Below are positions 1 through 64,000 of a stretch of 64,000 nt of DNA, piece by piece. The stretch comes from Eutypella sp. D-1 (lineage: Eukaryota > Ascomycota > Sordariomycetes > Xylariales > Diatrypaceae): NCBI GenBank assembly GCA_023313575.1, contig JAJTTP010000039.1:1-64000 (forward strand), given 5' to 3'. The first letter of the stretch is position 1, and the number at the start of each line of letters is the position of its first letter. The notes beneath the pieces are model-generated. The model was not told the DNA's origin. It made no database searches and saw only the letters and a list, made by a program, of their open reading frames with translations. Position numbers and translations under genes: made by a program.

Positions 1-37
1 GCTATTTCGCACCCTCCCTTCCCTCCTCGTGCAATTC

Positions 38-95
38 TACTCCTTGATAATTTTCACCATAAATTATACTCCTTTATAGTTGTCACCATAAAATT
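38..95. repeat. Imperfect 29-nt tandem repeat (2 copies)
   Basis: Two adjacent 29-nt units (38-66 and 67-95) both begin TACTCCTT and contain TCACCATAAA. The rest of 1-178 holds no gene I can see; it is probably intron or intergenic sequence upstream of the last nad1 exon. Confidence 0.6.
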
Positions 96-178
96 GATAG
101 TGAGATACTTTTTTGTGAGACGCAAATTAGGTATCTTGGTTCGTAGGAGTTCATGTATGCATATGATATGCCTTTTTT

Positions 179-247
179 AAGAGCATAGTTCAAGGGTAAA
201 ATAGGTAGGTTCAATCTCCAAATCTCAGTTCAAATCTTAGTAATGCG
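179..247 (+). pseudogene. Degenerate tRNA-Trp copy
   Basis: This stretch closely resembles the intact tRNA-Trp at 24148-24218. The D-arm, the TTCAA around the anticodon and the T-arm TCAGTTCAAATC are all recognisable. The acceptor ends (AAGAGCA and TAATGCG) no longer pair, and the anticodon stem carries substitutions. It is therefore a dead or decaying duplicate, placed beside HEG debris. It could instead be a tRNA-like structure carried by the neighbouring intron element. Confidence 0.6.
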
Positions 248-264
248 CGACGAAGTACTGCTTT

Positions 265-1160
265 ATGATTTTGCTAACGAAGTATCCGGCGCTAAATCGT
301 AGAGTAAAGCAGTCGCTTCCTAACGAAGTATGTGTCTCCTTTACGGAGGTAAATAAAAATTTATTAAATAAAAAAATGGAAAATAAAAGATTCATAGTTA
401 GTACAAATGGTAGTTCTGCGCTGTCTCGTATCGACCAAGATGAACTTAATTTAAAAAATACACCAAATTTAAGCAAGCTTTTGAAATAGTCAATCGTAAA
501 TAACATTTAAGTTTTAGTGGTTTAGAAAAAATAATAAGTTTAAAAGCATCAATTAATAAAGGGTTATCTGGTAAATTGAAATAAGCATTCCCTAAGATTA
601 TCCCTATTTAAAGACCTTTGGTTAAATCACCATAAAATTTTGATCCTTATTGATTAGCAGTAAAAAAAATAAAAATGAAATCTTAAATGATGTAAACGAT
701 ATAATTGAATAGATTTAGTCAAACAAAAATGAAGCGTCTTAGTTTTTATTTTTTTTTTATTGTTAGTGGAGAAGGGTGTTTTTATATTAATCTATATAAA
801 GCAAGCACAAAATTAGGGTTTTCTGCTTATTTAGTTTTTCAAATCACTCAGCATTCACGTGATGTAGAGTTAATGAAGAGCCTTATCTCTTTCTTCAATT
901 GTGGTCGTTATGCTTTTCGTACGAATAAGAACTATGGTGATTTTTTAGTGACTACCTTTTCTGATGTCAATGATAAAATCATACCGTTTTTTTTTTAATA
1001 TAAGATTGGAGGATGGCAAAGGCTAAGGCCATGCCTATGCCTACAAGGAGAGAGATTTTTTAGATTTTTGTAAAGCATCTGATATTATTAAAGCCAAAGG
1101 CCATTTAACCCTTAAGGGGGGTTAAATGAGATATCGGAATTAAAAGGAGGTATGAACCGT
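265..1160 (+). pseudogene. Degenerate two-domain LAGLIDADG HEG (nad1 intron)
   Basis: Several short frames together resemble the LAGLIDADG_1 proteins elsewhere in the window. Around 535-620 is the inter-domain linker, with KASINKGLSGK then AFPKIIP, broken by a stop. Around 755-995 is the second domain: SGEGCFYINLYK, FQITQHSRD and a cysteine/glycine turn, ending in FSDVNDKIIPFFF. A short tail near 1070-1160 contains a KAKGHL-like and a final MNR-like segment. Stops and frame changes mean it cannot make a full protein. The segment around 712-745 is repeated near 6916. It presumably once mobilised a group I intron upstream of the final nad1 exon. Confidence 0.7.
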
Positions 1161-1423
1161 AAGAGAATGATTTAGATGACAACTTAATTTTAAAGTTTAA
1201 GAATAATGTAGAGTTAGCTGAACATTTGGGTATTTATAAGGTTACGGTAGGTAAGTGTTTAAATTCAGGCCTTGTATATAATAAAACTTCTCGATTTAAA
1301 CCTATACAAGGTCAGATGTGTTTTTTTTTTAAAGCCTTTTTTGATTTATGGTTATTAACTTTTGTTCTTTATAACTCTTGCCACCAAGAATTTATAGTAA
1401 CAATAAGTAATTACTTAAAATAA
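1160..1423 (+). pseudogene. NUMOD1 DNA-binding module remnant
   Basis: Residues NNVELAEHLGIYKVTVGKCL, followed by a segment ending FKPIQ, are a near copy of the C-terminal NUMOD1 module of the GIY-YIG ORF that ends at 2398 (VELAKHLNISKVTVGKYL, ending FKPITE). NUMOD1 is a helix-turn-helix-like specificity module of homing endonucleases. Here it is detached from any nuclease domain, so it reads as a partial duplication of the downstream HEG 3' end. Confidence 0.65.
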
Positions 1424-1679
1424 ATTATAATTACTTTTCATATACGATTTGTTACAGGCTTTTTTTAAGATGTATCATGCGTGGAATTTAATAATAAGAA
1501 AAATGAAAAATCAAAAATTGTTTAATATATTTCAAAAACAAATTTTTTTTTTCGGATTATGCTAATGTAGATATTTTTCCTTAATGCTTTCCTTTTGAGC
1601 GGCGAAGCCGACCCATTTTTACTATTAATAGCTATGCAGCTTCAGCTTTTTTTAGGCTAAAAACTAAAAAAAAAGGTTA

Positions 1680-2398
1680 ATTGGTATTCTACCTCTCCGG
1701 TTATTGAAAAGGGTAATAAAAATCTTAACCCTGACCCTCAGCCGATTTTAACTCTAGATTTAATTGATATAGATTATATCAATTCATATAAAGGTATATT
1801 AAAAGGTAAAGGTGGTATTTATTGTAAATACTGTTAATGGTAAGCGATATATTGGTAGCGCTTAAGACTTTTATATAAGAATTAAGCAACACCTTTTTTG
1901 AAGTATAGGGATACTTCAAATGTTGCTTAGCAAAAAGCCTTCGCTAAGTTTGGTTTAGATAAGTTTAAGTTATGTATTTTTGAGTATTTCACATATGAAA
2001 GTAAAATCGTAAGCCATAAATCGTTAACTGAACTAGAAACTAGTTATATATCAAAAGATGATTTCGACACTCTATATAATTTTAGCCATATTGCCCATAA
2101 TAATCTAGGGTACAAACATACTGATGAATCTAAATTAAAGATCAGTAAACCAGGAAATTTAAATCCTATGTATGGAGAAATACATAGTGAGGAGACCAAG
2201 GCTAAGATGAGTGAAAGGAAAAATAAGCATTTATTAGGAGTAGGAATATTTGACTTAGATGGTAATTTAATCTCAAAACATAAGAATAATGTAGAATTAG
2301 CTAAACATTTAAATATTTCTAAAGTTACAGTAGGTAAATATTTAAATTCTAAGCTTATATACAATAATTCTTATTATTTTAAGCCTATAACTGAATAA
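1680..2398 (+). pseudogene. GIY-YIG HEG with NUMOD1 tail, broken
   Basis: The N-terminal part has GGIYC, then NGKRYIGSA, the GIY and YIG halves of the GIY-YIG nuclease fold. A frame change lies between them and a TAA stop follows directly. The C-terminal part, about 1940-2398, is open. It carries LGYKHTDESKLKIS, an NPMYGE/HSEETKAKMS repeat of NUMOD3 type, and a NUMOD1 module ending YYFKPITE. As written the nuclease half is dead, while the DNA-binding half stays open. It lies just upstream of the last nad1 exon and was probably that intron's ORF. Confidence 0.75.
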
Positions 2399-2428
2399 GT
2401 ATTATAGCGTAATCAAAAAAAACCAAAG

Positions 2429-2917
2429 GAATCAGAATTAGTTAGTGGGTTTATGACAGAACACGCTGCAGTTGTTTTTGTATTCTTTTTTTTAGCTGAA
2501 TATTCTTCACTTGTAATTATGTGTATCTTGACTAGCTTGTTATTTTTAGGAGGTTATTTACCTTTATTTGGTTTATCTGATTTTTTCCCCATTATCGATT
2601 ATGTATGTAGCAGTTTATTCTTTGAATATTGATATCTTGACGGTAATAGATTCTATATGTTAAATCTTTTATTCAATACTGATAATCATTCTTCTCTTTG
2701 AGAAGGGTTCATATATGGTCTAACTTTGGGTATAAAAAGTTCCATTTTGGTTTTCACCTTCATATGGGCTCGGGCATCCTTCCCTAGAATTCGTTTTGAT
2801 CAACTAATGTCCTTCTGTTGAACAGTTTTATTACCAATAGTGTTTGCTTTTATAATCTTAATCCCCTGTGTTTTATATAGTTTGGATATATTCCCTATTA
2901 ATATAAATTTATTTTAA
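2429..2917 (+). CDS. nad1: NADH dehydrogenase subunit 1, last exon
   Basis: About 162 codons encode the C-terminal third of ND1, a membrane subunit of respiratory complex I next to the ubiquinone site. The exon opens with ESELVSGF and continues [17 protein letters not shown], then the conserved [16 protein letters not shown] loop and hydrophobic final helices, ending [12 protein letters not shown] before TAA at 2915-2917. Two or more UGA codons fall at Trp positions. The exon start is set by homology: in-frame coding similarity begins at the GAA at 2429, after intron sequence. The earlier exons lie upstream of this window. The next gene, nad4, follows after about 130 bases. Confidence 0.93.
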
Positions 2918-3049
2918 ATTTTATTTTTGTTAAGATGATAAAAAAATTAATATGTAGTTTGTTTTATATAATATAATCATGTAATTGTTTACTTATGATG
3001 TAATTTTTTTTTAATTATATGGGAAGTTTTATTTTATTAGAGATAATAA

Positions 3050-4561
3050 ATGTTATTATCATCTTTATTATTTATACCTGTTTTAGGTATATTCTTAATA
3101 TCTAGCCTGGATTCTAATTATATAGATTCTAAGGTTTCAATTAGTCAAATTGCGTCTTATTATAAAAGGATAGCCTTAGTAACATCAGTTTTAAATTTAA
3201 TAGTATCTCTAGTAATATTTATATTATTTGATTTTAGTTCTAATCAATTTCAATTTGTTGATTATCAATATGTATATGATTTATATGGTATATACCTTGG
3301 AGTAGATAGTATATCTATCTATTTTGTTTTATTAACTACTATTATCTTTCCTATTGCAATTATAGGTAATTTTAATTCTATTACTGATAATATAAAAACC
3401 TATTTTATATTGATGTTATTATTAGAAATGTTATTGTTAGCTTGTTTTTTAGTTTTAGATATATTATTATTCTACGTATTTTTTGAATCCATTCTCCCTC
3501 CTTTGTTTTTACTAATAGGGATATTCGGGTCCTCAAATAGAGTTAGGGCTAGTTTTTATCTTTTTTTATACACACTTTTTGGATCTCTCTTCTTATTGTT
3601 GGCGATACTAACAATGTCTTCTATAATGGGGGGTACAGATATGGAGTTATTATTTAAATCAAATTTCGATTACGCTACGCAAGTATTTTTATTCTGCGGA
3701 GTGTTTTTTTCTATTGCCATTAAAACTCCGGTTTATCCTCTTCACACCTGGTTGTTAAGAGCTCATGTAGAATCTCCTTTAGGTGGAAGTATTATTTTGG
3801 CTGGAATAGTGCTTAAACTAGGATTATACGCTGTATTAAGATTAATGTTACCAATAATACCTCAGGCCTGTTTAGATTACACATTTGTAATATATGTAAT
3901 TTGTGTTATTACTATTATATATGCTAGTTTTAGTACTTTAAGAACTACAGATCTTAAAGAATTAGTAGCATATAGCTCAGTATCTCATGCTGCTGTGTAT
4001 ATACTAGGTGTTTTCTCTAACACAGTTGCTGGAATAGAGGGGGCTATAATCTTAGGATTGGCGCATGGATTTGCTTCCAGCGGATTGTTTATTATTGTTG
4101 GGGGGGTTCTTTACGATAGAACCGGAACTAGATTAATTACTTTCTATAGAGGATTATCTCAGATGATGCCTTTGTGCTCTTTATTATTCTTTATCTTCTG
4201 TTTAGGTAATTGTGGAGCACCTCTTACATTAAATTTTGTAGGAGAGTTCCTATCTCTTTATGGTGCATTTGAAAGATTACCCGTTTTAGGTGTTTTAGCC
4301 GCTTCTTCAATGGTGTTCTCTGCAGCTTACAGTATTTATTTATTTAATAGAGTAGCCTTTGGTGGTTCCTTCTCTTTATTCTTTCAAGAAAGTTTTTTTG
4401 ACTTAAGTAAAAGAGAATTCTCTATATTATTAACTCTAGCATTATTTATGGTTTTATTTGGTATATACCCTAATGTAATATTAGATGGTATCCATTACGG
4501 TGTATCCGGTTTAATTTATAGTTATTCTGAATTATCAACTCTTACTTCTACAAATAATTAG
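3050..4561 (+). CDS. nad4: NADH dehydrogenase subunit 4, complete
   Basis: This 503-codon uninterrupted ORF is ND4, a proton-pumping antiporter-like subunit of complex I in the inner membrane. It shows many hydrophobic helices, the conserved FFESILPPLFLLIGIFGS segment, KTPVYPLHTWLLRAHVESP and LAHGFASSGLF. Length matches the family. The start is the ATG at 3050 (MLLSSLLFIPVLGIF), a normal N-terminus. A partial second copy of its 3' third lies at about 5983-6517, and a diverged bit of its 5' end at about 8171-8310. This gene is thus either the original that was duplicated or a complete replacement copy beside native remnants. No intron interrupts it. Confidence 0.96.
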   Translation: MLLSSLLFIPVLGIFLISSLDSNYIDSKVSISQIASYYKRIALVTSVLNLIVSLVIFILFDFSSNQFQFVDYQYVYDLYGIYLGVDSISIYFVLLTTIIFPIAIIGNFNSITDNIKTYFILMLLLEMLLLACFLVLDILLFYVFFESILPPLFLLIGIFGSSNRVRASFYLFLYTLFGSLFLLLAILTMSSIMGGTDMELLFKSNFDYATQVFLFCGVFFSIAIKTPVYPLHTWLLRAHVESPLGGSIILAGIVLKLGLYAVLRLMLPIIPQACLDYTFVIYVICVITIIYASFSTLRTTDLKELVAYSSVSHAAVYILGVFSNTVAGIEGAIILGLAHGFASSGLFIIVGGVLYDRTGTRLITFYRGLSQMMPLCSLLFFIFCLGNCGAPLTLNFVGEFLSLYGAFERLPVLGVLAASSMVFSAAYSIYLFNRVAFGGSFSLFFQESFFDLSKREFSILLTLALFMVLFGIYPNVILDGIHYGVSGLIYSYSELSTLTSTNN

Positions 4562-4653
4562 AGTTTAGTACCTGTATCTTGCTTAGATAATCCAACATCT
4601 ACATTATCCGGATCCCTGTTGCTTTCGAGTAGCGTGTGAAAGACCGGGTAATA

Positions 4654-5957
4654 TGGATCAAGTTAATTTTAGTAAATTTTACTCTACTTCAAGTAAGTCA
4701 ACATGGGGAGAAAACCCGGCAACATTACCTGTTCACTCAACACTTGATAGATTATCTCCAGAGTTTTGTGAATGATTTGCCGGGTTTGTGGATGCAGAAG
4801 GCCTATTTGCGGTTTATTTAGTAGATGACAGGAGACCTAAATCTTCCTTTAGAATTACCTTGCATAAAGATGACCACGCAGCTCTAGAATTCATACAAGA
4901 TCAATTAGGAGCAGGTAATATCTTGTCTAGTAGAGAAACTTTGGTGTTTTATTTACAAAGAGAGGAGGATTTAGAGAATGTTCTTTTCCCTCTTTTAGAT
5001 TCATTCCCTCTTAATTCTACTAAACACATGGATTATCTTTAAAAAAGCGCATTTTATAAGGAAAGATAGATCATATAGGACATTTGAAGGTTTAAGTTAT
5101 CTGAAAAATCTGTTATCCCAGCTGAAGAATGAAAGAACTGATTTTACGTACCCTGGTAACCATACTTTCCGAATAACTCTTAATTGAATGTTAGGGTTTA
5201 TAGAGGGAGACGGGATGTTTACAGGACACGTAGACAAAGAAACTTACAGGATACGGTAAGGTTTAAGTATCATTCAGACGGCGGCTGAAGAAAAACTTCT
5301 GGACACTATTAGAGTCTTCTGGAAAAATCTTGCTCAAGTTAAATAAGCCTCAGGAGATGGGGAGGAAATAGTGTAAAAAAATAAATGTACCAGCTAAACC
5401 TTCCGAACAGCCTTCTATTCGAATTACTATTAGTGATACAGTTTTTTTATACACTACAATTATACCTTTATTTAACTCTTAAATTTTTCACCAAACCCCC
5501 GCAGTAAGAATGCAGCGGGGGTTTATGAAAAAAGGTTAGATTATCAGGATTGATCTATTGTAGTTCAAATTTCTTTTTTAGGTATACATTTAAACGAGGA
5601 AGGTATATCCTTGGCTTTAGATTTAATTAGTCGTATGAATAATAGTAGACTTACTACTCATAAAAACTTTAAAGAGGTATAAATCAGTAAGGATAGAATA
5701 GATCATGTTTTATTTTTATCTTCTGCCTATGAGTATAGAGGTGGAGAACGTTATCTTATAGATAGCGGTAGAAAAGTTTCCCTTATTAAAGAAATTAAGT
5801 TAATTGATCCTCAAGGATTAGGATTAGTATTTCCTAGTATAAGCGAATGTGCCCGGGCTTTAAATGAAGATAGGAAGAGAATAGTTAGATATGTTAATAA
5901 GGATAAATTATTAGTGTGCAAGAATGATAAAAATAAGAAATACTATGTGGTGAGATA
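4654..5957 (+). pseudogene. Dead LAGLIDADG + NUMOD1 HEG behind nad4
   Basis: A HEG begins about 90 bases after the nad4 stop. Its first domain is nearly intact: FCEWFAGFVDAEGLF (UGA as Trp), LHKDDHAALEFIQDQLGAGN, up to FPLNSTKHMDYL. The second domain is recognisable as LGFIEGDGMF near 5191-5220, then decays through several stops. One 32-nt GC hairpin sits at 5493-5524. The 3' end (about 5740-5957) is a NUMOD1-like tail (SISECARALNEDRKRIVRYV). It lies between a complete nad4 and a duplicated nad4 3' end, the arrangement expected if an intron-type HEG carried a piece of its host exon along. Confidence 0.8.
5493..5524. repeat. 32-nt GC hairpin element (inverted copy)
   Basis: A palindrome with AAACCCCCGC and GCGGGGGTTT arms. 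It is the reverse complement of the copies at 6860, 21997, 25388, 25568 and 39018, and lies inside a dead HEG. Confidence 0.9.
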
Positions 5958-5982
5958 AGACTTACCTAGTTCGAATCTGTAC

Positions 5983-6517
5983 CTTATTGGTTAGCCCTGG
6001 TTTATCTATTGTAGCTGGAGGTGTTTTATATGATAGAACTGGTACTCGTAACATAGCTTATTACCGGGGAATTGCTCAATTACTTCCATTATGTTCCGTT
6101 TTATTTTTTATTTTATGTTTAGGTAATTGTGGAGCACCTCTTACATTAAATTTTGTAGGAGGGTTCCTATCTCTTTATGGTGCATTTGAAAGACTACCCG
6201 TTCTAGGTGTTTTAGCCGTTTCTTATATGGTATTTTCAGCAGCATACTCAATTTTCTTATTTAATAGAGTAGCTTTTGGTTGTAGCTTTAGTGTATTCTT
6301 TCTCGAGGGTTTTGTAGATCTTACAAAACGAGAGTTCTCCATATTATTTATTTTAGTATTCCTTACAGTATTATTTGGAATTTACCCTAGTGTAATATTG
6401 GATGGTCTTCATTTTGGAGTCTCAACTTTAATTTATAGTGCTGATTATTCAAATTCGTTTACTTATACAGGTTCTTCTTTCAAGTGGATAACCTTTCATT
6501 GGATAAGTTTAAATTAG
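5983..6517 (+). pseudogene. nad4: Duplicated nad4 3' portion
   Basis: About 178 codons restart in ND4 at VSPGLSIVAGGVLYDRTGTR and continue to a natural C-terminus with a different tail (ending WITFHWISLN). The corresponding part of the complete nad4 begins at about 4075. Identity at DNA level is very high in one block (6118-6215 against 4201-4300) and lower on both sides, suggesting gene conversion or patchy exchange. It has no start codon and no upstream exon here, so it should not be translated as ND4 unless joined by splicing. It follows a dead HEG and is itself followed by another. Confidence 0.88.
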
Positions 6518-6859
6518 GAAGTTCTAATTTGTCCCGGTGGAATTAGAACTTTAACTAGACGTACAAATGTACAAGTATGTAACTCATCAAAAGTTTCTTT
6601 CAGTTCAAATAGCAAGGTGGCAGAGAGTGAGGAACTTCACCCTGAATATGTTGTTGGGTTAACGGATGCAGAAGGTTGCTTTATGACTCTTGTAAAGAGC
6701 CAAAATATACAGTAGGTTGAAGAGCAAGTTGTTGTTTTCAAATAGGTTTGGCATCTTGAGATAAACCTCTTTTAGAAAAACTTCAAAGTGCTTTGAAGGT
6801 AGCCTTGGCTAAAAATCTTGGATTTTTAAGACTGACAAGGAGGAATAAAAAAAAATATT

Positions 6860-6890
6860 AAACCCCCGCTGCATTCTTACTGCGGGGTTT
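6860..6890. repeat. GC hairpin element, one base short
   Basis: A member of the AAACCCCCGC...GCGGGGTTT hairpin family inside a dead HEG. Its right flank AAGTATTATATAAAATTAATA is shared with the copy at 25388, so the flank was copied along with it. Confidence 0.85.
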
Positions 6891-7573
6891 AAGTATTATA
6901 TAAAATTAATAGGTTAAATTTAGTCAAACAAAAATGAAGCGTCTTAGTTTTTGTTCTTTTTTTTATGTCTAGGCAACCTGCTACGCAGGTAGGTACTAGA
7001 AATAAAGCAGGAAGTAATGCTTATTTATATAGAGTGACCTCTCCTAAGGATTTACTTGTTGTTATTATTCCTTTTTTATGAGAAATACCCTCTTTTAACT
7101 CATAAATACTCTGACTTTATTTAAAAAAAGTGTTTAAGCTTTAAATAATGGAGAACATTTAAAGCTAGAAGGACGCTCCGCACACAAAGAATTTTGAATT
7201 GGAGAGCTTCTAGAAACTTAGGGTTATCATCGGAGTTAAAAGCTGCTTTTCCTGATACTGTGGCTGAAGTAAGACCTTTAAATTTGGATATCAATATTAG
7301 AGATTCTCAATGATTGGTAGGATTTACAGAAGGAGAAGGTTGCTTTAGTATTTTGGTTAAAAAAAATTGAGGGGGTTCTACATCAAACCAAACTATAATT
7401 AAGATAGTTTTAGAATTTCTATTAACTCAACATTCTAGAGATATTTTATTAATCAAAAGTCTAGTGATTACTTAGGGTGTGGTAATGTTTACTATTACCC
7501 TGATAAAGCTGATGCGGTTTATTTTAAAGTTAGGGCTAAATAAGATATTGGAACTAAAATCTTACCTATTTTT

Positions 7574-7637
7574 GAAAAATAGAAAAATAGAAAAATAGAA
7601 AAATAGAAAAATAGAAAAATAGAAAAATAGAAAAATA
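7574..7637. repeat. 8-nt tandem repeat, eight units
   Basis: GAAAAATA is repeated eight times without change inside the second domain of a dead LAGLIDADG ORF, where TTTTTGAAAAATA should lead into the next segment. It looks like recent slippage. Confidence 0.9.
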
Positions 7638-7666
7638 TCCTGCCTTCATTCAAGGTATATTTATAA

Positions 7667-7721
7667 AATAAATCCCTAATCCCCTCCGGGGATTAGGGAT
7701 TTATTTTTTTTTAATGGCCTA
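7667..7721. repeat. A-run/T-run palindrome
   Basis: Near-perfect inverted repeat: AAATAAATCCCTAATCCCC, a TCCG loop, the mirrored arm, then a T-run and TTAATGG. It belongs to the family of hairpins that end in a T-run followed by TTAA. Confidence 0.8.
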
Positions 7722-8170
7722 ACTTCGTCAGGGTTAAATGAAATTATAAAGCTTAGAGATCAAATGAATACACAAAGACTACATGATAAATCTTAGCCGC
7801 TATCGGTTTAAAAGTAGGTTATACGGAATACTTTAACTTGGATAGATATTATAAAAAAGAACCGGAAAGAATAAGATGTTTGATGCCTTAGCTTTGTATG
7901 TGAACTAATCTTAGTTAGCTAGGAATCCACTAGTTTACATTAAGGTAAATATAGCGATATACAGGTTCCCTTTTATAATAATTGTTTAAAGTAGTTAGTG
8001 ATAGGAATTTTAACCCGGTGGTGGGGTTATTCAGTTTATTTATCAAGTTGCATGGTGTTGTAGCGAAAAAAAAAGTTTTTCGTATAGTTATTCATTGGCT
8101 GATGTTACTACTAATAAACATCGGTATTGGAAAGGGAGGGATGGTGGGCATATTTAAAGAAAAATACCAG

Positions 8171-8310
8171 AGCATTATGAGGATACAGAACTAAGTATAA
8201 GATCTTATAAAATAACAGCTTTTGTAACATCTATTCTAAATTTAGTTATATCTTTAGTAATATTTATATTATTTTATTTGAGCAGTAATCAATTTCAGTT
8301 TGTGCAAGGA
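8171..8310 (+). pseudogene. nad4: nad4 5' fragment
   Basis: In one frame this gives RSYKITAFVTSILNLVISL, then VIFILFYLSSNQFQFV, matching residues about 38-75 of the complete ND4 (SYYKRIALVTSVLNLIVSLV and VIFILFDFSSNQFQFV). It ends at 8310 where hairpin repeats begin. It lies downstream of the duplicated 3' part, so the second nad4 copy has been scattered out of order. The stretch 7800-8170 has one unrecognised 70-codon frame (7982-8194) that I do not support as a gene. Confidence 0.8.
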
Positions 8311-8341
8311 TGGCTCACGAAGTGCGCCTTTCGCTCCACGT

Positions 8342-8390
8342 GTTTTCCCCTTTCTCTTCACTAACGAGTAGAAGAGAAAAAGGAAAACTA
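8342..8390. repeat. TTTTCCCCTTTCTCTTCAC hairpin
   Basis: Inverted repeat with TTTTCCCCTTTCTCTTC and GAAGAGAAAAAGGAAAAC arms around a short CACTAACGAGTA loop. Other copies: about 24640-24687, 39195-39250 and 50919-50967, with a diverged one at 8713-8757. Confidence 0.85.
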
Positions 8391-8412
8391 ACAAAAAATA
8401 ATCTTGGGTTTG

Positions 8413-8519
8413 CGTAGGCTCCGCCTTACCATATCTCAGACCCTTCGGTGGCTACGCCTACAGAAGCGATCCATAAGGTAAAAATTTACCAGGGATCAGG
8501 TAATAAAATTATCGCCGAT
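8413..8519. repeat. GTAGGCTCCGCC...GGCTACGCCTAC repeat unit
   Basis: A GC-rich imperfect palindrome followed by AGAAGCGATCCATAAGGTAAAA, then a small CCAGGGATCAGG element. Close copies lie at about 20346-20436 and 22456-22560; shorter pieces lie near 21087, 26303 and 31138. Confidence 0.8.
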
Positions 8520-8712
8520 CCTGTAATATATAAAATAAATAGTTTATATATATTTTTTATTTTTTTTTAATGCCTTTAAAGACAGGCACAAAAAAGTGTT
8601 TAAATGAAATCCACCGCCATAGTCCCTTTTAGGTATACGGCGACAATAAGTAGCGGTTAATTCTAAAGTAAAATCAACTTTTGGTATTATAGTTAATAAA
8701 TTTGTTGGATCA

Positions 8713-8757
8713 CCCTTCCTCTTCACTCGAATGAGTGGAAGAGGAACAGGAAAACTA
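8713..8757. repeat. Diverged CTTCCTCTTCACTC hairpin
   Basis: Related to the hairpin at 8342-8390 (CTTCCTCTTCACTCGAATGA, paired with GTGGAAGAGGAACAGGAAAA). The stretch 8760-8911 is AT-rich spacer before atp8. Confidence 0.7.
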
Positions 8758-8911
8758 ATTAAATAAAGAAACAAAGTTTCTTTATTAAAAATTAATGTAA
8801 TTTTAAGTAATATAGCTATCAAAATCTAAATGAATTCTCTAAATTTTTCCGTTTCATAAGAAACGCTAATACTTATAATTATAGTATTAAATAATCTATT
8901 TATAAATGAAT

Positions 8912-9064
8912 ATGCCTCAATTAACACCTTTTTATTTTGTAAATGAAGTTACTTTTGCTTTTGTCATAATTATAATTACAATTTACATGTTATCTAAATA
9001 TATATTACCCAGATTTGTTCGGTTATTTTTAGCTCGTACTTTCGTATCTAAATTATTTAATTAA
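8912..9064 (+). CDS. atp8: ATP synthase subunit 8
   Basis: A 50-residue protein, MPQLTPFYFVNEVTFAFVII and onward, ending in a basic tail (RFVRLFLARTFVSKLFN). This is the normal length and form for fungal ATP8: one N-terminal membrane helix and a charged C-terminus that forms part of the FO stator. I chose the MPQL start because it is the family N-terminus. An in-frame ATG two codons earlier (8906) is possible. It precedes atp6 by about 190 bases, the usual fungal pairing. Confidence 0.93.
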   Translation: MPQLTPFYFVNEVTFAFVIIIITIYMLSKYILPRFVRLFLARTFVSKLFN

Positions 9065-9258
9065 TATTTCTGTACAATCAAGGGATTTTTAGAATATTAT
9101 ATTAAATATAAATGAAATTTATTAAGATTTATATTTCAATTAAAAGAATTTAAAGTGTATAAATATATATTTAAATTTAGTTGTTGTAGTTATTATAACT
9201 ACAGTATAGTTTAAATTTTTATACTTTATTAATTATTGAATACAGTTATAATTTTATA

Positions 9259-9850
9259 ATGGAAATATTAACCAACTTTTTTAATTTATACAGAGAAATA
9301 ATTAGTCCTTTAAATCAATTTGAGATTAAAGATTTAATAAGTATGGACGCACCAATATTAGGCAATATACACTTATCAATAACTAATATAGGATTATACT
9401 TAATGATAGGAGCGTTTTTTATATTAGCTCTTAATCTTTTAAGTACAAACTACAATAAATTAGTAGGTAATAATTGATCAATAAGTCAAGAAAGTCTTTT
9501 TGCAACTATTCTTAACATAGTTACAAATCAAATAAATCCCCAAAAGGGTCAAGTATTTTTCCCCTTTATTTATGCTTTGTTTGTATTTATTTTAATGAAT
9601 AATCTTATAGGGTTAATACCTTATAGTTTTGCTGCAACTAGCCACTTTGCTTTGACTTTTTCATTCAGTTTTACTATTGTTTTAGGGGCAACAATATTAG
9701 GTTTTTCACAACATGGACTTAAATTCTTTTCTCTATTGGTTCCCGCAGGTTGTCCTTTGCCTTTATTCCCTTTATTGGTTTTAATAGAACTTATAAGTTA
9801 TCTAGCCAGATGTATATCTCTTGGTTTAAGATTAGGGGCCAACATAAAAA
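9259..9850 (+). CDS. atp6: ATP synthase subunit 6, exon 1
   Basis: The first exon of ATP6, the FO a-subunit that forms the proton half-channels against the c-ring. MEILTNFFNLYREIISPLNQ leads into membrane helices and the conserved LIELISYLARCISLGLRLGA, which holds the essential arginine (LRLGAN). A UGA at 9475 encodes Trp (NNWSIS). The coding frame loses family similarity after GCCAACATA, within one or two bases of 9850, where the intron starts. The exon continues at about 11023. Confidence 0.93.
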
Positions 9851-10195
9851 AGTGAAAGTAGGTAGTCACTATTATTGTGTATAAGGGCCAAATTCCGGGG
9901 AAGCCCTAATAGCTCTAATAACTAAAGATAAAAGGAATACTTCTTATCTGGCCTCATTAATGTCTGAGGGTATAGTAACATCATTAGAGATTCTAGTAAT
10001 AGGAATGGGTAATCGTGGATCTAAATCAGTAATATGTGGAAATATTGCTGTAAAAGAGCAACGAGTAGACGGTTCTTCAGATTCTAGGAATTTAGTTTCT
10101 GTATGGTGTACTCTAGTCGCCGGGGAGAGCCGGTTCTTGGGCGAAATTAAGTAATTCAAGATTAAAGTTATCACAATAGCCTATCCTTTATTGTT

Positions 10196-10798
10196 ATGAT
10201 TTCTTCTGTTTTTTATTCCTCTATCGAGTCGATTATTCTTTCTAATATCGAAACAGGGAAGGGAGAAGAATTTTCTTCTATGATACGGGCTGCGGAGTTT
10301 TTAGGTGTTCATATGACTACTGTTAAGAGGTATTTAATTAATAATAAGCCATACAAAGGTTGTATGATTACTAAAGCTAATTCTAGTTTAGATTCCTCTT
10401 CTATCTCTAGTCTAACTAATTCAAGACAGGCTGTATTATTAACTGACAGTGTTTCAGGAATTACCAAACAATTCTCTACAATGAGAGTCGCATACCAATT
10501 TTTGGAAATATCTCATAAACGACTCTTAAATTATTTAAAAAATAACGAGTCTTCGTCTGCAGATGGACAAGTTAGCACCATAAAAGGGTACATTATAACC
10601 AAGCTAGACTCAGTTAGACGAGGGTCTAAAGCTGTAGAAGTTACTAATATTCTTACAAATGAAGTAATTAAGTATTCTTCGAGAAGTTCAGCAGGTGAAG
10701 CTTTGGGTATTTCTCAGCCGAGTATTTCTGTTGATTTAAGTAGGAAACGTACTACTCCATTTAAAGGTATTTACCTTTTTAATTTAAGTTATGGTTAA
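10196..10798 (+). CDS. Three NUMOD1-like repeats, no nuclease domain (intron ORF)
   Basis: A 200-residue protein made of three related modules: about residues 18-62 (IETGKGEEFSSMIRAAEFLG, then a KPYKGCMITK end), 79-138 (DSVSGITKQFSTMRVAYQFL, then IKGYIITK) and 147-200 (LTNEVIKYSSRSSAGEALG, then TPFKGIYLF). Each has the beta strand - helix-turn-helix - basic end form of NUMOD1, which normally sits behind a GIY-YIG or LAGLIDADG nuclease. No GIY, YIG, HNH or LAGLIDADG motif is present. It could be the surviving 3' end of a HEG or an independent DNA-binding protein. The start is uncertain; an earlier non-ATG start or intron-edge read-in cannot be excluded. Confidence 0.7.
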   Translation: MISSVFYSSIESIILSNIETGKGEEFSSMIRAAEFLGVHMTTVKRYLINNKPYKGCMITKANSSLDSSSISSLTNSRQAVLLTDSVSGITKQFSTMRVAYQFLEISHKRLLNYLKNNESSSADGQVSTIKGYIITKLDSVRRGSKAVEVTNILTNEVIKYSSRSSAGEALGISQPSISVDLSRKRTTPFKGIYLFNLSYG

Positions 10799-10807
10799 TA
10801 TATTATT

Positions 10808-10897
10808 CGGGTGAGCCAGCCTAGTATATCTTTATACTTGAAAGAAAATAGAGTTAAACCTTTTAAAGGAAAATATATGTTCAAATTAGTAAACTAG
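10808..10897 (+). pseudogene. Fourth NUMOD1-like repeat remnant
   Basis: VSQPSISLYLKENRVKPFKG, then KYMFKLVN and a stop, lies just after the three-repeat ORF and resembles its third module (ISQPSISVDLSRKRTTPFKG). It appears to be a duplicated module cut off by a stop. Confidence 0.65.
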
Positions 10898-11022
10898 ATT
10901 ACTGTGGTATACATCGCTCCGGATAACTTTACCAGATGGGGTATGAATTGCAGAGATAAGAATAAAAGTTTACTTATTTTTGTCATTAACATAATTAGAG
11001 GATTAATTTGTTGACACGAATG

Positions 11023-11226
11023 TCAGGCCATATGCTTTTAAGTATATTATCAGGTTTTACTTACAATATAATGAGTTCAGGTATTGTTTTTTTTTTTTTT
11101 GGTTTGGTCCCTTTGTCATTTATTATAGCTTTTTCGGGTTTAGAATTTGGGATTGCTTTTATTCAGGCTCAAGTGTTTATTATATTAAGTTGTTCATATA
11201 TAAAAGATGGATTAGATCTTCATTAA
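11023..11226 (+). CDS. atp6: ATP synthase subunit 6, exon 2
   Basis: Encodes the ATP6 C-terminus: SGHMLLSILSGFTYNIM, LVPLSFIIAFSGLEFGIAF, then IQAQVFIILSCSYIKDGLDL and H before TAA at 11224-11226. These are the last two membrane helices and the family's usual ending. The in-frame sequence just upstream (LTRM) lies within the uncertain splice window. A run of 14 T at about 11088-11101 reads through in frame as phenylalanines and is prone to length variation. The following frame is not part of ATP6. Confidence 0.93.
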   Translation, partial: SGHMLLSILSGFTYNIMSSGIVFFFFGLVPLSFIIAFSGLEFGIAFIQAQVFIILSCSYIKDGLDLH

Positions 11227-12311
11227 TTGATATTTATAATACAATAAAAAGTTGTCTTATTTACTTTTATGAAAAAATCGCTAAACTTAATTTAGAGTGA
11301 GGTAAAACAAGCCCTCCTAAACCTCATGCCTTTGTAAGTTGTCCTTTACAAAGTAGTTTTTTTTGGAATGTTATAAACAAATTTAGTGCTAAATTTTCAT
11401 GGGTTAAATTAATTATTATGGCATTAGTAGGGATATTATCTTTCTATTTTAAAAATGAACTTACTGATTTACTACTTAGTTTAAGCTCTGTGGGCGTTTC
11501 ACTCAATGAAGAAATTTTGGCAATTTTTATGGGTTTGATTAGTACATTAGTTTATTTATTCCGTAACTTTTTAAGTTCAATGCTTGAAGGTGTTTTTGAA
11601 TGTTTTAATATTCCAATAAATGGTGGCCATGTTGGTAAAATAAAAATAGATTCTAACATTAAAACTCATCTTGAAGTAAGAACAGATAAAGCAACTTCAG
11701 GTTCAAATACTGTACCAGATTCTCCAGAGATAGTGTCTAACTTGAAAAGGGAAATGGATGATTTAAGTGCTGCAAATCAACGGTTTTTAGATGTCTTCAA
11801 GTTATGAAATGAAGTACCAACATTTGAAGGTCTTGACTGAAACAAACATAAAGATGCTATGGTGTTTATAAAATTACTTCAAGATCAGGCCGATATGGTT
11901 AGTAAGTGATTTATAAATAGGATGACTTGAACAGATACTGTGCTTAAGGATATAAAAATGTCTGGGGCTACTATAAATGAAATAGAGGAGTTACATCGTA
12001 AAGTTAGGGATAAACAAGATGAATATTTCGATAAAGTATCTGCATTATCAGATAAAGAGGGACGAGGTGTTGAAAGACATGCAAAAGAATTCTTTTCTTT
12101 AGCTAATGGTTTTCGTAATGACGTTAACAAGTTATTAAATAAGGGGGAAAATATAATGCATGACGGTATTAGAAAAAGTTCTTTATATAAAGATCCCGAA
12201 ATAAAAAAAATATTTAATCAATATTATCCTGAATTCAAAAAAGCATTTATCGAAGAGGATACGAAATTAAGAAAAAAATGCTCAGAATTTATAAATGCTA
12301 AAAAAGATTAA
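11227..12311 (+). CDS. Unknown membrane/coiled-coil protein with COX1-tail-like N-terminal segment
   Basis: In the UGA=Trp code one frame is open from the atp6 stop to TAA at 12311, about 360 codons. Early in it is LEWGKTSPPKPHAFVSC then PLQS, resembling the extreme C-terminus of fungal COX1. Two hydrophobic stretches follow (LIIMALVGILSFYF and LAIFMGLISTLVYLF), then a long charged, helix-rich region (EIEELHRKVRDKQDEYFDKV) likely to form a coiled coil. Several UGA codons are read through, including 11805, 11838 and 11919. The first in-frame ATG is 11418, after the COX1-like part, so the true start is unresolved. I do not recognise the family. The frame may be a chimera like the one at 12970. 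Confidence 0.6.
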
Positions 12312-12395
12312 TTCACAAGAAGTAACTTTGCCTTCATTCTAGGTAGATTTATAAGGTAAATCTACCTAAGGTCAATATGAAATATAATTGGTATC

Positions 12396-12641
12396 ATGGC
12401 TGTTATATTGGTAGTTGTAGGCTTAATTTTAGGTGCTTTTAATATGGAACCTGGTAAAAGGGTACCACACCAAACGGATCCCAAGTATAAGCCGGTATCA
12501 TCTTCTTCATCTGGCCCTAGGAATATGGATTTACTTCCATTGGTACCGAAGGGAGGTCCACGCTTACCTGTTCTTGAACCACCTGTTCCAGATGTTGGTC
12601 CTCCTAAAAAAATGGAAGACTATAAAAATGGAAGACTATGA
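12396..12641 (+). CDS. Small membrane-anchored proline-rich protein, unknown
   Basis: An 81-residue frame starting MAVILVVVGLILGAF, a single hydrophobic helix, followed by a polar proline- and serine-rich tail (GPRNMDLLPLVPKGGPRLPV, then PDVGPPKKMED). It has no match I know. It lies between two chimeric genes and uses no UGA codon. A hairpin (GGTAGATTTATAAGGTAAAT, about 12331-12371) precedes it. It may be a real small protein or decay from a longer one. The stretch 12642-12969 holds no gene I can see. Confidence 0.35.
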   Translation: MAVILVVVGLILGAFNMEPGKRVPHQTDPKYKPVSSSSSGPRNMDLLPLVPKGGPRLPVLEPPVPDVGPPKKMEDYKNGRL

Positions 12642-12969
12642 AGAAGGTGGTGTCACTTATTTGGGGTAATTTACTTAGACGTTCTCATTCGACTAATTCT
12701 TTATCTTGGTAGCTTAAGGGTAAGGCTACGTCTACGCCTATGCTTCGCGGATCCAACTGATAATGGGTTCTATTCTACTAATGATTTAAAGTCTTAAAAA
12801 GTGTTTGGAGTCTACCCAATACTTTAAGAATGAAATAAAACCTTTTTTTGTTCTGCATATTTTCTGAAATAAGGTCATATGTCCGTCCTAATTTCTAAGG
12901 CGCCGTTATACTGAGCGAAATTACATATTATATAATTCAAGATTTATAATCTAAATTTGTTGAAAACAA

Positions 12970-14625
12970 ATGACTAACAATTACATATTTAGTGGGGTTA
13001 AAAAAAAAATAAAGAAATTGATACAAGTAGCAAAAATAATAGGTACAGGTTTAGCTACAACTGGTTTGATTGGAGCTGGAGTTGGAATAGGTGTAGTTTT
13101 TGGTGCATTAATTTTGGGATTTGTATTCAGTGAAGCCACTGGATTATTTGCCTTAATGATGGCTTTTTTGCTTTTAAGTGTTGCTTTATTTAAACAGAGT
13201 TATCTTAGTTTAGAGTGAGCTTTAAATAGTCCACCTAAACCACATATTTTTAATTTATCATTGGAAAGTTCTTCTTTTTCCATGATGGGCCTTTTTGATG
13301 AAAGTAAGCCATATGCTGTAGAAGGAAAAGGTATTTACATTATTACAAAGGATGGTAGGAAGGTTATAGACGGGTGTTCAGGTGCTGGTGTATCTAGTAT
13401 TGGTCACAGAAACCGCAGAGTGATTGATGCTATTACAAAACAGAACAAAACGGGTATAAGTTATCTGTCTTCATCTTGGGGTAGTAGAGTGGTCGATGAT
13501 TTCTGTAAGTTTATCATAAGAGGTACAGGAGGTAAAATGGTCAGGGTATACATCGTTAACTCAGGGTCTGAGTCAACCGAAGTTGCAATGAAGCTAGCTT
13601 ATTCTTATCATCGCGAAAATAATGACCCTAGACGGATCAATATCATTTCAAGGGTGGGTTCTTATCATGGGGCTACCTTGTTACCTTTGACTATATCAGG
13701 GTTTTATGCCCGTAAACATTATTACAATGCAATACTAAATAAAGATAATTTTTATTACGTTTCCGCTTGTTACGCTTACCGTCAAAAATTAAAAGGGGAG
13801 ACAGATGTGGCTTTCGTGTATAGAAAAGCAGCAGAACTGGAGGCAAAAATCCTGGAGATAGGTCCTGGTACAGTTATGGCCTTTATCCTCGAGCCTGTGG
13901 TAGGTGCAGCATTAGGATGTGCTCCTTTTGTTCCGGGTTATTTAAAGGCTATGCGGGAGGTATGTGATAAATATGGTGTACTTTTAATATATGATGAAGT
14001 TATGTGTGGTATGGGTAGGACTGGTACTATGCATGCATGACAAGCAGAAGGTGTTGGGCCTGATATTCAGACTAATGCTAAAGGGCTTGGTGGAGGATAC
14101 GTCCCTATAGCGATGGTGTTAGCCTCTAAAAAGGTTATTGATGTTATAAATAAAGGTAGTGGGGAGTTTGTCCACGGGCAGACCTATGAAGGAATGCCAT
14201 CCACTGTTGCAGGTGCTCTCGAAGTTCAGAGAGTCATAAAAGATAATAAATTAGTAAAAAATGTATCCAAACAGGGGGCATATTTAGGATGATGTCTTAG
14301 AGCTGTTTTAAGTAATCACCCTAATGTTGGAGACATTAGGGGACTGGGTCTTTTCTGAGGTATAGAGTTTGTAGAAAATAAAGGGACTAAAAAACCCTTT
14401 GACCCAAAACTTGAAATTGCTAAAAGAATTGTTGACTTGGCCTTCTCACCTGAATTTAACCTAGCAATTTACTATGGGGGATTTGCAGGATATTATATCC
14501 ATATAGATCGTATTATAATTGCTCCTCCATTTATTATCAAGAAAAAGGAGGTGGATTGTATAGTGGAAATTCTATCAAAAGTAATTGAGAGAGTTTTCAA
14601 TGAAGTTGGCACTAAGAGGATATAG
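12970..14625 (+). CDS. Chimeric ORF: deleted ATP9 + COX1 tail + class-III aminotransferase
   Basis: One 551-codon frame with UGA as Trp. Residues about 15-75 are ATP9 ([20 protein letters not shown], then [17 protein letters not shown]), but the polar loop between the two helices is missing: VVFGALILG runs straight into FVFSEA. Residues about 78-98 are a COX1-tail-like linker ([14 protein letters not shown]). From about 100 on is a PLP-dependent class-III aminotransferase: [14 protein letters not shown] (cofactor phosphate), SYHGATL, EPVVGA, YDEV with Asp342, AKGLGGGY with Lys371 as the expected Schiff-base lysine, then [14 protein letters not shown] gives Trp at MHAW and GLFWG, both usual Trp sites in the family. 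Catalytic residues are intact and the length is normal (about 440). The ATP9 part could anchor the enzyme in the inner membrane. Substrate unknown. Alternatively translation starts internally at the Met codons near 13282. Confidence 0.85.
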
Positions 14626-15384
14626 CGCAATAGTTTAGAAAACATGTTTATATTGACCTTGGGGTCAAGATAATTAAGGTTTAACTATATGATTTATACA
14701 TGATGAAAAAAAAGTAAAAAATAACCCTTAATTACATAAATAGGTGAAATGATTTTATTTATATTATTAAGTATATTAGTTAAAATCTTATATACTATTT
14801 TAGAATAAAAAGTTTTAGAGATAATAATAAACTAAATTTGAGAGAATTTAAGTAAAGTTATAGTAGACAACGTGTCCGTATATATAATTACTTTAAGCGA
14901 AAGGTTTAGGTTTTAAATAGAAAATATAATAAATTAAGCCTTCGGTTCAGTATGTACTCTTCACGTTATTATTTTTGGAATAAAATTGCATAGGGTTCCT
15001 TAAATTTTTGTGCATGCGAAGTTAGCGCCGTCACACTGAGCGAAAAAAAAAGTTTTTTGATTAAAAATTACTACATAAACAGTGATGAGAACATATTAAC
15101 CTAAAAAAATTAATAAATGAAGGATGGATAGTTTTATCTGAACCTATGATTTAAAAGCGAGCTTTGCAAAGCCTACATAAGACTATAATTTAGAGAGATA
15201 ATTGCCTAGAAATAGCTTGGTATTATCCGAAACTTTTTAAGCCAGGAACTTTTGGTACAGTTTTCATAAAATAATTCCAAAAGTTGTTTATACTATAGTT
15301 TTTTGAGAAAACCCTAAATTTATAGTGATGGGTTTGCCATCAATATTTTACAGATGGATTTACCATCAATATTTTACAATAAAT
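14626..15384. other. AT-rich spacer, no gene seen
   Basis: Between the aminotransferase fusion and rns. It contains a short segment (GCGCCGTCACACTGAGCG, about 15026) similar to one at 12899, and a doubled TGGATTTACCATCAATATTT unit near 15330-15380. I see no tRNA or protein frame. Confidence 0.6.
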
Positions 15385-16443
15385 AAAATTCTATTATATA
15401 GGTGAGTTTGGTGATGGCTCTGATTGAACGCTGTCTAAATGCTTGACACATGCTAATCGGACGTTTAATTTAAATAATATTTTTATTAAAAGTGGTGTAC
15501 AGGTGAGTATAGATATCCGGCCTACCTTAAAGTGAGGGAAAGATCCCTCATAATAAAAAAAAGGGATAAAAAAAAAAATTATAAAAAATGATATAACAGA
15601 CTATCAGAAGCATGAAATGATATAACAGACTATCATGAAATGATATAACAGACTATCATAATTCACAGACTATCATAATTCACAGACTATCATAATTCTC
15701 TTAAGATCTGGTGTGCGAAGCGGGTTGTTTTTACATTAAACGACGTGCATCCGCTAACCATGAGAGAAAAAATGATACCCGCTTTAAGAGGACTTAAGGA
15801 GTTATCGTCGGGATAGGTAGTTGTTAAGGTTATTACTTAACAAGCCTTAATTCTCGTAGTCGAAGCTGAAAGGTTGATCGACCACACTGGGTCTGAAAAA
15901 ACCCCAGGGCAAGCGAGTACAGCAGTGGGGGATTTTGGTCACTTGTCCGCGCGACAGAACTGGCAACTTAGAGGAATGGTAGCTTCTCTAATAAGTTAGG
16001 GGGCTACAAATTGACATATCAAATAAAGTTCTAAATGTGTAATTGATAATGACGATATGCAGATTTATGCCTTGACTAATTACGTGCCAGCAGTCGCGGT
16101 AATACGTAAGAGGCTAGTGTTATTCATCTGAAATAGGTTTAAAGGGTACTTAGACGGTAGATATTTGCCTTTTAAAAGGTACATTATCGACTAGAGTTTT
16201 ATGCGAGGAGGTCGTACTTAAGGTGTAGAGATTAAATTTGTTGATACCTCGGGGACTGATAAAGGCGAAGGCAACCTCTTATGTAAAAACTGACGTTAAA
16301 GGACGAAGGCACAGAGAACAAACAGGATTAGACACCCCAGTAGTCTTTGCAGAGAATGATGAATGCTATAGGTTAGGTTAACTTGGCCTATAAATGAAAG
16401 TGTAAGCATTTCACCTCAAGAGTAATGTGGCAACGCAGGAACT
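15385..16443 (+). rRNA. rns: Small-subunit rRNA, exon 1
   Basis: Begins with the universal 5' region (GAGTTTGGTGATGGCTCTGA, then TTGAACGCTG, at 15404). It includes the 530 loop (GTGCCAGCAGTCGCGGTAAT at 16085), the 790-type segment GATTAGACACCCCAGTAGTC at 16326, and CAAGAGTAATGTGGCAACGC before the intron. A block of tandem repeats (15583-15700) expands one variable region. The 5' end is approximate. The exon breaks at ...GGAACT, equivalent to about position 915 of E. coli 16S. Confidence 0.93.
15583..15700. repeat. Nested tandem repeats within rns
   Basis: Three copies of a roughly 21-nt unit built on AATGATATAACAGACTATCA are followed by copies of a 17-nt unit (CATAATTCACAGACTAT). All share the core ACAGACTATCA. 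They sit in a variable region of the small rRNA. Confidence 0.9.
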
Positions 16444-16639
16444 GAAAAAACGTGAGATTATTTTTATCCTAGATAGAATTATTTAGGATTAGCCACAAAA
16501 AAATATAAATTAATAATATTCCAGTGTTGGTTCGATTCCAACTCTATAAATTTAATTTTTGTTTAGATTATTTTAAGATATTATTGAAATAACTAATAAT
16601 TAGCTTAATTTTATATTTATTATTACTTTCAGTTTACGA

Positions 16640-17110
16640 TAGTATACCTGAAAATAGATAAAAGTCCAGAACTAGAATTCACTAGTATAAAAGTGAAGCT
16701 AACTTTTAAGGGTTCCTATAATAGGATGGATCGGATCTTTGGTACTACTGAAATATAATTAAAAATTAAGCAAATTTTACTATGTGTAGTTTAGAAGTTA
16801 TACTATAGCAGTCATTAATCTATGAAATAGTGAACGTAATTGGCCTCGGGGAGTTTGGGCATAAAACTTGACGAGGGGTAGGAACGCATACGACCTAGGA
16901 CAAAGGTAATAGACAAGAAATCCGGAGCTGATATATTAAATTTCGAAAATCAATGGAAAAATAGATATTGCAGGGAGCGTTACGGAACCTGCATTTATAC
17001 TTCGCCGTAGAGAGTAATATACTACCATTGACCAGGTAGATTCTATAAGTTATCAGAAGAAGATGGCGAGGTCTCAACTGGTAGTAAAATTCTTCAGCTA
17101 TCTCAATAAA
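16640..17110 (+). other. Structured segment shared by rns intron and rnl
   Basis: Much of this stretch recurs at about 63220-63890, e.g. GAAGTTATACTATAGCAGTC, GTGAACGTAATTGGCCTC, GAACCTGCATTTATACTTCG, then CCGTAGAGAGTAATATACTA and GAGGTCTCAACTGGTAGTA. Parts such as TGAAATA, followed by a TAG-TT and GCAGTC block, resemble domain V of large-subunit rRNA, but later parts do not fit. It may be an rRNA-derived piece or the core of an intron type I cannot name. Confidence 0.6.
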
Positions 17111-17128
17111 TAAAAAAAAACCTAGATT

Positions 17129-17674
17129 AGGGAAACCGACAGTTATATTTATAATAAAGAATATTTTTATTTTAAATAATTATTTTTTACCTTTTCTTGG
17201 AAATATGGCTTTCATCAGTAAAAAGGGTAAAGATTTTTTAAGTTTTAAAATAATCTGTAATGCAGTGTATAAAGGTTCACATAAAATAGAAGAAATTAGA
17301 TCATTAATTTTAAGATTAACTTATAATATGAATAATTTTAGATTGTCTAATAATACAAAACCCGTCGTATGATTAAGTGAAGAGGAAATTGATAAAATTA
17401 TTAATGCCGAAGCTATTTTTGAATATCTTAGCGATGGTTGTATTATAGACAAAAGAACTAATAAACCTTTATCTTCTTTTAGAAATTGTATTTATGAGAT
17501 AACATTATCAAGTGGTGAAATTATATTAGTTGATACACTAAAAGAAACTTTAAGTAAGGTAAACGTTAGTTTTAGAAGTTTAAAAAAATCATTAGATAAC
17601 AGTGAATCTGTAAAACTTGAAAGTTTTGAAGTAAAGAGAATTCCTATCTTTATGTCCTATAATTTAAATAAATA
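17129..17674 (+). pseudogene. C-terminal part of a LAGLIDADG + NUMOD1 HEG
   Basis: The open frame reads KPTVIFIIKNIFILNNYFLP, then FISKKGKDFLSFKIICNAVY, the MNNFRLSNN end of a second LAGLIDADG domain, WLSEEEIDKIINA (UGA Trp) and a NUMOD1-like tail ending at TAA. It aligns end to end with the last 180 or so residues of the cox3 intron ORF ending at 37020. All N-terminal sequence, including both LAGLIDADG motifs, is missing, and the break coincides with the end of the shared segment. The protein cannot be an active nuclease. Confidence 0.8.
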
Positions 17675-17689
17675 AAAATAAATTGAGGG

Positions 17690-17905
17690 AAGGTTACAGC
17701 CTTACAATTTATAGGATTTATAGAAAAATTCGGTGAAACGGTTAATGACATCCTGGTAGGAGACCGTCGGCAGTTGTAAATGTCGCTACAGACTAGATCA
17801 CCGGGGTTAGGCTGAAATGTCTGTCCAAATGTATAGTCGGGTTCTGTAATGAGTATGATATCATAAAGGGGAAGGATAATCCAAGTTTTATTTATCAAGT
17901 GAGTC
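17690..17905 (+). other. Group I (IB-like) intron core, rns
   Basis: Conserved strands AGACCGTCGGCAGTTGTAAA, GCTACAGACTAGATCA and AATGTATAGTCGGGTTC. The same core recurs at about 26500 (nad6 intron), 37080, 38275 and 43125 (cox3 introns). Confidence 0.8.
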
Positions 17906-18041
17906 GCGCCTTATCTTTGATCGGCGCAACGACGCTTCGCTAACCCTCCGGGTGTAGTACGCTTCGCTACTCGTAAAATAAAAACTACATACAGTGGATA
18001 GTTATCATCACGGTAATAATAACCCTTAATTAATCAGAACT

Positions 18042-18730
18042 GAATCACTAGACCGTTTCTGACACCAGCAGTGAAGTATGTTATTTAATTCGATGACCCG
18101 CGAAAAACCTTACCACAATTTGAATATAATTTGCAGAGAAAAAAAACCGTTCTTTTGGGTTTTTTTGAACTAATTAGTCAAGCTAAGAAATTAGTAGAAC
18201 AAGTGTTGCACGGCTGTTTTCAGTTAATGTTGTGAAACTGCGGATCCGTCCGTGTAATTAACGAATACCCCGGCTTTATTTGTAAGATTACTAAAATAGA
18301 GCATTTTCTAGCCCGCTACAATGGTTAGGACAAAAGGGAATAAGACAAGTCATCATGGCCTTAATATTGTGGGCTATAGACGTGCCACGTAGTCCTAGAC
18401 AAAGAGAAGCAAAACTGCGAAGTCAAGCGAACCTCAGCAAAATAGGATAAAATATGGAAATGGATTGTAGCCTGAAATTCGGCTGCATGAATAAGAAATT
18501 GCTAGTAATCGTGAATCACCACGTCACGGTGAATAATACTTTGGATTGGTACTAATCACTCGTCACATGCTGAAATGAGTTAGTGCAATAAGTTTGCTCT
18601 CTTATTATAAGTAAGTAAATGATAGGATTTAGATGTTATAGTAGGATTCTTCGTATGCGCGATTCGGATTAGTGTTAAGTCGAAATACGGTTCGTGTAGT
18701 GGAAGTTGCACGGGATTCATAAATTTTAAC
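18042..18730 (+). rRNA. rns: Small-subunit rRNA, exon 2
   Basis: The 3' part of 16S-type rRNA: ATTTAATTCGATGACCCGCG then AAAAACCTTACC (18085-18112), the GTGTTGCACGGCTG segment, CTACAATGG near 18316, GCTAGTAATCGTGAATCACC near 18501, and the usual 3' minor domain. The mature 3' end is an estimate near CGGGATTCAT. The last 40 or so bases are repeated at about 19897-19938 after the GIY-YIG debris. Confidence 0.92.
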
Positions 18731-18757
18731 CAAAAAAATAATAAAAAAAAAGCCTGG
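18696..18757. repeat. rns 3'-end direct repeat, copy 1
   Basis: GTAGTGGAAGTTGCACGGGA then TTCATAAATTTTAACC, an A-rich tract and AGCCTG. The same block returns at 19897-19950, so the 3' end of rns plus the start of the following tRNA-like sequence is duplicated around a 1.1-kb HEG segment. Confidence 0.92.
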
Positions 18758-18815
18758 GAGAAGGAAATAAATTGTATGAATTTTATTTTGGTTCAAATCC
18801 AAAACAGGTAAATGA
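18751..18815 (+). tRNA. tRNA-like sequence 1
   Basis: AAGCCTG can pair with a later CAGGT strand, and TTTGGTTCAAATCCAAA is a good T-arm. The middle (GGAGAAGGAAATAAATTGTA) is too short and does not give D and anticodon arms, so I cannot assign an amino acid. Probably a truncated copy of the sequence at 19945. Confidence 0.3.
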
Positions 18816-19879
18816 AGAGATTAATTAATAAAAATATAATGATATGCGAATTTGATGTCTTTTACGCAAGAAATAAAGGCAAATTATTTAGGTTATTGGC
18901 TTCGCGTAGTAGTATTATACGGTGTATTAGTAACGTAACATTACAGATTCGTCCTCTAGCGGTTTATTTGGATTTAGCGGACAAAAAAAAACGATCTTTA
19001 GCGATAATAGGAAAAAATCGGGGGTTTATCGTTGAGTGAATACGGTGAATGGGTCTACATATATAGGAAGTGGAACAGATTTGACTAGGAGATTCCGGGA
19101 TTATTTAGCACCAGAGTGATTAATTAAATAAGTTAAAAAGAATCGTAGTATTATTTATAGATCTTTATTAAAACATGGTTATAATAATTTCCGTCTTGAG
19201 ATTTTAGAATATTGTGAATCATCTAAAGTTGTAGAAAGGGAACAATATTATTTGGATAAATTAAAGCCAACATATAATATTTGTAATGTGGCTGGTTCAT
19301 CGTTAGGTCGTGTAATTAGAGAGGAGACACGATTAAAATTGCGAAGAGCTTGGTTAGTTAGATTATATAAAGATAGTCAAAGCAAATCAAGCCTAAGAGA
19401 TTTTTCTTTAAAATACTTGGCAGGAAAAGTTGATGAATTAGAATCAAGTTTTTCAAGATTAACCAAAAAGTTTGATAATTTAATCACCGAAAAACCAGAA
19501 TTTAAGCAATCAGCTGAAACTCGTTTAAAAAAATTAGTTTCCTCTCCTACATTATATCCTGTTTTAATTATAGGTTTGAAAACAGGAGAAAGTATTAAGT
19601 ACCCTTCGCTAAGGCGGAGCCTATCTAAAAAAAAAAATCCAAAATAAATTCTTAAACGAATCTATTAAAGTATTATTTCTAAATTTAGAATTTAGTTTTT
19701 GATTTTTTTTTAAGGCCTTCCTCCGTATCCCCATCGGGGATGGGGGCCCCCTCCCTAGGGGAACGGAGGTTAAGAAGAGCAGCGGATGCTTTAGGAATTA
19801 GTCCTACTAATATTAGGAATAGGTTATCAGGTAAAACAACTAAAGCATATAAAGGAAGATACGGGTTTAAGCTGGGCTA
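18812..19879 (+). pseudogene. GIY-YIG + NUMOD1 HEG, interrupted by hairpin elements
   Basis: The nuclease fold is clear: KSGVYRWVNTVNGSTYIGSG (UGA Trp), KHGYNNFRLEILEYC and EREQYYLDKLKPTYNI, then LGRVIREETRLKLR. A TAA lies inside the domain at about 19128 and the frame changes in an A-run near 18985. The C-terminal NUMOD1 module is split: its first half ends SIKYPSLRR near 19608, then a 160-base hairpin composite (about 19610-19769) intervenes, and the rest (AADALGISPTNIRNRLSG) resumes until TAG at 19879. It lies between two copies of the rns 3' end. Nonfunctional as written. Confidence 0.8.
19610..19769. mobile_element. Composite hairpin insertion in NUMOD1 codons
   Basis: An A-run/T-run palindrome (TAAAAAAAAAAATCC ... 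GATTTTTTTTTAAGG, 19626-19712) is joined to a GC-rich 52-mer (19721-19772, CTCCGTATCCCCATCGGGGA start) that recurs unchanged at 63497-63548. Coding sequence on both sides still matches NUMOD1, so this is an insertion rather than a replacement. Confidence 0.8.
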
Positions 19880-19896
19880 GTAACCCTCCTAGATGG

Positions 19897-19950
19897 TAGT
19901 GGAAGTTGCACGGGATTCATAAATTTTAACCAAAAATAATAAAAAAGCCT
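19897..19950. repeat. rns 3'-end direct repeat, copy 2
   Basis: Second copy of the block at 18696-18757, differing mainly in A-run lengths. Confidence 0.92.
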
Positions 19951-20019
19951 GTAGCAAGGTGCTTATGTTCTGGACCTTAATACTTTTTATTTCTGGTTCA
20001 AATCCGGAGCAGGTTTATG
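19945..20019 (+). tRNA. tRNA-like sequence 2
   Basis: AGCCTGT pairs with GCAGGTT, and TCTGGTTCAAATCCGGA is a strong T-arm. The D and anticodon arms are not convincing, so identity is unknown. It could be a mature tRNA with an odd fold, a pseudogene or a tRNA-like end structure for rns processing. Confidence 0.35.
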
Positions 20020-20026
20020 AAAAATA

Positions 20027-20610
20027 GAGATTTAAGGATTAAATGGGAATTTCACACCTTTTACGCAATAAATAAGGGGTCGCTTCGCTAATCCAAAGGA
20101 TAATGGGGGGGGGGGGGGGGGGGGGTGCTTTTAGCCTTTACTATCCCTCCGGTAAAATTTTCCCAGGAGGAGCTGTAACATTTTATGTTAATAATTATTG
20201 TGTTTCCGAGGTTACTAGTTTATGATATATTATATCTAGTATCCTTCCTCATTTTTATGTACATCGTCTAATTTCAAATAAACTAGTGGATTACTTGCTA
20301 TTCAGATATATAGTACTAATTATGCAGCGACCCTGGGCCATTTAATTGCGTAGGCTCCGCCTTACCCATATCCCAGATCCTTCGGTGGCTACGCCTACAG
20401 AAGCGATCCATAAGGTAAATTTTCCCCAGGGAAGCTGCTTTACCCAGGAAAATGTAAAAATTTTCTTGATGTGCTTAATATCCGGGTCATTGAATAAACA
20501 TTCAGATAAAGGAACTATTTATTTTAAATTTTTTACATTTTCACAAGATTTACTACCTAATGTTGAACATAAATTGGCAGCTTTAGATGAATTAGCTCAA
20601 AAATTGTAGA
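20027..20610 (+). pseudogene. LAGLIDADG remnant split by repeats
   Basis: The start resembles the ORF start at 18812 (EFHTFYAINKG against EFDVFYARNKG), so rns end, tRNA-like sequence and ORF start were copied as a unit. Downstream, FYVNNYCVSEVTSLW and ISNKLVDYLLFRYI match the mid-domain of LAGLIDADG_1 proteins. A G21 run, a GTAGGC-type repeat (20346-20436) and stops destroy the frame. Confidence 0.55.
20105..20125. repeat. Poly-G tract, 21 G
   Basis: An uninterrupted run of 21 G in otherwise AT-rich DNA; length likely variable. Confidence 0.95.
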
Positions 20611-20693
20611 TTAGACGTGAAGGAAAAGTCTAAAAAAAGTTAAAATTGAATAAACAAACTTAAAGCAAGGTACGATGTATCTTGCTTAAGGAA

Positions 20694-20779
20694 AGGAGAC
20701 TCCCTTTATGGTAAGAAGGGCTGAGCTGTAAACTCAGTAGTTTAAAGCGGCTTTAAGAGTTCGAATCTCTTGTCTCCTA
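20694..20779 (+). tRNA. trnY: tRNA-Tyr (GUA)
   Basis: AGGAGAC/GTCTCCT acceptor, CTGAG-CTGTAAA-CTCAG anticodon arm with GTA, long variable arm, and AAGAGTTCGAATCTCTT T-arm. Class II fold typical of mitochondrial tRNA-Tyr. Confidence 0.95.
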
Positions 20780-20786
20780 AGGATAA

Positions 20787-20860
20787 GCCCCTATAGCTCA
20801 ATTGGTAGAGCGCGGTACTGTTAATACCGTTTCGTAGATGTTCGAGCCATCTTAGGGGCG
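20787..20860 (+). tRNA. trnN: tRNA-Asn (GUU)
   Basis: GCCCCTA/TAGGGGC acceptor and CGGTA-CTGTTAA-TACCG anticodon arm with GTT. The T-arm GATGTTCGAGCCATC is sound. Degenerate 3' pieces of a similar tRNA lie near 20925 and 21395. Confidence 0.95.
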
Positions 20861-20865
20861 AGGCT

Positions 20866-20957
20866 ATACATCAACAGCGGTTTAGTACAGATAAAGTAAC
20901 TAATTGTGTAATTCGACCGTTTGTGGGTGTTCGAGTCATCTTGGTAACGGTACTAAC
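20866..20957 (+). pseudogene. Partial tRNA-Asn-like copy
   Basis: GTTTGTGGGTGTTCGAGTCA, then TCTTGG, copies the 3' third of tRNA-Asn, but the anticodon arm is lost. A further 3' scrap (GATGTTCGATTCATCTTAGG) lies at 21398-21417. Confidence 0.5.
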
Positions 20958-21127
20958 TTTTTTGTGGCTAAAAAAAAATTAATCAATGTGAGCGAAGCAT
21001 CATAGGCTCCGCCTTACCCAATGGAAAGGGTATTAGGTCTTTTGGGCGCGAGGTCTGATTTAACTCCATTTAAATAAAGCAAGGGGTCGCTTCTGTAGGC
21101 GTAGCCACCGAAGGATCTGGGACTAAG

Positions 21128-21243
21128 AACCAAAAAATCCGCTTCGCATAGTGATACATCGAATAAAGGTCTTCCATAACCATCTGGTAAAATTTTACCA
21201 GGAGCGAAGCGTCTTATATTTTACTTTTTATTTTTTTTTAACC
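21128..21243. repeat. A-run/T-run element carrying CGCTTCGC arms
   Basis: AAAAAATCCGCTTCGCATAG ... GGAGCGAAGCGTCTTATATT, ending in a T-run and TTAACCG. A near-identical copy is at 23495-23613, and a related one at 63391-63496. It is preceded by GTAGGC-type repeats (about 21000-21125). Confidence 0.85.
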
Positions 21244-21451
21244 GCTCATAAATTCTTGTGCAGGGCGTACTACTATTTATGACTTGTTTGAACATATATA
21301 TTAGTTGGTTTTTTTATAATTAATATCTTAATTAAGATATTAATTAGTTATGTTGTCAGGATAGTTGTTAATAATTCGAAAAGAAGGATAATGATAGATG
21401 TTCGATTCATCTTAGGTACGCAAAAATTCTAGATATGTAAAAAGGATTTAA

Positions 21452-21523
21452 GGGATATTAGCATAACGGTAATGCATATGACTTTTAATCATCGTTATGT
21501 GAGTTCGAATCTCATATATCCTA
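21452..21523 (+). tRNA. trnK: tRNA-Lys (UUU)
   Basis: GGGATAT/ATATCCT acceptor, ATGA-CTTTTAA-TCAT anticodon arm with TTT, and GTGAGTTCGAATCTCAT T-arm. Confidence 0.93.
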
Positions 21524-21577
21524 AATATACGGCCATAGGTTAATAGTGAATTTATAATGATATATAAATTACATACA

Positions 21578-21648
21578 GCAACTGTAGTTTAATGGTAAAA
21601 TTATCGTCTTCCACACGAAGGTTGTCGGTTCAAGTCCGACTAGTTGTA
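21578..21648 (+). tRNA. trnG: tRNA-Gly (UCC)
   Basis: GCAACTG/TAGTTGT acceptor with G-U pairs, TCGT-CTTCCAC-ACGA anticodon arm with TCC, and GTCGGTTCAAGTCCGAC T-arm. Confidence 0.93.
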
Positions 21649-21798
21649 GCTAAATTATTATATTGTTAAGTTCATAACTTATAGTAATAAATTATATTAA
21701 AAGATTATGATTTAATGATAAAAGGAACTTTCCAGGGTTACAAACTCGGGTATAATTTTATTTAAAGGTGTTTATTTGAATTCGACGTTGTAATGTAA

Positions 21799-21871
21799 GA
21801 ATTAGTAGCTTAATTGGTAAAGGACTTCCCTGTCACGGAAGTAGATGAGGGTTCGAGACCCTCCTAATTCG
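21799..21871 (+). tRNA. trnD: tRNA-Asp (GUC)
   Basis: GAATTAG/CTAATTC acceptor, CTTCC-CTGTCAC-GGAAG anticodon arm with GTC, and GAGGGTTCGAGACCCTC T-arm. Confidence 0.95.
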
Positions 21872-21996
21872 GCTTATTAGCAATTAATGGATAAAGTATT
21901 TTGTTTTTAGTGCACCTTTAAGGTTATTAATTGATAAAAAGTTTTATGGTTTTATTATCCTTAGTTCTGTAAGCCTACGGTCTAGATAATTGTTTT

Positions 21997-22028
21997 AAAC
22001 CCCCGCTGCATCCCTACTGCGGGGGTTT
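21997..22028. repeat. 32-nt GC hairpin element
   Basis: AAACCCCCGC ... GCGGGGGTTT with a TGCATCCCTACT loop region; same family as 39018-39049. Confidence 0.9.
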
Positions 22029-22584
22029 AGTAAATTTATTGAGTTTTTTGAATATGTTTAATATAGTAAAAATGCTTTATTGAGAGTATGAAAAAAAATA
22101 AAATTTAGGCTCTAAACTCGTGCGTGCATACTTCGTAAGCCAGAAAATATGTGAATATTCTGAATAAATTCAGGGTGCAGATCCTACAATTATTAGATTT
22201 TGAATCTCTCGTGGCTAAGGCTAAGGCTATGCCTAAGCCTACAAAGATTAAATTACCCTAAATCTTTAGTATCACCGTTAAAGAATCAAAATAGCCAAAT
22301 CAAAAAATATACACATGTTAAATAAAAAACCAAATACTTATAAGATTATAACCTTTATACTATGCATGTGCACTATCTTCAAGAATAATCTGAATGGATG
22401 CACGATAATCTTATGAAAAAGGATGAAAGCGGAAAAAAATGAAAAAAAGAGCTTTCGTAGGCTCCGCCTTACCAAGATCCTTCGGTGGCTACGCCTACAG
22501 AGGCGATCCATAAGGTAAAATTTTACCAGGGATCAGGTAATAAAATTACCGTCGATCCTAAATATATTGAATTATATTGTTTAT

Positions 22585-22672
22585 ATAACTTACGAGTTAA
22601 AATAAAAAATCAAATCTTAAACAATATAAACAATACAATTAAGAAGATTAAGATTTGATTTTTTTTTTAACC
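22585..22672. repeat. A-run/T-run palindrome
   Basis: TAAAAAATCAAATCTTAAAC pairs with the later TTAAGATTTGATTTTTTTTT, ending TTAACCG. The AAACAATATAAACAATACAATTA middle resembles, in inverse, that of the copy at 57633. Confidence 0.8.
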
Positions 22673-24026
22673 GAAGGTTGCGATTTTACTTTTTGTGCAT
22701 ACGAAGTTAGCGCGCGCCCTCTTAAAAGAATTATGTCAAATAATAGGTTAACCAACATTATTTCATTCGAGAAGCTCTAATACCTTTTTTAAATTCGCTA
22801 AATTGACGGCGCTACGAAGTCGTTCCTATAAATAAACAAGATTTTTAATCTTGATGCTTCGTTACAAAGGATTTCAATACATAGATGACGGTTTAAGACT
22901 AATATAATTAATTATTAGTCAAACGAATAGCCGTAGATTCTCTAACTCAGGTATGGTGACAGCAGATAGATAGCTTTTGTATTAAGAGATTAAATTTATG
23001 TTAAGTAAACCTTCTAACTTATAAATTAGAAAAGGGAGCATTTTCTAAATTTCACATGATAGGTTTATTAATGGAGTGGTACAGAATTAAATACAACTTA
23101 TAGATGAGAATGGATAGTAGCCATAACATTTTTACATTTAAATATTGTGCTAACTATTTGGAGGTATCTTGGTAAACTATTCCTAACATAAAAAAACCAG
23201 AATAGTTTATTTAAAGGTAAACCTACATTCTCTCTTAAAAATGTATAATATACTAATTAAAGCGCTAAAGTTATTTATTTTTGTTTATTTATAAGTTTAA
23301 GTGAAATATAAACATCTTTATATTTCAATTAATAATCTTCAAATATTTGTTAACCTAAAATAATCCATTTAATATTCTAAAGATATATAGCTAAATTATT
23401 AATAGCTAGTGTTGTTGCTGGTACTATCAGGGTTGTTAATTAAGTTTATGACGACTTCGTAGCGAACTTCTCCGAAGTTCGCTACAAAGTAGGGGGACTA
23501 AAAAAAAAATCCGCTTCGCATAGTAATATATCAAATAAAGGTCTTCCATATCCCTCTGGTAAAATTTTACCAGGAGCGAAGCGTCTTATATTTTACTTTT
23601 TATTTTTAACCGCGGATAGATTTTTGCGCTAATAAATTACCCAGAGGGAAGAGGAATAAGCGTTATTTGTTTTTTTTTTATTATTTTTAATTTAGAATTC
23701 TTAATCTTTCATTTAAATAATATAACTCTAAAATAAAAATAATAAAAAGATTTAGGGACATAAACAGCAAAATTAGTGTATATCTAATTATTATAGTAGT
23801 TTGCGTATCCAAAGGGTTCGAGACCGTTCTAGTTCGTAAGTTTTGATGTTATATACCCTGTTCTGCTGCATCGCTTTAACTTCGTATGCAAAAAAAGCAA
23901 AAAAATCTTAAATAGTATATAAAAGATAAAGAAATTATCTTTATATTTTTTTATTATTTTTAAGGCGCTCCTAATATAATTAGGAGCGCCGGGCTAAATA
24001 ATATTTAAACCTGATAGAATAAATAA

Positions 24027-24109
24027 GGAAAAGTTGCCATAGGTAAGGTAAGATATTTGCTAAATATTGTGTATAATTACATTTAGGTGTTCGAATCGCC
24101 TCTTTTCCG
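24027..24109 (+). tRNA. trnS1: tRNA-Ser (GCU)
   Basis: GGAAAAG/CTTTTCC acceptor, ATAT-TTGCTAA-ATAT anticodon arm with GCT, long variable arm, and AGGTGTTCGAATCGCCT T-arm. Confidence 0.9.
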
Positions 24110-24147
24110 TCGTATTGCTTTCATTTTAAAACTTAATATACTTTTTT

Positions 24148-24218
24148 AAGAGTATAGTTTAAAGGTAAAATAGGGAGCTTCAACCTCCAAATTCTCAGTT
24201 CAAATCTGAGTACTCTTG
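24148..24218 (+). tRNA. trnW: tRNA-Trp (UCA), reads UGA
   Basis: AAGAGTA/TACTCTT acceptor, GGAG-CTTCAAC-CTCC anticodon arm with TCA, and CTCAGTTCAAATCTGAG T-arm. The UCA anticodon reads UGA and UGG, which supports UGA as Trp throughout this window. Confidence 0.94.
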
Positions 24219-24264
24219 TAATTCATCCTTTACGAGGGTAAAGATAGTTTAAAAAATAAAAATT

Positions 24265-24497
24265 ATGAATAATTTGTTTACTATATACGAAACTTATACA
24301 AATGGCTATAAAACAGATATGTTAGATATTATCTCATTATTGGCAATTTTATGTGGTATACTTGTTATTATTAGTAAAAACCCTATAGTTTCAGTACTCT
24401 TTTTGATAGGTTTGTTTGCGAATATATCCTGTTATTTAGTAATATTAGGTTTAAGTTTTATAGGTTTATCTTATTTGATAGTATACATAGGAGCGGT
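24265..24497 (+). CDS. nad6: NADH dehydrogenase subunit 6, exon 1
   Basis: Encodes MNNLFTIYETYTNG, then LDIISLLAILCGILVIISKN and LSYLIVYIGAV, the first helices of ND6, a membrane subunit of complex I. The coding match stops at GCGGT. Ending the exon at the T of 24497 and resuming at A26755 restores YIGAVSILFLF in frame and obeys the group I rule (exon ends in U, intron ends in G). The start ATG follows tRNA-Trp by about 45 bases. Confidence 0.92.
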
Positions 24498-25387
24498 AAG
24501 TCAACGTATATATTTAGCCGCGTTGGTTAGAATCCAACTCTACAAGGTGCTTAATAAATTAACAATTAAGTTAAGATGATTAAGCTGGTTCCTTTTAATT
24601 TTATAAAATTCTTTATTTGTCCCACCCGCGCTCCGTCTCGTTTTCCCCTTTCTCTTCACTTGGTGAGTAGAAGAGAAAAGGAAAACTTTGAAAAAAAACA
24701 ATGTATATTTAACTTTACCATGTGGAGTTAATACAAAAAAAGAATATTTTTAAATACACCATTAGATGGGTGTTGTTATTTACCTACTAGTCCAATAGCA
24801 CCCATAAAATATAAAGGATATTTTACTTCTGTTAATGAAAATAACTTAAAGGATAAATAATTTTTAGAATGATTCTCTGGCTTTATAATTAAAAAGATCC
24901 TCGAAGAGTAAAATCACCTTTTGTTTTTTAAATCTTGATAGATTTACATAAGGATGGTCTAAAAACACTAGAGTACATTCAAACAAGATGTAGGTAATAT
25001 ATCTAATTCAAAGAACTTTAGCAGGTTTTCTGTTTCAAGTAAAACAGGGATTACTTAAATTATATAAATTTTTACTAAATATCCTTTAAAGTCTACTAAA
25101 AATTTCGATTTTGCAGTAGCTTCGCGTATCCCATCTCCCATATCCCATATCCCATATCCATCAGGTAAATTTTTCCCAGGGATTAGAAAAAAAGCTTTTG
25201 AACATTATCACCAAGAGGGAGATAATGTAGACTCTAGAGAAGATATTATTTTTAAAGTAGATAAAATAAGAGAGGGTATGAACACAAGAAGACCCTCTGA
25301 ACTTGATAACTCAGATAATATAAGTATAACAAAATCTTGATTATTAGGGTTCATAGTTAAAAAAAAAAAATAAAAAAAGAAAATCTT

Positions 25388-25419
25388 AAACCCCCGCTGC
25401 ACTCTTACAGCGGGGGTTT
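25388..25419. repeat. 32-nt GC hairpin element
   Basis: Family member with compensating loop change (TGCACTCTTACAG), right flank shared with 6891-6911. Confidence 0.9.
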
Positions 25420-25567
25420 AAGTATTATATAAAATTAATAAGTTCAATTTATATTTTAGTAGACACGCACCCGCATACTTCGTATGCGGGGGGGTTTATT
25501 TACCTTTACTTATCCTGATCCCGAAGGGATATGGATCAGACTTCAAGGAGTCGTCTAGGCTGCCTCC

Positions 25568-25599
25568 AAACCCCCGCTGCATCCTTACTGCGGGGGTTT
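25568..25599. repeat. 32-nt GC hairpin element
   Basis: Family member, 150 bases from the previous copy, inside the same dead HEG. Confidence 0.9.
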
Positions 25600-26754
25600 A
25601 AGAAGGATCATTTTTTGTAGTAAGAGATGAAAATATGACTGTGTTTAGTTTAGGGCAAGTTTCTCAAAACAAACCTTTACTTGAAAAAATAGTAGGATTT
25701 TTGAATAGTCACGTAGGTGACTTTTATATAAAAAAAGATTATCTAGGAATTTATGATAACGCTAAAAATAATTGGGTGAATTTTTTTTATTCTTTTTATG
25801 AGCCGGCACTTAAATTTTGTAATATTTCTTAATTTAATATACTATAAAATAAAAAGAATAAAAAAAATAACCCTACAAAAAGCTTATTCAGATATTCGTA
25901 GTTCTAATCTTGATTCTCATATTCCTTCGGTGGCTAAGGCTAAGGCTATGCCTATGCCTACAGAAAGGTACCTTTATTAAAAGATCTTAAATTATTAACT
26001 AAAAACATAAAGATTTTATTGATTGAACTTTAATTTTATAATTAAAAGCTGCAGGTTTACATAAGGTATCAGAAGGTAAAGAAATGATTCTAAAACTACA
26101 CTCTCAAATGAATAACAACCGTTTATCAACTAATAATCCTAATATAAATTCTTTATCTAGAACTCAATTACATAATGATATTAAGAATTTACTCGCTCAA
26201 CCTTTAGATCACAAAAGAAAAGTTAAACTTGTAAATCTATAGATATTAACGGTAAGATTTATTTCATACGTAGCTTATCCTCCCAGAAGAATGCCCCCCT
26301 GTAGGCGTAGCCACCGAAGGATAGGGGATACGCGAAGCTACGGAAGAGGGTAAATAAATAAAATATTCAGCAGTATTAATTATATAAAAGAATTAATTAT
26401 AGAATAAGGGATATGGCACGCACCAAAAGAATTAGAGGAAATGAAATAAGGTTACAATCGGACTATTTCCAAACTTGTAGAAAAATTAAGTAAAAACGGT
26501 CAACGATATCCTGATCAAAGACCGTCGGCAGTTGTAAATGTCGCTACAGACTGGTTTACTAGAGTTAGGCTGAAATGTCTGTTCAAATGTACAGTCGTAT
26601 TCTAAAATGAATCATTTAATCTTCATAAGGAGGAAGGACAATACATAGTTACTAATTTATAGTGAGTGGATGGTCATTAGCATGTATGATAGTAACTCCT
26701 TGATAAGTTTAGCATTAATTAACCACTATACTTATCTTAAGTTAATTAGAATTG

Positions 26755-27175
26755 ATCTATATTGTTTTTATTTATTTTAATGTTAATAAATATTAGAATA
26801 AGTGAATTACAAAGCAATACTAGTAATAGTATACCTTTAGCTATCGGTATAGCAGTATCTTTTAATTATCCTATATTTCAGTTATTACCTTACAATATAG
26901 CTATATTAAATAACTATTACAATTTAAACAATATTTTATATAATATTTCTTTTAATCAAGATAATAAAAAAGTAAATTTAAATACATTTAGTAATGATAT
27001 ACATTTTGTAACAAGTAAGATATGAGATGGAGCGTTGGTTGAAAATAGTGATATTACTAGTATTGGGAATGTGCTTTACACTAATTTTAATATGTGGCTT
27101 TTATTAGCAAGTTTGGTGTTATTATTAGCAATTGTTGGTACTATAGTTATAACAAAAAGTAACCCTAATTCATAA
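26755..27175 (+). CDS. nad6: NADH dehydrogenase subunit 6, exon 2
   Basis: Continues ND6 with SILFLFILMLINIRISEL, an amphipathic variable region, then DGALVENSDITSIGNVLYTN and the final helix LLLASLVLLLAIVGTIVI before TAA at 27173-27175. One UGA (KIWDG) encodes Trp. The total product is about 217 residues, normal for Pezizomycotina ND6. A LAGLIDADG remnant begins within about 50 bases of the stop. Confidence 0.92.
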
Positions 27176-27189
27176 AAAATGGGTATGAC

Positions 27190-28196
27190 ACAAACTGAAT
27201 TTAATGTTGGTTTTCCCTTTCCCTGCGGGAACAGAAACGATTTTATTCTACGGACGCTCCTGTTAGTTCACAGATATCAGCTAGCCTTCACCCTAACTGA
27301 GTAACGGGGTTTTCGGATGGAGAATCTTCCTTTTCAGTGTCTTTAACGAAAAATAAGGCATATAAATCTGGTTGAGCCATTGTTCCTTCATTTGCAATAG
27401 AATTAAGTAGTAAAGATTTACCTTTATTGTTAAAAATACAAGAGTATTTTGGAGCTGGTAAAATTTATTCAATACCACATAAAGGACATTCAGGACATTC
27501 TATTTATGCAGTAAATTCTATTAAAGCTTTACATGATTTTATAATACCCCACTTTGTTAAATACCCTCTTTTAACTATAAAAAGAAGAAACTTTTTATTA
27601 TTTAAAGAGGTTATAGCACTATTATATGAAAAAAAGCATCTTAAACCAGAAGGTTTACAAAAGATAATGAGTATAAAATCTATTATGAACCAAGAAAAAT
27701 TGGTTTCCGGTAGCTTGGAAGGTGTTGAACTAACATCTATTGAAGAACCATTCTTGGAACCTGTGAATATTTCAGATATCTCACCGGAATGATTTACAGG
27801 TTTCACTGATGCTGAAGGTTGTTTTTTTTATTAATATTCGTTTAAATGGAGCTAGAGAAAAATATATAGTTGCGGCGGTGTTTGGTTTGGTACAACATTC
27901 AATAGATATTTTTTTTATTTCAAGTTCTTAAACAATATTTAGGCTATGGTAGATTTGTACAAGAGAGTAATAATGATGTAGTAAGATTAAGAGTAGAGAA
28001 GTTCTCTGACATAGATGAAAAACTCATACCTTTTTTCAATGAATACCCTTTGCAAAGTAATAAGCGTCTAGATTATTTGGATTTCAAGAAAGCTTGTAAT
28101 ATAATAAAAGAAAAAGGACATTTGACAGAAAAAGGTCTACAAACTTTAAAACGTATTAAAGTTGGAATGAATACTGGACGAAAAATTGAAAGTTAG
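27190..28196 (+). pseudogene. LAGLIDADG HEG behind nad6, two frameshifts
   Basis: The first domain is open and good: LHPNWVTGFSDGESSFSVSL, SKDLPLLLKIQEYFGAGKIY, then the linker up to DISPEWFTGFTDAEGCFF. The frame is lost in a T8-9 run at about 27823 and again in a T8 run at about 27908. Otherwise the second domain continues cleanly (LGYGRFVQESNNDVVRLRVE to MNTGRKIES and TAG at 28196). With only two homopolymer changes, this may be a recently dead gene, a sequencing error, or a programmed slip. It has no intron exons around it and follows the nad6 stop directly. Confidence 0.8.
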
Positions 28197-28714
28197 TTTT
28201 TGATTTAAAAGGGTATTTACCTTATAAGGTTGGTACTATCGTACTCTGTATCAGAACCTCTGTGCCTAGTTATGAGGCTTTAAATTCCAGTCTCTCCTGC
28301 GCCTCCTGTAGCGAAGCACCCCCCCCTCCTGATACGAAGGATACCATATAAAGCACCGACCCACCTCTTTATTTAGGTAATTAATAGGATGGCCCCCCCC
28401 ATTTTTGGGATCGTCTCATCCGGATGAGTAAGGGTTGTACCGACTTTCTCTTTAAATCCTGGGCTTAATTTAACTCTTCGAGGGTTTTTATTTGTTATTG
28501 GATATGGAGATGCGATAAACTATTACTATCAGATTCCTTTTGTTGTTTAGAGTAATTAATTAATTAGCCTATTATAGTGTTTTGGTTCACTCTCTAATAG
28601 GAGTATTCTCGTACCTTATATTAAAACTTATTAAGAATTATATTTCAATCGCAAAAATAATCTATATAGTTACTGATATTATGTTAATGAATATTATCTA
28701 TATATGGTTCATGA
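28197..28714. other. Spacer with C- and G-tracts
   Basis: No gene seen. It contains C-runs at about 28320 and 28396 and the repeat-like CTGATACGAAGGATACC. AT-rich near the following ORF. Confidence 0.5.
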
Positions 28715-29356
28715 TTGAATAAATTATATACACAATTATCAATGAAACTATTCAAGATTATTTTTAAAAACTTATTCTCTTTAGGTTTAAGTAAATGGTT
28801 CCCGCCTTTTCCTGTTAACTCTATTCCCAGTCGTCGAATTTATCCTTATTTATCGTATTTTTCTCATAAGATCTTAGGTTGTATTGGACCACAGTTTAGA
28901 GCTTTTTATTCTACTTCACCCTCTCCTTTATCAACTGTGACAATTAATTCTACACCGGATAAAATTGTGTTTACTGATTGTCAGAATAATACTAGTAAAT
29001 CGGTTATGTTTATTTTATCTTTAGAAGCATTAACAACTGCTACAAGGTCTTTAATTGAAAACCCTAACTTTATGATAAATGGTCAAATTGTACGAGAAAG
29101 AGAAAAAGTTCTAGTGGAAGCACCCTATAAATTAATTTCACAAATTACGAATATTGTATATAATTTGGATAAGAATTATTCTTATAGATTTGAATTTCAT
29201 GTATACACTAATATTACAAATAAGGATATTGGTGCACATCTTTATGCTTTTGATCCGGATAATAAAAATGTCTTAAATCTAGTTGTGGGAAAACAAGGAT
29301 ATGTAAGTATAGTGGTTATTATGGTAAGTGAAGTCAATGATGATACTGTAGCATAA
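28715..29356 (+). CDS. Unknown 213-residue protein
   Basis: An open frame (possible ATG codons at 28743 and beyond) with a hydrophobic/basic N-terminus and the segment FRAFYSTSPSPLST, like the YST-type leader seen before several HEGs here. The remainder is polar and globular: FTDCQNNTSKSVMFILSLEA, NPNFMINGQIVREREKVLVE, then TNKDIGAHLYAFDPDNKNVL. I do not recognise the family, and no nuclease motif is visible. In another frame a good-looking extension follows directly (LLAFLEKGGAVLTEATIDGP, ending near 29494), so the gene may be frameshifted near 29355. Confidence 0.45.
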   Translation: MNKLYTQLSMKLFKIIFKNLFSLGLSKWFPPFPVNSIPSRRIYPYLSYFSHKILGCIGPQFRAFYSTSPSPLSTVTINSTPDKIVFTDCQNNTSKSVMFILSLEALTTATRSLIENPNFMINGQIVREREKVLVEAPYKLISQITNIVYNLDKNYSYRFEFHVYTNITNKDIGAHLYAFDPDNKNVLNLVVGKQGYVSIVVIMVSEVNDDTVA

Positions 29357-29699
29357 GTTATTAGCATTCTTGGAAAAAGGGGGGGCAGTGTTGACTGAAG
29401 CAACAATAGATGGACCGTTTCTGATGGATTTAGGTAAAGATACTCTCTTTACTATAACTAGATATTCTGAAGAGGGGTTTAAGGATGAGATATAAATTAT
29501 GAGAAATATGCGATAGTTACATTCTTCGAAGTTTGTTGCGGCTCCTTTTTCCGATCCATATCCCTTCGGGATCAGGATAAGCGAAGCTAGCCTTCGGCTT
29601 AGCTTTAGCTAACTGAAGGTTAGGCAAGAGCCTAGGGAATGAGAATGCCCCTCCGGTAGCTTCGCACATCTGAAAAATTCCGTTTTCCCTCAATTAGCT

Positions 29700-30238
29700 C
29701 TGGTTATTAGACCTGTTAATATAAATCCGGTTATACCAGACCCTCAATGATTGGCTGTTTTTACTTCAGGATAAGGTCATTTCCTTATAGGAGTAGCCGA
29801 ATCATAAGTAAAAACAGGTTTAATATTCGTTTAACTTTTACTCTTATTCAGCACTCAAGGGATGATACAATTTATAGGTTACACTTTTATATAGGGTATT
29901 TCAATTATATATTAGATATATATAAACCTGTATTTTATCTAAATATTAATTATAAATTTTTACAAATAATTAATTATCCACCTTTATCTAATAATACTTT
30001 AAAAGCTATGCCTTTTAAATTGGAAGCACTGCCTGAATTTGTTGCTTCTGTAGCTATTATTGCTTTAAATATTGTTTTGGGTAATATTGATAATCAATTG
30101 AGTCTTTTAAATGATGTGTCTTCTGATGAACAATTAAGAGCTTTGCAATTAGTGAGGGAAAATTTAAGGAATATTCTAAAGAAGGATTGTGCAGAAGCTA
30201 ATACAAAAATAGCATATGTGAGTAATGAAGCGACATAA
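29700..30238 (+). pseudogene. LAGLIDADG scrap joined to an unknown C-terminal frame
   Basis: Around 29733-29880, DPQWLAVFTSG, a stop, then GHFLIGVAES and a later QHSR form the second LAGLIDADG domain start, with stops. From about 30004 an open frame gives LEALPEFVASVAIIALNIVL, then LLNDVSSDEQLRALQLVREN and a charged end (TAA 30238). I do not recognise the second part; it may be the tail of a lost gene. Confidence 0.4.
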
Positions 30239-30419
30239 AGGTTGATATCATGCTTTATATCATGAATCTTCAACTTGTTATAATAGTCAGGCATTGGCAG
30301 ATAGCCAATAAAAGGTAAGAGCAGTTGTTAACTGCTGAATTACATAATCAGGGTGTAATGAATGAAAATACCCTTAAAAACCAAGGTGGAGGTCAAGTGC
30401 TTAAAAGAGTTCAATCAGT

Positions 30420-30482
30420 GAAAAAAAAAAGAAAATCTTCACTCATTTATTCTATATTGTTGAAGATTTTCTTTTTTTAACC
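30420..30482. repeat. A-run/T-run palindrome
   Basis: AAAAAAGAAAATCTTCACTC against TTGAAGATTTTCTTTTTTTA, about 60 bases in all; same general design as 57633 and 22585. The stretch 30483-31204 otherwise has no gene, apart from an unconvincing hydrophobic frame at 30841. Confidence 0.75.
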
Positions 30483-31204
30483 CAAATGTGGCTTCGCAGA
30501 AAATGACCTTTAATAAGAGGGTGTACATATTATTTTAGAAGGGTCTCTCGCCTACCCGATGTTGTAATTTATGAGGATGTTGAATAAATGTTTCCGTTTT
30601 CCATTATCGTTTATCAATTTGAGATTTTCAATTTTATATTCTCACTTATATTTTTAGTTCTATTGCTTTCATAACTAGTTATTTATTGATCCATACTTTT
30701 TTTTTAATTGATAATTTAAATAGCGATTCTTAGATACAGGATATACAATCCTAATGTAAAGTACCCCAATACCTATCTCGTTTCTGTAGTAGGTTTAAAA
30801 CTAAAAATTATTAGTAAGTGGTTTTATTTATAAATATGAGATGGAATTATTTTTTTTTTTTAACAAATTAAATATAATTAAAAATATTACAATGTATATT
30901 TTAAGTTTAATTTATAATATAACAAGTAAACCCCCCAGAGCTTGCTTTATTTATTCTTTTTTTTGGATTATTTTTAGTTATAAATTCGCGAGCTCTGAAT
31001 TATTAATCTTTCATTTAATAAATATAACTCTAAAATAATCCAAAAATTGATAAAAGGTTAATAAAATCCTGTGATCTTTACATAAAATATAACTATATTA
31101 GTAATCTGCGCCACCTGGGAAAAATTTACCTATGAATCGCTTCTGTGGGCGTAGCCACCGAAGGATATAGGATAAGATTAATAGATTAAAAAAGTTTAAT
31201 CTAA

Positions 31205-31276
31205 AAGAAATTAGCTCAATGGTAGAGCAGTCGTCTTACACACGGAGGGTTGGGTGTTCGAATCACCTATTTCTTA
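31205..31276 (+). tRNA. trnV: tRNA-Val (UAC)
   Basis: AAGAAAT/ATTTCTT acceptor, TCGT-CTTACAC-ACGG anticodon arm with TAC, and GGGTGTTCGAATCACCT T-arm. Confidence 0.94.
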
Positions 31277-31363
31277 AAGAAGCAAAGCAATAAGTTCTTT
31301 TCTTTCTTAAAAATTTAAATTATATACTTTGTATGCTTTTAATTTATTAATAAATAAAGGTAA

Positions 31364-31582
31364 ATGACTGAAATAGTAAGAAGTAATTTTCAAAATCATC
31401 CTTTCCACTTAGTATCTCCTTCACCATGACCTTTGAATACTAGTATTAGTTTATTTGCTTTAACTAGTTGTGGAGCATTATCTATGCATAGTTTTAGTCA
31501 GGGACATAATGTATTTTTTTTAGCTCTTGTGTCATTAGTTTTATCTATGTCATTCTGATTCAGAGATATAGTTAGTGAGGGT
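31364..31582 (+). CDS. cox3: Cytochrome c oxidase subunit 3, exon 1
   Basis: Starts MTEIVRSNFQNHPFHLVSPS and runs through the first two helices to FRDIVSEG (73 codons). UGA encodes Trp in PWPL and FWFR. COX3 is a core membrane subunit of complex IV. The exon ends at GGT, since ACTTTTTTAGG at 32913 restores EGTFLGNHT. The reading frame stays open into the intron and joins the intron endonuclease, the classic fused arrangement. Confidence 0.95.
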
Positions 31583-32560
31583 ACTGTAACGTCGCGGTTA
31601 ATACAATATACATTGAATTTTTTTTATTTAAACACAGCTAAAGCTATTCCTATTGAAGATGTAAAACAAGCCTTAAGTACTTATAATTCAAATTTACGCT
31701 TATATCCTAAAAGGGAATCTTCCCTTTATAAAAAGGATAAAAATAGTTTAGGTTATTACTTAGCAGGTCTTCTAGAGGGTGATGGATCTATTTCTATTCC
31801 TGCTTTAGGAACTACAACAATGAATAGAATACTTAATCCTAGAATAGTGTTTACTTCACATGTTAATAATATAGGTATGTATGCTTATCTTCAGTCAGAA
31901 TTAGGAGGTATAGGTCGTTTTCAAACTTCAGGAAATAGTACACTTCGTTATATTATTGGAGATAAAGAAGGAATTCTTATTTGTATTAAATTAATGCATG
32001 GTAAACTAAGAACACCTAAAAATAAAAGATTTAATGATTTGATTAAATCTTTTAATATTAAATACTCCTTAGATATAGCAGAAAGTTTATTAGATACTTC
32101 TAATTTTGGAGATAATAGTTGATTTACAGGTTTTACAGAAGCTGATGGACATTTTGGTATTAAATATGTGGAAAGTAAACCTAAGTCTGGGACTCGTAAA
32201 AGATCTGTAAGTGAAAGTGTAAGTTTAAAATTTAGGTTAGATCAACGTGCATATGATAAGCCTACATCTTCCAATATGCTCCCTTTTATGGAAAATTTAG
32301 CCTCGTTCTTAAGATGTACTGTGAAAAGTTATAATAGTAATAAATCACATTCAGAGGTATTATCTTTATCTGTGACGTCTATAGATAATATTGAGCTTCT
32401 TGTAAATTATTTTTCAAAATATCCTTTATTAGGCGAAAAATGAGATAATTATAATAAATGAAGTACTGTTTACTATATGATAAGATCCAAGGAACATCTT
32501 ACTGAAAAAGGGAGATTAGATATTAGATCTTTAATAGGTTTAGATGCATCAGAAGTTTAG
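31583..32560 (+). CDS. LAGLIDADG endonuclease/maturase, fused to cox3 exon 1
   Basis: Open in frame with exon 1 until TAG at 32558-32560, using UGA as Trp. Two motifs are present: YYLAGLLEGDGSISI and FTGFTEADGHFGI. The catalytic acidic residues lie at the end of each motif (GDGS and ADGH). It ends in a typical KEHLTEKGRLDIRSL segment. Such proteins cut the intronless cox3 allele and often help splice their intron; the mature protein would be released from the exon-encoded part. The N-terminal part contains a long linker (YPKRESSLYKKDKNSLG). It appears intact. Confidence 0.9.
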
Positions 32561-32912
32561 TGGCTTTGTCTTTTAAATGCTACACAGGTTAGCCTCTTAA
32601 AAAAAAATAAACTAAAATCCTTAGTCACATACCAAATATAACGTATCAAATTTGGATTTTTAAAGGCTAGGCTTCGCGACAGGTAGGAAAATTTATATAA
32701 AGCAAAAGATATGTATTATAAAGTGCCCTCGTAAAAATTTTACTATGTGCTGGGAAATCTTATAATATAAGACAATCAGCAGGAAACCAAAGGACGTATA
32801 ATTATCCCAGTAGGATCCTCAGAGACTACACGTAAAAATTTTATGCGTTATTTTTCAAACCCATTAAATATGATATAGTCCGATAGTGTAGTGATAATAT
32901 ACTAATGGGTAG
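31583..32912 (+). other. cox3 intron 1, group I
   Basis: Ends in G, after an exon ending in U. Core strands are visible downstream of the ORF: AATCAGCAGGAAACCAAAGG (about 32774), CTCAGAGACTACACG (about 32819) and GATATAGTCCGATAG (about 32870). An A-run/T-run palindrome lies at about 32597-32665. Confidence 0.9.
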
Positions 32913-33098
32913 ACTTTTTTAGGAAATCATACTGGCTCAGTCCAAAAAGGATTAAACTTTGGTATTCTTTTATTTATAGTGACTGAAGCTTTATTCTTTT
33001 TAAGTGTGTTCTGAGCGTTTTTTCATAGCGCGCTAACACCGACAGTTGAACTGGGGGCACAATGACCTCCTATGGGTATAGACCCAGTTAATCCTTTT
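32913..33098 (+). CDS. cox3: cox3 exon 2
   Basis: Encodes TFLGNHTGSVQKGLNFGILL, then FIVTEALFFLSVFWAFFHSA and ALTPTVELGAQWPPMGIDPV, up to NPF. Highly conserved COX3 helix III region with the FFWAFFH-type motif. UGA gives Trp in FWAF and QWPP. The 3' edge is within a few bases of 33098, because the next exon begins at ELPLLNT. Confidence 0.94.
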
Positions 33099-33739
33099 GA
33101 AAAAAGTAAGAATTCAAAGGGGCATCGGGGGTCGATCGATGTGAAAAGGGCAAATTGCGGGGACCTTTAAAATAATAATACAACAGGTATCTGGTTTATA
33201 TTATAAACTATCTTTTAAACAATCCGCAGGTTATATCTATAAATCTAAGCAGCTGTTTAAATACTATATAGGGTTTAGTGTTTAATTTTTTATAAATCGC
33301 ATTTAATTATGTATAATTTCTTTAAATTATAAATATTTAAAAGCAAAGCCGGTTGATTAGATTTAGAGTTAGACTTCAACGATCAAACGCCCTTATATAA
33401 ATTATCTGAAGTAACCTTTAATACAATTGATTATTCCCACTAGCATGATAATAAATTATTGTCTACCTGATGCTTAAAGGTGAACCGACAAAATAATTAA
33501 GAGGTTATTCCGTTGACTGTTAGCTATTATTGTAAGATTTAATGTTAATAAGTCTACCCTACGGCTATCTTCAGGTATATTTATATGTGATATGATCTAA
33601 TCTTGTTATATAGTAATAGAAAGTTTGAAAAACTTACCTTTTCAACCAGATCTTACTCAAAAAGTACAGAAAGTACAAGGGTGATAACTGTTAAAAAAAA
33701 GGTTATAGTAAGAGTAGTTTTCCTTTAATAAACAGAGAG

Positions 33740-34069
33740 GATTATGAGATATTATTTGGTTTGATTCTAGGGGATTTGTTTATATCTAGAAAAAACCCTG
33801 AAAATGCTTTTATGAGATTTGAACAATCAATAATTCACAGAGAATATATTGAACATTTGTTTGAAAGATTTAAATATTTAGGTACAGTCAACGTAAGTCT
33901 AAAAACTGCAGAAAGAAAGGCTTTTAACACATCTTCACTTTATTTTACAACTCGCCAGCTTACATCTATAACAGAACTTCACAAATTATTCTATAAGGAA
34001 GGAAGAAAAATAGTACCTTTAAGTATAGGTGGTTTGTTAACAGAGAAAAGTTTAGCGTTTTGAGCAATG
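33740..34069 (+). pseudogene. LAGLIDADG_2-type HEG, 5' part (interrupted)
   Basis: YEILFGLILGDLFISRKNPE, QSIIHREYIEHLFERFKYLG, RKIVPLSIGGLLTEKSLAFW and AMDDGD follow the order of the LAGLIDADG_2 family: motif one is FGLILGDLFI, motif two AFWAMDDGD (UGA Trp). Right after MDDGD the sequence switches to unrelated hydrophobic residues. The C-terminal quarter resumes about 1.3 kb later (35337-35450). It is the endonuclease proper to this intron, broken at its second catalytic motif. Confidence 0.85.
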
Positions 34070-34202
34070 GATGATGGTGATAATATTAGTTTTTCAAGTT
34101 TTCTATTGCTATATATTTGTTTGTTTTTGATTCTTCTTTTTTTTGTACTTTTTGTAGCCCGAGCTACTCTAAGTAGTAGTAGCCAGTGTAGCAGTTTTTC
34201 TA

Positions 34203-35246
34203 TTGGTGTATCTAATTACATTAATAGGTTTAAAAGTTATTATTCTATCTCTGCGAAGCCCTTATTTTTTGGGGTGTACCGGGTCTCGGTTTTGTGGTTC
34301 CAGGTCATATTCGGTGTCTGCTGCTTCACAAAAATTGGTGTCGACTGACTATGAAGGGGTTGATTTAAAAAATAGTACTGTGCCTTTAGATCCTTGATAT
34401 GTTACAGGCTTTTCAGATGCTGAGGGTAGTTTTCACATTCAAATGATAGAAAGGACGTCCTTCAGTTCAGGTTGAAAAGTATCTCCTCAATTTAGTTTGC
34501 ATTTACATAAAAAGGATTTAGCTTTGATTTATAAAATTCAGTCTTTTTTTGGTAATGGGGCTGCAATAGGAAGTGTATATCAAGGAACAGATCATGTCAC
34601 ATTTAAAGTAATTTCTATCTCTCAGTTAATAGAAAAAATTATTCCGCATTTTGATAAGTACCCGTTAATTACTCAAAAGAGATTAGATTATCAATTGTTG
34701 AAGGAGGCTGTGTATCTTATTAATAATAAGGAACACTTGACTAGGGAAGGTGTAGAAAAAATTATTAACCTAAAGGCTAAAATGAATCTACCATCATTAT
34801 CACGGGACTCTAACAATTCTTTAGCTTTAGATAGTTTAAATTTAAGCTGATTATCTGGATTAATAGAAGGTGAAGGTTGCTTTTTTGTAAAATTAAGGAA
34901 ATCATCAAAATATAATGTCGGTTATCAGGTTGAATTAAATTTCTTCCTGGTGCAAAATAATCGTGATTTCATTTTATGGGAAAGTATTAGGAATCAATTA
35001 GGTTGTGGTACAATAAATGTGAAATCTAGCGATGTTGTGCATTTTGTGGTTTATAAGTTTTCAGATATTTGTTCTCATATTATACCGCTATTGTCAAAGC
35101 ATCCTCTCTTAGGTAATAAGGCTAAAGATTTTCAAAGTTTTTGTGAGGTAGCAGAGTTAATGAAGAATAAAGCCCATTTAACTGAGAGTGGGTTACAAAA
35201 AATCATACAAATTAAAGAAGGGATGAATAGAGGACGTTCATCTTAG
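34203..35246 (+). CDS. Intact two-domain LAGLIDADG_1 endonuclease nested in another HEG
   Basis: About 347 codons, UGA as Trp. PWYVTGFSDAEGSFHIQMIE is domain one and WLSGLIEGEGCFFVKL domain two, each followed by LH/KDL and QNNRD segments, ending EGMNRGRSS. A short leader (QKLVSTDYEGVDLKNS) precedes. It lies wholly within a LAGLIDADG_2 ORF, so it may have homed into that ORF's catalytic codons. The start is uncertain; the hydrophobic frame 34067-34348 upstream overlaps in another frame. It would cut a target that resembles the interrupted DDGD coding sequence. Confidence 0.88.
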
Positions 35247-35299
35247 AATGCATAGTTCTTAGTTGATGTTAGTCGGTCTTATCTGTATTTCTTAGTTTA

Positions 35300-35462
35300 T
35301 TTTTAGAATGAAAACAGTTCGATCATCGATCAGGTTATATATTTAATACAAGTGGATTTACTTTAGAAGATGTAAAAGTGTTACAAGCTGCATTGAATGA
35401 TAATTGAGGATTAGAAACATCAACTACTCCGTAGGAGTAGTTGACTTTATGTTAATTCTAGT
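35300..35462 (+). pseudogene. LAGLIDADG_2-type HEG, 3' part
   Basis: The sequence FDHRSGYIFNTSGFTLEDVK, then VLQAALNDNWGLETST, is the classical C-terminal end of a LAGLIDADG_2 endonuclease. It completes the fragment that ends at 34069. A small inverted repeat (ACTACTCCGTAGGAGTAGT, 35422-35440) falls at its end. Confidence 0.8.
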
Positions 35463-35541
35463 TCTAAAAATAAATTCTTAAGTCTTATCAGACCGCATTT
35501 TCATCACTCTATGCTATACAAAATAAACTATTAGGTTGTTT

Positions 35542-35564
35542 GAATTACCTTTACTTAATACAGT
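35542..35564 (+). CDS. cox3: cox3 exon 3
   Basis: A 23-base micro-exon encoding ELPLLNT plus two bases of the next codon. It is fixed by exon 4 (A ATA CTA TTA TCA), giving ELPLLNTVILLSSGA in frame. It ends in U. Confidence 0.88.
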
Positions 35565-37020
35565 AAAACATGTCAGTTTCTCAGATATTTGAGAAATTAT
35601 TGCTGTGTGAGTGAGAGTCACACTCTATGGACAAAATTTAACTTTTAATTATACTTATCTTGAAATCTTAGGGCAAATATTAATTATGCTTTTTATTTCA
35701 TCTTTGGAGGCTTCGATCCTCGTGTTATGTACTAATAGTGATTTGTCACTGTGTACATCACTACATCAAAATAATTCCATCGATCACCTTAACACTGTAA
35801 ACCCTAAAGACTTGGATGAATTTTATAAATGGTTTGTGGGGTTCTCAGATGCTGAGGGTATGTTTAATATAACTCAGATTCTTAATAAAGGGAAAGTTGA
35901 AGGTTTCTCTTTTAGATTTAAAATAGGATTGCACAAAGATGATTTTAATGCTTTACATTACATTCAAAGTAAATTAGATATGGGGTCTATATATGCTTCT
36001 AAAGATAGTCAAATCTTGACTATATCTAAAAAGGACGATATTTCTAAACTAATTTCTATTTTTGATAGTTATACTTTAAATACAAGCAAATATTTAGATT
36101 TTTTAGCTTTCAAAAAAGCCTTTATTCTTTACACTGATAGAAATAACTTGACGGGTGAATTAATAGCTCAAATAATAGAGTTAAAAAATGACATGAATTA
36201 TAACCGTGAAGATTATAATATGGTAATAAATCATGAAATAATTATAACTAAAAGTTGATTACTAGGGTTTATAGAAGGAGATGGTTCATTTAGCTTGGAA
36301 AGAAGAACAATGGATCCTGTCTTTTCTATTAAATTAACAGAAACACAACTTCCGGTTTTGATTAAAATTAAAGAATATTTAGAAAATAACCTGGATCTTG
36401 ATTTATATTCTATTCATAAGTTAAAATCTACACAAATTATTATGATAAGTTATGAAAAGTATAGAGGTAAAAGTAAACCTCTTGTATCATTAGTCATAAA
36501 AAATGTACATTTTTTAAATAATTATTTAGTACCCTTCTTCTATGAAGATATATTTATAACTAAAAAAGGGTTGGATTTTGCTGATTTTAAAATTATATGC
36601 AATGCTATTTACATAGGAGCACATAGAAAAGAAATAACTAAATCGTTAATTTTGAAATTGTCTTATACTATGAATAATTTTAGATTATCTACATACTCAG
36701 GATCTGTTGAATCTTTGAGTGAAGAGGAAATAAATTTGCTAATTAACGCTATGCCAAGTATTAAACATCTTAAGGATGGCCGTCAAATAGATATAGATAC
36801 GAATAAGATTATACGTAATCGTTCAAGTAGTAGTGTTTATGAAATTATTCAACCATCAGGAGAAGTTTTAGTGATGCCCAATTTAGCTAAAGCAGCCGAA
36901 TTTATAAATGTAGGGTTTAATACTTTACAAAGACGTTTAGATATCGAAGATTTAGAAGATTCAGTCGAATTGAAAGGTTATAAAATTAAAAGACTAGGAG
37001 TCTTAAAACCTAAAAGTTAA
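35565..37020 (+). CDS. LAGLIDADG + NUMOD1 endonuclease, fused to cox3 exon 3
   Basis: Open from exon 3 with UGA as Trp. Domain one is KWFVGFSDAEGMFNITQI; domain two SWLLGFIEGDGSFSLERR. Between them are LHKDDFNALHYIQSKLDMGS and YLDFLAFKKAFILY. After the MNNFRLSTYS end of domain two there is a SLSEEEINLLINAMPS linker and a NUMOD1 module (SGEVLVMPNLAKAAEFINVG) before TAA. About 485 codons. Its last 180 residues are the closest relative of the truncated rns intron ORF, and it resembles the dead HEGs behind nad4 and cox3. It appears functional. Confidence 0.92.
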
Positions 37021-37319
37021 AGTAAGAAATTGAAGTAAGATTACAATCAAACAGTTTTATATCCATAGATAAATTAGGTGGAAACGGTCAAGGACATTCT
37101 TGGTCTTAGACCGTCGGCAGTTGTAAATGTCGCTACAGATTGGTTCCCCAGGGTTGGGCTGCAATGTCCGTCCAAATGTACAATCGGGCTCTATAACGAG
37201 TGCAAATATCGTAAAGAGGTAAGAAAATCCCATGCATTGCACAGCGGGATAGCCATAGCATGTTGGTGATAACTCCTGAACAATTTTAAGTTTTATACCT
37301 TATTATTTAATTAGAGTTG
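35565..37319 (+). other. cox3 intron 3, group IB-like
   Basis: Ends in G before exon 4. The core is downstream of the ORF: TTAGACCGTCGGCAGTTGTA (about 37105), CTACAGATTGGTTCCCCAGG and ATGTACAATCGGGCTC, matching the rns intron core. Confidence 0.9.
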
Positions 37320-37344
37320 AATACTATTATCAAGTGGAGCAACT
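37320..37344 (+). CDS. cox3: cox3 exon 4
   Basis: 25 bases coding ILLSSGAT after the split Val codon. The frame remains open into the next intron ORF. The 3' edge may be up to three bases earlier, because the junction with exon 5 (VTYAHH) can be drawn more than one way. Confidence 0.85.
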
Positions 37345-38082
37345 AGACTCCCAAAGTGGGAAAAGACTACATATAAAAAATCTATAGTAGAACCATTAAA
37401 TGAGAAGAGAATGTATTCATCTATTTTGCCTGTTTTACCTTTACTTTTTAGTTCTAGTAGAATATCTTCTTTAAAACGTATAGGCCCTCATAATTATGAA
37501 ATATTGTGTATTCTGTTAGGATCTTTATTAGGTGATGGTTCTATGGAAAAAAGTAAAGATGGGTATAGGTTTGTTTTTTATCAAAAAGGAGATCATATTG
37601 AATATTTAATATGGCTTCACGCACATATATTTAAACATGGTTATTGTAAAGAAAATATACCTCAAATTCAAAGTAGATCAGGAGGGCACGGTAAGTTAGT
37701 TTATTATTGCAGATTCCGTACTTTTACTTTTAGTTCTTTTGACTGAATATATGAAGGATTTTATAGTAAAGGTAAGAAAGCTCTCCCTGGTTGAATAGAA
37801 CATTACTTATCTCCTATCGCTTTAGCAATATGAATAATGGATGATGGGACTTGAATTAAGGATAGGGGAGTAAAATTGTCTACGGATAATTTTACTCTAT
37901 CTGAAGTTAAATTGCTAGTACATATTCTAACCACTAAATATAAGTTAAAGGTTTCAATAGTTAAAACAGGAATTATCAATCAATATGGTATATACATACC
38001 TAAATCTAATTTACATCTTTTGAGGGGCGAAGCCCACCCCTTGTTTCACCTTTTATGCACCCTTATTTTTTATATAAATTAA
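37345..38082 (+). CDS. LAGLIDADG_2 endonuclease fused to cox3 exon 4, altered C-terminus
   Basis: Reads on from exon 4. ILCILLGSLLGDGSMEKSKD is motif one and IALAIWIMDDGTWIKDRGVK motif two (UGA Trp), with LSTDNFTLSEVKLLVHIL after it. The family normally ends in a HPxxLYKL-type segment. Here, after SNLHLL, a small GC hairpin (GGGGCGAAGCCCACCCC, about 38023-38039) enters, and the frame ends in a different sequence. The expected ending (MHPYFLYKLN) is still present in another frame. The last 25 or so residues are therefore replaced; activity may or may not survive. Confidence 0.85.
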
Positions 38083-38517
38083 ATAATATGGAAATAGGAT
38101 AAATACAACTAGGGCGTATATACAAAAGATTCTATATGTTAAATCTTTTTTCATGAACCTATTGTAGTATAGTATGCAATTCTATAAAAAAAAATACTAT
38201 TTTAAGCAATAAAATATTCAAAATATTTTGTAAATTAATACATCAATTAATTTATAGGTGATGGTGTCACGGTCAACAACCAATGTTACAAGTTTAGACC
38301 GTCGGTCTTTATAGAGATCGCGACAGACTGGATCACTATGGGTGGCTGAAATGCTGCTTAATGTACAGTCGAAATCTCATCTCATAAAAGAAAAATGAGA
38401 TACAAGGGTTAATATTAAATTTACAATTAACAAGTTATATTATATTAAGGGTAAATATTTCAATTAATATTAATTACATAGATAATAGCATAAATAACCT
38501 ATTATTTTGAGATTTGG
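37345..38517 (+). other. cox3 intron 4, group IB-like
   Basis: The core is at about 38275-38400: TTAGACCGTCGGTCTTTATA, CGACAGACTGGATCACTATG and ATGTACAGTCGAAATCTC. The 3' end is within a few bases of 38517. Confidence 0.85.
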
Positions 38518-38619
38518 TTACAGTAACATATGCTCATCATTCTTTAATTCAAGGAAAAAGAAAAGGAGCTTTATATGGTTCTATAGCTACTATATTATTG
38601 GCAGTAATTTTCACAGGTT
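38518..38619 (+). CDS. cox3: cox3 exon 5
   Basis: Encodes VTYAHHSLIQGKRKGALYGS, then IATILLAVIFTG plus one base. Joining the T at 38619 to TCCAAGGAATAG at 41294 gives FTGFQGIEY, the normal COX3 sequence. The 5' edge lies between 38516 and 38523. Confidence 0.9.
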
Positions 38620-39017
38620 TAACCTCTTATTTACTTTTTTTTTAATCTAGGTAGCTGAGGGTCGCCAAATAATTATTCTACCTTAAAAACTATCACAAGA
38701 ATTGGAGAGAAGCCTATTTATTTAGACAAAGCCTTTAACAGTATTAGCAAAAGATCGGGAGCTCTTGGACGCACTCCTTTTACAGTTCCTCTTCCATTTT
38801 CATTAGTATCGAGTAAGAGATGATTATCTATGGAGAGTGTTAAGATAAAAGAAACGGAGCTATGTCCTTATTGGGTAACTGGGTTTGCGGATGCTGAGTC
38901 TTGCTTTAGCCTAAAAATGGCAAAAAAAATAGCTTAAAATCAGGATGAAATGTGTCGCCTGAATTTAGAATAGATTTACACTGCCGAGACTTATTAAGAA
39001 AAATACAGTCCTTTTTT

Positions 39018-39049
39018 AAACCCCCGCTGCATTCTTACTGCGGGGGTTT
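39018..39049. mobile_element. 32-nt GC hairpin inserted in HEG codons
   Basis: AAACCCCCGC ... GCGGGGGTTT, flanked by TCCTTTTTT and GGTGTAGGTAC. Removing it leaves the codons for SFFGVG seen in the paralogous ORF at 39628-39650. It is the cleanest insertion of this family in the window. Confidence 0.92.
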
Positions 39050-39194
39050 GGTGTAGGTACAATTAATCAATATGACAGCAAAAATTTAGTAGTTTACAGT
39101 GTTCAATCTCTTGGTGATATAATCAATGTGATAATACCTCATTTTGATAAATACCCTTTAATAACCCAGAAGAAGGCTGATTATCTTCGCGCCT

Positions 39195-39250
39195 GTCTCT
39201 TTTTTCCTTTTCTCTTCACTCGTTTTACTCGTTGAAGAGAAAGGAAAAAA
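39195..39250. mobile_element. TTTTCCTTTTCTCTTCACTC hairpin inserted in HEG codons
   Basis: Same family as 8342-8390, lying inside the DYLLFK codons of the dead N-terminal domain; coding sequence resumes at TATTTAAACAAGG. Confidence 0.85.
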
Positions 39251-39439
39251 TATTTAAACAAGGTATTGAATTGTTGAATTTAAAAGCGAGATCTGATCTT
39301 GAGGGTATCCAAAAAATTGTAAGTATTAAAGCATCAATGAATTGAGGATTATCCGACACATTAATAACTCAATTTCCTACTGTCCAACCTGTTCCTCGTC
39401 CTATAGTTAATTTTGTGCGGGTTGCTTCGCTAGAAGAAA

Positions 39440-40378
39440 AAAGACTATATTCTACAAATGTAGTATCAGAATCTAACCTTTGTCCTTATTGAGTATCTGG
39501 ATTTGCAGATGCAGAGTCAAGCTTTTCTCTGAGTATGTTTAAAAGTAGTAAATCCAAAGCAGGTTGAGCAGTAAGACCCGATTTTATTATTAATTTGCAT
39601 AGTAAAGATACTGCGTTATTAAGAAGGATACATTCCTTCTTTGGTGTTGGTACTATTCGTGAACGTGAAGACAGGAACGTCATAACCTACACTGTTAGTT
39701 CTGTACGAGATATAACTAACGTTATTATACCTCATTTTGATAAATATCCTTTAGTTACTCACAAACTGGCAGATTACCTTTTATTTAAAAAAGGTGTTGA
39801 CTTATTAAATAGAAAAGCACACCACGAATTAGAAGGTATAATGCAAATTCTGAGTGCTAAAGCCTCAATGAATAAAGGGCTATCTTTAGCGATCTTATCT
39901 GAATTCCCAACAGTCATCCCCGATCCACGTCCAAGAGTTAATTCTGATGTTGTTATACCGCATCCTAACTGATTAACAGGTTTCGTAGATGGAGAAGGTT
40001 GTTTTTATGTTTTAGTTTCCGCAGATAAAAATTACTCGACTGGTGTGAGAGTTAAATTGACTTTTTATATTACTCAACATAGAAGAGATGAACTGTTAAT
40101 GGCTAAATTAATCGAGTACTTAGGATGTGGACGAGTCAACAAGCCATCAACTAGATCGAATGAAATGGATTTTGTTGTAACGAAAATTGGAGATATTCTA
40201 GGTAAGATAATCCCTTTTTTTTCCAAAAATATCCCTTACAGGGTGTGAAGTCTTTGGATTTAAGAGATTTCTGCGCGGTAGCTAAGATTATGGAGGATAA
40301 ATCTCATTTAACTTTGGAGGGTATGCGTAAGATAAAATCTTTAAAATCTGGGATGATTACTGGAAGAATAAATAGTTA
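39440..40378 (+). pseudogene. Two-domain LAGLIDADG HEG, one late frameshift
   Basis: The leader RLYSTNVVSES is followed by CPYWVSGFADAESSFSLSMF (domain one) and NWLTGFVDGEGCFYVLVSAD (domain two), using UGA as Trp. All is open to IIPFFSKN, where the frame slips at CCAAAAATATCC (about 40225), giving a stop at 40248. Beyond it the missing end is present in another frame (KSLDLRDFCAVAKIMEDKSH, ending GRINS at 40378). One indel separates it from an intact gene. Confidence 0.85.
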
Positions 40379-40409
40379 ATTATCTTAACTTTTTGACTGG
40401 CGGGTTTTG

Positions 40410-40810
40410 TTCACCCTAATTGACTGGCAGGTTTCGTAGATGGAGAGGGTTATTTTTATGTTAAAGTACAAAAGGCTAAAACTCCTTCAGGTTTTTTGGT
40501 TTCTATGCAATTCTCTATAACTCAACATGTAAGAGATGAGCTATTATTCACTAAATTGATTGACTACCTGGGGTGTGGTAAGATCGAAAAATCTTCAACC
40601 CGGACTAATGAAGTTAGATTTGTTATAAATAGATTTAGCGATCTTATTGATAAGATACTTACTTTCTTTGATAGATATCCTTTACATGGTATAAAGTCTA
40701 TGGATTATCTAGATTTCTATAAGGTATCTAAAATTATGGAAGATAAATCTCATTTAACTCCTGAAGGCCTTAAGAAGATAAGATCTGGAATGAATAAAGG
40801 TAGAATATAG
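40410..40810 (+). pseudogene. Extra second LAGLIDADG domain
   Basis: DWQVS-like sequence, then GFVDGEGYFYVKVQKAKTPS, SITQHVRDELLFTKLIDYLG, FSDLIDKILTFFDRYPLHGI and IRSGMNKGRI before TAG. It copies the C-terminal domain of the preceding ORF but has no first domain of its own. It is open as a single domain. It could be a leftover of tandem duplication or, less likely, act as a dimer. Confidence 0.7.
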
Positions 40811-41293
40811 TTATTTAGGAATAAAAGCCCCTAGTATGTAAAAAAAAAGTAAATCGTAGACCCTGTCTATATGGATGTATAGAATTTATAGAGTAATTTC
40901 AGATTTTATACATGAATTAGACAGATAAAACAAAGTTAATTGCATGGAAATCTTGTATGTAACAGTAGTGTATTATCTTCACTAGTGTTGATTAATAGAA
41001 TATACAAGAGTATCTGCAGCCAAACCTATATTAACTTTATTAATAATTTTAGTATAGGTAGGTTCAACGACTATTTAAAAAGGATTACCACCCTATCGCC
41101 TTTAAACTATGAAGGCAGGTAAAGGTATTAGATAATTCAGGAATTTATAGTTTTATCTTCCGGATTTTTAAGCAAACCCCCTTTTTATTTAAATCTTGTA
41201 GTACAATATATCGCATATTGTATAGATGGCATAGTCTGAACAATAATGTGAATTATTGAGATAAGGATTAAATGCCTTATGATAACATAATTG

Positions 41294-41374
41294 TCCAAGG
41301 AATAGAATATAGTGTTTCATCTTTCACTATAAGTGATGGTATTTTCGGTACTAGCTTTTTCTTTGCAACTGGCT
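41294..41374 (+). CDS. cox3: cox3 exon 6
   Basis: Encodes FQGIEYSVSSFTISDGIFGT, then SFFFATG and one base. Both edges follow the U/G rule and restore FTGFQGIEY upstream and TGFHGFHV downstream. It reads on in frame into the intron 6 ORF. Confidence 0.93.
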
Positions 41375-42396
41375 TTCTTTGCAAGTTTTGTTTTTTTTTC
41401 AATTATTATGTTAATATTTATTATAATTCTTATTTCAACTTTGTTAATAAAAGGTTATATAGCACCGCTTCACCGCGTATAAATGTTGCAGAATTTCCAC
41501 TTTCCCCTTACTGAGTCACTGGGTTTGCCGATGCTGAATCAAGTTTTAGTATAAAACTTTCTAAGAAAAGTACTTTAAAATCTGGGTGAACAGTTGTACC
41601 TGAATTTAGAATAGAGTTACACTATAGAGATATTTTATTGTTAAGGAGAATAAAGTATTATTTTGGTATAGGTATAATCAGCGAATATGAGAGTTCAAAT
41701 AAAGTAGTTTATAGTGTTCAGTCTTTGAGAGATATAGTTAATGTTATTATACCTCATTTTGATAAATATCCTTTAATTACTCAAAAGAATGCAGATTACC
41801 TTTTATTTAAGCAAGCTATTAATTTATTAAATAGTAAAGTTCACAAGGATTTAGATGGAATTCTCCGAATTGTAAGTATTAAAGCCTCAATGAATTCAGG
41901 TTTATCCGATAAATTAACAATTCAATTTCCAACTGTTATACCTGAACTGCGGCCAAAAGTAAATTCAGCTGTTGTAATGGATCCTAATTGATTAGCAGGT
42001 TTTGTAGATGGGGAGGGTTGTTTTTATGTTAATGTAACCAAATCTAAATCTTATTCTGTGGGCTTCAGAGTAGGTATATCTTTTTCTATCTCTCAACATA
42101 TTAGGGATGAGTTTTTATTAACAAAATTTATGGATTATTTAGGATGTGGTAATATAGAGAAGGTTTCAACCAGGTCAAATGGAGTAACCTTTGTTGTGTA
42201 TAAATTTAGCGATCTTATTCACAAGATCATTCCTTTTTTCCATAACTATCCTTTACTCGGAGTAAAGTCTATGGATTTTCAAGATTTCTGTGAAGTAGCT
42301 AAGATTATGGCAGACAAAGGTCATTTAACTCCTGAAGGTCTTAAGAAAATAAAATCTTTTAAATCAGGAATGAATACAGGAAGAATATATAATTAA
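41375..42396 (+). CDS. Two-domain LAGLIDADG endonuclease fused to cox3 exon 6
   Basis: An open frame with UGA as Trp. The leader FVNKRLYSTASPRINVAEFP precedes YWVTGFADAESSFSIKLSKK (domain one) and NWLAGFVDGEGCFYVNVTKS (domain two). It ends KSFKSGMNTGRIYN before TAA. Spacing, linker (KASMNSGLSDKL, then IQFPTVIPELRPKVN) and length match the family, with no breaks. It is the intact relative of the damaged array in intron 5, suggesting one came from the other within cox3. Confidence 0.93.
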
Positions 42397-42831
42397 ATAT
42401 AAATAACGTAACCCTAGCGTTATAAAAAGAGTGGGAGAAAAAAAATAAATGAAAAATTCATGAAGGCCCTATTTAATTATATAGGATAAACTAAGTGTGA
42501 GGCACGTTCTTTTAATTTATCTAGAAGTATGTGTAATTTTCGCTTTACGAGTGAGGACTTAATACAACTAAATTATGTTATATCATAAATAGAAAACAAG
42601 GTTAATCGCATGAAAATCTAAATAGGATTTATATTTATTAGTTCACTTTACATAATAAGAGTTAATATTATAAATTATTAGACAATTTGCAATCAACCTA
42701 ATATTAGATGTTACGATAAAATATCAGTATTAGAAGATTCAACGACAAAAAATCTTGCTTTACAATATATGGCATATTGTATTGATGACATTGTCTAAAC
42801 AAAGACGAGAGTTTTTGAATAATTTCTTTTG
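41375..42831 (+). other. cox3 intron 6, group I
   Basis: The ORF is followed by structured sequence (about 42470-42830) with TTAATCGCATGAAAATCTAA, GATTCAACGAC and GACATTGTCTAAACAAAGAC strands, related to the intron 5 tail. Confidence 0.88.
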
Positions 42832-42953
42832 TTCATGGGTTTCACGTGCTAATAGGTACGGCATTCTTATCAGTAGCACTTTGAAGAATATATAGTTATC
42901 ATGTCACTGATAATCATCACGTGGGTTTTGAAGGTGCTATATTATACTGACAT
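42832..42953 (+). CDS. cox3: cox3 exon 7
   Basis: Encodes FHGFHVLIGTAFLSVALWRI, YSYHVTDNHHVGFEGAILYW and H, including the conserved HHxGFE and YWH residues; UGA gives Trp in LWRI and YWH. It ends in CAT, and exon 8 resumes at TTTGTAGATG. Confidence 0.94.
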
Positions 42954-43288
42954 CTCTAAGGTGTCGTGAGTAAAATCTCACCTAATTGTTAATCCTATTA
43001 ATATCTGTCTGTATTATAAGGAAATAAAATTTAATGGATAAAATGTTATAGCAAGAACATTATAATTTTAATGATTTGATAAGGTTAAAACGGTTAATAA
43101 CTAATTTAGGTTTTTCTACTTTAGTTGAAGACCGTCGGTGGCTATAAACATCGCTACAGACTGGATCATCTACGTAGAGCTGAAATGCTCGCGAATGTAC
43201 AGTCGAAGTTTATAAAGGTTATTATAATTATAATCTAGTGGATATCAAATTGAAAGTTTTTAATTATAATTTAATTATTATAAGTTTG
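42954..43288 (+). other. cox3 intron 7, ORF-less group IB-like
   Basis: Only 335 bases, with the complete core: GAAGACCGTCGGTGGCTATA, CTACAGACTGGATCATCTAC and ATGTACAGTCGAAG. No ORF. It is the minimal form of the core that carries HEGs in cox3 introns 3 and 4, rns and nad6. Confidence 0.88.
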
Positions 43289-43345
43289 TTTGTAGATGTC
43301 GTTTGGCTTTTTTTGTACGTTTCAATATATTACTGGGGTTCTTAA
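43289..43345 (+). CDS. cox3: cox3 exon 8
   Basis: The last 18 codons FVDVVWLFLYVSIYYWGS and TAA at 43343-43345, the standard COX3 end. The complete protein from eight exons is about 270 residues, as expected. Confidence 0.95.
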   Translation, partial: FVDVVWLFLYVSIYYWGS

Positions 43346-43369
43346 ATAGTTTATTGTTGATATTAAAAG

Positions 43370-44553
43370 TAATGAGAATGGTATTTTTTAAGAATAAATA
43401 TAATTTAAAGTGTCCAGTTTTAAGTGTTAATTACTATGATAAATATTCAAATCCTTTTAATTTAAATATTGTAAGAAGATATAGTACGAAAATTGCAGTA
43501 CTTTCTACTTTAAAGGATGATTTTATTGAATGACTTTGTGGATTAATAGATGGAGAAGGTAGTTTTTATATAAATAAAAAAAAAAAATACAACTTTTAGT
43601 TTTAGGTTTGATATACATTTGCGATAAACTTCTTTTGGACTGTCAAACTTTAGGTATAGGTAAAGTATATGTTTCTGGGCTAATTGTACTTTTATTGTTT
43701 CAAAACTTGAATAACTACAAACAATTGTGGATCTATTATCTAACCGGCCTTTAAATTCAACTAAATATCTTAATTTTTTATATTTTAAAAAAGCTTTAGA
43801 TTTATAAAAAAAAATAACGTGGAAGGTTCATTTTCAGTTATAAGATAATCTAATAAATTTGAATTAATATTTAGTTTAAGTCAATCTTATATGGATGAGG
43901 TTTTAATGGATGCTATTAAATAATTTTTTTTAAATTTATCCGGTGATGATCAATCAGATGTTGTAGAAAAATCTCTTTATAAACCTAAGGGTATTAAACA
44001 TAAACAAGTGATTCAATTAGTTATAACTCAAACAAATTACATTAAAGATGTGTTAATTCCATTTTTTTTTGTTCTTTAGAGTGATACTCTAAAAAAGAAT
44101 TAGATTTTAAAGATTGAGTTACTATTTTTAAATTAAAAGAAAGAGGTCATCATTACTAAGAAGAGGGGTGCTACGCAGAGAGTTTTAAGTGATATTACTA
44201 ATCAAATGAATAATTATCGTTTATCAACTAATAGTAGTGGTATTAAGGTTGATAGAGATAAATTGTTAGAAGATGTTAATAAGTTATTAGAAGGGTCTTC
44301 TAATTATGAAATTGTAGGAGATAGAAAAATAATAAAATCTTTAAATAGATTGGTTGGAGTAGGAAAACAAGTAAACATCCAATTAGAAGAACAAGATGGA
44401 ACTGTTGTTAGAACATTTTTTTCAGTTTCGGATTGTGCTAAATTTTTTAATGCTTCACGTACTTTGATTTATAATAGAATACTTAAGAATAAACCAATTC
44501 TTTTCGGGGTATATATCAAGAAAAATGAATTTTTAGCTGTAGATTATAATTAA
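43370..44553 (+). pseudogene. LAGLIDADG + NUMOD1 HEG behind cox3, degenerate
   Basis: MRMVFFKNKYNLKCPVLSVN then a RRYSTKIAVL leader lead into EWLCGLIDGEGSFYINKK. The frame breaks in a run of about 12 A near 43583. Scattered traces follow (NVEGSFSVIR near 43815). Only the end, 44206-44553, is open: MNNYRLSTNSSGIKVDRDKL and a NUMOD1 module (VSDCAKFFNASRTLIYNRIL). It starts within 30 bases of the cox3 stop, the third dead HEG in this position. Confidence 0.75.
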
Positions 44554-44607
44554 AACGCTAGTTAACTATATTAAAAGTATTATACACATAAGTGTCTATG
44601 TGTATAA

Positions 44608-44679
44608 GATTCCTTAGCTTAAGCGGTAGAGCGTATTTTTGATAAGAATATGATCAGTGTTCGATTCACTGAGGAATTA
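44608..44679 (+). tRNA. trnI: tRNA-Ile (GAU)
   Basis: GATTCCT/AGGAATT acceptor, TATTT-TTGATAA-GAATA anticodon arm with GAT, and CAGTGTTCGATTCACTG T-arm. Confidence 0.93.
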
Positions 44680-44785
44680 ATGTATAAATAATAATAAATA
44701 ATTAGTGGTAGTTAGTATATCTACTCTTATATTTAAATAAAAGAGATCTATTGCAAACAATATATAGTGATATAGTTACCAATAA

Positions 44786-44871
44786 AGAGAATTGACCGAG
44801 TGGTTTAAGGTGGCTATCTTGAAAATAGTTATGGATCAGTTCCATCATGGGTTCGAATCCCCTATTCTCTG
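44786..44871 (+). tRNA. trnS2: tRNA-Ser (UGA)
   Basis: AGAGAAT/ATTCTCT acceptor, GCTAT-CTTGAAA-ATAGT anticodon arm with TGA, long variable arm, and TGGGTTCGAATCCCC T-arm. Confidence 0.94.
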
Positions 44872-45250
44872 CTAGGGGCATTGTTAAAGGTTATAGTTTC
44901 TTTTTATTAGATAGATGAAAATTCAGGATAAACTAATTAAAAATGACTCAAATATGTGATATATCTTCATTAAGTAAAATTGTAAGATATTTTACTTATA
45001 TTTAATCGGTGTTACGTTATTAATTCAAATAAATATAATAAAGTAGAGGTATTCCTATAATCTTTATATCTATGCCTTCATTCAAGGTATATTTTAAAAA
45101 TATACCTTGAATGAAGGCAAGTAGACTTGGCGTAGAATATATAAATTTATCTAATAACATAAGTACTAAACAAATTAAATAAAAAATATGGAATAAAGAA
45201 CGGCGTTCTTTAAATAAATATTACTTTTATATTGCTAGTTCTTATAATAA

Positions 45251-45322
45251 CGGGTCAGGGCTGGACGGTTAAGCGCCTCTTTTGGGTAGAGGATTTACTT
45301 CGTTCGATTCGAAGTGACCCGA
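45251..45322 (+). tRNA. trnP: tRNA-Pro (UGG)
   Basis: CGGGTCA/TGACCCG acceptor, CCTCT-TTTGGGT-AGAGG anticodon arm with TGG, and TTCGTTCGATTCGAA T-arm. Between 44872 and 45250 I see only AT-rich spacer with an inverted repeat near 45074-45120 (TTCAAGGTATATTTT and its complement). Confidence 0.95.
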
Positions 45323-45404
45323 AACTAAAGATTTATAGTGATATAGTGTACTAGATATAGAAAAATATTTATATATAATATAAATAAGTATACAAAGAGA
45401 CTAT

Positions 45405-45913
45405 TAGGGATCCCTATCGGAAGCTATGTATTAAAGAGTGGTCGAGTGATTAAAAAAGTTAGGTGTTCCTTACACATTCTTAGATAAGTTATGTGTTGGG
45501 AACACATATAAACTCTTAGAGAAATTAAATAATAAACGAAGGCGAATTGAAATATCTTAGTAGCTTCAGGAAAAGAAATCAAACGAGATTCTACAACTAG
45601 TGTGAATGAAAGTAGAGTAGCCTATACGTAGTATTAATAAGTAAAATGGACACAAACCTGTTTAAATATTAAGGGGAACCTTCCTCTAAGGCTAAATATA
45701 ATACATAAGCGACAGTGAAGAAGTACCGTGAGGGAACGGGTGAATTAGTGGTTTTATAAGCAGCTCGAGCTAAGGCAAGAGTGTACCTTTTGCATAATGG
45801 GTCACCAAGTTAACATTAGATGCGAGCTATTCGCGTAGTTAAACCGATGATTATCAATGCATTAGTGTCTAAAGTTAGACCCGAAGCTAGGTGATCTTAC
45901 TATAGTCAGGATT
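45405..45913 (+). rRNA. rnl: Large-subunit rRNA, exon 1
   Basis: Domain I/II start of 23S-type rRNA: AGTACCGTGAGGGAACGG (about 45727), GTAGTTAAACCGATGATTAT, then GACCCGAAGCTAGGTGATCT (about 45879). The 5' end is approximate. It ends at ...CAGGATT, where a group II intron begins with GTGTGAC. Confidence 0.88.
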
Positions 45914-47091
45914 GTGTGACAAGAAGTTGTATGTATCAATGTGGTGAGATTCCACCGGGAATGTATCTAGTCCCCGAGCCTGGTCACGGGTGCTGGAAAG
46001 AAGTTTATCTTAATATGCGTAATAGTATGGTAATTAAATTATATGATTATTAATTATTAAGATAAGTGAATTGAAAGTGCTAAGCCGTGATAGATAATGT
46101 ATTTTTTTAAGCTTGGCTTACCATGCTAAAACAAGGTAAAGTTAGTGGAAAGGGTATGTTGAATAAATATTAGGCTGAAATTATCCCAACTATGGAGAAC
46201 GAAAGTAAAGTATGCGAAGAGACGGTGTTTTATGATATAAACTAATAGGGGATTTAGAGAGTTGTAATTTTGCTTATGGTAATACTATAAACTTAATTTA
46301 TTAGAAGAGTAGGGAATTAATTACGATCCTTAGTTAATTCTAGATACCGAGCTACTCCATCGTATAGCATACCTCCTAAGGTTGAAGATTAAAGTGGTAC
46401 ATACAGAACTTGGTAAGCCCCAAGTCCACTTATTTATGGTAAATTCGTCATAATTATTAAGAGGCATTGTATAATAACTAAAACAATGTAACGGACTGGG
46501 GGTAGAGGAGTCTTTAAAAAGCGAATGCGCGTGAGTAATGATCGCGATAGAGTAGATTAATACTATTCTAAATTATGATTGATGAAACATTTTACAAATG
46601 AAACATTTTACAAATGAAACCTAGCCCCTTATCCCTCCGGTAAAATTTATCCAGGGGGGGGGCTAGCATTGAAATTTAACATGATATAAGAGGTATGAAT
46701 ACAAGGGGTAACATATGTAGACCTAACCATCGAATGGTAAACGATTTTATCGGGCTGACACCCCTGTAGGATCGAGGGCATACCCTTGTAATAGTTCTCT
46801 TACAATCCGCGAGTAATGGTAAAACCGTTACACCTGAATATGATGAAGAACTAAATTAATCCGTTTGATGGCGAAACATGGCAAGAGAAGAAATCATCCA
46901 GCGAAACGGTGCCTCTCATAAAGGTTACGGAGGTATACGGTTAGATGAACATTTCTGTAAGCGAGTTGAAATACTTCCCTCGGGAGATAAAAGGCCTTCC
47001 GACAGACTTCAAACCAGGGAGAAACGGATTAAGCAAATAGCCAAAGCTTACTACGGGGGCAAAATCAAGCGCAAGTATTAATTGATATATT

Positions 47092-48141
47092 TTGAGTTAC
47101 TCAGGGAATAATCGTAGATTATTATTCTACTCGCTTTTTAATTTATTATTTAATCAAGTCTTCGTAATATTTATTAAACACTTATATAGACAGATGCAAT
47201 TTAAGCATTTATTTTCACATTGTTATAGTACAGTAACTGAATCTTTAACTGAGAATCAAGTCACTAAAGCTCTGAGTCCTTGATTTATAACTGGATTTAC
47301 AGACGCTGAAGGTTGTTTTTTTATAGGTGTAATAAAAAACGCCAGATTTAAAACAAAATGGGAAGTTCAGCTTTCTTTTAAAATTGAGCTACATATAAAA
47401 GAGTTAGAGCTATTAAGGTTAATACAAAAATTCTTTAATGTGGGGAATATAAGAATTTTTAAAGATAAAGCTGCATATTATGTCAATTCTCTAAAGGATA
47501 TATCGATTATAGTTAACCATTTTGAAAATTATCCTCTTGTTTCTAAAAAACAAGGAGATTTCTTATTATTTAAATCTGTAATACAACTTATGACTAACCG
47601 TGAGCATTTAACTGAAGAAGGGCTACTAAAGATAGTTAGCATCAGGGCTTCTTTAAATAAAGGGCTATCTGATAAACTAAAGGTTAGTTTTCCTGATATT
47701 GTTCCTGCTATTAAACCTTCAGTTCCAAATGTTTATATAAAAGATGCTGAATGATTAGCAGGATTTATTACAGGTGAAGGTTGCTTCTTGGTTGTTACTT
47801 ATAAAGCTAATACTAATGTCGGAGTAGGGGTTTCTTTACGGTTTAAAATTGCTCAACATAACCGTGATTTGGACCTTCTGAGGTATTTAGTAGCTTATTT
47901 TGATTGCGGTTCTGTACAAAAATCAGGTGATTCAGTGGTAGAGTTTAGTGTAGCTAAATTTGAAAATCTAATATTAAGAATAGTTCCTTTTCTTGAAAAA
48001 CACCCTATATTAGGATCAAAGGCTTTAGATTTTGCAGATTTCCAGAAGGTAGCTGAGTTAATGAAAAACAAGGCACATCTTAGTAAATCGGGGTTAGAAA
48101 AAATATTAGCTGTAAAATCTCAAATGAATAGAGGTAGGTAG
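47092..48141 (+). CDS. LAGLIDADG endonuclease inside the group II intron
   Basis: 350 codons open, UGA as Trp. FKHLFSHCYSTVTESLTENQ is the leader, SPWFITGFTDAEGCFFIGVI domain one and EWLAGFITGEGCFLVVTYKA domain two, ending VKSQMNRGR and TAG. Catalytic acidic residues (DAEG and GEG) are present in both motifs. Group II introns normally encode a reverse transcriptase; a small known fungal class, in rRNA genes, encodes LAGLIDADG proteins instead, and this fits it. The ORF lies upstream of domain V, as expected for a domain III or IV insertion. Confidence 0.92.
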
Positions 48142-48429
48142 TTTCTATTAATATAGCTGTTACATTTAGACCCGTTAAAGTTTGCTCGCATTTTAGGAGC
48201 CTGTGGGATATAAGGTGTATCTCATTAATCATCAATCATAATTAGAATTTAGCTTTAATCAATTACTTAGACCGAAAGGTTGCTGACTTAAAGAATCGGT
48301 GACACCGTTTTATTTTTTACCCTTAGTAGTATAGGGGCGAGTTTATGTAGGGTAAATAATAAGATTGCTAAATATGGCTAGAAAGAAAAGCTAGATAATA
48401 AAGAGCTTAGATTTCGAGAGTGGTTGCCT

Positions 48430-48463
48430 GAGCGGTGTGAGCTGAAAGGTTCACGCACCGTTC
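48430..48463 (+). other. Group II domain V
   Basis: 34 bases: GAGC start, GTTC end, GAAA tetraloop, 14 or so base pairs with a CG bulge on the 3' side. It has the AGC triad on the 5' strand. Confidence 0.92.
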
Positions 48464-48496
48464 TTGTGGGGGGAAAGCTTGAGAGAGCCTACCTAT

Positions 48497-48598
48497 CCAG
48501 ACATAAAAGTCCGAACGGGTTATTGTAGCACAAATATCCGAAGAACTATGGTAAGTATAGTGAAAGACAAAACTGACCTAGATAGCTGGTAGTATTAC
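48497..48598 (+). rRNA. rnl: Large-subunit rRNA, exon 2
   Basis: CCAGACATAAAAGTCCGAAC, then AGTGAAAGACAAAACTGACC and TAGATAGCTGGT, equal to about 23S 790-810. It ends at AGCTGGT, a frequent intron site. Confidence 0.88.
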
Positions 48599-50255
48599 TA
48601 GAGCAGTAAGCCAGTGAGTAGGGGTCAACCCTCTGCTAAAAACCATCAAATTGCGGGAAAGCCTTAAGAGCTTTTACAACCAAACGAAAAAGGTGACTTA
48701 TTTCGTGGCACAGGTAATGACTCGTGGTATGGTAAAATCGTAAAAGATAAATGATAGGTAATCCGCAGCCAAGCACTTAGGTGAATATAAATCAAGTATT
48801 GGAAAAAATGTACGCTAGTTTTTTTTTAATTAGTAGCGAACTTGTTTATCTATCTTCACTAAGTGTGCAGTTCATCGACTAGATGTTGGTTGGCGCAAGC
48901 TTAAGATATAGTCAAGCCCCATTCGAGAGAATGCAGAATAATTAGTATTTTTTCATTGCGCCGTTTGCATTATCTGGGTTGCAGCATTTCTCTCTTTTGA
49001 GACTAGCGTTAAATACATACCTACAATAAAGTGAAATCAAGAATTGTCTATACTATCTTTGTGAAAAGTAGAAATAAAGTCTATACTTTATGGTAATAAG
49101 TAAGCATACTGGGGCAACTGGGGTGTATTTTCATATACACCTTAATAAGTTAAGTATAAACAAACTATTCCGGTTGTCCTGTAAAGGGGGATAATTTCAA
49201 TAAAAACTTATAAATTAAGCCTTTTTGAAGCATAGTTAGTTCTAGCATAGTAAATAAGAGATAGAATTAAATTGTTCGACGACACTAGGTGAGTCAATAT
49301 GCTGACAATAACTCCTTAATAACCCTGGGTTTTATTGAGTGGGTATGTATACTAATTTTTGTAATAATAATAAAAACATGGAAAATTCAATTAATAATAA
49401 ATCAATGAATAAGTCAACGGTAAAACCGGTGGTTACTTACCATAACTGTGATATAGATAAAACCCGTATTTTTTCAGAGAATAAAGGGAAAGCGGCTGTT
49501 TACCGTTGAGTTAATAGAATCAATGGTAAAACATATATAGGTAGTTCTGTAGATTTAGCTACTAGACTCTATAAATACTATAGTTTAAGACAGTTGAATT
49601 ATAGTAAAACTACTATTCATTACGCTCTTTTAAAATATGGATTTGATAATTTTAAATTAGAAATACTAGAATATTGCGAAAAAGGAGCTAACCCTGTTAA
49701 TAGAGAACAATATTACTTAGATTTGTTAAAACCTGAGTATAATATATTAAATCAAGCTGGTTCTCTTTTAGGTTTTAAACATAGTGAAGAAACATTAAAC
49801 TATTTCTTTTTTCCCGGAGGGAATGGAACAACGAAAAGTAAGTGAGGAAACTCGTAAAAACTTATCTGAGGCGGCTACAGGGAGAGTGCTATCATCAGAG
49901 CTTCGTGAAAAATTCTCTGAGATCCGTAAAGGTATTAAGTTGACAGATGAAACACGTTCAAAGATATCTCAAGCAGCTGTAAAACTTAGAGGTGTAGTAG
50001 TAAGCATTAAAGATACTGAAACATCTCTAGTGTCAAACTATTCGAGTTTGACTGAGGCAGCCAAAGCTTTAGGTGTAAGTCGGACTGCTATTAGAAAATC
50101 CTTAGATCAAGGAAGACCTTTAAAGGGGAGATATGTAATTACTTCGCAATCTGAATAAATTTATAAACTAAAATACTAATTATTTGTTAAATGGATAGCT
50201 TATAGCTATTTAGGGAGAAGGCCTCAGCTTTGTCTATGACTAAAGAGGGCGTATC
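48599..50255 (+). other. rnl group I intron(s) with GIY-YIG ORF
   Basis: Core strands AAATTGCGGGAAAGCCTTAA (48650), GGTAATCCGCAGCCAAGCAC (48756), GTGCAGTTCATCGACTAGAT (48865) and TTAAGATATAGTCAA (48900). A second set of strands (TTCGACGACACTAGGTGAGT at 49276) suggests another core or a nested intron ahead of the ORF. Confidence 0.8.
49440..50158 (+). pseudogene. GIY-YIG endonuclease with NUMOD3/NUMOD1 modules, one frameshift
   Basis: KAAVYRWVNRINGKTYIGSS (UGA Trp) is the GIY/YIG core, followed by HYALLKYGFDNFKLEILEYC, REQYYLDLLKPEYNILNQ and LGFKHSEET. The frame is disrupted near 49800-49825, where a CTTTTTTCCCGGAGGGAATG scrap sits. Reading resumes at about 49823 with VSEETRKNLSEAATGRVLSS, TDETRSKISQAAVKLRG and a NUMOD1 end (LTEAAKALGVSRTAIRKSLD). 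The scrap resembles a small GC hairpin insertion. Both halves are otherwise clean. Confidence 0.85.
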
Positions 50256-50470
50256 TGTTTCTGCGAAACCTATAAAAGTAGGCAATTCAAGTAACATCTT
50301 CGCAGGTACAGAACTTCATCTCAGGCAAGATGTATAAAATTTCTAGTAAGTTATTATTATGAAATTGGCATTTTACTTTGTATATATCGGGGGGTCGTAG
50401 AGACTTTATCGGTGAGTTTGTAGACTCGGAATGGCAAAGATGGATAGTGAGTTATCAGACATAGAATGAT
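50256..50470 (+). rRNA. rnl: Large-subunit rRNA, exon 3
   Basis: TTCTGCGAAACCTATAAAAG, then GTAGGCAATTC, ATCGGGGGGTCGTAGAGACT and GGCAAAGATGG correspond to the stretch of 23S following AGCTGGT. The 3' edge is approximate. Confidence 0.75.
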
Positions 50471-50918
50471 AAGGTTGTATATACAGCCTTTTTGTGGAAG
50501 CGAACCTTCTGCTATAAACTTTCAAATTGCGGGAACGCCCTAAAGCAATCACAACCAATTAAGCATGGTGACATAGCTTATGGCACAGGTAATGACTCGT
50601 GGTATGGTAAGATCGTGATTGATAGGTTTTATTGATGGGTTATCCGCAGCCAAGCGCCTGTGGTAACACATAGGTGTGCAGTTCATCGACTAGAAGTAAG
50701 TTGGTGTCAGTTAAAATATTAACTTGATGCTTAAGATATAGTCAAGCCTCATCCGAGAGGATGCAATGGCATTAAAGTAATTTTATTCATATCCTTTTTT
50801 TTAGCATATTTATATAAATTTAGGTAAAGCCGACTTTTACAAAAGACTTAATACGACAGGCGACTGCCTTTCGAAGGGCGAACTGACATGGGCTTAACCC
50901 CCATCGGGTCGCTCTGCG

Positions 50919-51125
50919 GTTTTCCCCTTTATCTTCACTAATGAGTTGAAGATAAAAAGGAAAACTAAAAAAAGAATAAAAATAAAATCCAAAAGCATAC
51001 TTTTTAATTTTATCGGGCTTTGCCCGATAAAATCTTTAGTTATATATCAAATAAACGTATTAAATTTAGATTTTAGTAGGAACGCACCTCAAATTGTAAA
51101 TTTGAGGTTTTTATTTTTTTTTTTA
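50919..51125. repeat. Stacked hairpin elements
   Basis: GTTTTCCCCTTTATCTTCAC hairpin, then AAATAAAATCC, a small TTTATCGGGCTTTGCCCGAT hairpin, TTAAATTTAGATTTTAGTAG and a CCTCAAATTGTAAATTTGAG palindrome ending in a T-run. Three families sit end to end. Confidence 0.75.
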
Positions 51126-51449
51126 CCTTGACGACGACTGGAGTCGTCTAGGCTGCTACGCCGGGGCTGACACCCCATCCTCACAGGGTTAATAGGTTAA
51201 GGTACTGTAAAAGTAGATGTTTAACAGCTTGTTGAGAGTTTATCCTCAGCCGGATCTAGTGGAGACACTAGTAATCTGAGAAATGAGCTTGGAGATTAAT
51301 TTTCTCCATGACCCATGTTCGGTATGAGACGAACACTAGGCTGTCGGCATAAAAATAAAACATAAAAAAAAAAGTCACAAAAAATAACATTTTAAACAAT
51401 TATTCTAGTAGTAATGTAGCTGGGGCTCCGATTAAACGTTATGAAAATG

Positions 51450-52144
51450 CTTTATTGAGCAAAAATACGATTTTAACTGAAAACAAAAATAAATCAGGTA
51501 TTTATCACTGAGTTAATAAATTAAATAATAATACGTATGTGGGTAGTGGTTTAGATTTATCAAAAAGAATAGGTGATTACTTCAAAAAAAGTGAACTATA
51601 TAGAAATCCTAGGCCTATACATGCTGCTTTATTAAAATACGGGTACGATAATTTCGATTTAGAGATTTTAGAATATTGTAGAGCAGATGAGCTAGTTGCA
51701 AGAGAGCAGTACTATTTGGATTTAATAAAACCTGAGTATAATATATTAACAACTGCTTATTCCTTGTTAGGTTTTAAGCATAGCCCTGAGAACATTGCTA
51801 AATTTAAATTAAAAAAGATTTCGCAGGAGCATAAAGATATATTATCTTTAACTCACTTAGGGAAAATTGTTAGCCAGGAAACTAGAGATAAATTATCTCT
51901 AGCTACAACCAATTATAAAAAAGATAATCCTCTTTCACCAGAAGCTTTAGCTAACATAAAAGCTAAAACTACGGAACGAGAGGGAGTACCTGTTTCACTT
52001 TTAAATACTCAAACTAATGAAGTAGTAGATTTTCCAACATTAACTCAAGCAGGAGAGTATTTAGGTGTAAAAAGACAAGCTATACGAAACGCAATTAAGA
52101 GAGGAAGTCTCGTTAAGGGGCTTTATCGTGTTACAGAAAATTAG
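51450..52144 (+). CDS. GIY-YIG endonuclease with NUMOD1 tail, intact
   Basis: NKSGIYHWVNKLNNNTYVGS (UGA Trp) forms the GIY and YVG halves. HAALLKYGYDNFDLEILEYC and REQYYLDLIKPEYNI follow, then LLGFKHSPENIAKF and LGKIVSQETRDKLSLA repeats (NUMOD3 type) and a NUMOD1 module (FPTLTQAGEYLGVKRQAIRN). TAG ends it at 52144. The frame is open well upstream of the ATG-like codons, and the start is probably near 51440. Compare the broken sister at 49440: same design, same intron type. Confidence 0.9.
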
Positions 52145-52330
52145 TAGGGCAGTATATACACACATATGTACTAATAAAATTATATAAAATTACTTTAGCT
52201 TCAAATTTAAATAGATGAAGCCAGGTGTATAGACATATTAAATATGTAACATAACCTGTTGTCTAAATGGATGGTTCAAATATTGAACTGTTTAGGGAGA
52301 GGATCTTTGCTTAATAGTACAGAAGCAAGG

Positions 52331-52446
52331 GTCTCTGTGTATGTCAAAAGGGAAACAGCCCAGAACAAGAGTTAAGGTTCCGAAATTATTGTTAAGTGAA
52401 ATTAAGAATGTTTATATTTAAGTCGACAAGGAGATGGGCTTAGAAG
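52331..52446 (+). rRNA. rnl: Large-subunit rRNA, exon 4
   Basis: GGGAAACAGCCCAGAACAAG, then AGTTAAGGTTCCGAAATTAT and GATGGGCTTAGAAGCAGCC match 23S about 1010-1080. The 5' edge is approximate (between 52150 and 52335). Confidence 0.85.
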
Positions 52447-54057
52447 CAGCCATAATTCGAAGACCTACCTTATGATGTTGGATATCATTTATGTGGGAGA
52501 AACTATCAAATTCCGGGGAACGCCTGGAGCTTTTGAGACCAAGCTGTGGTTGAAAGACTATTAGTGGACAGATTAATTATCTGTGTATGGTAATACTTCA
52601 AAATATACCTGAAAAGGGCAGGGTAAATCGCGGATCTAAGTCAGCTTCCGAGATTATTTCTTATATATGCGTCCATATAAGAAATAATAATATGTTAGAA
52701 GTTGTAAAAGAGCAACGAGTAGACGGTAGTTGCATTGGAATTCTCTGTATAAAAAAAAAAAATCCAATGTTAAGGTGTACTCTAACGGGTTTCGCGAGAA
52801 ACTTTCACAGTCGTAGTCCTTTCTTAGCAAATAATAAACAAATAGTAAACACTATACGTAGAGGAGATGTTCCTTTATTTTTAACAAGAAACCTAAAATT
52901 AGTTAACTTATTAACTAATAAGGGTTTATATTTTTCTAGAGGTTTAAATTCTACTGCAGTACCCCAGGTAAGTTCGTTACCTGGCTGATGAGTAGCTGGG
53001 TTTGTAGACGCTGAAGGTTGTTTTCGTATTTCTATTCTTAAAAATAAAAATTATAAAGGTAACCCTTGGGACCCATCTCTTTATAGTGGGAACAGTGAAT
53101 TAGGCAATATTATGCCTTTATCTGTTAGACTTTATTTTCAAATAGGGTTGCACTTGAAAGATGAAAAGATTTTAAAATTAATTCAATCCACATTAGGCGT
53201 TGGAAAAATTTATAAATCTCAAAGTCGTGCAGATTCAGTTGAACTACAGGTATCCTCTATTAAAGATATGTCTGCTATTATAAGATTTTTTGATAATTAT
53301 CCACTAATTACTCAAAAGTGGGCGGATTATATACTTTTCAAAGAAGCCTATGAATTGATTCTAAATAAACGTCATCTTACTATTGAAGGTTTAAAGAGAT
53401 TAGTGGCCATTAGATCTTTAGTTAATAAAGGTCTATCTAATACATTAAAAGAAGCATTTCCTAATCTTGAGCTGGTTAATATAAACAGATGTAATGTTAT
53501 TAAAGAAATACCTGACCCTAATTGAATTGCTGGATTTACAAGCGGTGAGGGAAATTTTTCCGTTAGAGTGTTTAATTCAGCTAGTCATGCAATTGGTTAT
53601 CAGGTACAATTAAGATTTCAGATAACTCAGCAATCTCGAGATAAATTTATAATAGAGAGATTAATTAGTTATTTAGGCTGTGGGTATATTTCTGAACGTG
53701 GGGATATAGTAGATTTTCATGTAACAAAATTTGCGGATATAACTGATAAGGTAATCCCATTTTTTGAAAAATACCCTGTAATTGGAGTTAAATTGGAGAA
53801 TTATAAGGATTTTTGTAAAGTAGCCAAACTTGTTAGCGATAAAAAACATTTAACTGTTGAAGGTTTAGAAAAGATTAGACTATTAAAATCTAATATGAAT
53901 ACACTTAGAGATATTAACTAAGCTTAATATTTTTTCACATAGCCTTGTAGACAATTAAGGTCAAACCTCTCCTTGAAATAAAGTGTGTAAAATATTAAAT
54001 TGAAGTAGGACCTTTTTTAATTATTTGTTATTACTATTTTTAATTTTTGTATGATAA
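52447..54057 (+). other. rnl group I intron (atp6-type core) with LAGLIDADG ORF
   Basis: CAAATTCCGGGGAACGCCTG (52507), AATCGCGGATCTAAGTCAG (52626), GAGCAACGAGTAGACGGTAG (52710) and AAGGTGTACTCTAACGGG (52771). It is nearly the same core as in the atp6 intron. Confidence 0.85.
52790..53921 (+). CDS. Two-domain LAGLIDADG endonuclease (rnl intron)
   Basis: The leader contains PLFLTRNLKLVNLLTNKGLY, then PGWWVAGFVDAEGCFRISIL (two UGA Trp) as domain one and NWIAGFTSGEGNFSVRVFN as domain two. SITQ-like LRFQITQQSRDKFIIERLIS follows, ending MNTLRDIN and TAA. It has a longer insert in domain one (PWDPSLYSGNSELGN) than the others. The frame runs back through the intron core to 52587, but that part is RNA structure rather than protein. 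Intact. Confidence 0.9.
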
Positions 54058-54590
54058 TTTGACGGTCGTGCGTAACAGAGCGCTTGTTAATTTTTTACAA
54101 AGCGTCGAAAATTTAACGGATCTAAATAATATACCGAAACCTTGTCCATATTTGATTATAATGAGTTTATTATTGTCATTTACTGGGGTAGCAGAACATT
54201 GAGTAAACCTGTAGCATTGTTATTATTTTTTAGTAGATGCGATGGTGCAAAAGACTTCACCTACAGTATACTCAAGAGATAATGGTGACATGAGTAACAA
54301 AAAAGAAATTCGATCATTAAGGGAAATCAAGGGATATATATTTTTTTTTCGCTTTAACTTCGCATGCTCTTTGGTCGCAGTGCAGCCTGCCTATCCCGTA
54401 GGGATTAGAGAAAAAAAAATCTCAACTTGATAGGTTGAGATTTTTTCGGCAGGCGACACAAAACATATTCCTTTTTTTTGTTTAATGGTCGGGTGCTCGC
54501 CTAAAGCTTATGGTTATTTAAAGTAACGGCCTCTAAGTTTACAATCCCAAAGGTTGAAACGATGAGAAAATCTTAATACTTAAATGACAA
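54058..54590 (+). rRNA. rnl: Large-subunit rRNA, exon 5
   Basis: TGACGGTCGTGCGTAACAGA, GATAATGGTGACATGAGTAA and GGCCTCTAAGTTTACAATCC follow 23S about 1090-1650. One hairpin (AAAAAAAAATCTCAACTTGA, 54412-54456) and a small GC repeat expand the region between. Confidence 0.8.
54412..54456. repeat. A-run/T-run palindrome in rnl
   Basis: AAAAAAAAATCTCAAC pairs with GTTGAGATTTTTT around a short loop, inside a variable part of rnl. Confidence 0.8.
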
Positions 54591-55115
54591 CATTTTCTAA
54601 AGTGAAAAGTGTGCTGGAAAAAATAAGTAATATATCAATATTTACAATAAACTAAAAAAGATGAGTCTATATTTGATGAAAAAAAAACCGTACCTAAAGA
54701 CTGCGACAAGTAAGCTAGTGTAGAATACGAAGGCGTAAATGAGCTAACAATCATTAAATTTAAGGGTAGGCTCCTTATTTTGTGATAAAGAACCAAATTC
54801 CGGGGAAGTCCTAAAGCTCCTGATACCAAACTATACCCGGAAGGATATAAGCGGATGAAGTAATTATTCATGTATGGTAATAAGTCAGGTAGATACTAGC
54901 AATAGTAATGGAGTATCGCGGATCTAAATCAATAATAATTAAAAGTATATAGAAAAAATGTATATACTGAATTTTTACTAAAAATCTTATTGTAAAAGAG
55001 CAACGAGTAGACGGTTCTTCATTTATAAATAGCTAGATAAACTAGGTTTATCTTTTTTATAATTGTAAGGTGTACTCTGGCCCCCAAGGATACTTGGAAT
55101 TTTTACATAAGGATT

Positions 55116-55140
55116 AAAAGTAATAGTAATAGTAATAGTA

Positions 55141-55178
<38 letters not shown>

Positions 55179-55180
55179 AG
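55116..55180. repeat. (TAG AAT)n then (ATA)n microsatellite
   Basis: About six AATAGT-type units turn into about nine AAT units. Length is likely unstable. Confidence 0.92.
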
Positions 55181-55867
55181 TAGTGGGCGTACTTCGTTAG
55201 CCCTACAGTGTGTTTAAAAAGCGCTTTCTTACATTGAAGATTTAATTCCAAGAATATACAGGCAGGTTAGGTTGGATTTATAGCGGTGTATTAGCCGCGG
55301 TTTGCATTTAAAGCAGCAATGATGTTATCCATTTCAAAACACTACCACTTTATCCTAGCAAAGGTTATTAGATTAGCGATCTGTCGAGTCAGGTGGTTAA
55401 GGTTTATGGGCTAGCACCCCGTTTATCTAAACTCTATTTGGTATTTCTTTGCGTAAGATAAAGCATGGGAGTCTCAAAGTTTAACTCAACTTTAAAGGAT
55501 ATTAATTTAGAGGATTCTTTGGTGTTGGACGGGGCCCAAATGACGAGGATTTGGTGAATCGCGGATGGTGGATGGTGTAGGCCACCACGCAGAAAATTTG
55601 TCTTTGCATTAAGAGGGATCATGGTAGTATGTCCGCTTTTATCATAAACGTTCGAAAAACTTTAGTAAGTAGGGGCTAAGGATCCCATCTTTTAATGACT
55701 AGATCTGGGAGGATTCAACGAGCTAGCGCTGAAATAGAATCACCATGGTCGCCAGCACTGATGGACAGTAGGTATCAAAGGGGAATCTAATGGAGTTACC
55801 CTTTATCGTGACTCCCACTTTAGTGACTTAATATAAAAATAAAACAGCTACAAACTATAACAATATA

Positions 55868-56821
55868 ATGAATATTAAAATATTAGAGAATCAATATTTA
55901 AATCCTAATTTTGTAACGGGATTTATAGACGCAGAGGGATGTTTTCATGTTTCTCTAGCTAAGAACTTAAATTTAAAACTAGGATTAAGTGTAAGAGCAA
56001 TTTTTCAAATTGCATTACATGAAAAAGACCTAGGTCTATTAGAAAAACTAAGAGAATTCTTCGGTGTAGGTAAGATTATCGTGCGTAGTGATGGTGCAGT
56101 GTATTACCAAGTTTCGTCTTTAGAAGATTTATTTGTAATAATAAAACATTTAGATAATTATCCTTTAATAACTCAAAAATGAGCAGATTTTGAATTATTA
56201 AAATTAGTATTTAACATGATGTTAAATAAAGAACACTTAACTGAAGAAGGGCTAGCAAAAATAGTTAACATTAAAGCAGCGATGAATTTTGGTGCTCTAT
56301 CTAAGGAATTATTGTCTAGATTTACTGATGTAAACCCGGTCGAGAGGCCTATAAAAAAAAATATACCAGTAGCTCATCCTTTCTGAGTAAGTGGGTTTGT
56401 TGAGGGAGAAGGGATGTTCTTTGTTAATATTTATAAAAGAAAAGATAGTACATTAGGTGAAGGAGTGAAAGTAGTTTTTAAGATTACCCAAGACTTAAGA
56501 AATAGTGAAATATTAGCAATGTTTAACAATATTTTCTCTTGCGGTAAAGTATATAGACAATCTCCTAGTGCAAAAGTACATGATTTTTTGATTACTGGTC
56601 TTTCAGATATACTAAAATACGTAATACCCTTTTTCTTAGCTTATCCTCTAGAAGGAGCTAAACATAAAGAATTCCTAGATTTTGTAAAAGTTGCAGAATT
56701 AATGAAAGATAAAGCTCATCTTAACGAAGATGGTTTAGAACGAATCAGATTAATTAAGTCTGGTATGAACAGAGGTAGAGAACAACCACTTATAATAGAA
56801 CCAGTGTTGGACGAGGAATAG
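55868..56821 (+). CDS. Two-domain LAGLIDADG endonuclease (rnl intron)
   Basis: ATG at 55868, 318 codons, UGA as Trp. NPNFVTGFIDAEGCFHVSLA is domain one and PFWVSGFVEGEGMFFVNIYK domain two, ending SGMNRGREQPLIIEPVLDEE and TAG. The linker AAMNFGALSKELLSRF is typical. Intact. Its upstream neighbour is structured RNA without an rRNA match, so the host intron's type remains open. Confidence 0.9.
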
Positions 56822-56970
56822 GTTTTATTATTATAAATATCGATATTACTATTATTCTTATTAATATTATTGCTTAAATCCCATGAAAAATTATTGATTT
56901 ATTTACAAAATAGTAGTAAATATTCAATAGGTAACCACATTAGCCTTATCCTAAGAGAAAATGTTAATTC

Positions 56971-57085
56971 TATAATGCAGATAGAATTGTGTAAAGTTTT
57001 TAAGAAATTTAAGTAGGATAAAATTTGTGGGCGAAAGGAACTCGGCAAACTGACTACCGTAACTTAGGGATGTTTGTCCTTCAAT
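56971..57085 (+). rRNA. rnl: Large-subunit rRNA, exon 6
   Basis: GGGCGAAAGGAACTCGGCAA, then ACTGACTACCGTAACTTAGG matches the conserved 23S segment near 1670-1690. Edges are approximate. Confidence 0.85.
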
Positions 57086-57297
57086 GTTAAAAAATAATAA
57101 AAATTTAATATATTGATATTTAATTGGGTTAATTTCATGGATTGCTTATAATTAAGTAAACTTGAAGCGTAATTTATTCTTGGTTTTGTTAAGATAAAAA
57201 CGTTCAACGACTAAAAGGTGAGTAAAAACAACAATAATCCTTTTTAAAAGCCCAACATTTTTTTTTTCTATGTATAAACTAATTTGTGTAAGAAATG

Positions 57298-58387
57298 ATG
57301 AAAGAGTTTCAAAATAATCCTAATTTTGTTGAATGATTTGTAGGTTTTACTGACGCTGAAGGTTGTTTTCATATAAAGCGAAAAACCATGTCTAATGGTA
57401 AAATTCGTTATTACTTCGAGTTCACTATTAAATTACATATAGATCATGAACCCCTTTTAACAGCTATTAAAAATACTTTGGATATAGGAAGAATAGCTGT
57501 GCGGCCTCATAGTAATAATTGTACTTTTGAAGTAGGTTCTGAAGAGGAATTACGTATTCTTATAAACCTATTAGATAAAACTACTTTAATGGGAGCTAAA
57601 TATTTAGATTATATTAGCTTTAGAAAGGCTTTCGCGACCTCCGGTAAAAAAAAATCCAAACTAAAATCTAAATCTTCTTAATTGTATTGTTTATATTGTT
57701 TAAGATTTTAGTTTGGATTTTTTTTAAACACCTCTGGTGGTTTTATATTTTGATCGTCCAGGTTTAGTAACTGAATCTTTGATAACTGAAATTGAAGAAA
57801 TACGGGGAAACCATAATACAAATCGTTCTGAATTTATAATGCCCGTTGAGCATAGTTGTGTTATTACTGATTATAAATTATTAGGTTTGATCGAAGGGGA
57901 CGGGAGTTTTATGATACAAAAAAAAGACTTAACTCCGAAATTTGAGTTAGAATTAACTTTAGCTCAAAAACCTCTTATAGTCGCAATTCAATCTTATCTT
58001 ATAAGTAACTTAGGATTGGATGAATCATATCAGTTATCTGGAAAATTGCCTAAGATGAAAATTCGTGATCTTCAGGGAAAATCTAATAGTAAACCTACAG
58101 TAAGATTAGAAATTACAGGAGTTAATTTCTTACATAATTATTTTAATGTATTTTTTAATAAATTAAAATTTTTTTCGGACAAGAGAAAGGATTTTGAAGA
58201 CTTTTGTTTTATTTGTAAAGTGTTAGATAGGAAAGCACATATTAACAATAAACAAGTAAAAGATGTTTTGTTAAAATTAGCAGAAGGTATGAATAGTGCA
58301 AGATTATCTACATGAAAAAATAAAAAAATTCAAACCTTAACTGAGGAGGAGGTTAGAATTCTTGAAGAAACACCTTCTGCATTGTAG
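57298..58387 (+). pseudogene. LAGLIDADG HEG split by a palindromic insertion
   Basis: EWFVGFTDAEGCFHIKRKTM (domain one, UGA Trp) runs to DYISFRKAF. There a 108-base A-run/T-run palindrome (57633-57740) enters and ends the frame. LYFDRPGLVTESLITEIEEI resumes in a new frame, followed by YKLLGLIEGDGSFMIQKKDL (domain two) and MNSARLSTWKNKK up to TAG. Apart from the element there is no other damage, so this death is recent and due to the insertion. Confidence 0.88.
57633..57740. mobile_element. Palindromic element inserted in HEG codons
   Basis: GCGACCTCCGG TAAAAAAAAATCC ... GGATTTTTTTTAAA CACCTCTGGTG. The inner arms (CCAAACTAAAATCTAAA and TTTAGATTTTAGT-like AAGATTTTAGTTTGG) pair over about 20 bases. 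The outer CCTCCGG/CCTCTGG ends resemble those at 63391 (GCGACCTTCGG). Confidence 0.85.
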
Positions 58388-58540
58388 TACCGTTAGGTAT
58401 GCATATAAATATATTACGATATTCGGTATTTAGCGTTAATTATACATAGTTAAGAAAAAATGAAGATATAGTCTGAACCGCTTTGTGAAAAGTGGAAATA
58501 ATAGTAATATTATGATAACAAGTTGAAGGAGGGCTCATTT

Positions 58541-58850
58541 GTCCCGGATCTCCGTTTTTATTTCGGCAACAAACTAAAAAGATGAGCAAGGTAAAAATGT
58601 GGATCACGGGTAAGAAGGAAGAAGCATGAAATAATGTTGTACGACTGTTTAATTAAAACAAAGCACTTTGCATAAAGACTTAAAGTCTAAGTATAGAGTG
58701 TGATTTCTGCCCGGTGCCGGCTGGCTAACGAAAATAACTAACCTTAAAAGGTTTGGTACTGTAGGAACCCCCGGTTAATGGCGGCCTTAACGTGAGGGTC
58801 CTAAGGTAGCGGAATACCTTGACTGTTAAATGCAGTCTTTGCATGAATCT
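58541..58850 (+). rRNA. rnl: Large-subunit rRNA, exon 7
   Basis: TTTCTGCCCGGTGCCGGCTG, GAACCCCCGGTTAATGGCGG, then CCTTAACGTGAGGGTCCTAA and GGTAGCGGAATACCTTGACT (23S about 1750-1930). It ends ...TTGCATGAAT. Confidence 0.93.
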
Positions 58851-59499
58851 ACATCTCAATTCTAAATAAATATAATATAATGGTAGATTCCATAAAATAA
58901 CACTAATGGTATATAATACCTATAGGAGCTTTTATAACCGCTCCGCACAAACAGATAATCCTGTATCTGTTTGATTTATCATTAATTCGCCTTTACTATT
59001 GCCTCGTAATTGTTATTATCTGTTTATTAATATCTTATTTTAAGGTAGGCTACAAGTCCACTGATAACCTTCTTACAGCTGAAAAGACGAGAAAACCGGG
59101 GTAAAGGCTCACCGACAATGAGTAGGCATCAAGGCTGGCTATTTGCTTTCTTTAGGATAAGTAGATTCTTATTCTTTTTATTAGTTATTATTTATAGATT
59201 TAATTACAATTATTGTTTCCTCTAGGATTTTTATCCTATTAATTTATTAATTGGTGTATCTACTGACATGAACCTGTAGCTTTGGGTTGAGTCTGGTCCA
59301 GGTGCGACACCAATGTGATAGGACAAGAATTTCTTCCTAAGTTTGAGGAAGCGGAAACGCTTGGGAAGTAGAGATTCTCGGTTTGCCAGTAAAAAAAGCC
59401 GTCAAAGCATATATACCTGAAGTATTTATATGTGATCTGGCATGGTGATTCTTTCACCCGGGTCTGGAACGTATCTAGTCTATGTAATAGAAAAAATGA

Positions 59500-60890
59500 A
59501 AAATATGAACTTTAACACTAATAATTATGTTGGATTAAATGGAACACGTATTAATAGCAGCAAGTCTTTTTTAAATAGCCATAATTTAACTTTTAATAAT
59601 AAATTCTTTTTTTTGAGGGCGGGATTTACAACAATGTCTTTTTACAGCAGCAGGAATTGAGGTTTAATAACAAATAGAAAATATAAAGTTAAGGAGATTA
59701 ATAAAACTCCTTACGATTTGGCTTTAGAATATTCAAATAAAGGTGTAAGAATAACTGCGTTAGAAGTAAATAATGTGTTAGCCTTTACCAAATTTAGTAT
59801 AGATCAAAATACTTTGGATTTGATTTTAAGTAAAAATCCTACAAATTTTATAAATTTAGATAAAAATACTATCTCGTCCGAATTATTTTTAGATGAAATA
59901 GGTACTATTAGAAATGAGAAAAGTAAAGGAGGAGTCTATATCTGAACACATATAGCCACAGGTAAAAGATTTTTTAGTACAACTTCGTCCGAAGGAAGGC
60001 AAAATAAAAACATAAATGATCCTAGTTTTATATCAGGATTCACGGATGCGGAAGGTACTTTTCATATTTCTGTGTATCCTAGGGAAACTTCAAAGTTGAA
60101 ATGACGTGTGCAGATTCGATTAGAATTTTGTTTACATGAGAAAGATTTACCTCAATTATTAAGTATTCAAGAATATTTTAAAGGAATCGGATATATAGCT
60201 ATAGATTCTAAAAATAATAAGGCTTTTTTTAGGGTTTCAAATGTTCAAGATATAATTAAACTTATAATCCCTCATTTTAATAAGTATCCTTTATTAACTA
60301 AGAAACGTCAAGACTTTCTTTTGTGAAGTAAGGTAGCCAATATTATGGAAATGGGTGGACATTTAACTAGTGAAGGACTCCTGGAAATTATCAGAATTAA
60401 AGCTAATAATAATAAAGGTCTTTCACCAAAATTAATCGCAGCTTTTCCAAACATTAAACCTTATGAACTGCCTGATCTGCAACCAATACCTATTTATGAT
60501 CCTTCCTGATTAGTGGGTTTCGTAGCGGGTGATGGATCTTTTTCAGCTTATCCTTATAGATCGAAAACTTATAAAGTTAAATTTTTTATAACTCAACACA
60601 ATAGAGATTTAACTTTGCTCGAGGAAATTAAAGATTATTTAAAGGTAGGTAATATTTACAAAAATGGTAATAGTTTGAATTATGAAGTAGGATCAATGAA
60701 AAGTTGTTTAGATATTATAATACCCTTTTTTGATCGATATCCTATTCCATCTACTGCTCTTAAATCTCATAATTTTAAGATCTGAAAAGAAATAGTTGAA
60801 ATACTTAATAATAAGAACATTGGTGCAGACTCAGCTAGAAAAGAAAGAATCGATTCTTTATTGTCTGAATTTAATAAATGAGGATAAAGT
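59500..60890 (+). CDS. LAGLIDADG endonuclease (rnl intron), UGA-rich
   Basis: A long open frame in the UGA=Trp code, with a leader of about 180 residues (LRAGFTTMSFYSSRN, then SIDQNTLDLILSKNPTNFIN). Domain one is DPSFISGFTDAEGTFHISVY and domain two DPSWLVGFVAGDGSFSAYPY. At least six UGA codons are used, e.g. KLKWRVQ, LLWSKVA, SWLVGF and KIWKEIVE. The end (LLSEFNKWG) is reached at TAA near 60889. Longer leader than any other HEG here. I did not trace every codon of the leader, so a hidden break is possible. Confidence 0.75.
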
Positions 60891-60898
60891 TTATGTAA

Positions 60899-61205
60899 AA
60901 AATTGTATGTAGGATCATCTCGTCAATTAGCTAGGAGATTAATAGGTTACTTTAAAGGTACTCATGCAAGTGTCGGAAAATTTTTACCTCTTTTAAAAGA
61001 GGAGGGTTTAAAAGCTTTTACTTTAGATGTTATAACCTTTAATGAAGAATATTATGAAGGATTAGAATTTTGTTTAGAACAGTATTTCTTACTTCATAGT
61101 AAATTCAATCTTAATACATTAAAGGTAGTTAATGATATCTTACCAGTGGCGACTTACTTAGATGGGGAACCGCTTCGCACAAAAAACACAAATCTTAAAT
61201 GAGAA
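60899..61205 (+). pseudogene. GIY-YIG domain fragment
   Basis: LYVGSSRQLARRLIGYFKGT starts at the second half of the GIY-YIG core (YVGS); the GIY half is missing. GLEFCLEQYFLLHSKFNLNT gives the conserved Glu region. It runs into the next GIY-YIG ORF after a small GCTTCGC scrap (PLRTKNTNL). The first part of the domain may be lost to joining with the preceding LAGLIDADG ORF. Confidence 0.7.
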
Positions 61206-61839
61206 TAAAGGAAAATCTGGTATATATCTTTGAACAAATAAGGATAATGGTAAATCATATGTAGGATCTGGTGTGGATTTAAAAAATAGATTGAAACATT
61301 ATTATTCCTTAGATTTAATGAGAAGTAAAATAAAGTTAGGTCAAAGCAAGATATATGCAGCAATTCTGAAATACGGGCATTCGCACTTTAAATTAGAGAT
61401 CCTTGAGTACTGTAATAAATCTGATGTTATAGATAGAGAAAATTACTATCTAAATCTTCTTAAACCTGAATATAATATCTTACAAGTAGCCGGGTCTTCA
61501 TTAGGTTATAGACACTCAGTAGATACTAAGGAAAGAATAAGAGCGTCTTTAGTGGGGAGATATGACGGAGAAAATAACCAAATGTATGGTTTATTTGGTG
61601 AGAGCCACCCGTGGTTTGGTCAAAAGCATTCAGAGGAATCTAAATTGAATATGAGTAAATCCAAGGGAATATCCCTTGAGGTTTTAGATTTGCAGACTGA
61701 AGAGCGGTCTAATTACTTTTCAATGGCTAAAGCTGCGGAGGCCATAGGTTGTAGCGCAGCTGCTTTAAGTAAGGGGCTAAAAAAATCTAATCCTTTCGTT
61801 TTAAAAAAAAGGTTTCAAGTAAAACGAAGTGATCTGTAA
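61200..61839 (+). CDS. GIY-YIG endonuclease with NUMOD3 and NUMOD1 modules
   Basis: NKGKSGIYLWTNKDNGKSYV, then GSGVDLKNRLKHYY (UGA Trp) is a full GIY-YIG core. YAAILKYGHSHFKLEILEYC, RENYYLNLLKPEYNILQV, GENNQMYGLFGESHPWFGQK and HSEESKLNMSKSKG (NUMOD3 repeats) follow, then a NUMOD1 end (FSMAKAAEAIGCSAAALSKG). Stop at TAA 61837. The reading frame begins before the first Met (61273), probably at about 61200. Intact. Confidence 0.88.
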
Positions 61840-61890
61840 ATGGAGTTATAAGGATAATAACTAAATGATATAGTATCTCAATCTCTGAGC

Positions 61891-62530
61891 TTGCAAGCTC
61901 TGTTTATGTATACTAAAGATTTAGCTCTATTAATATATTCTTCTGATAAACAAGAAGATTTTATCTTTAATTTAGGAATACATCATAGTATCTTTAGTCG
62001 TTGTAATACAAAAGGAGAGGCTTATCTGAATAAATATATTTTTACTGATTATTTAATAAAGGATGTAGAAAGAAGTAATATGGCAGAGGCTGAAGTATTT
62101 GTAATGTTAGAAGAAGATAGAAGAGCTCTTAAAGAGACCTCAAAAAAGGGGAGACATATTACTCTGATTACAGAGAGTGATCGTGATAATATTAAAACTT
62201 TTGATAGTATTAAGAGTTGTCTGGACTTTTTAAAGAGTATTGACAGTACATTTAACAAATCGACTTTATACAAATATGTAGGAACAGGTAAACCATATAA
62301 AGGGTTTATAGTTCAATGAGCTAACGAAGACACTTTTCACATTAAAGATAAAAGTATATTTGTATCTGTAAGAAATGTAGAAACGGGGTCGGTAAGTGAA
62401 TATTCATCTTTAAGACAGGCAGCTGCGTCTTTGGCTCCTGATATACGTACAACAGGTCAAACTATTAAGGTTTATGCTGAAAGTGGAAAATTATTTGAAG
62501 GAAAATATTTAATTACTTATAAAAATAATT
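61891..62530 (+). CDS. Unknown N-terminus with NUMOD1-like repeats
   Basis: The frame is open to TAA at about 62530 if UGA at 62317 is Trp. The N-terminal part (SSDKQEDFIFNLGIHHSIFS, then NKYIFTDYLIKDVERSNMAE) is not known to me. Two NUMOD1-like modules follow: KTFDSIKSCLDFLKSIDSTF ending KPYKGFIV, and GSVSEYSSLRQAAASLAPDI ending FEGKYLIT. It has no nuclease motif and resembles the NUMOD1-repeat ORF of the atp6 intron, which has the same type of intron core. This pairing suggests the protein belongs to that intron. Confidence 0.65.
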
Positions 62531-62935
62531 AAATTGGAAAATTAAAATTAATAATTATATTTATTTAGAATTAAGGATATCAACTTAGGAAATTGATGTC
62601 TCGTGCAATAAAGGAGCAAACTCCGGGGAAACCCTAAAACTACTGATACTAAGCTTAATATGAAAATATATCGGTGGACCAGCTAATCCCTGGTGTAAAG
62701 TAATAACTCAGTAGATTCTATAAATAGGAACGGGTGATCGCGGATCTAAGTCAGTGTTAAAGTAGCACTGTAAAAGAGCAACGAGCAGAAGCTTCTTCGG
62801 TATTATATTATACTGTAAGGTGTGCTCTAGTCACCGGGAGACCGGCGCTTAGCTAAATAATGTGCTAGGCTTAATGTATAATCACAACATCCTGGACCTA
62901 AAATAATAATATTAGGGTTGAAGTTGTGACGGAAT

Positions 62936-63220
62936 GATGTAACGATACAACAGCTGTCTCTATGATTGACTCAGTGAAATTGGCATAGCAGTGCTTATGT
63001 GTGATTATAGTATTGTAATCCCGCTGCGTAAGTGAAAGTCTTACTCTATGAACTTACTTTTTATTCGGATTTACTGAAAAATCCATGTAAACCATACTTT
63101 GTATGACTAGTTTAATAATATGAAACTATTATTTGCAGTCTATGAGGCTTAATTATTATATAAGTAGAGGTTAATTATAAATGGATAATTAACTAATACA
63201 AAACAAATATACTAGATACC
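62936..63220 (+). rRNA. rnl: Large-subunit rRNA, exon 8
   Basis: GATGTAACGATACAACAGCT, GTCTCTATGATTGACTCAGT, then GAAATTGGCATAGCAGTG and AATCCCGCTGCGTAAGTGAA match 23S about 1940-2070. The boundary with the following segment is not resolved. Confidence 0.85.
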
Positions 63221-63890
63221 TCTAGTATAAAAGGGAAACTAATTATAGTAACACCTTTATTTTAACCTATGTAAAATATGCTAGAGCTATAATGTAAAGT
63301 TTGGAAGTTATACTATAGCAGTCATATCTGATAAGCGAGTGAACGTAATTGGCCTCCAGGTATTCATTAGCTAAATTAACTATTAGTTTTCGCGACCTTC
63401 GGTTAAAAAAAAATCAAAACCTAAAATCCGCTTCGCATAGATATATATCAAATATGGTGTATTAAATTTAGATTTTATTTTGGATTTTTTTTTTAACTCC
63501 GTATCCCCATCGGGGATGGGGGCCCCCTCCCTAGGGGAACGGAGGTTATTAAAACTAAAAATATCTCTCTTGTATGTATTTTATACACCATATTTATGTA
63601 GAAATTATGCAAATAGGAAGTAAGATATAACGTAAATTTACTGGTGAATATGAAGAGGGGAATAAACGCATACGACCTCAAAAAAAAGAAATAGACAAGA
63701 AATCTTTATCCCTCCGGGATCCGCAGATATATTAAACTTCGAATTTTAATAGAGGAATAGGTATTGCAGGGTGCGTTACGGAACCTGCATTTATACTTCG
63801 CCGTAGAGAGTAATATACTACTATTAATTGGGTAGATTCTATAAGTTATCTGAAGAAGATAGTGAGGTCTCAACTGGTAGTAAAAACCTG
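63220..63890 (+). other. rnl segment also present in the rns intron
   Basis: Shares long stretches with 16640-17110 (GAACCTGCATTTATACTTCG, then GTAATATACTA and GAGGTCTCAACTGGTAGTA). Two insertions distinguish it: hairpin elements at 63391-63548 and TTTATCCCTCCGGG near 63704. It may be part of rnl domain V or an intron. Confidence 0.6.
63391..63548. mobile_element. Composite A-run/T-run palindrome + 52-mer
   Basis: GCGACCTTCGGTTAAAAAAA ... GGATTTTTTTTTTAA, joined to the same 52-mer as at 19721-19772 (identical, ending GAACGGAGGTTA). It interrupts sequence conserved in the rns intron copy. Confidence 0.88.
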
Positions 63891-64000
63891 GCCCGCAAGG
63901 AGGAATGGTAGTTAACTCAAATGTGTAATTATAGAAGGATCTTATTTTAGATATGTTAGCTAAAGGAGGTCTTTAATTCGATCGGGAATTAGATTGTTGT
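63891..64000 (+). other. rnl or intron sequence to window end
   Basis: CCTGGCCCGCAAGGAGGAAT then AAAGGAGGTCTTTAATTCGA. rnl should continue beyond the window; I cannot assign these bases to exon or intron. Confidence 0.4.

Follow-up and report, generated by a model that had tools for sequence, protein, structure and literature searches.

A mitochondrial reading frame of Eutypella sp. D-1 that fuses a loopless ATP9 head and a COX1-like linker to a class-III aminotransferase domain

The window analyzed here, a 64-kb stretch of DNA (64,000 nucleotides) from Eutypella sp. D-1, is fungal mitochondrial DNA, as judged by matches to rRNA, tRNA and respiratory genes together with many intron-type open reading frames (ORFs), mostly on the plus strand; the genome containing it comprises 48.5 Mb in 72 contigs. 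Between atp6 and rns, at 12970..14625 on the plus strand, lies a chimeric ORF of 551 codons (NCBI code 4) made up of an ATP9 head, a COX1 tail and a class-III aminotransferase (AT). An earlier note on this DNA, made from the letters alone, had described one frame that fuses a loopless ATP9 head, a COX1-tail linker and a full AT domain, and this description is borne out over 12970-14625. By comparison, the longest open frame arising by chance in 40 random 64-kb sequences of matched base composition was 215 codons, and a 449-codon stop-free run has a chance probability of about 4e-13 at the base composition of this DNA. The proposed use of the mitochondrial code is likewise supported, with TGA at codons 83, 357, 441 and 463 and a single TGG at codon 170. 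GC content at the three codon positions of the AT domain is 0.49/0.39/0.29, still unlike that of nad4 (0.34/0.34/0.20). A neighboring ORF at 11190..12311 (plus strand) also carries a COX1-tail segment (LEWGKTSPPKPHAFVSCPLQSSFF) and overlaps the 3′ end of atp6, recognized by eye, in the -1 frame. A Neurospora mitochondrial promoter consensus was uninformative, with 51 matches against 52.3 expected by chance.

The head of the chimeric ORF belongs to a duplicate of the native atp9 gene and its upstream region (12383..13175, plus strand; native copy at 22211-23057 of contig C36), with 99.05% identity over 12383-13119 and 98.5% identity between 13111-13175 and a later part of the native region. The first 626 bp (12383-13008) contain 2 substitutions, and 13009-13175 contain 6 substitutions plus a 54-bp deletion. 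Relative to the native atp9 of the same genome, this deletion removes 18 codons (VARNPSLRSQLFGYAILG) in frame between two ATTTTGGGA repeats. The segment at 13018..13175 (plus strand) encodes two ATP9 helices in which the Glu of SEATG is retained, with the polar loop deleted at the 9-bp repeat (13111-13119). Residues 16-51 and 41/42-70 match both helices of solved mitochondrial ATP synthase subunit 9 chains (best E about 1e-10). As a subunit 9, the product nevertheless falls short: both helices are present, but the 18-codon loop region is missing and a long C-terminal fusion has been added.

Four of the six substitutions sit just before the helices and change SNKM to IKKL, removing the native ATG, which reads TTG here (13018). 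This leaves the in-frame ATG at 12970, which lies 16 codons further upstream, as the only ATG before the helices; it opens a 16-codon leader (12970..13017, plus strand). Fungal ATP9 normally begins at MIQ; in the head, TTG or ATA may serve as an alternative start. Hydropathy gives one unbroken hydrophobic stretch over residues 26-79, suggesting that the head could insert into a membrane, and residues 1-21 hold five Lys and no acidic residue. One natural reading is that loss of the loop would leave a tight hairpin, with the N-terminus and the AT domain both in the matrix; a single-pass arrangement may also apply. The atp9 and COX1 pieces may thereby give the AT gene its starting signal and its membrane anchor. 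An extra copy of the atp9 leader (about 95%) is seen at 5796-5909 of L010, the region that carries the native atp9 and the second AT described below; it lies upstream of native atp9 and is followed by no atp9 gene of its own, which makes the leader resemble a repeat that recombines. Both copies of the duplicated block also contain, within or across them, a short ORF whose product would have a single hydrophobic segment and a tail rich in proline (window 12375-12797; L010 6018-6626).

Past 13175 the sequence leaves atp9 and turns COX1-tail-like. The linker (13183..13257, plus strand) resembles the COX1 C-terminus and has diverged from the native cox1 end (contig C37, about 7641), to which it is 81% identical over 57 bp (E 4e-8). 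Because the linker is this far from native while the atp9 head is near-identical, the COX1 join appears to predate the duplication or conversion of atp9. These differences also bear on whether atp9, cox1 and AT sequences were falsely joined during assembly, an explanation that we consider hardly credible. The junctions are seen more than once, positions 12383-14625 (2243 bp) being exactly identical on contigs C33, C37 and C57, but these three contigs overlap (overlaps 99.8-99.98% identical) and may draw on the same reads. Against an artefact, one frame passes through all three parts, and neither the head, with its substitutions and deletion, nor the COX1 part can be a copy of native reads.

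Residues 116-539 of the frame (13315..14586, plus strand) form an Aminotran_3 domain, which matches Pfam PF00202 at 264.7 bits against a gathering cut-off of 30.5 (E 1.5e-78; profile positions 13-403 of 403); a Pfam search of the chimeric ORF at E up to 0.01 found this domain alone and no endonuclease. The best of 71 NCBIfam matches (E up to 0.01) is PRK07483 (NF005685), where 469.1 bits narrowly miss the curated cut-off of 485. The chimeric ORF differs from PRK07483-type ATs in this sub-cut-off score, in a rewritten motif at residues 501-514, in its mitochondrial location and in its fusion. A structural model built with four sequences is weak (mean pLDDT 58.9), with 5kqw_A as its best PDB match (E 7.8e-29, TM 0.63/0.75); among the PDB matches listed for it, 50 of 50 are aminotransferase entries.

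The AT does not stand alone, as the same mitochondrial DNA holds a second one. This paralog, on contigs C36 and C38, follows atp9 and precedes an ORF that by eye resembles the start of cox2. It shares 51% identity with the AT of the chimeric ORF (hereafter the window copy) in the AT domain, scores 480 bits on NF005685, also under the cut-off, and differs from the window copy by 0.37/0.27/0.56 at codon positions 1/2/3. The paralog frame has about 290 extra N-terminal residues with hydrophobic segments, for which no PDB chain was matched at E up to 5; the N-terminal extensions of both mitochondrial ATs are hydrophobic and different in sequence. Moreover, the 6.2-Mb contig C1 carries an intron-bearing nuclear homologue (46-47% identical), whose predicted splicing yields 454 residues. 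Anatomy, homology, relatedness and duplication belong to what the analysis shows.

Neither the paralog (L010 6846-9278; first ATG at codon 217 of the open frame) nor the ORF that overlaps atp6 (window 11007-12311; first ATG at 11418) has an ATG near its start. Each of the two frames is -1 to the upstream gene, atp9 and atp6 respectively, and stays open through that gene's 3′ end. The run T TTT TTG closes atp9, and atp6 contains a long stretch of T near 11087. Fusion of these frames to atp9 and atp6 by frameshifting is conceivable.

Two residues central to this enzyme class are intact in the window copy, as had been claimed from the letters: Lys371 (codon at 14080..14082, plus strand), presumably the lysine that forms the Schiff base with PLP, and Asp342 (13993..13995, plus strand), which we take to be the residue at the PLP ring nitrogen. 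Both are the same in 20 of 20 bacterial relatives, and both are matched in the alignment by the nuclear gene and the paralog. In all, the six catalytic-type positions checked are retained (Lys371, Asp342, Gly199, His233, Arg350 and Thr405). The further claim that UGA falls at the usual Trp sites of the family holds for the fungal nuclear gene and the paralog and fails for bacteria, with Trp463 in 3/20 bacteria and Trp357 in all three fungal proteins and 0/20 bacteria; UGA encodes both Trp positions (357 and 463) that the window copy has in common with the nuclear gene.

More broadly, the window copy and the paralog each keep 46 of the 51 alignment columns in which all 20 bacteria and the nuclear gene have the same residue; the leave-out baselines are 91% of 56 columns for the nuclear gene and 81% of 63 for the most distant bacterium. 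Outside the 51 columns, identity between the window copy and the nuclear gene is 40.7%. When the three most distant bacteria are set aside, 95 columns are invariant in the other 17 plus the nuclear gene; of these the window copy keeps 71 and the paralog 76, with the nuclear gene, left out in turn, keeping 84.8% of 112. Six of the 24 columns lost by the window copy fall in residues 502-514. Here, within residues 498-514 (14461..14511, plus strand), is the place of the motif YPxxGTxDGxxGDH (501-514), which 16 of 20 bacteria, the nuclear gene and the paralog have without a single change and which the window copy has lost. Residues that bind the substrate in related class-III enzymes, such as the flipping arginine of omega-transaminases, lie in this stretch. 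As the motif is rewritten, an ordinary working enzyme cannot be assumed, and the window copy would either have shifted its specificity or have begun to fail. A 3-keto-5-aminohexanoate cleavage protein adjoins the AT in 4 of 9 annotated bacterial relatives (18 plasmid regions fetched); from these distant relatives comes a hint at a candidate reaction, in which a beta-amino acid would be transaminated to a beta-keto acid.

The lost motif and the 24 changed near-family invariants would also be expected if the window copy were a relict, that is, a once-working transferred gene that is now redundant with the paralog and decaying, with an atp9 head acquired by neutral duplication and in frame by luck. 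The presence of both a paralog and a nuclear homologue fits such redundancy, as does the alteration of the native atp9 start codon to TTG. Decay is harder to reconcile with 551 codons free of stops and frameshifts, with the retention of the six catalytic-type positions and of 46 of the 51 universal invariants, and with a 54-bp deletion and two joins that all preserve the frame. We regard a relict as possible, while inclining to wager against it. A second alternative is one in which the frame is a selfish or interfering ORF of the kind that causes cytoplasmic male sterility in plants, its ATP9-like head disturbing ATP synthase and its AT riding as a passenger. Such a role would suit a head that retains both helices and the SEATG glutamate while lacking the loop, and whose near-identity to native atp9 is recent, compared with a far-diverged AT domain. 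Against this, the AT invariants have been retained well above background along a long branch. The two copies also differ in their N-terminal parts, which leaves the AT domain as the portion that they share and conserve; we consider a selfish role improbable.

To examine the origin of the AT, a tree was built from 23 sequences: the two mitochondrial ones, one nuclear and 20 bacterial, of which 18 come from plasmid records. The homologue on C1 served as the sole fungal nuclear reference. The mitochondrial ATs are sisters (100/96) and are then joined by the nuclear gene (99/97). Both mitochondrial branches are long and of odd composition, which calls for some caution about the tree. Five alternatives, all picked after the tree had been seen, were compared by the AU test. 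Grouping 16 bacterial rows with the nuclear gene, the mitochondrial pair outside, gave a p-AU of 0.0020; grouping the 16 rows with the nuclear gene and the paralog, the window copy outside, gave 0.00009; and pairing the nuclear gene with either single mitochondrial copy gave 0.015 each. The fifth, in which the mitochondrial pair joins the 16 bacterial rows and the nuclear gene stands outside, was rejected at 0.0022. The earlier note had left capture from the nucleus or from bacteria side by side; within the sampled set, tree and AU tests support kinship with the nuclear gene and speak against a direct bacterial origin. Direct horizontal transfer from a bacterium into mitochondrial DNA can point to bacteria among the ten most similar rows, at 42-44% identity over the domain. 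This low p-AU (0.002), together with the Trp357 and the 46% identity that the window copy has in common with the nuclear gene (in a comparison of 20 bacterial sequences and one fungal nuclear gene), makes such a transfer very unlikely in our judgment.

Viral contigs scanned for relatives of the window protein or of the paralog yielded none, and a scan with an alignment of the three proteins returned one contig, whose AT (L032) falls among bacterial sequences in the tree. A scan of genome contigs returned one locus, from an uncultured Rhodobacteraceae. The simplest history, read from sequence relationships, would be a single nuclear-to-mitochondrial transfer followed by duplication inside the mitochondrial DNA. 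An intron-bearing nuclear gene in a family of bacterial type suggests this direction, which, with one fungal nuclear sequence, is short of proof.

An AT in fungal mitochondrial DNA, which the earlier note had treated as outside the core gene sets, is in fact already known, as class-III ATs are reported in mitochondrial DNA of Xylariales. According to the available text of PMC6140425, the mitochondrial DNA of Annulohypoxylon stygium has an AT class-III-like gene between atp9 and cox2 and an AAT_I fragment between atp6 and rns; transferase genes are rare among about 500 fungal mitochondrial DNAs, and vertical descent is suggested. The two places are the same as here, with the window copy between atp6 and rns and the paralog after atp9 and before the cox2-like ORF recognized by eye; this shared placement would by itself suggest a fungus of the Xylariales. 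In A. stygium, however, the published annotation treats the atp6-rns piece as a fragment and assigns two short introns to the gene between atp9 and cox2, and the available text describes no ATP9/COX1 fusion and no nuclear homologue (PMC6140425). That only a fragment is reported there suggests that the atp6-rns locus may decay, and counts toward a relict in Eutypella. An N-acetyltransferase (PF00583) search prompted by A. stygium placed none of the 38 matches listed on C33, C36, C37, C38 or C57. A standalone AT gene is also mentioned for Pestalotiopsis fici in the accessible part of PMC11277600, and the accessible parts of PMC7902536 and PMC8393795 cite Wai et al. 2019.

For the fusion itself, the closest likenesses in the accessible literature are of two kinds. 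ORF 0044 of Sclerotinia borealis is a second atp9 copy without a stop that continues in frame into an unrelated C-terminal part, but it consists of full-length atp9 and a 213-aa tail, whereas the chimeric ORF has a deleted loop, a COX1 piece and an enzyme (PMC4162613, as far as its available text goes). Mobile-ORF gene hybrids of Glomus and Allomyces likewise involve duplicated ends of atp6, atp9, cox2 and nad3 with inserted ORFs, and those of Glomus were observed at the mRNA level; the available text of PMC3630166 has a homing endonuclease as the insert, whereas the Pfam search of the chimeric ORF found none. The chimeric ORF therefore lacks the homing endonuclease with duplicated 3′ end that typifies these hybrids. 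A full-text literature search found no ATP9-COX1-aminotransferase fusion in the titles or abstracts of the papers listed, most subscription papers lying outside its reach. As far as searched, the new elements are the chimeric architecture, the kinship of two mitochondrial paralogs with a nuclear relative, and the change of the 501-514 motif.

Elsewhere in this mitochondrial DNA, second, diverged 3′ end copies appear, as judged by eye, to lie downstream of nad4 and nad3 (window 3050-4561 and 5924-6517; L010 1881-2384 and 3485-3766), an arrangement like that of mobile-ORF gene hybrids in other fungi. Additionally, mitochondrial ORFs on C33, C36 and C37 contain a presequence-like motif, [RK].?[FY]S[TS] (KRFYSTDAP, KRLYSTASP, VRFYSTTPNK), for example at window 27205, 39151 and 41272 and in L011 6837-8012. 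The pattern, picked after the examples had been seen, occurs in 19 of 62 plus-strand stop-to-stop frames of at least 200 codons (shuffled mean 6.8, maximum 14 in 300) and in 1 of 4 on the minus strand. We take it to resemble the cleavage site of imported fungal mitochondrial proteins, and it might release intron-encoded proteins from their leaders.

Most likely, the chimeric ORF is either the gene of a mitochondrial AT that is anchored in a membrane and altered in specificity, or a recent relict. The explanation that we consider best overall, with a probability of about one half, is that an AT of nuclear kinship moved into the mitochondrial DNA, was duplicated, gained atp9 and COX1 parts and works as an anchored matrix enzyme. 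Under this explanation, a class-III PLP AT gene sharing common ancestry with the fungal nuclear family would have entered the mitochondrial genome long ago and been duplicated there, leaving one copy after atp9 and the window copy between atp6 and rns. The window copy, with its older COX1-tail linker, would then, in a recent duplication or gene conversion, have gained the leader, the start region and both helices of atp9, the head becoming fused in frame after a 54-bp deletion of slippage type. Mitoribosomes would initiate at 12970 through atp9-type leader signals, the hydrophobic ATP9-derived hairpin would enter the inner membrane while the Lys-rich N-terminus remained in the matrix, and the AT domain would act there as an anchored enzyme with changed substrate recognition. 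The direction of transfer, transcription, start, topology, activity and substrate are all features that we infer. The fuller claim, that this is a working nucleus-to-mitochondrion transfer whose AT was duplicated, adapted to UGA-encoded Trp and took over expression and membrane modules of atp9 and cox1 to become an inner-membrane-anchored matrix AT of new specificity, is put forward tentatively, as one that could well prove wrong.

Genes in eukaryotes are expected to flow from the mitochondrion to the nucleus. A two-member enzyme family in mitochondrial DNA with a traceable nuclear relative offers a testable case of flow from the nucleus to the mitochondrion, and it suggests a route by which the gene of a soluble protein may come by signals for mitochondrial translation and the membrane, namely by taking the head of a native gene. 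If true, a working transfer of this kind would be the reverse of the usual direction.
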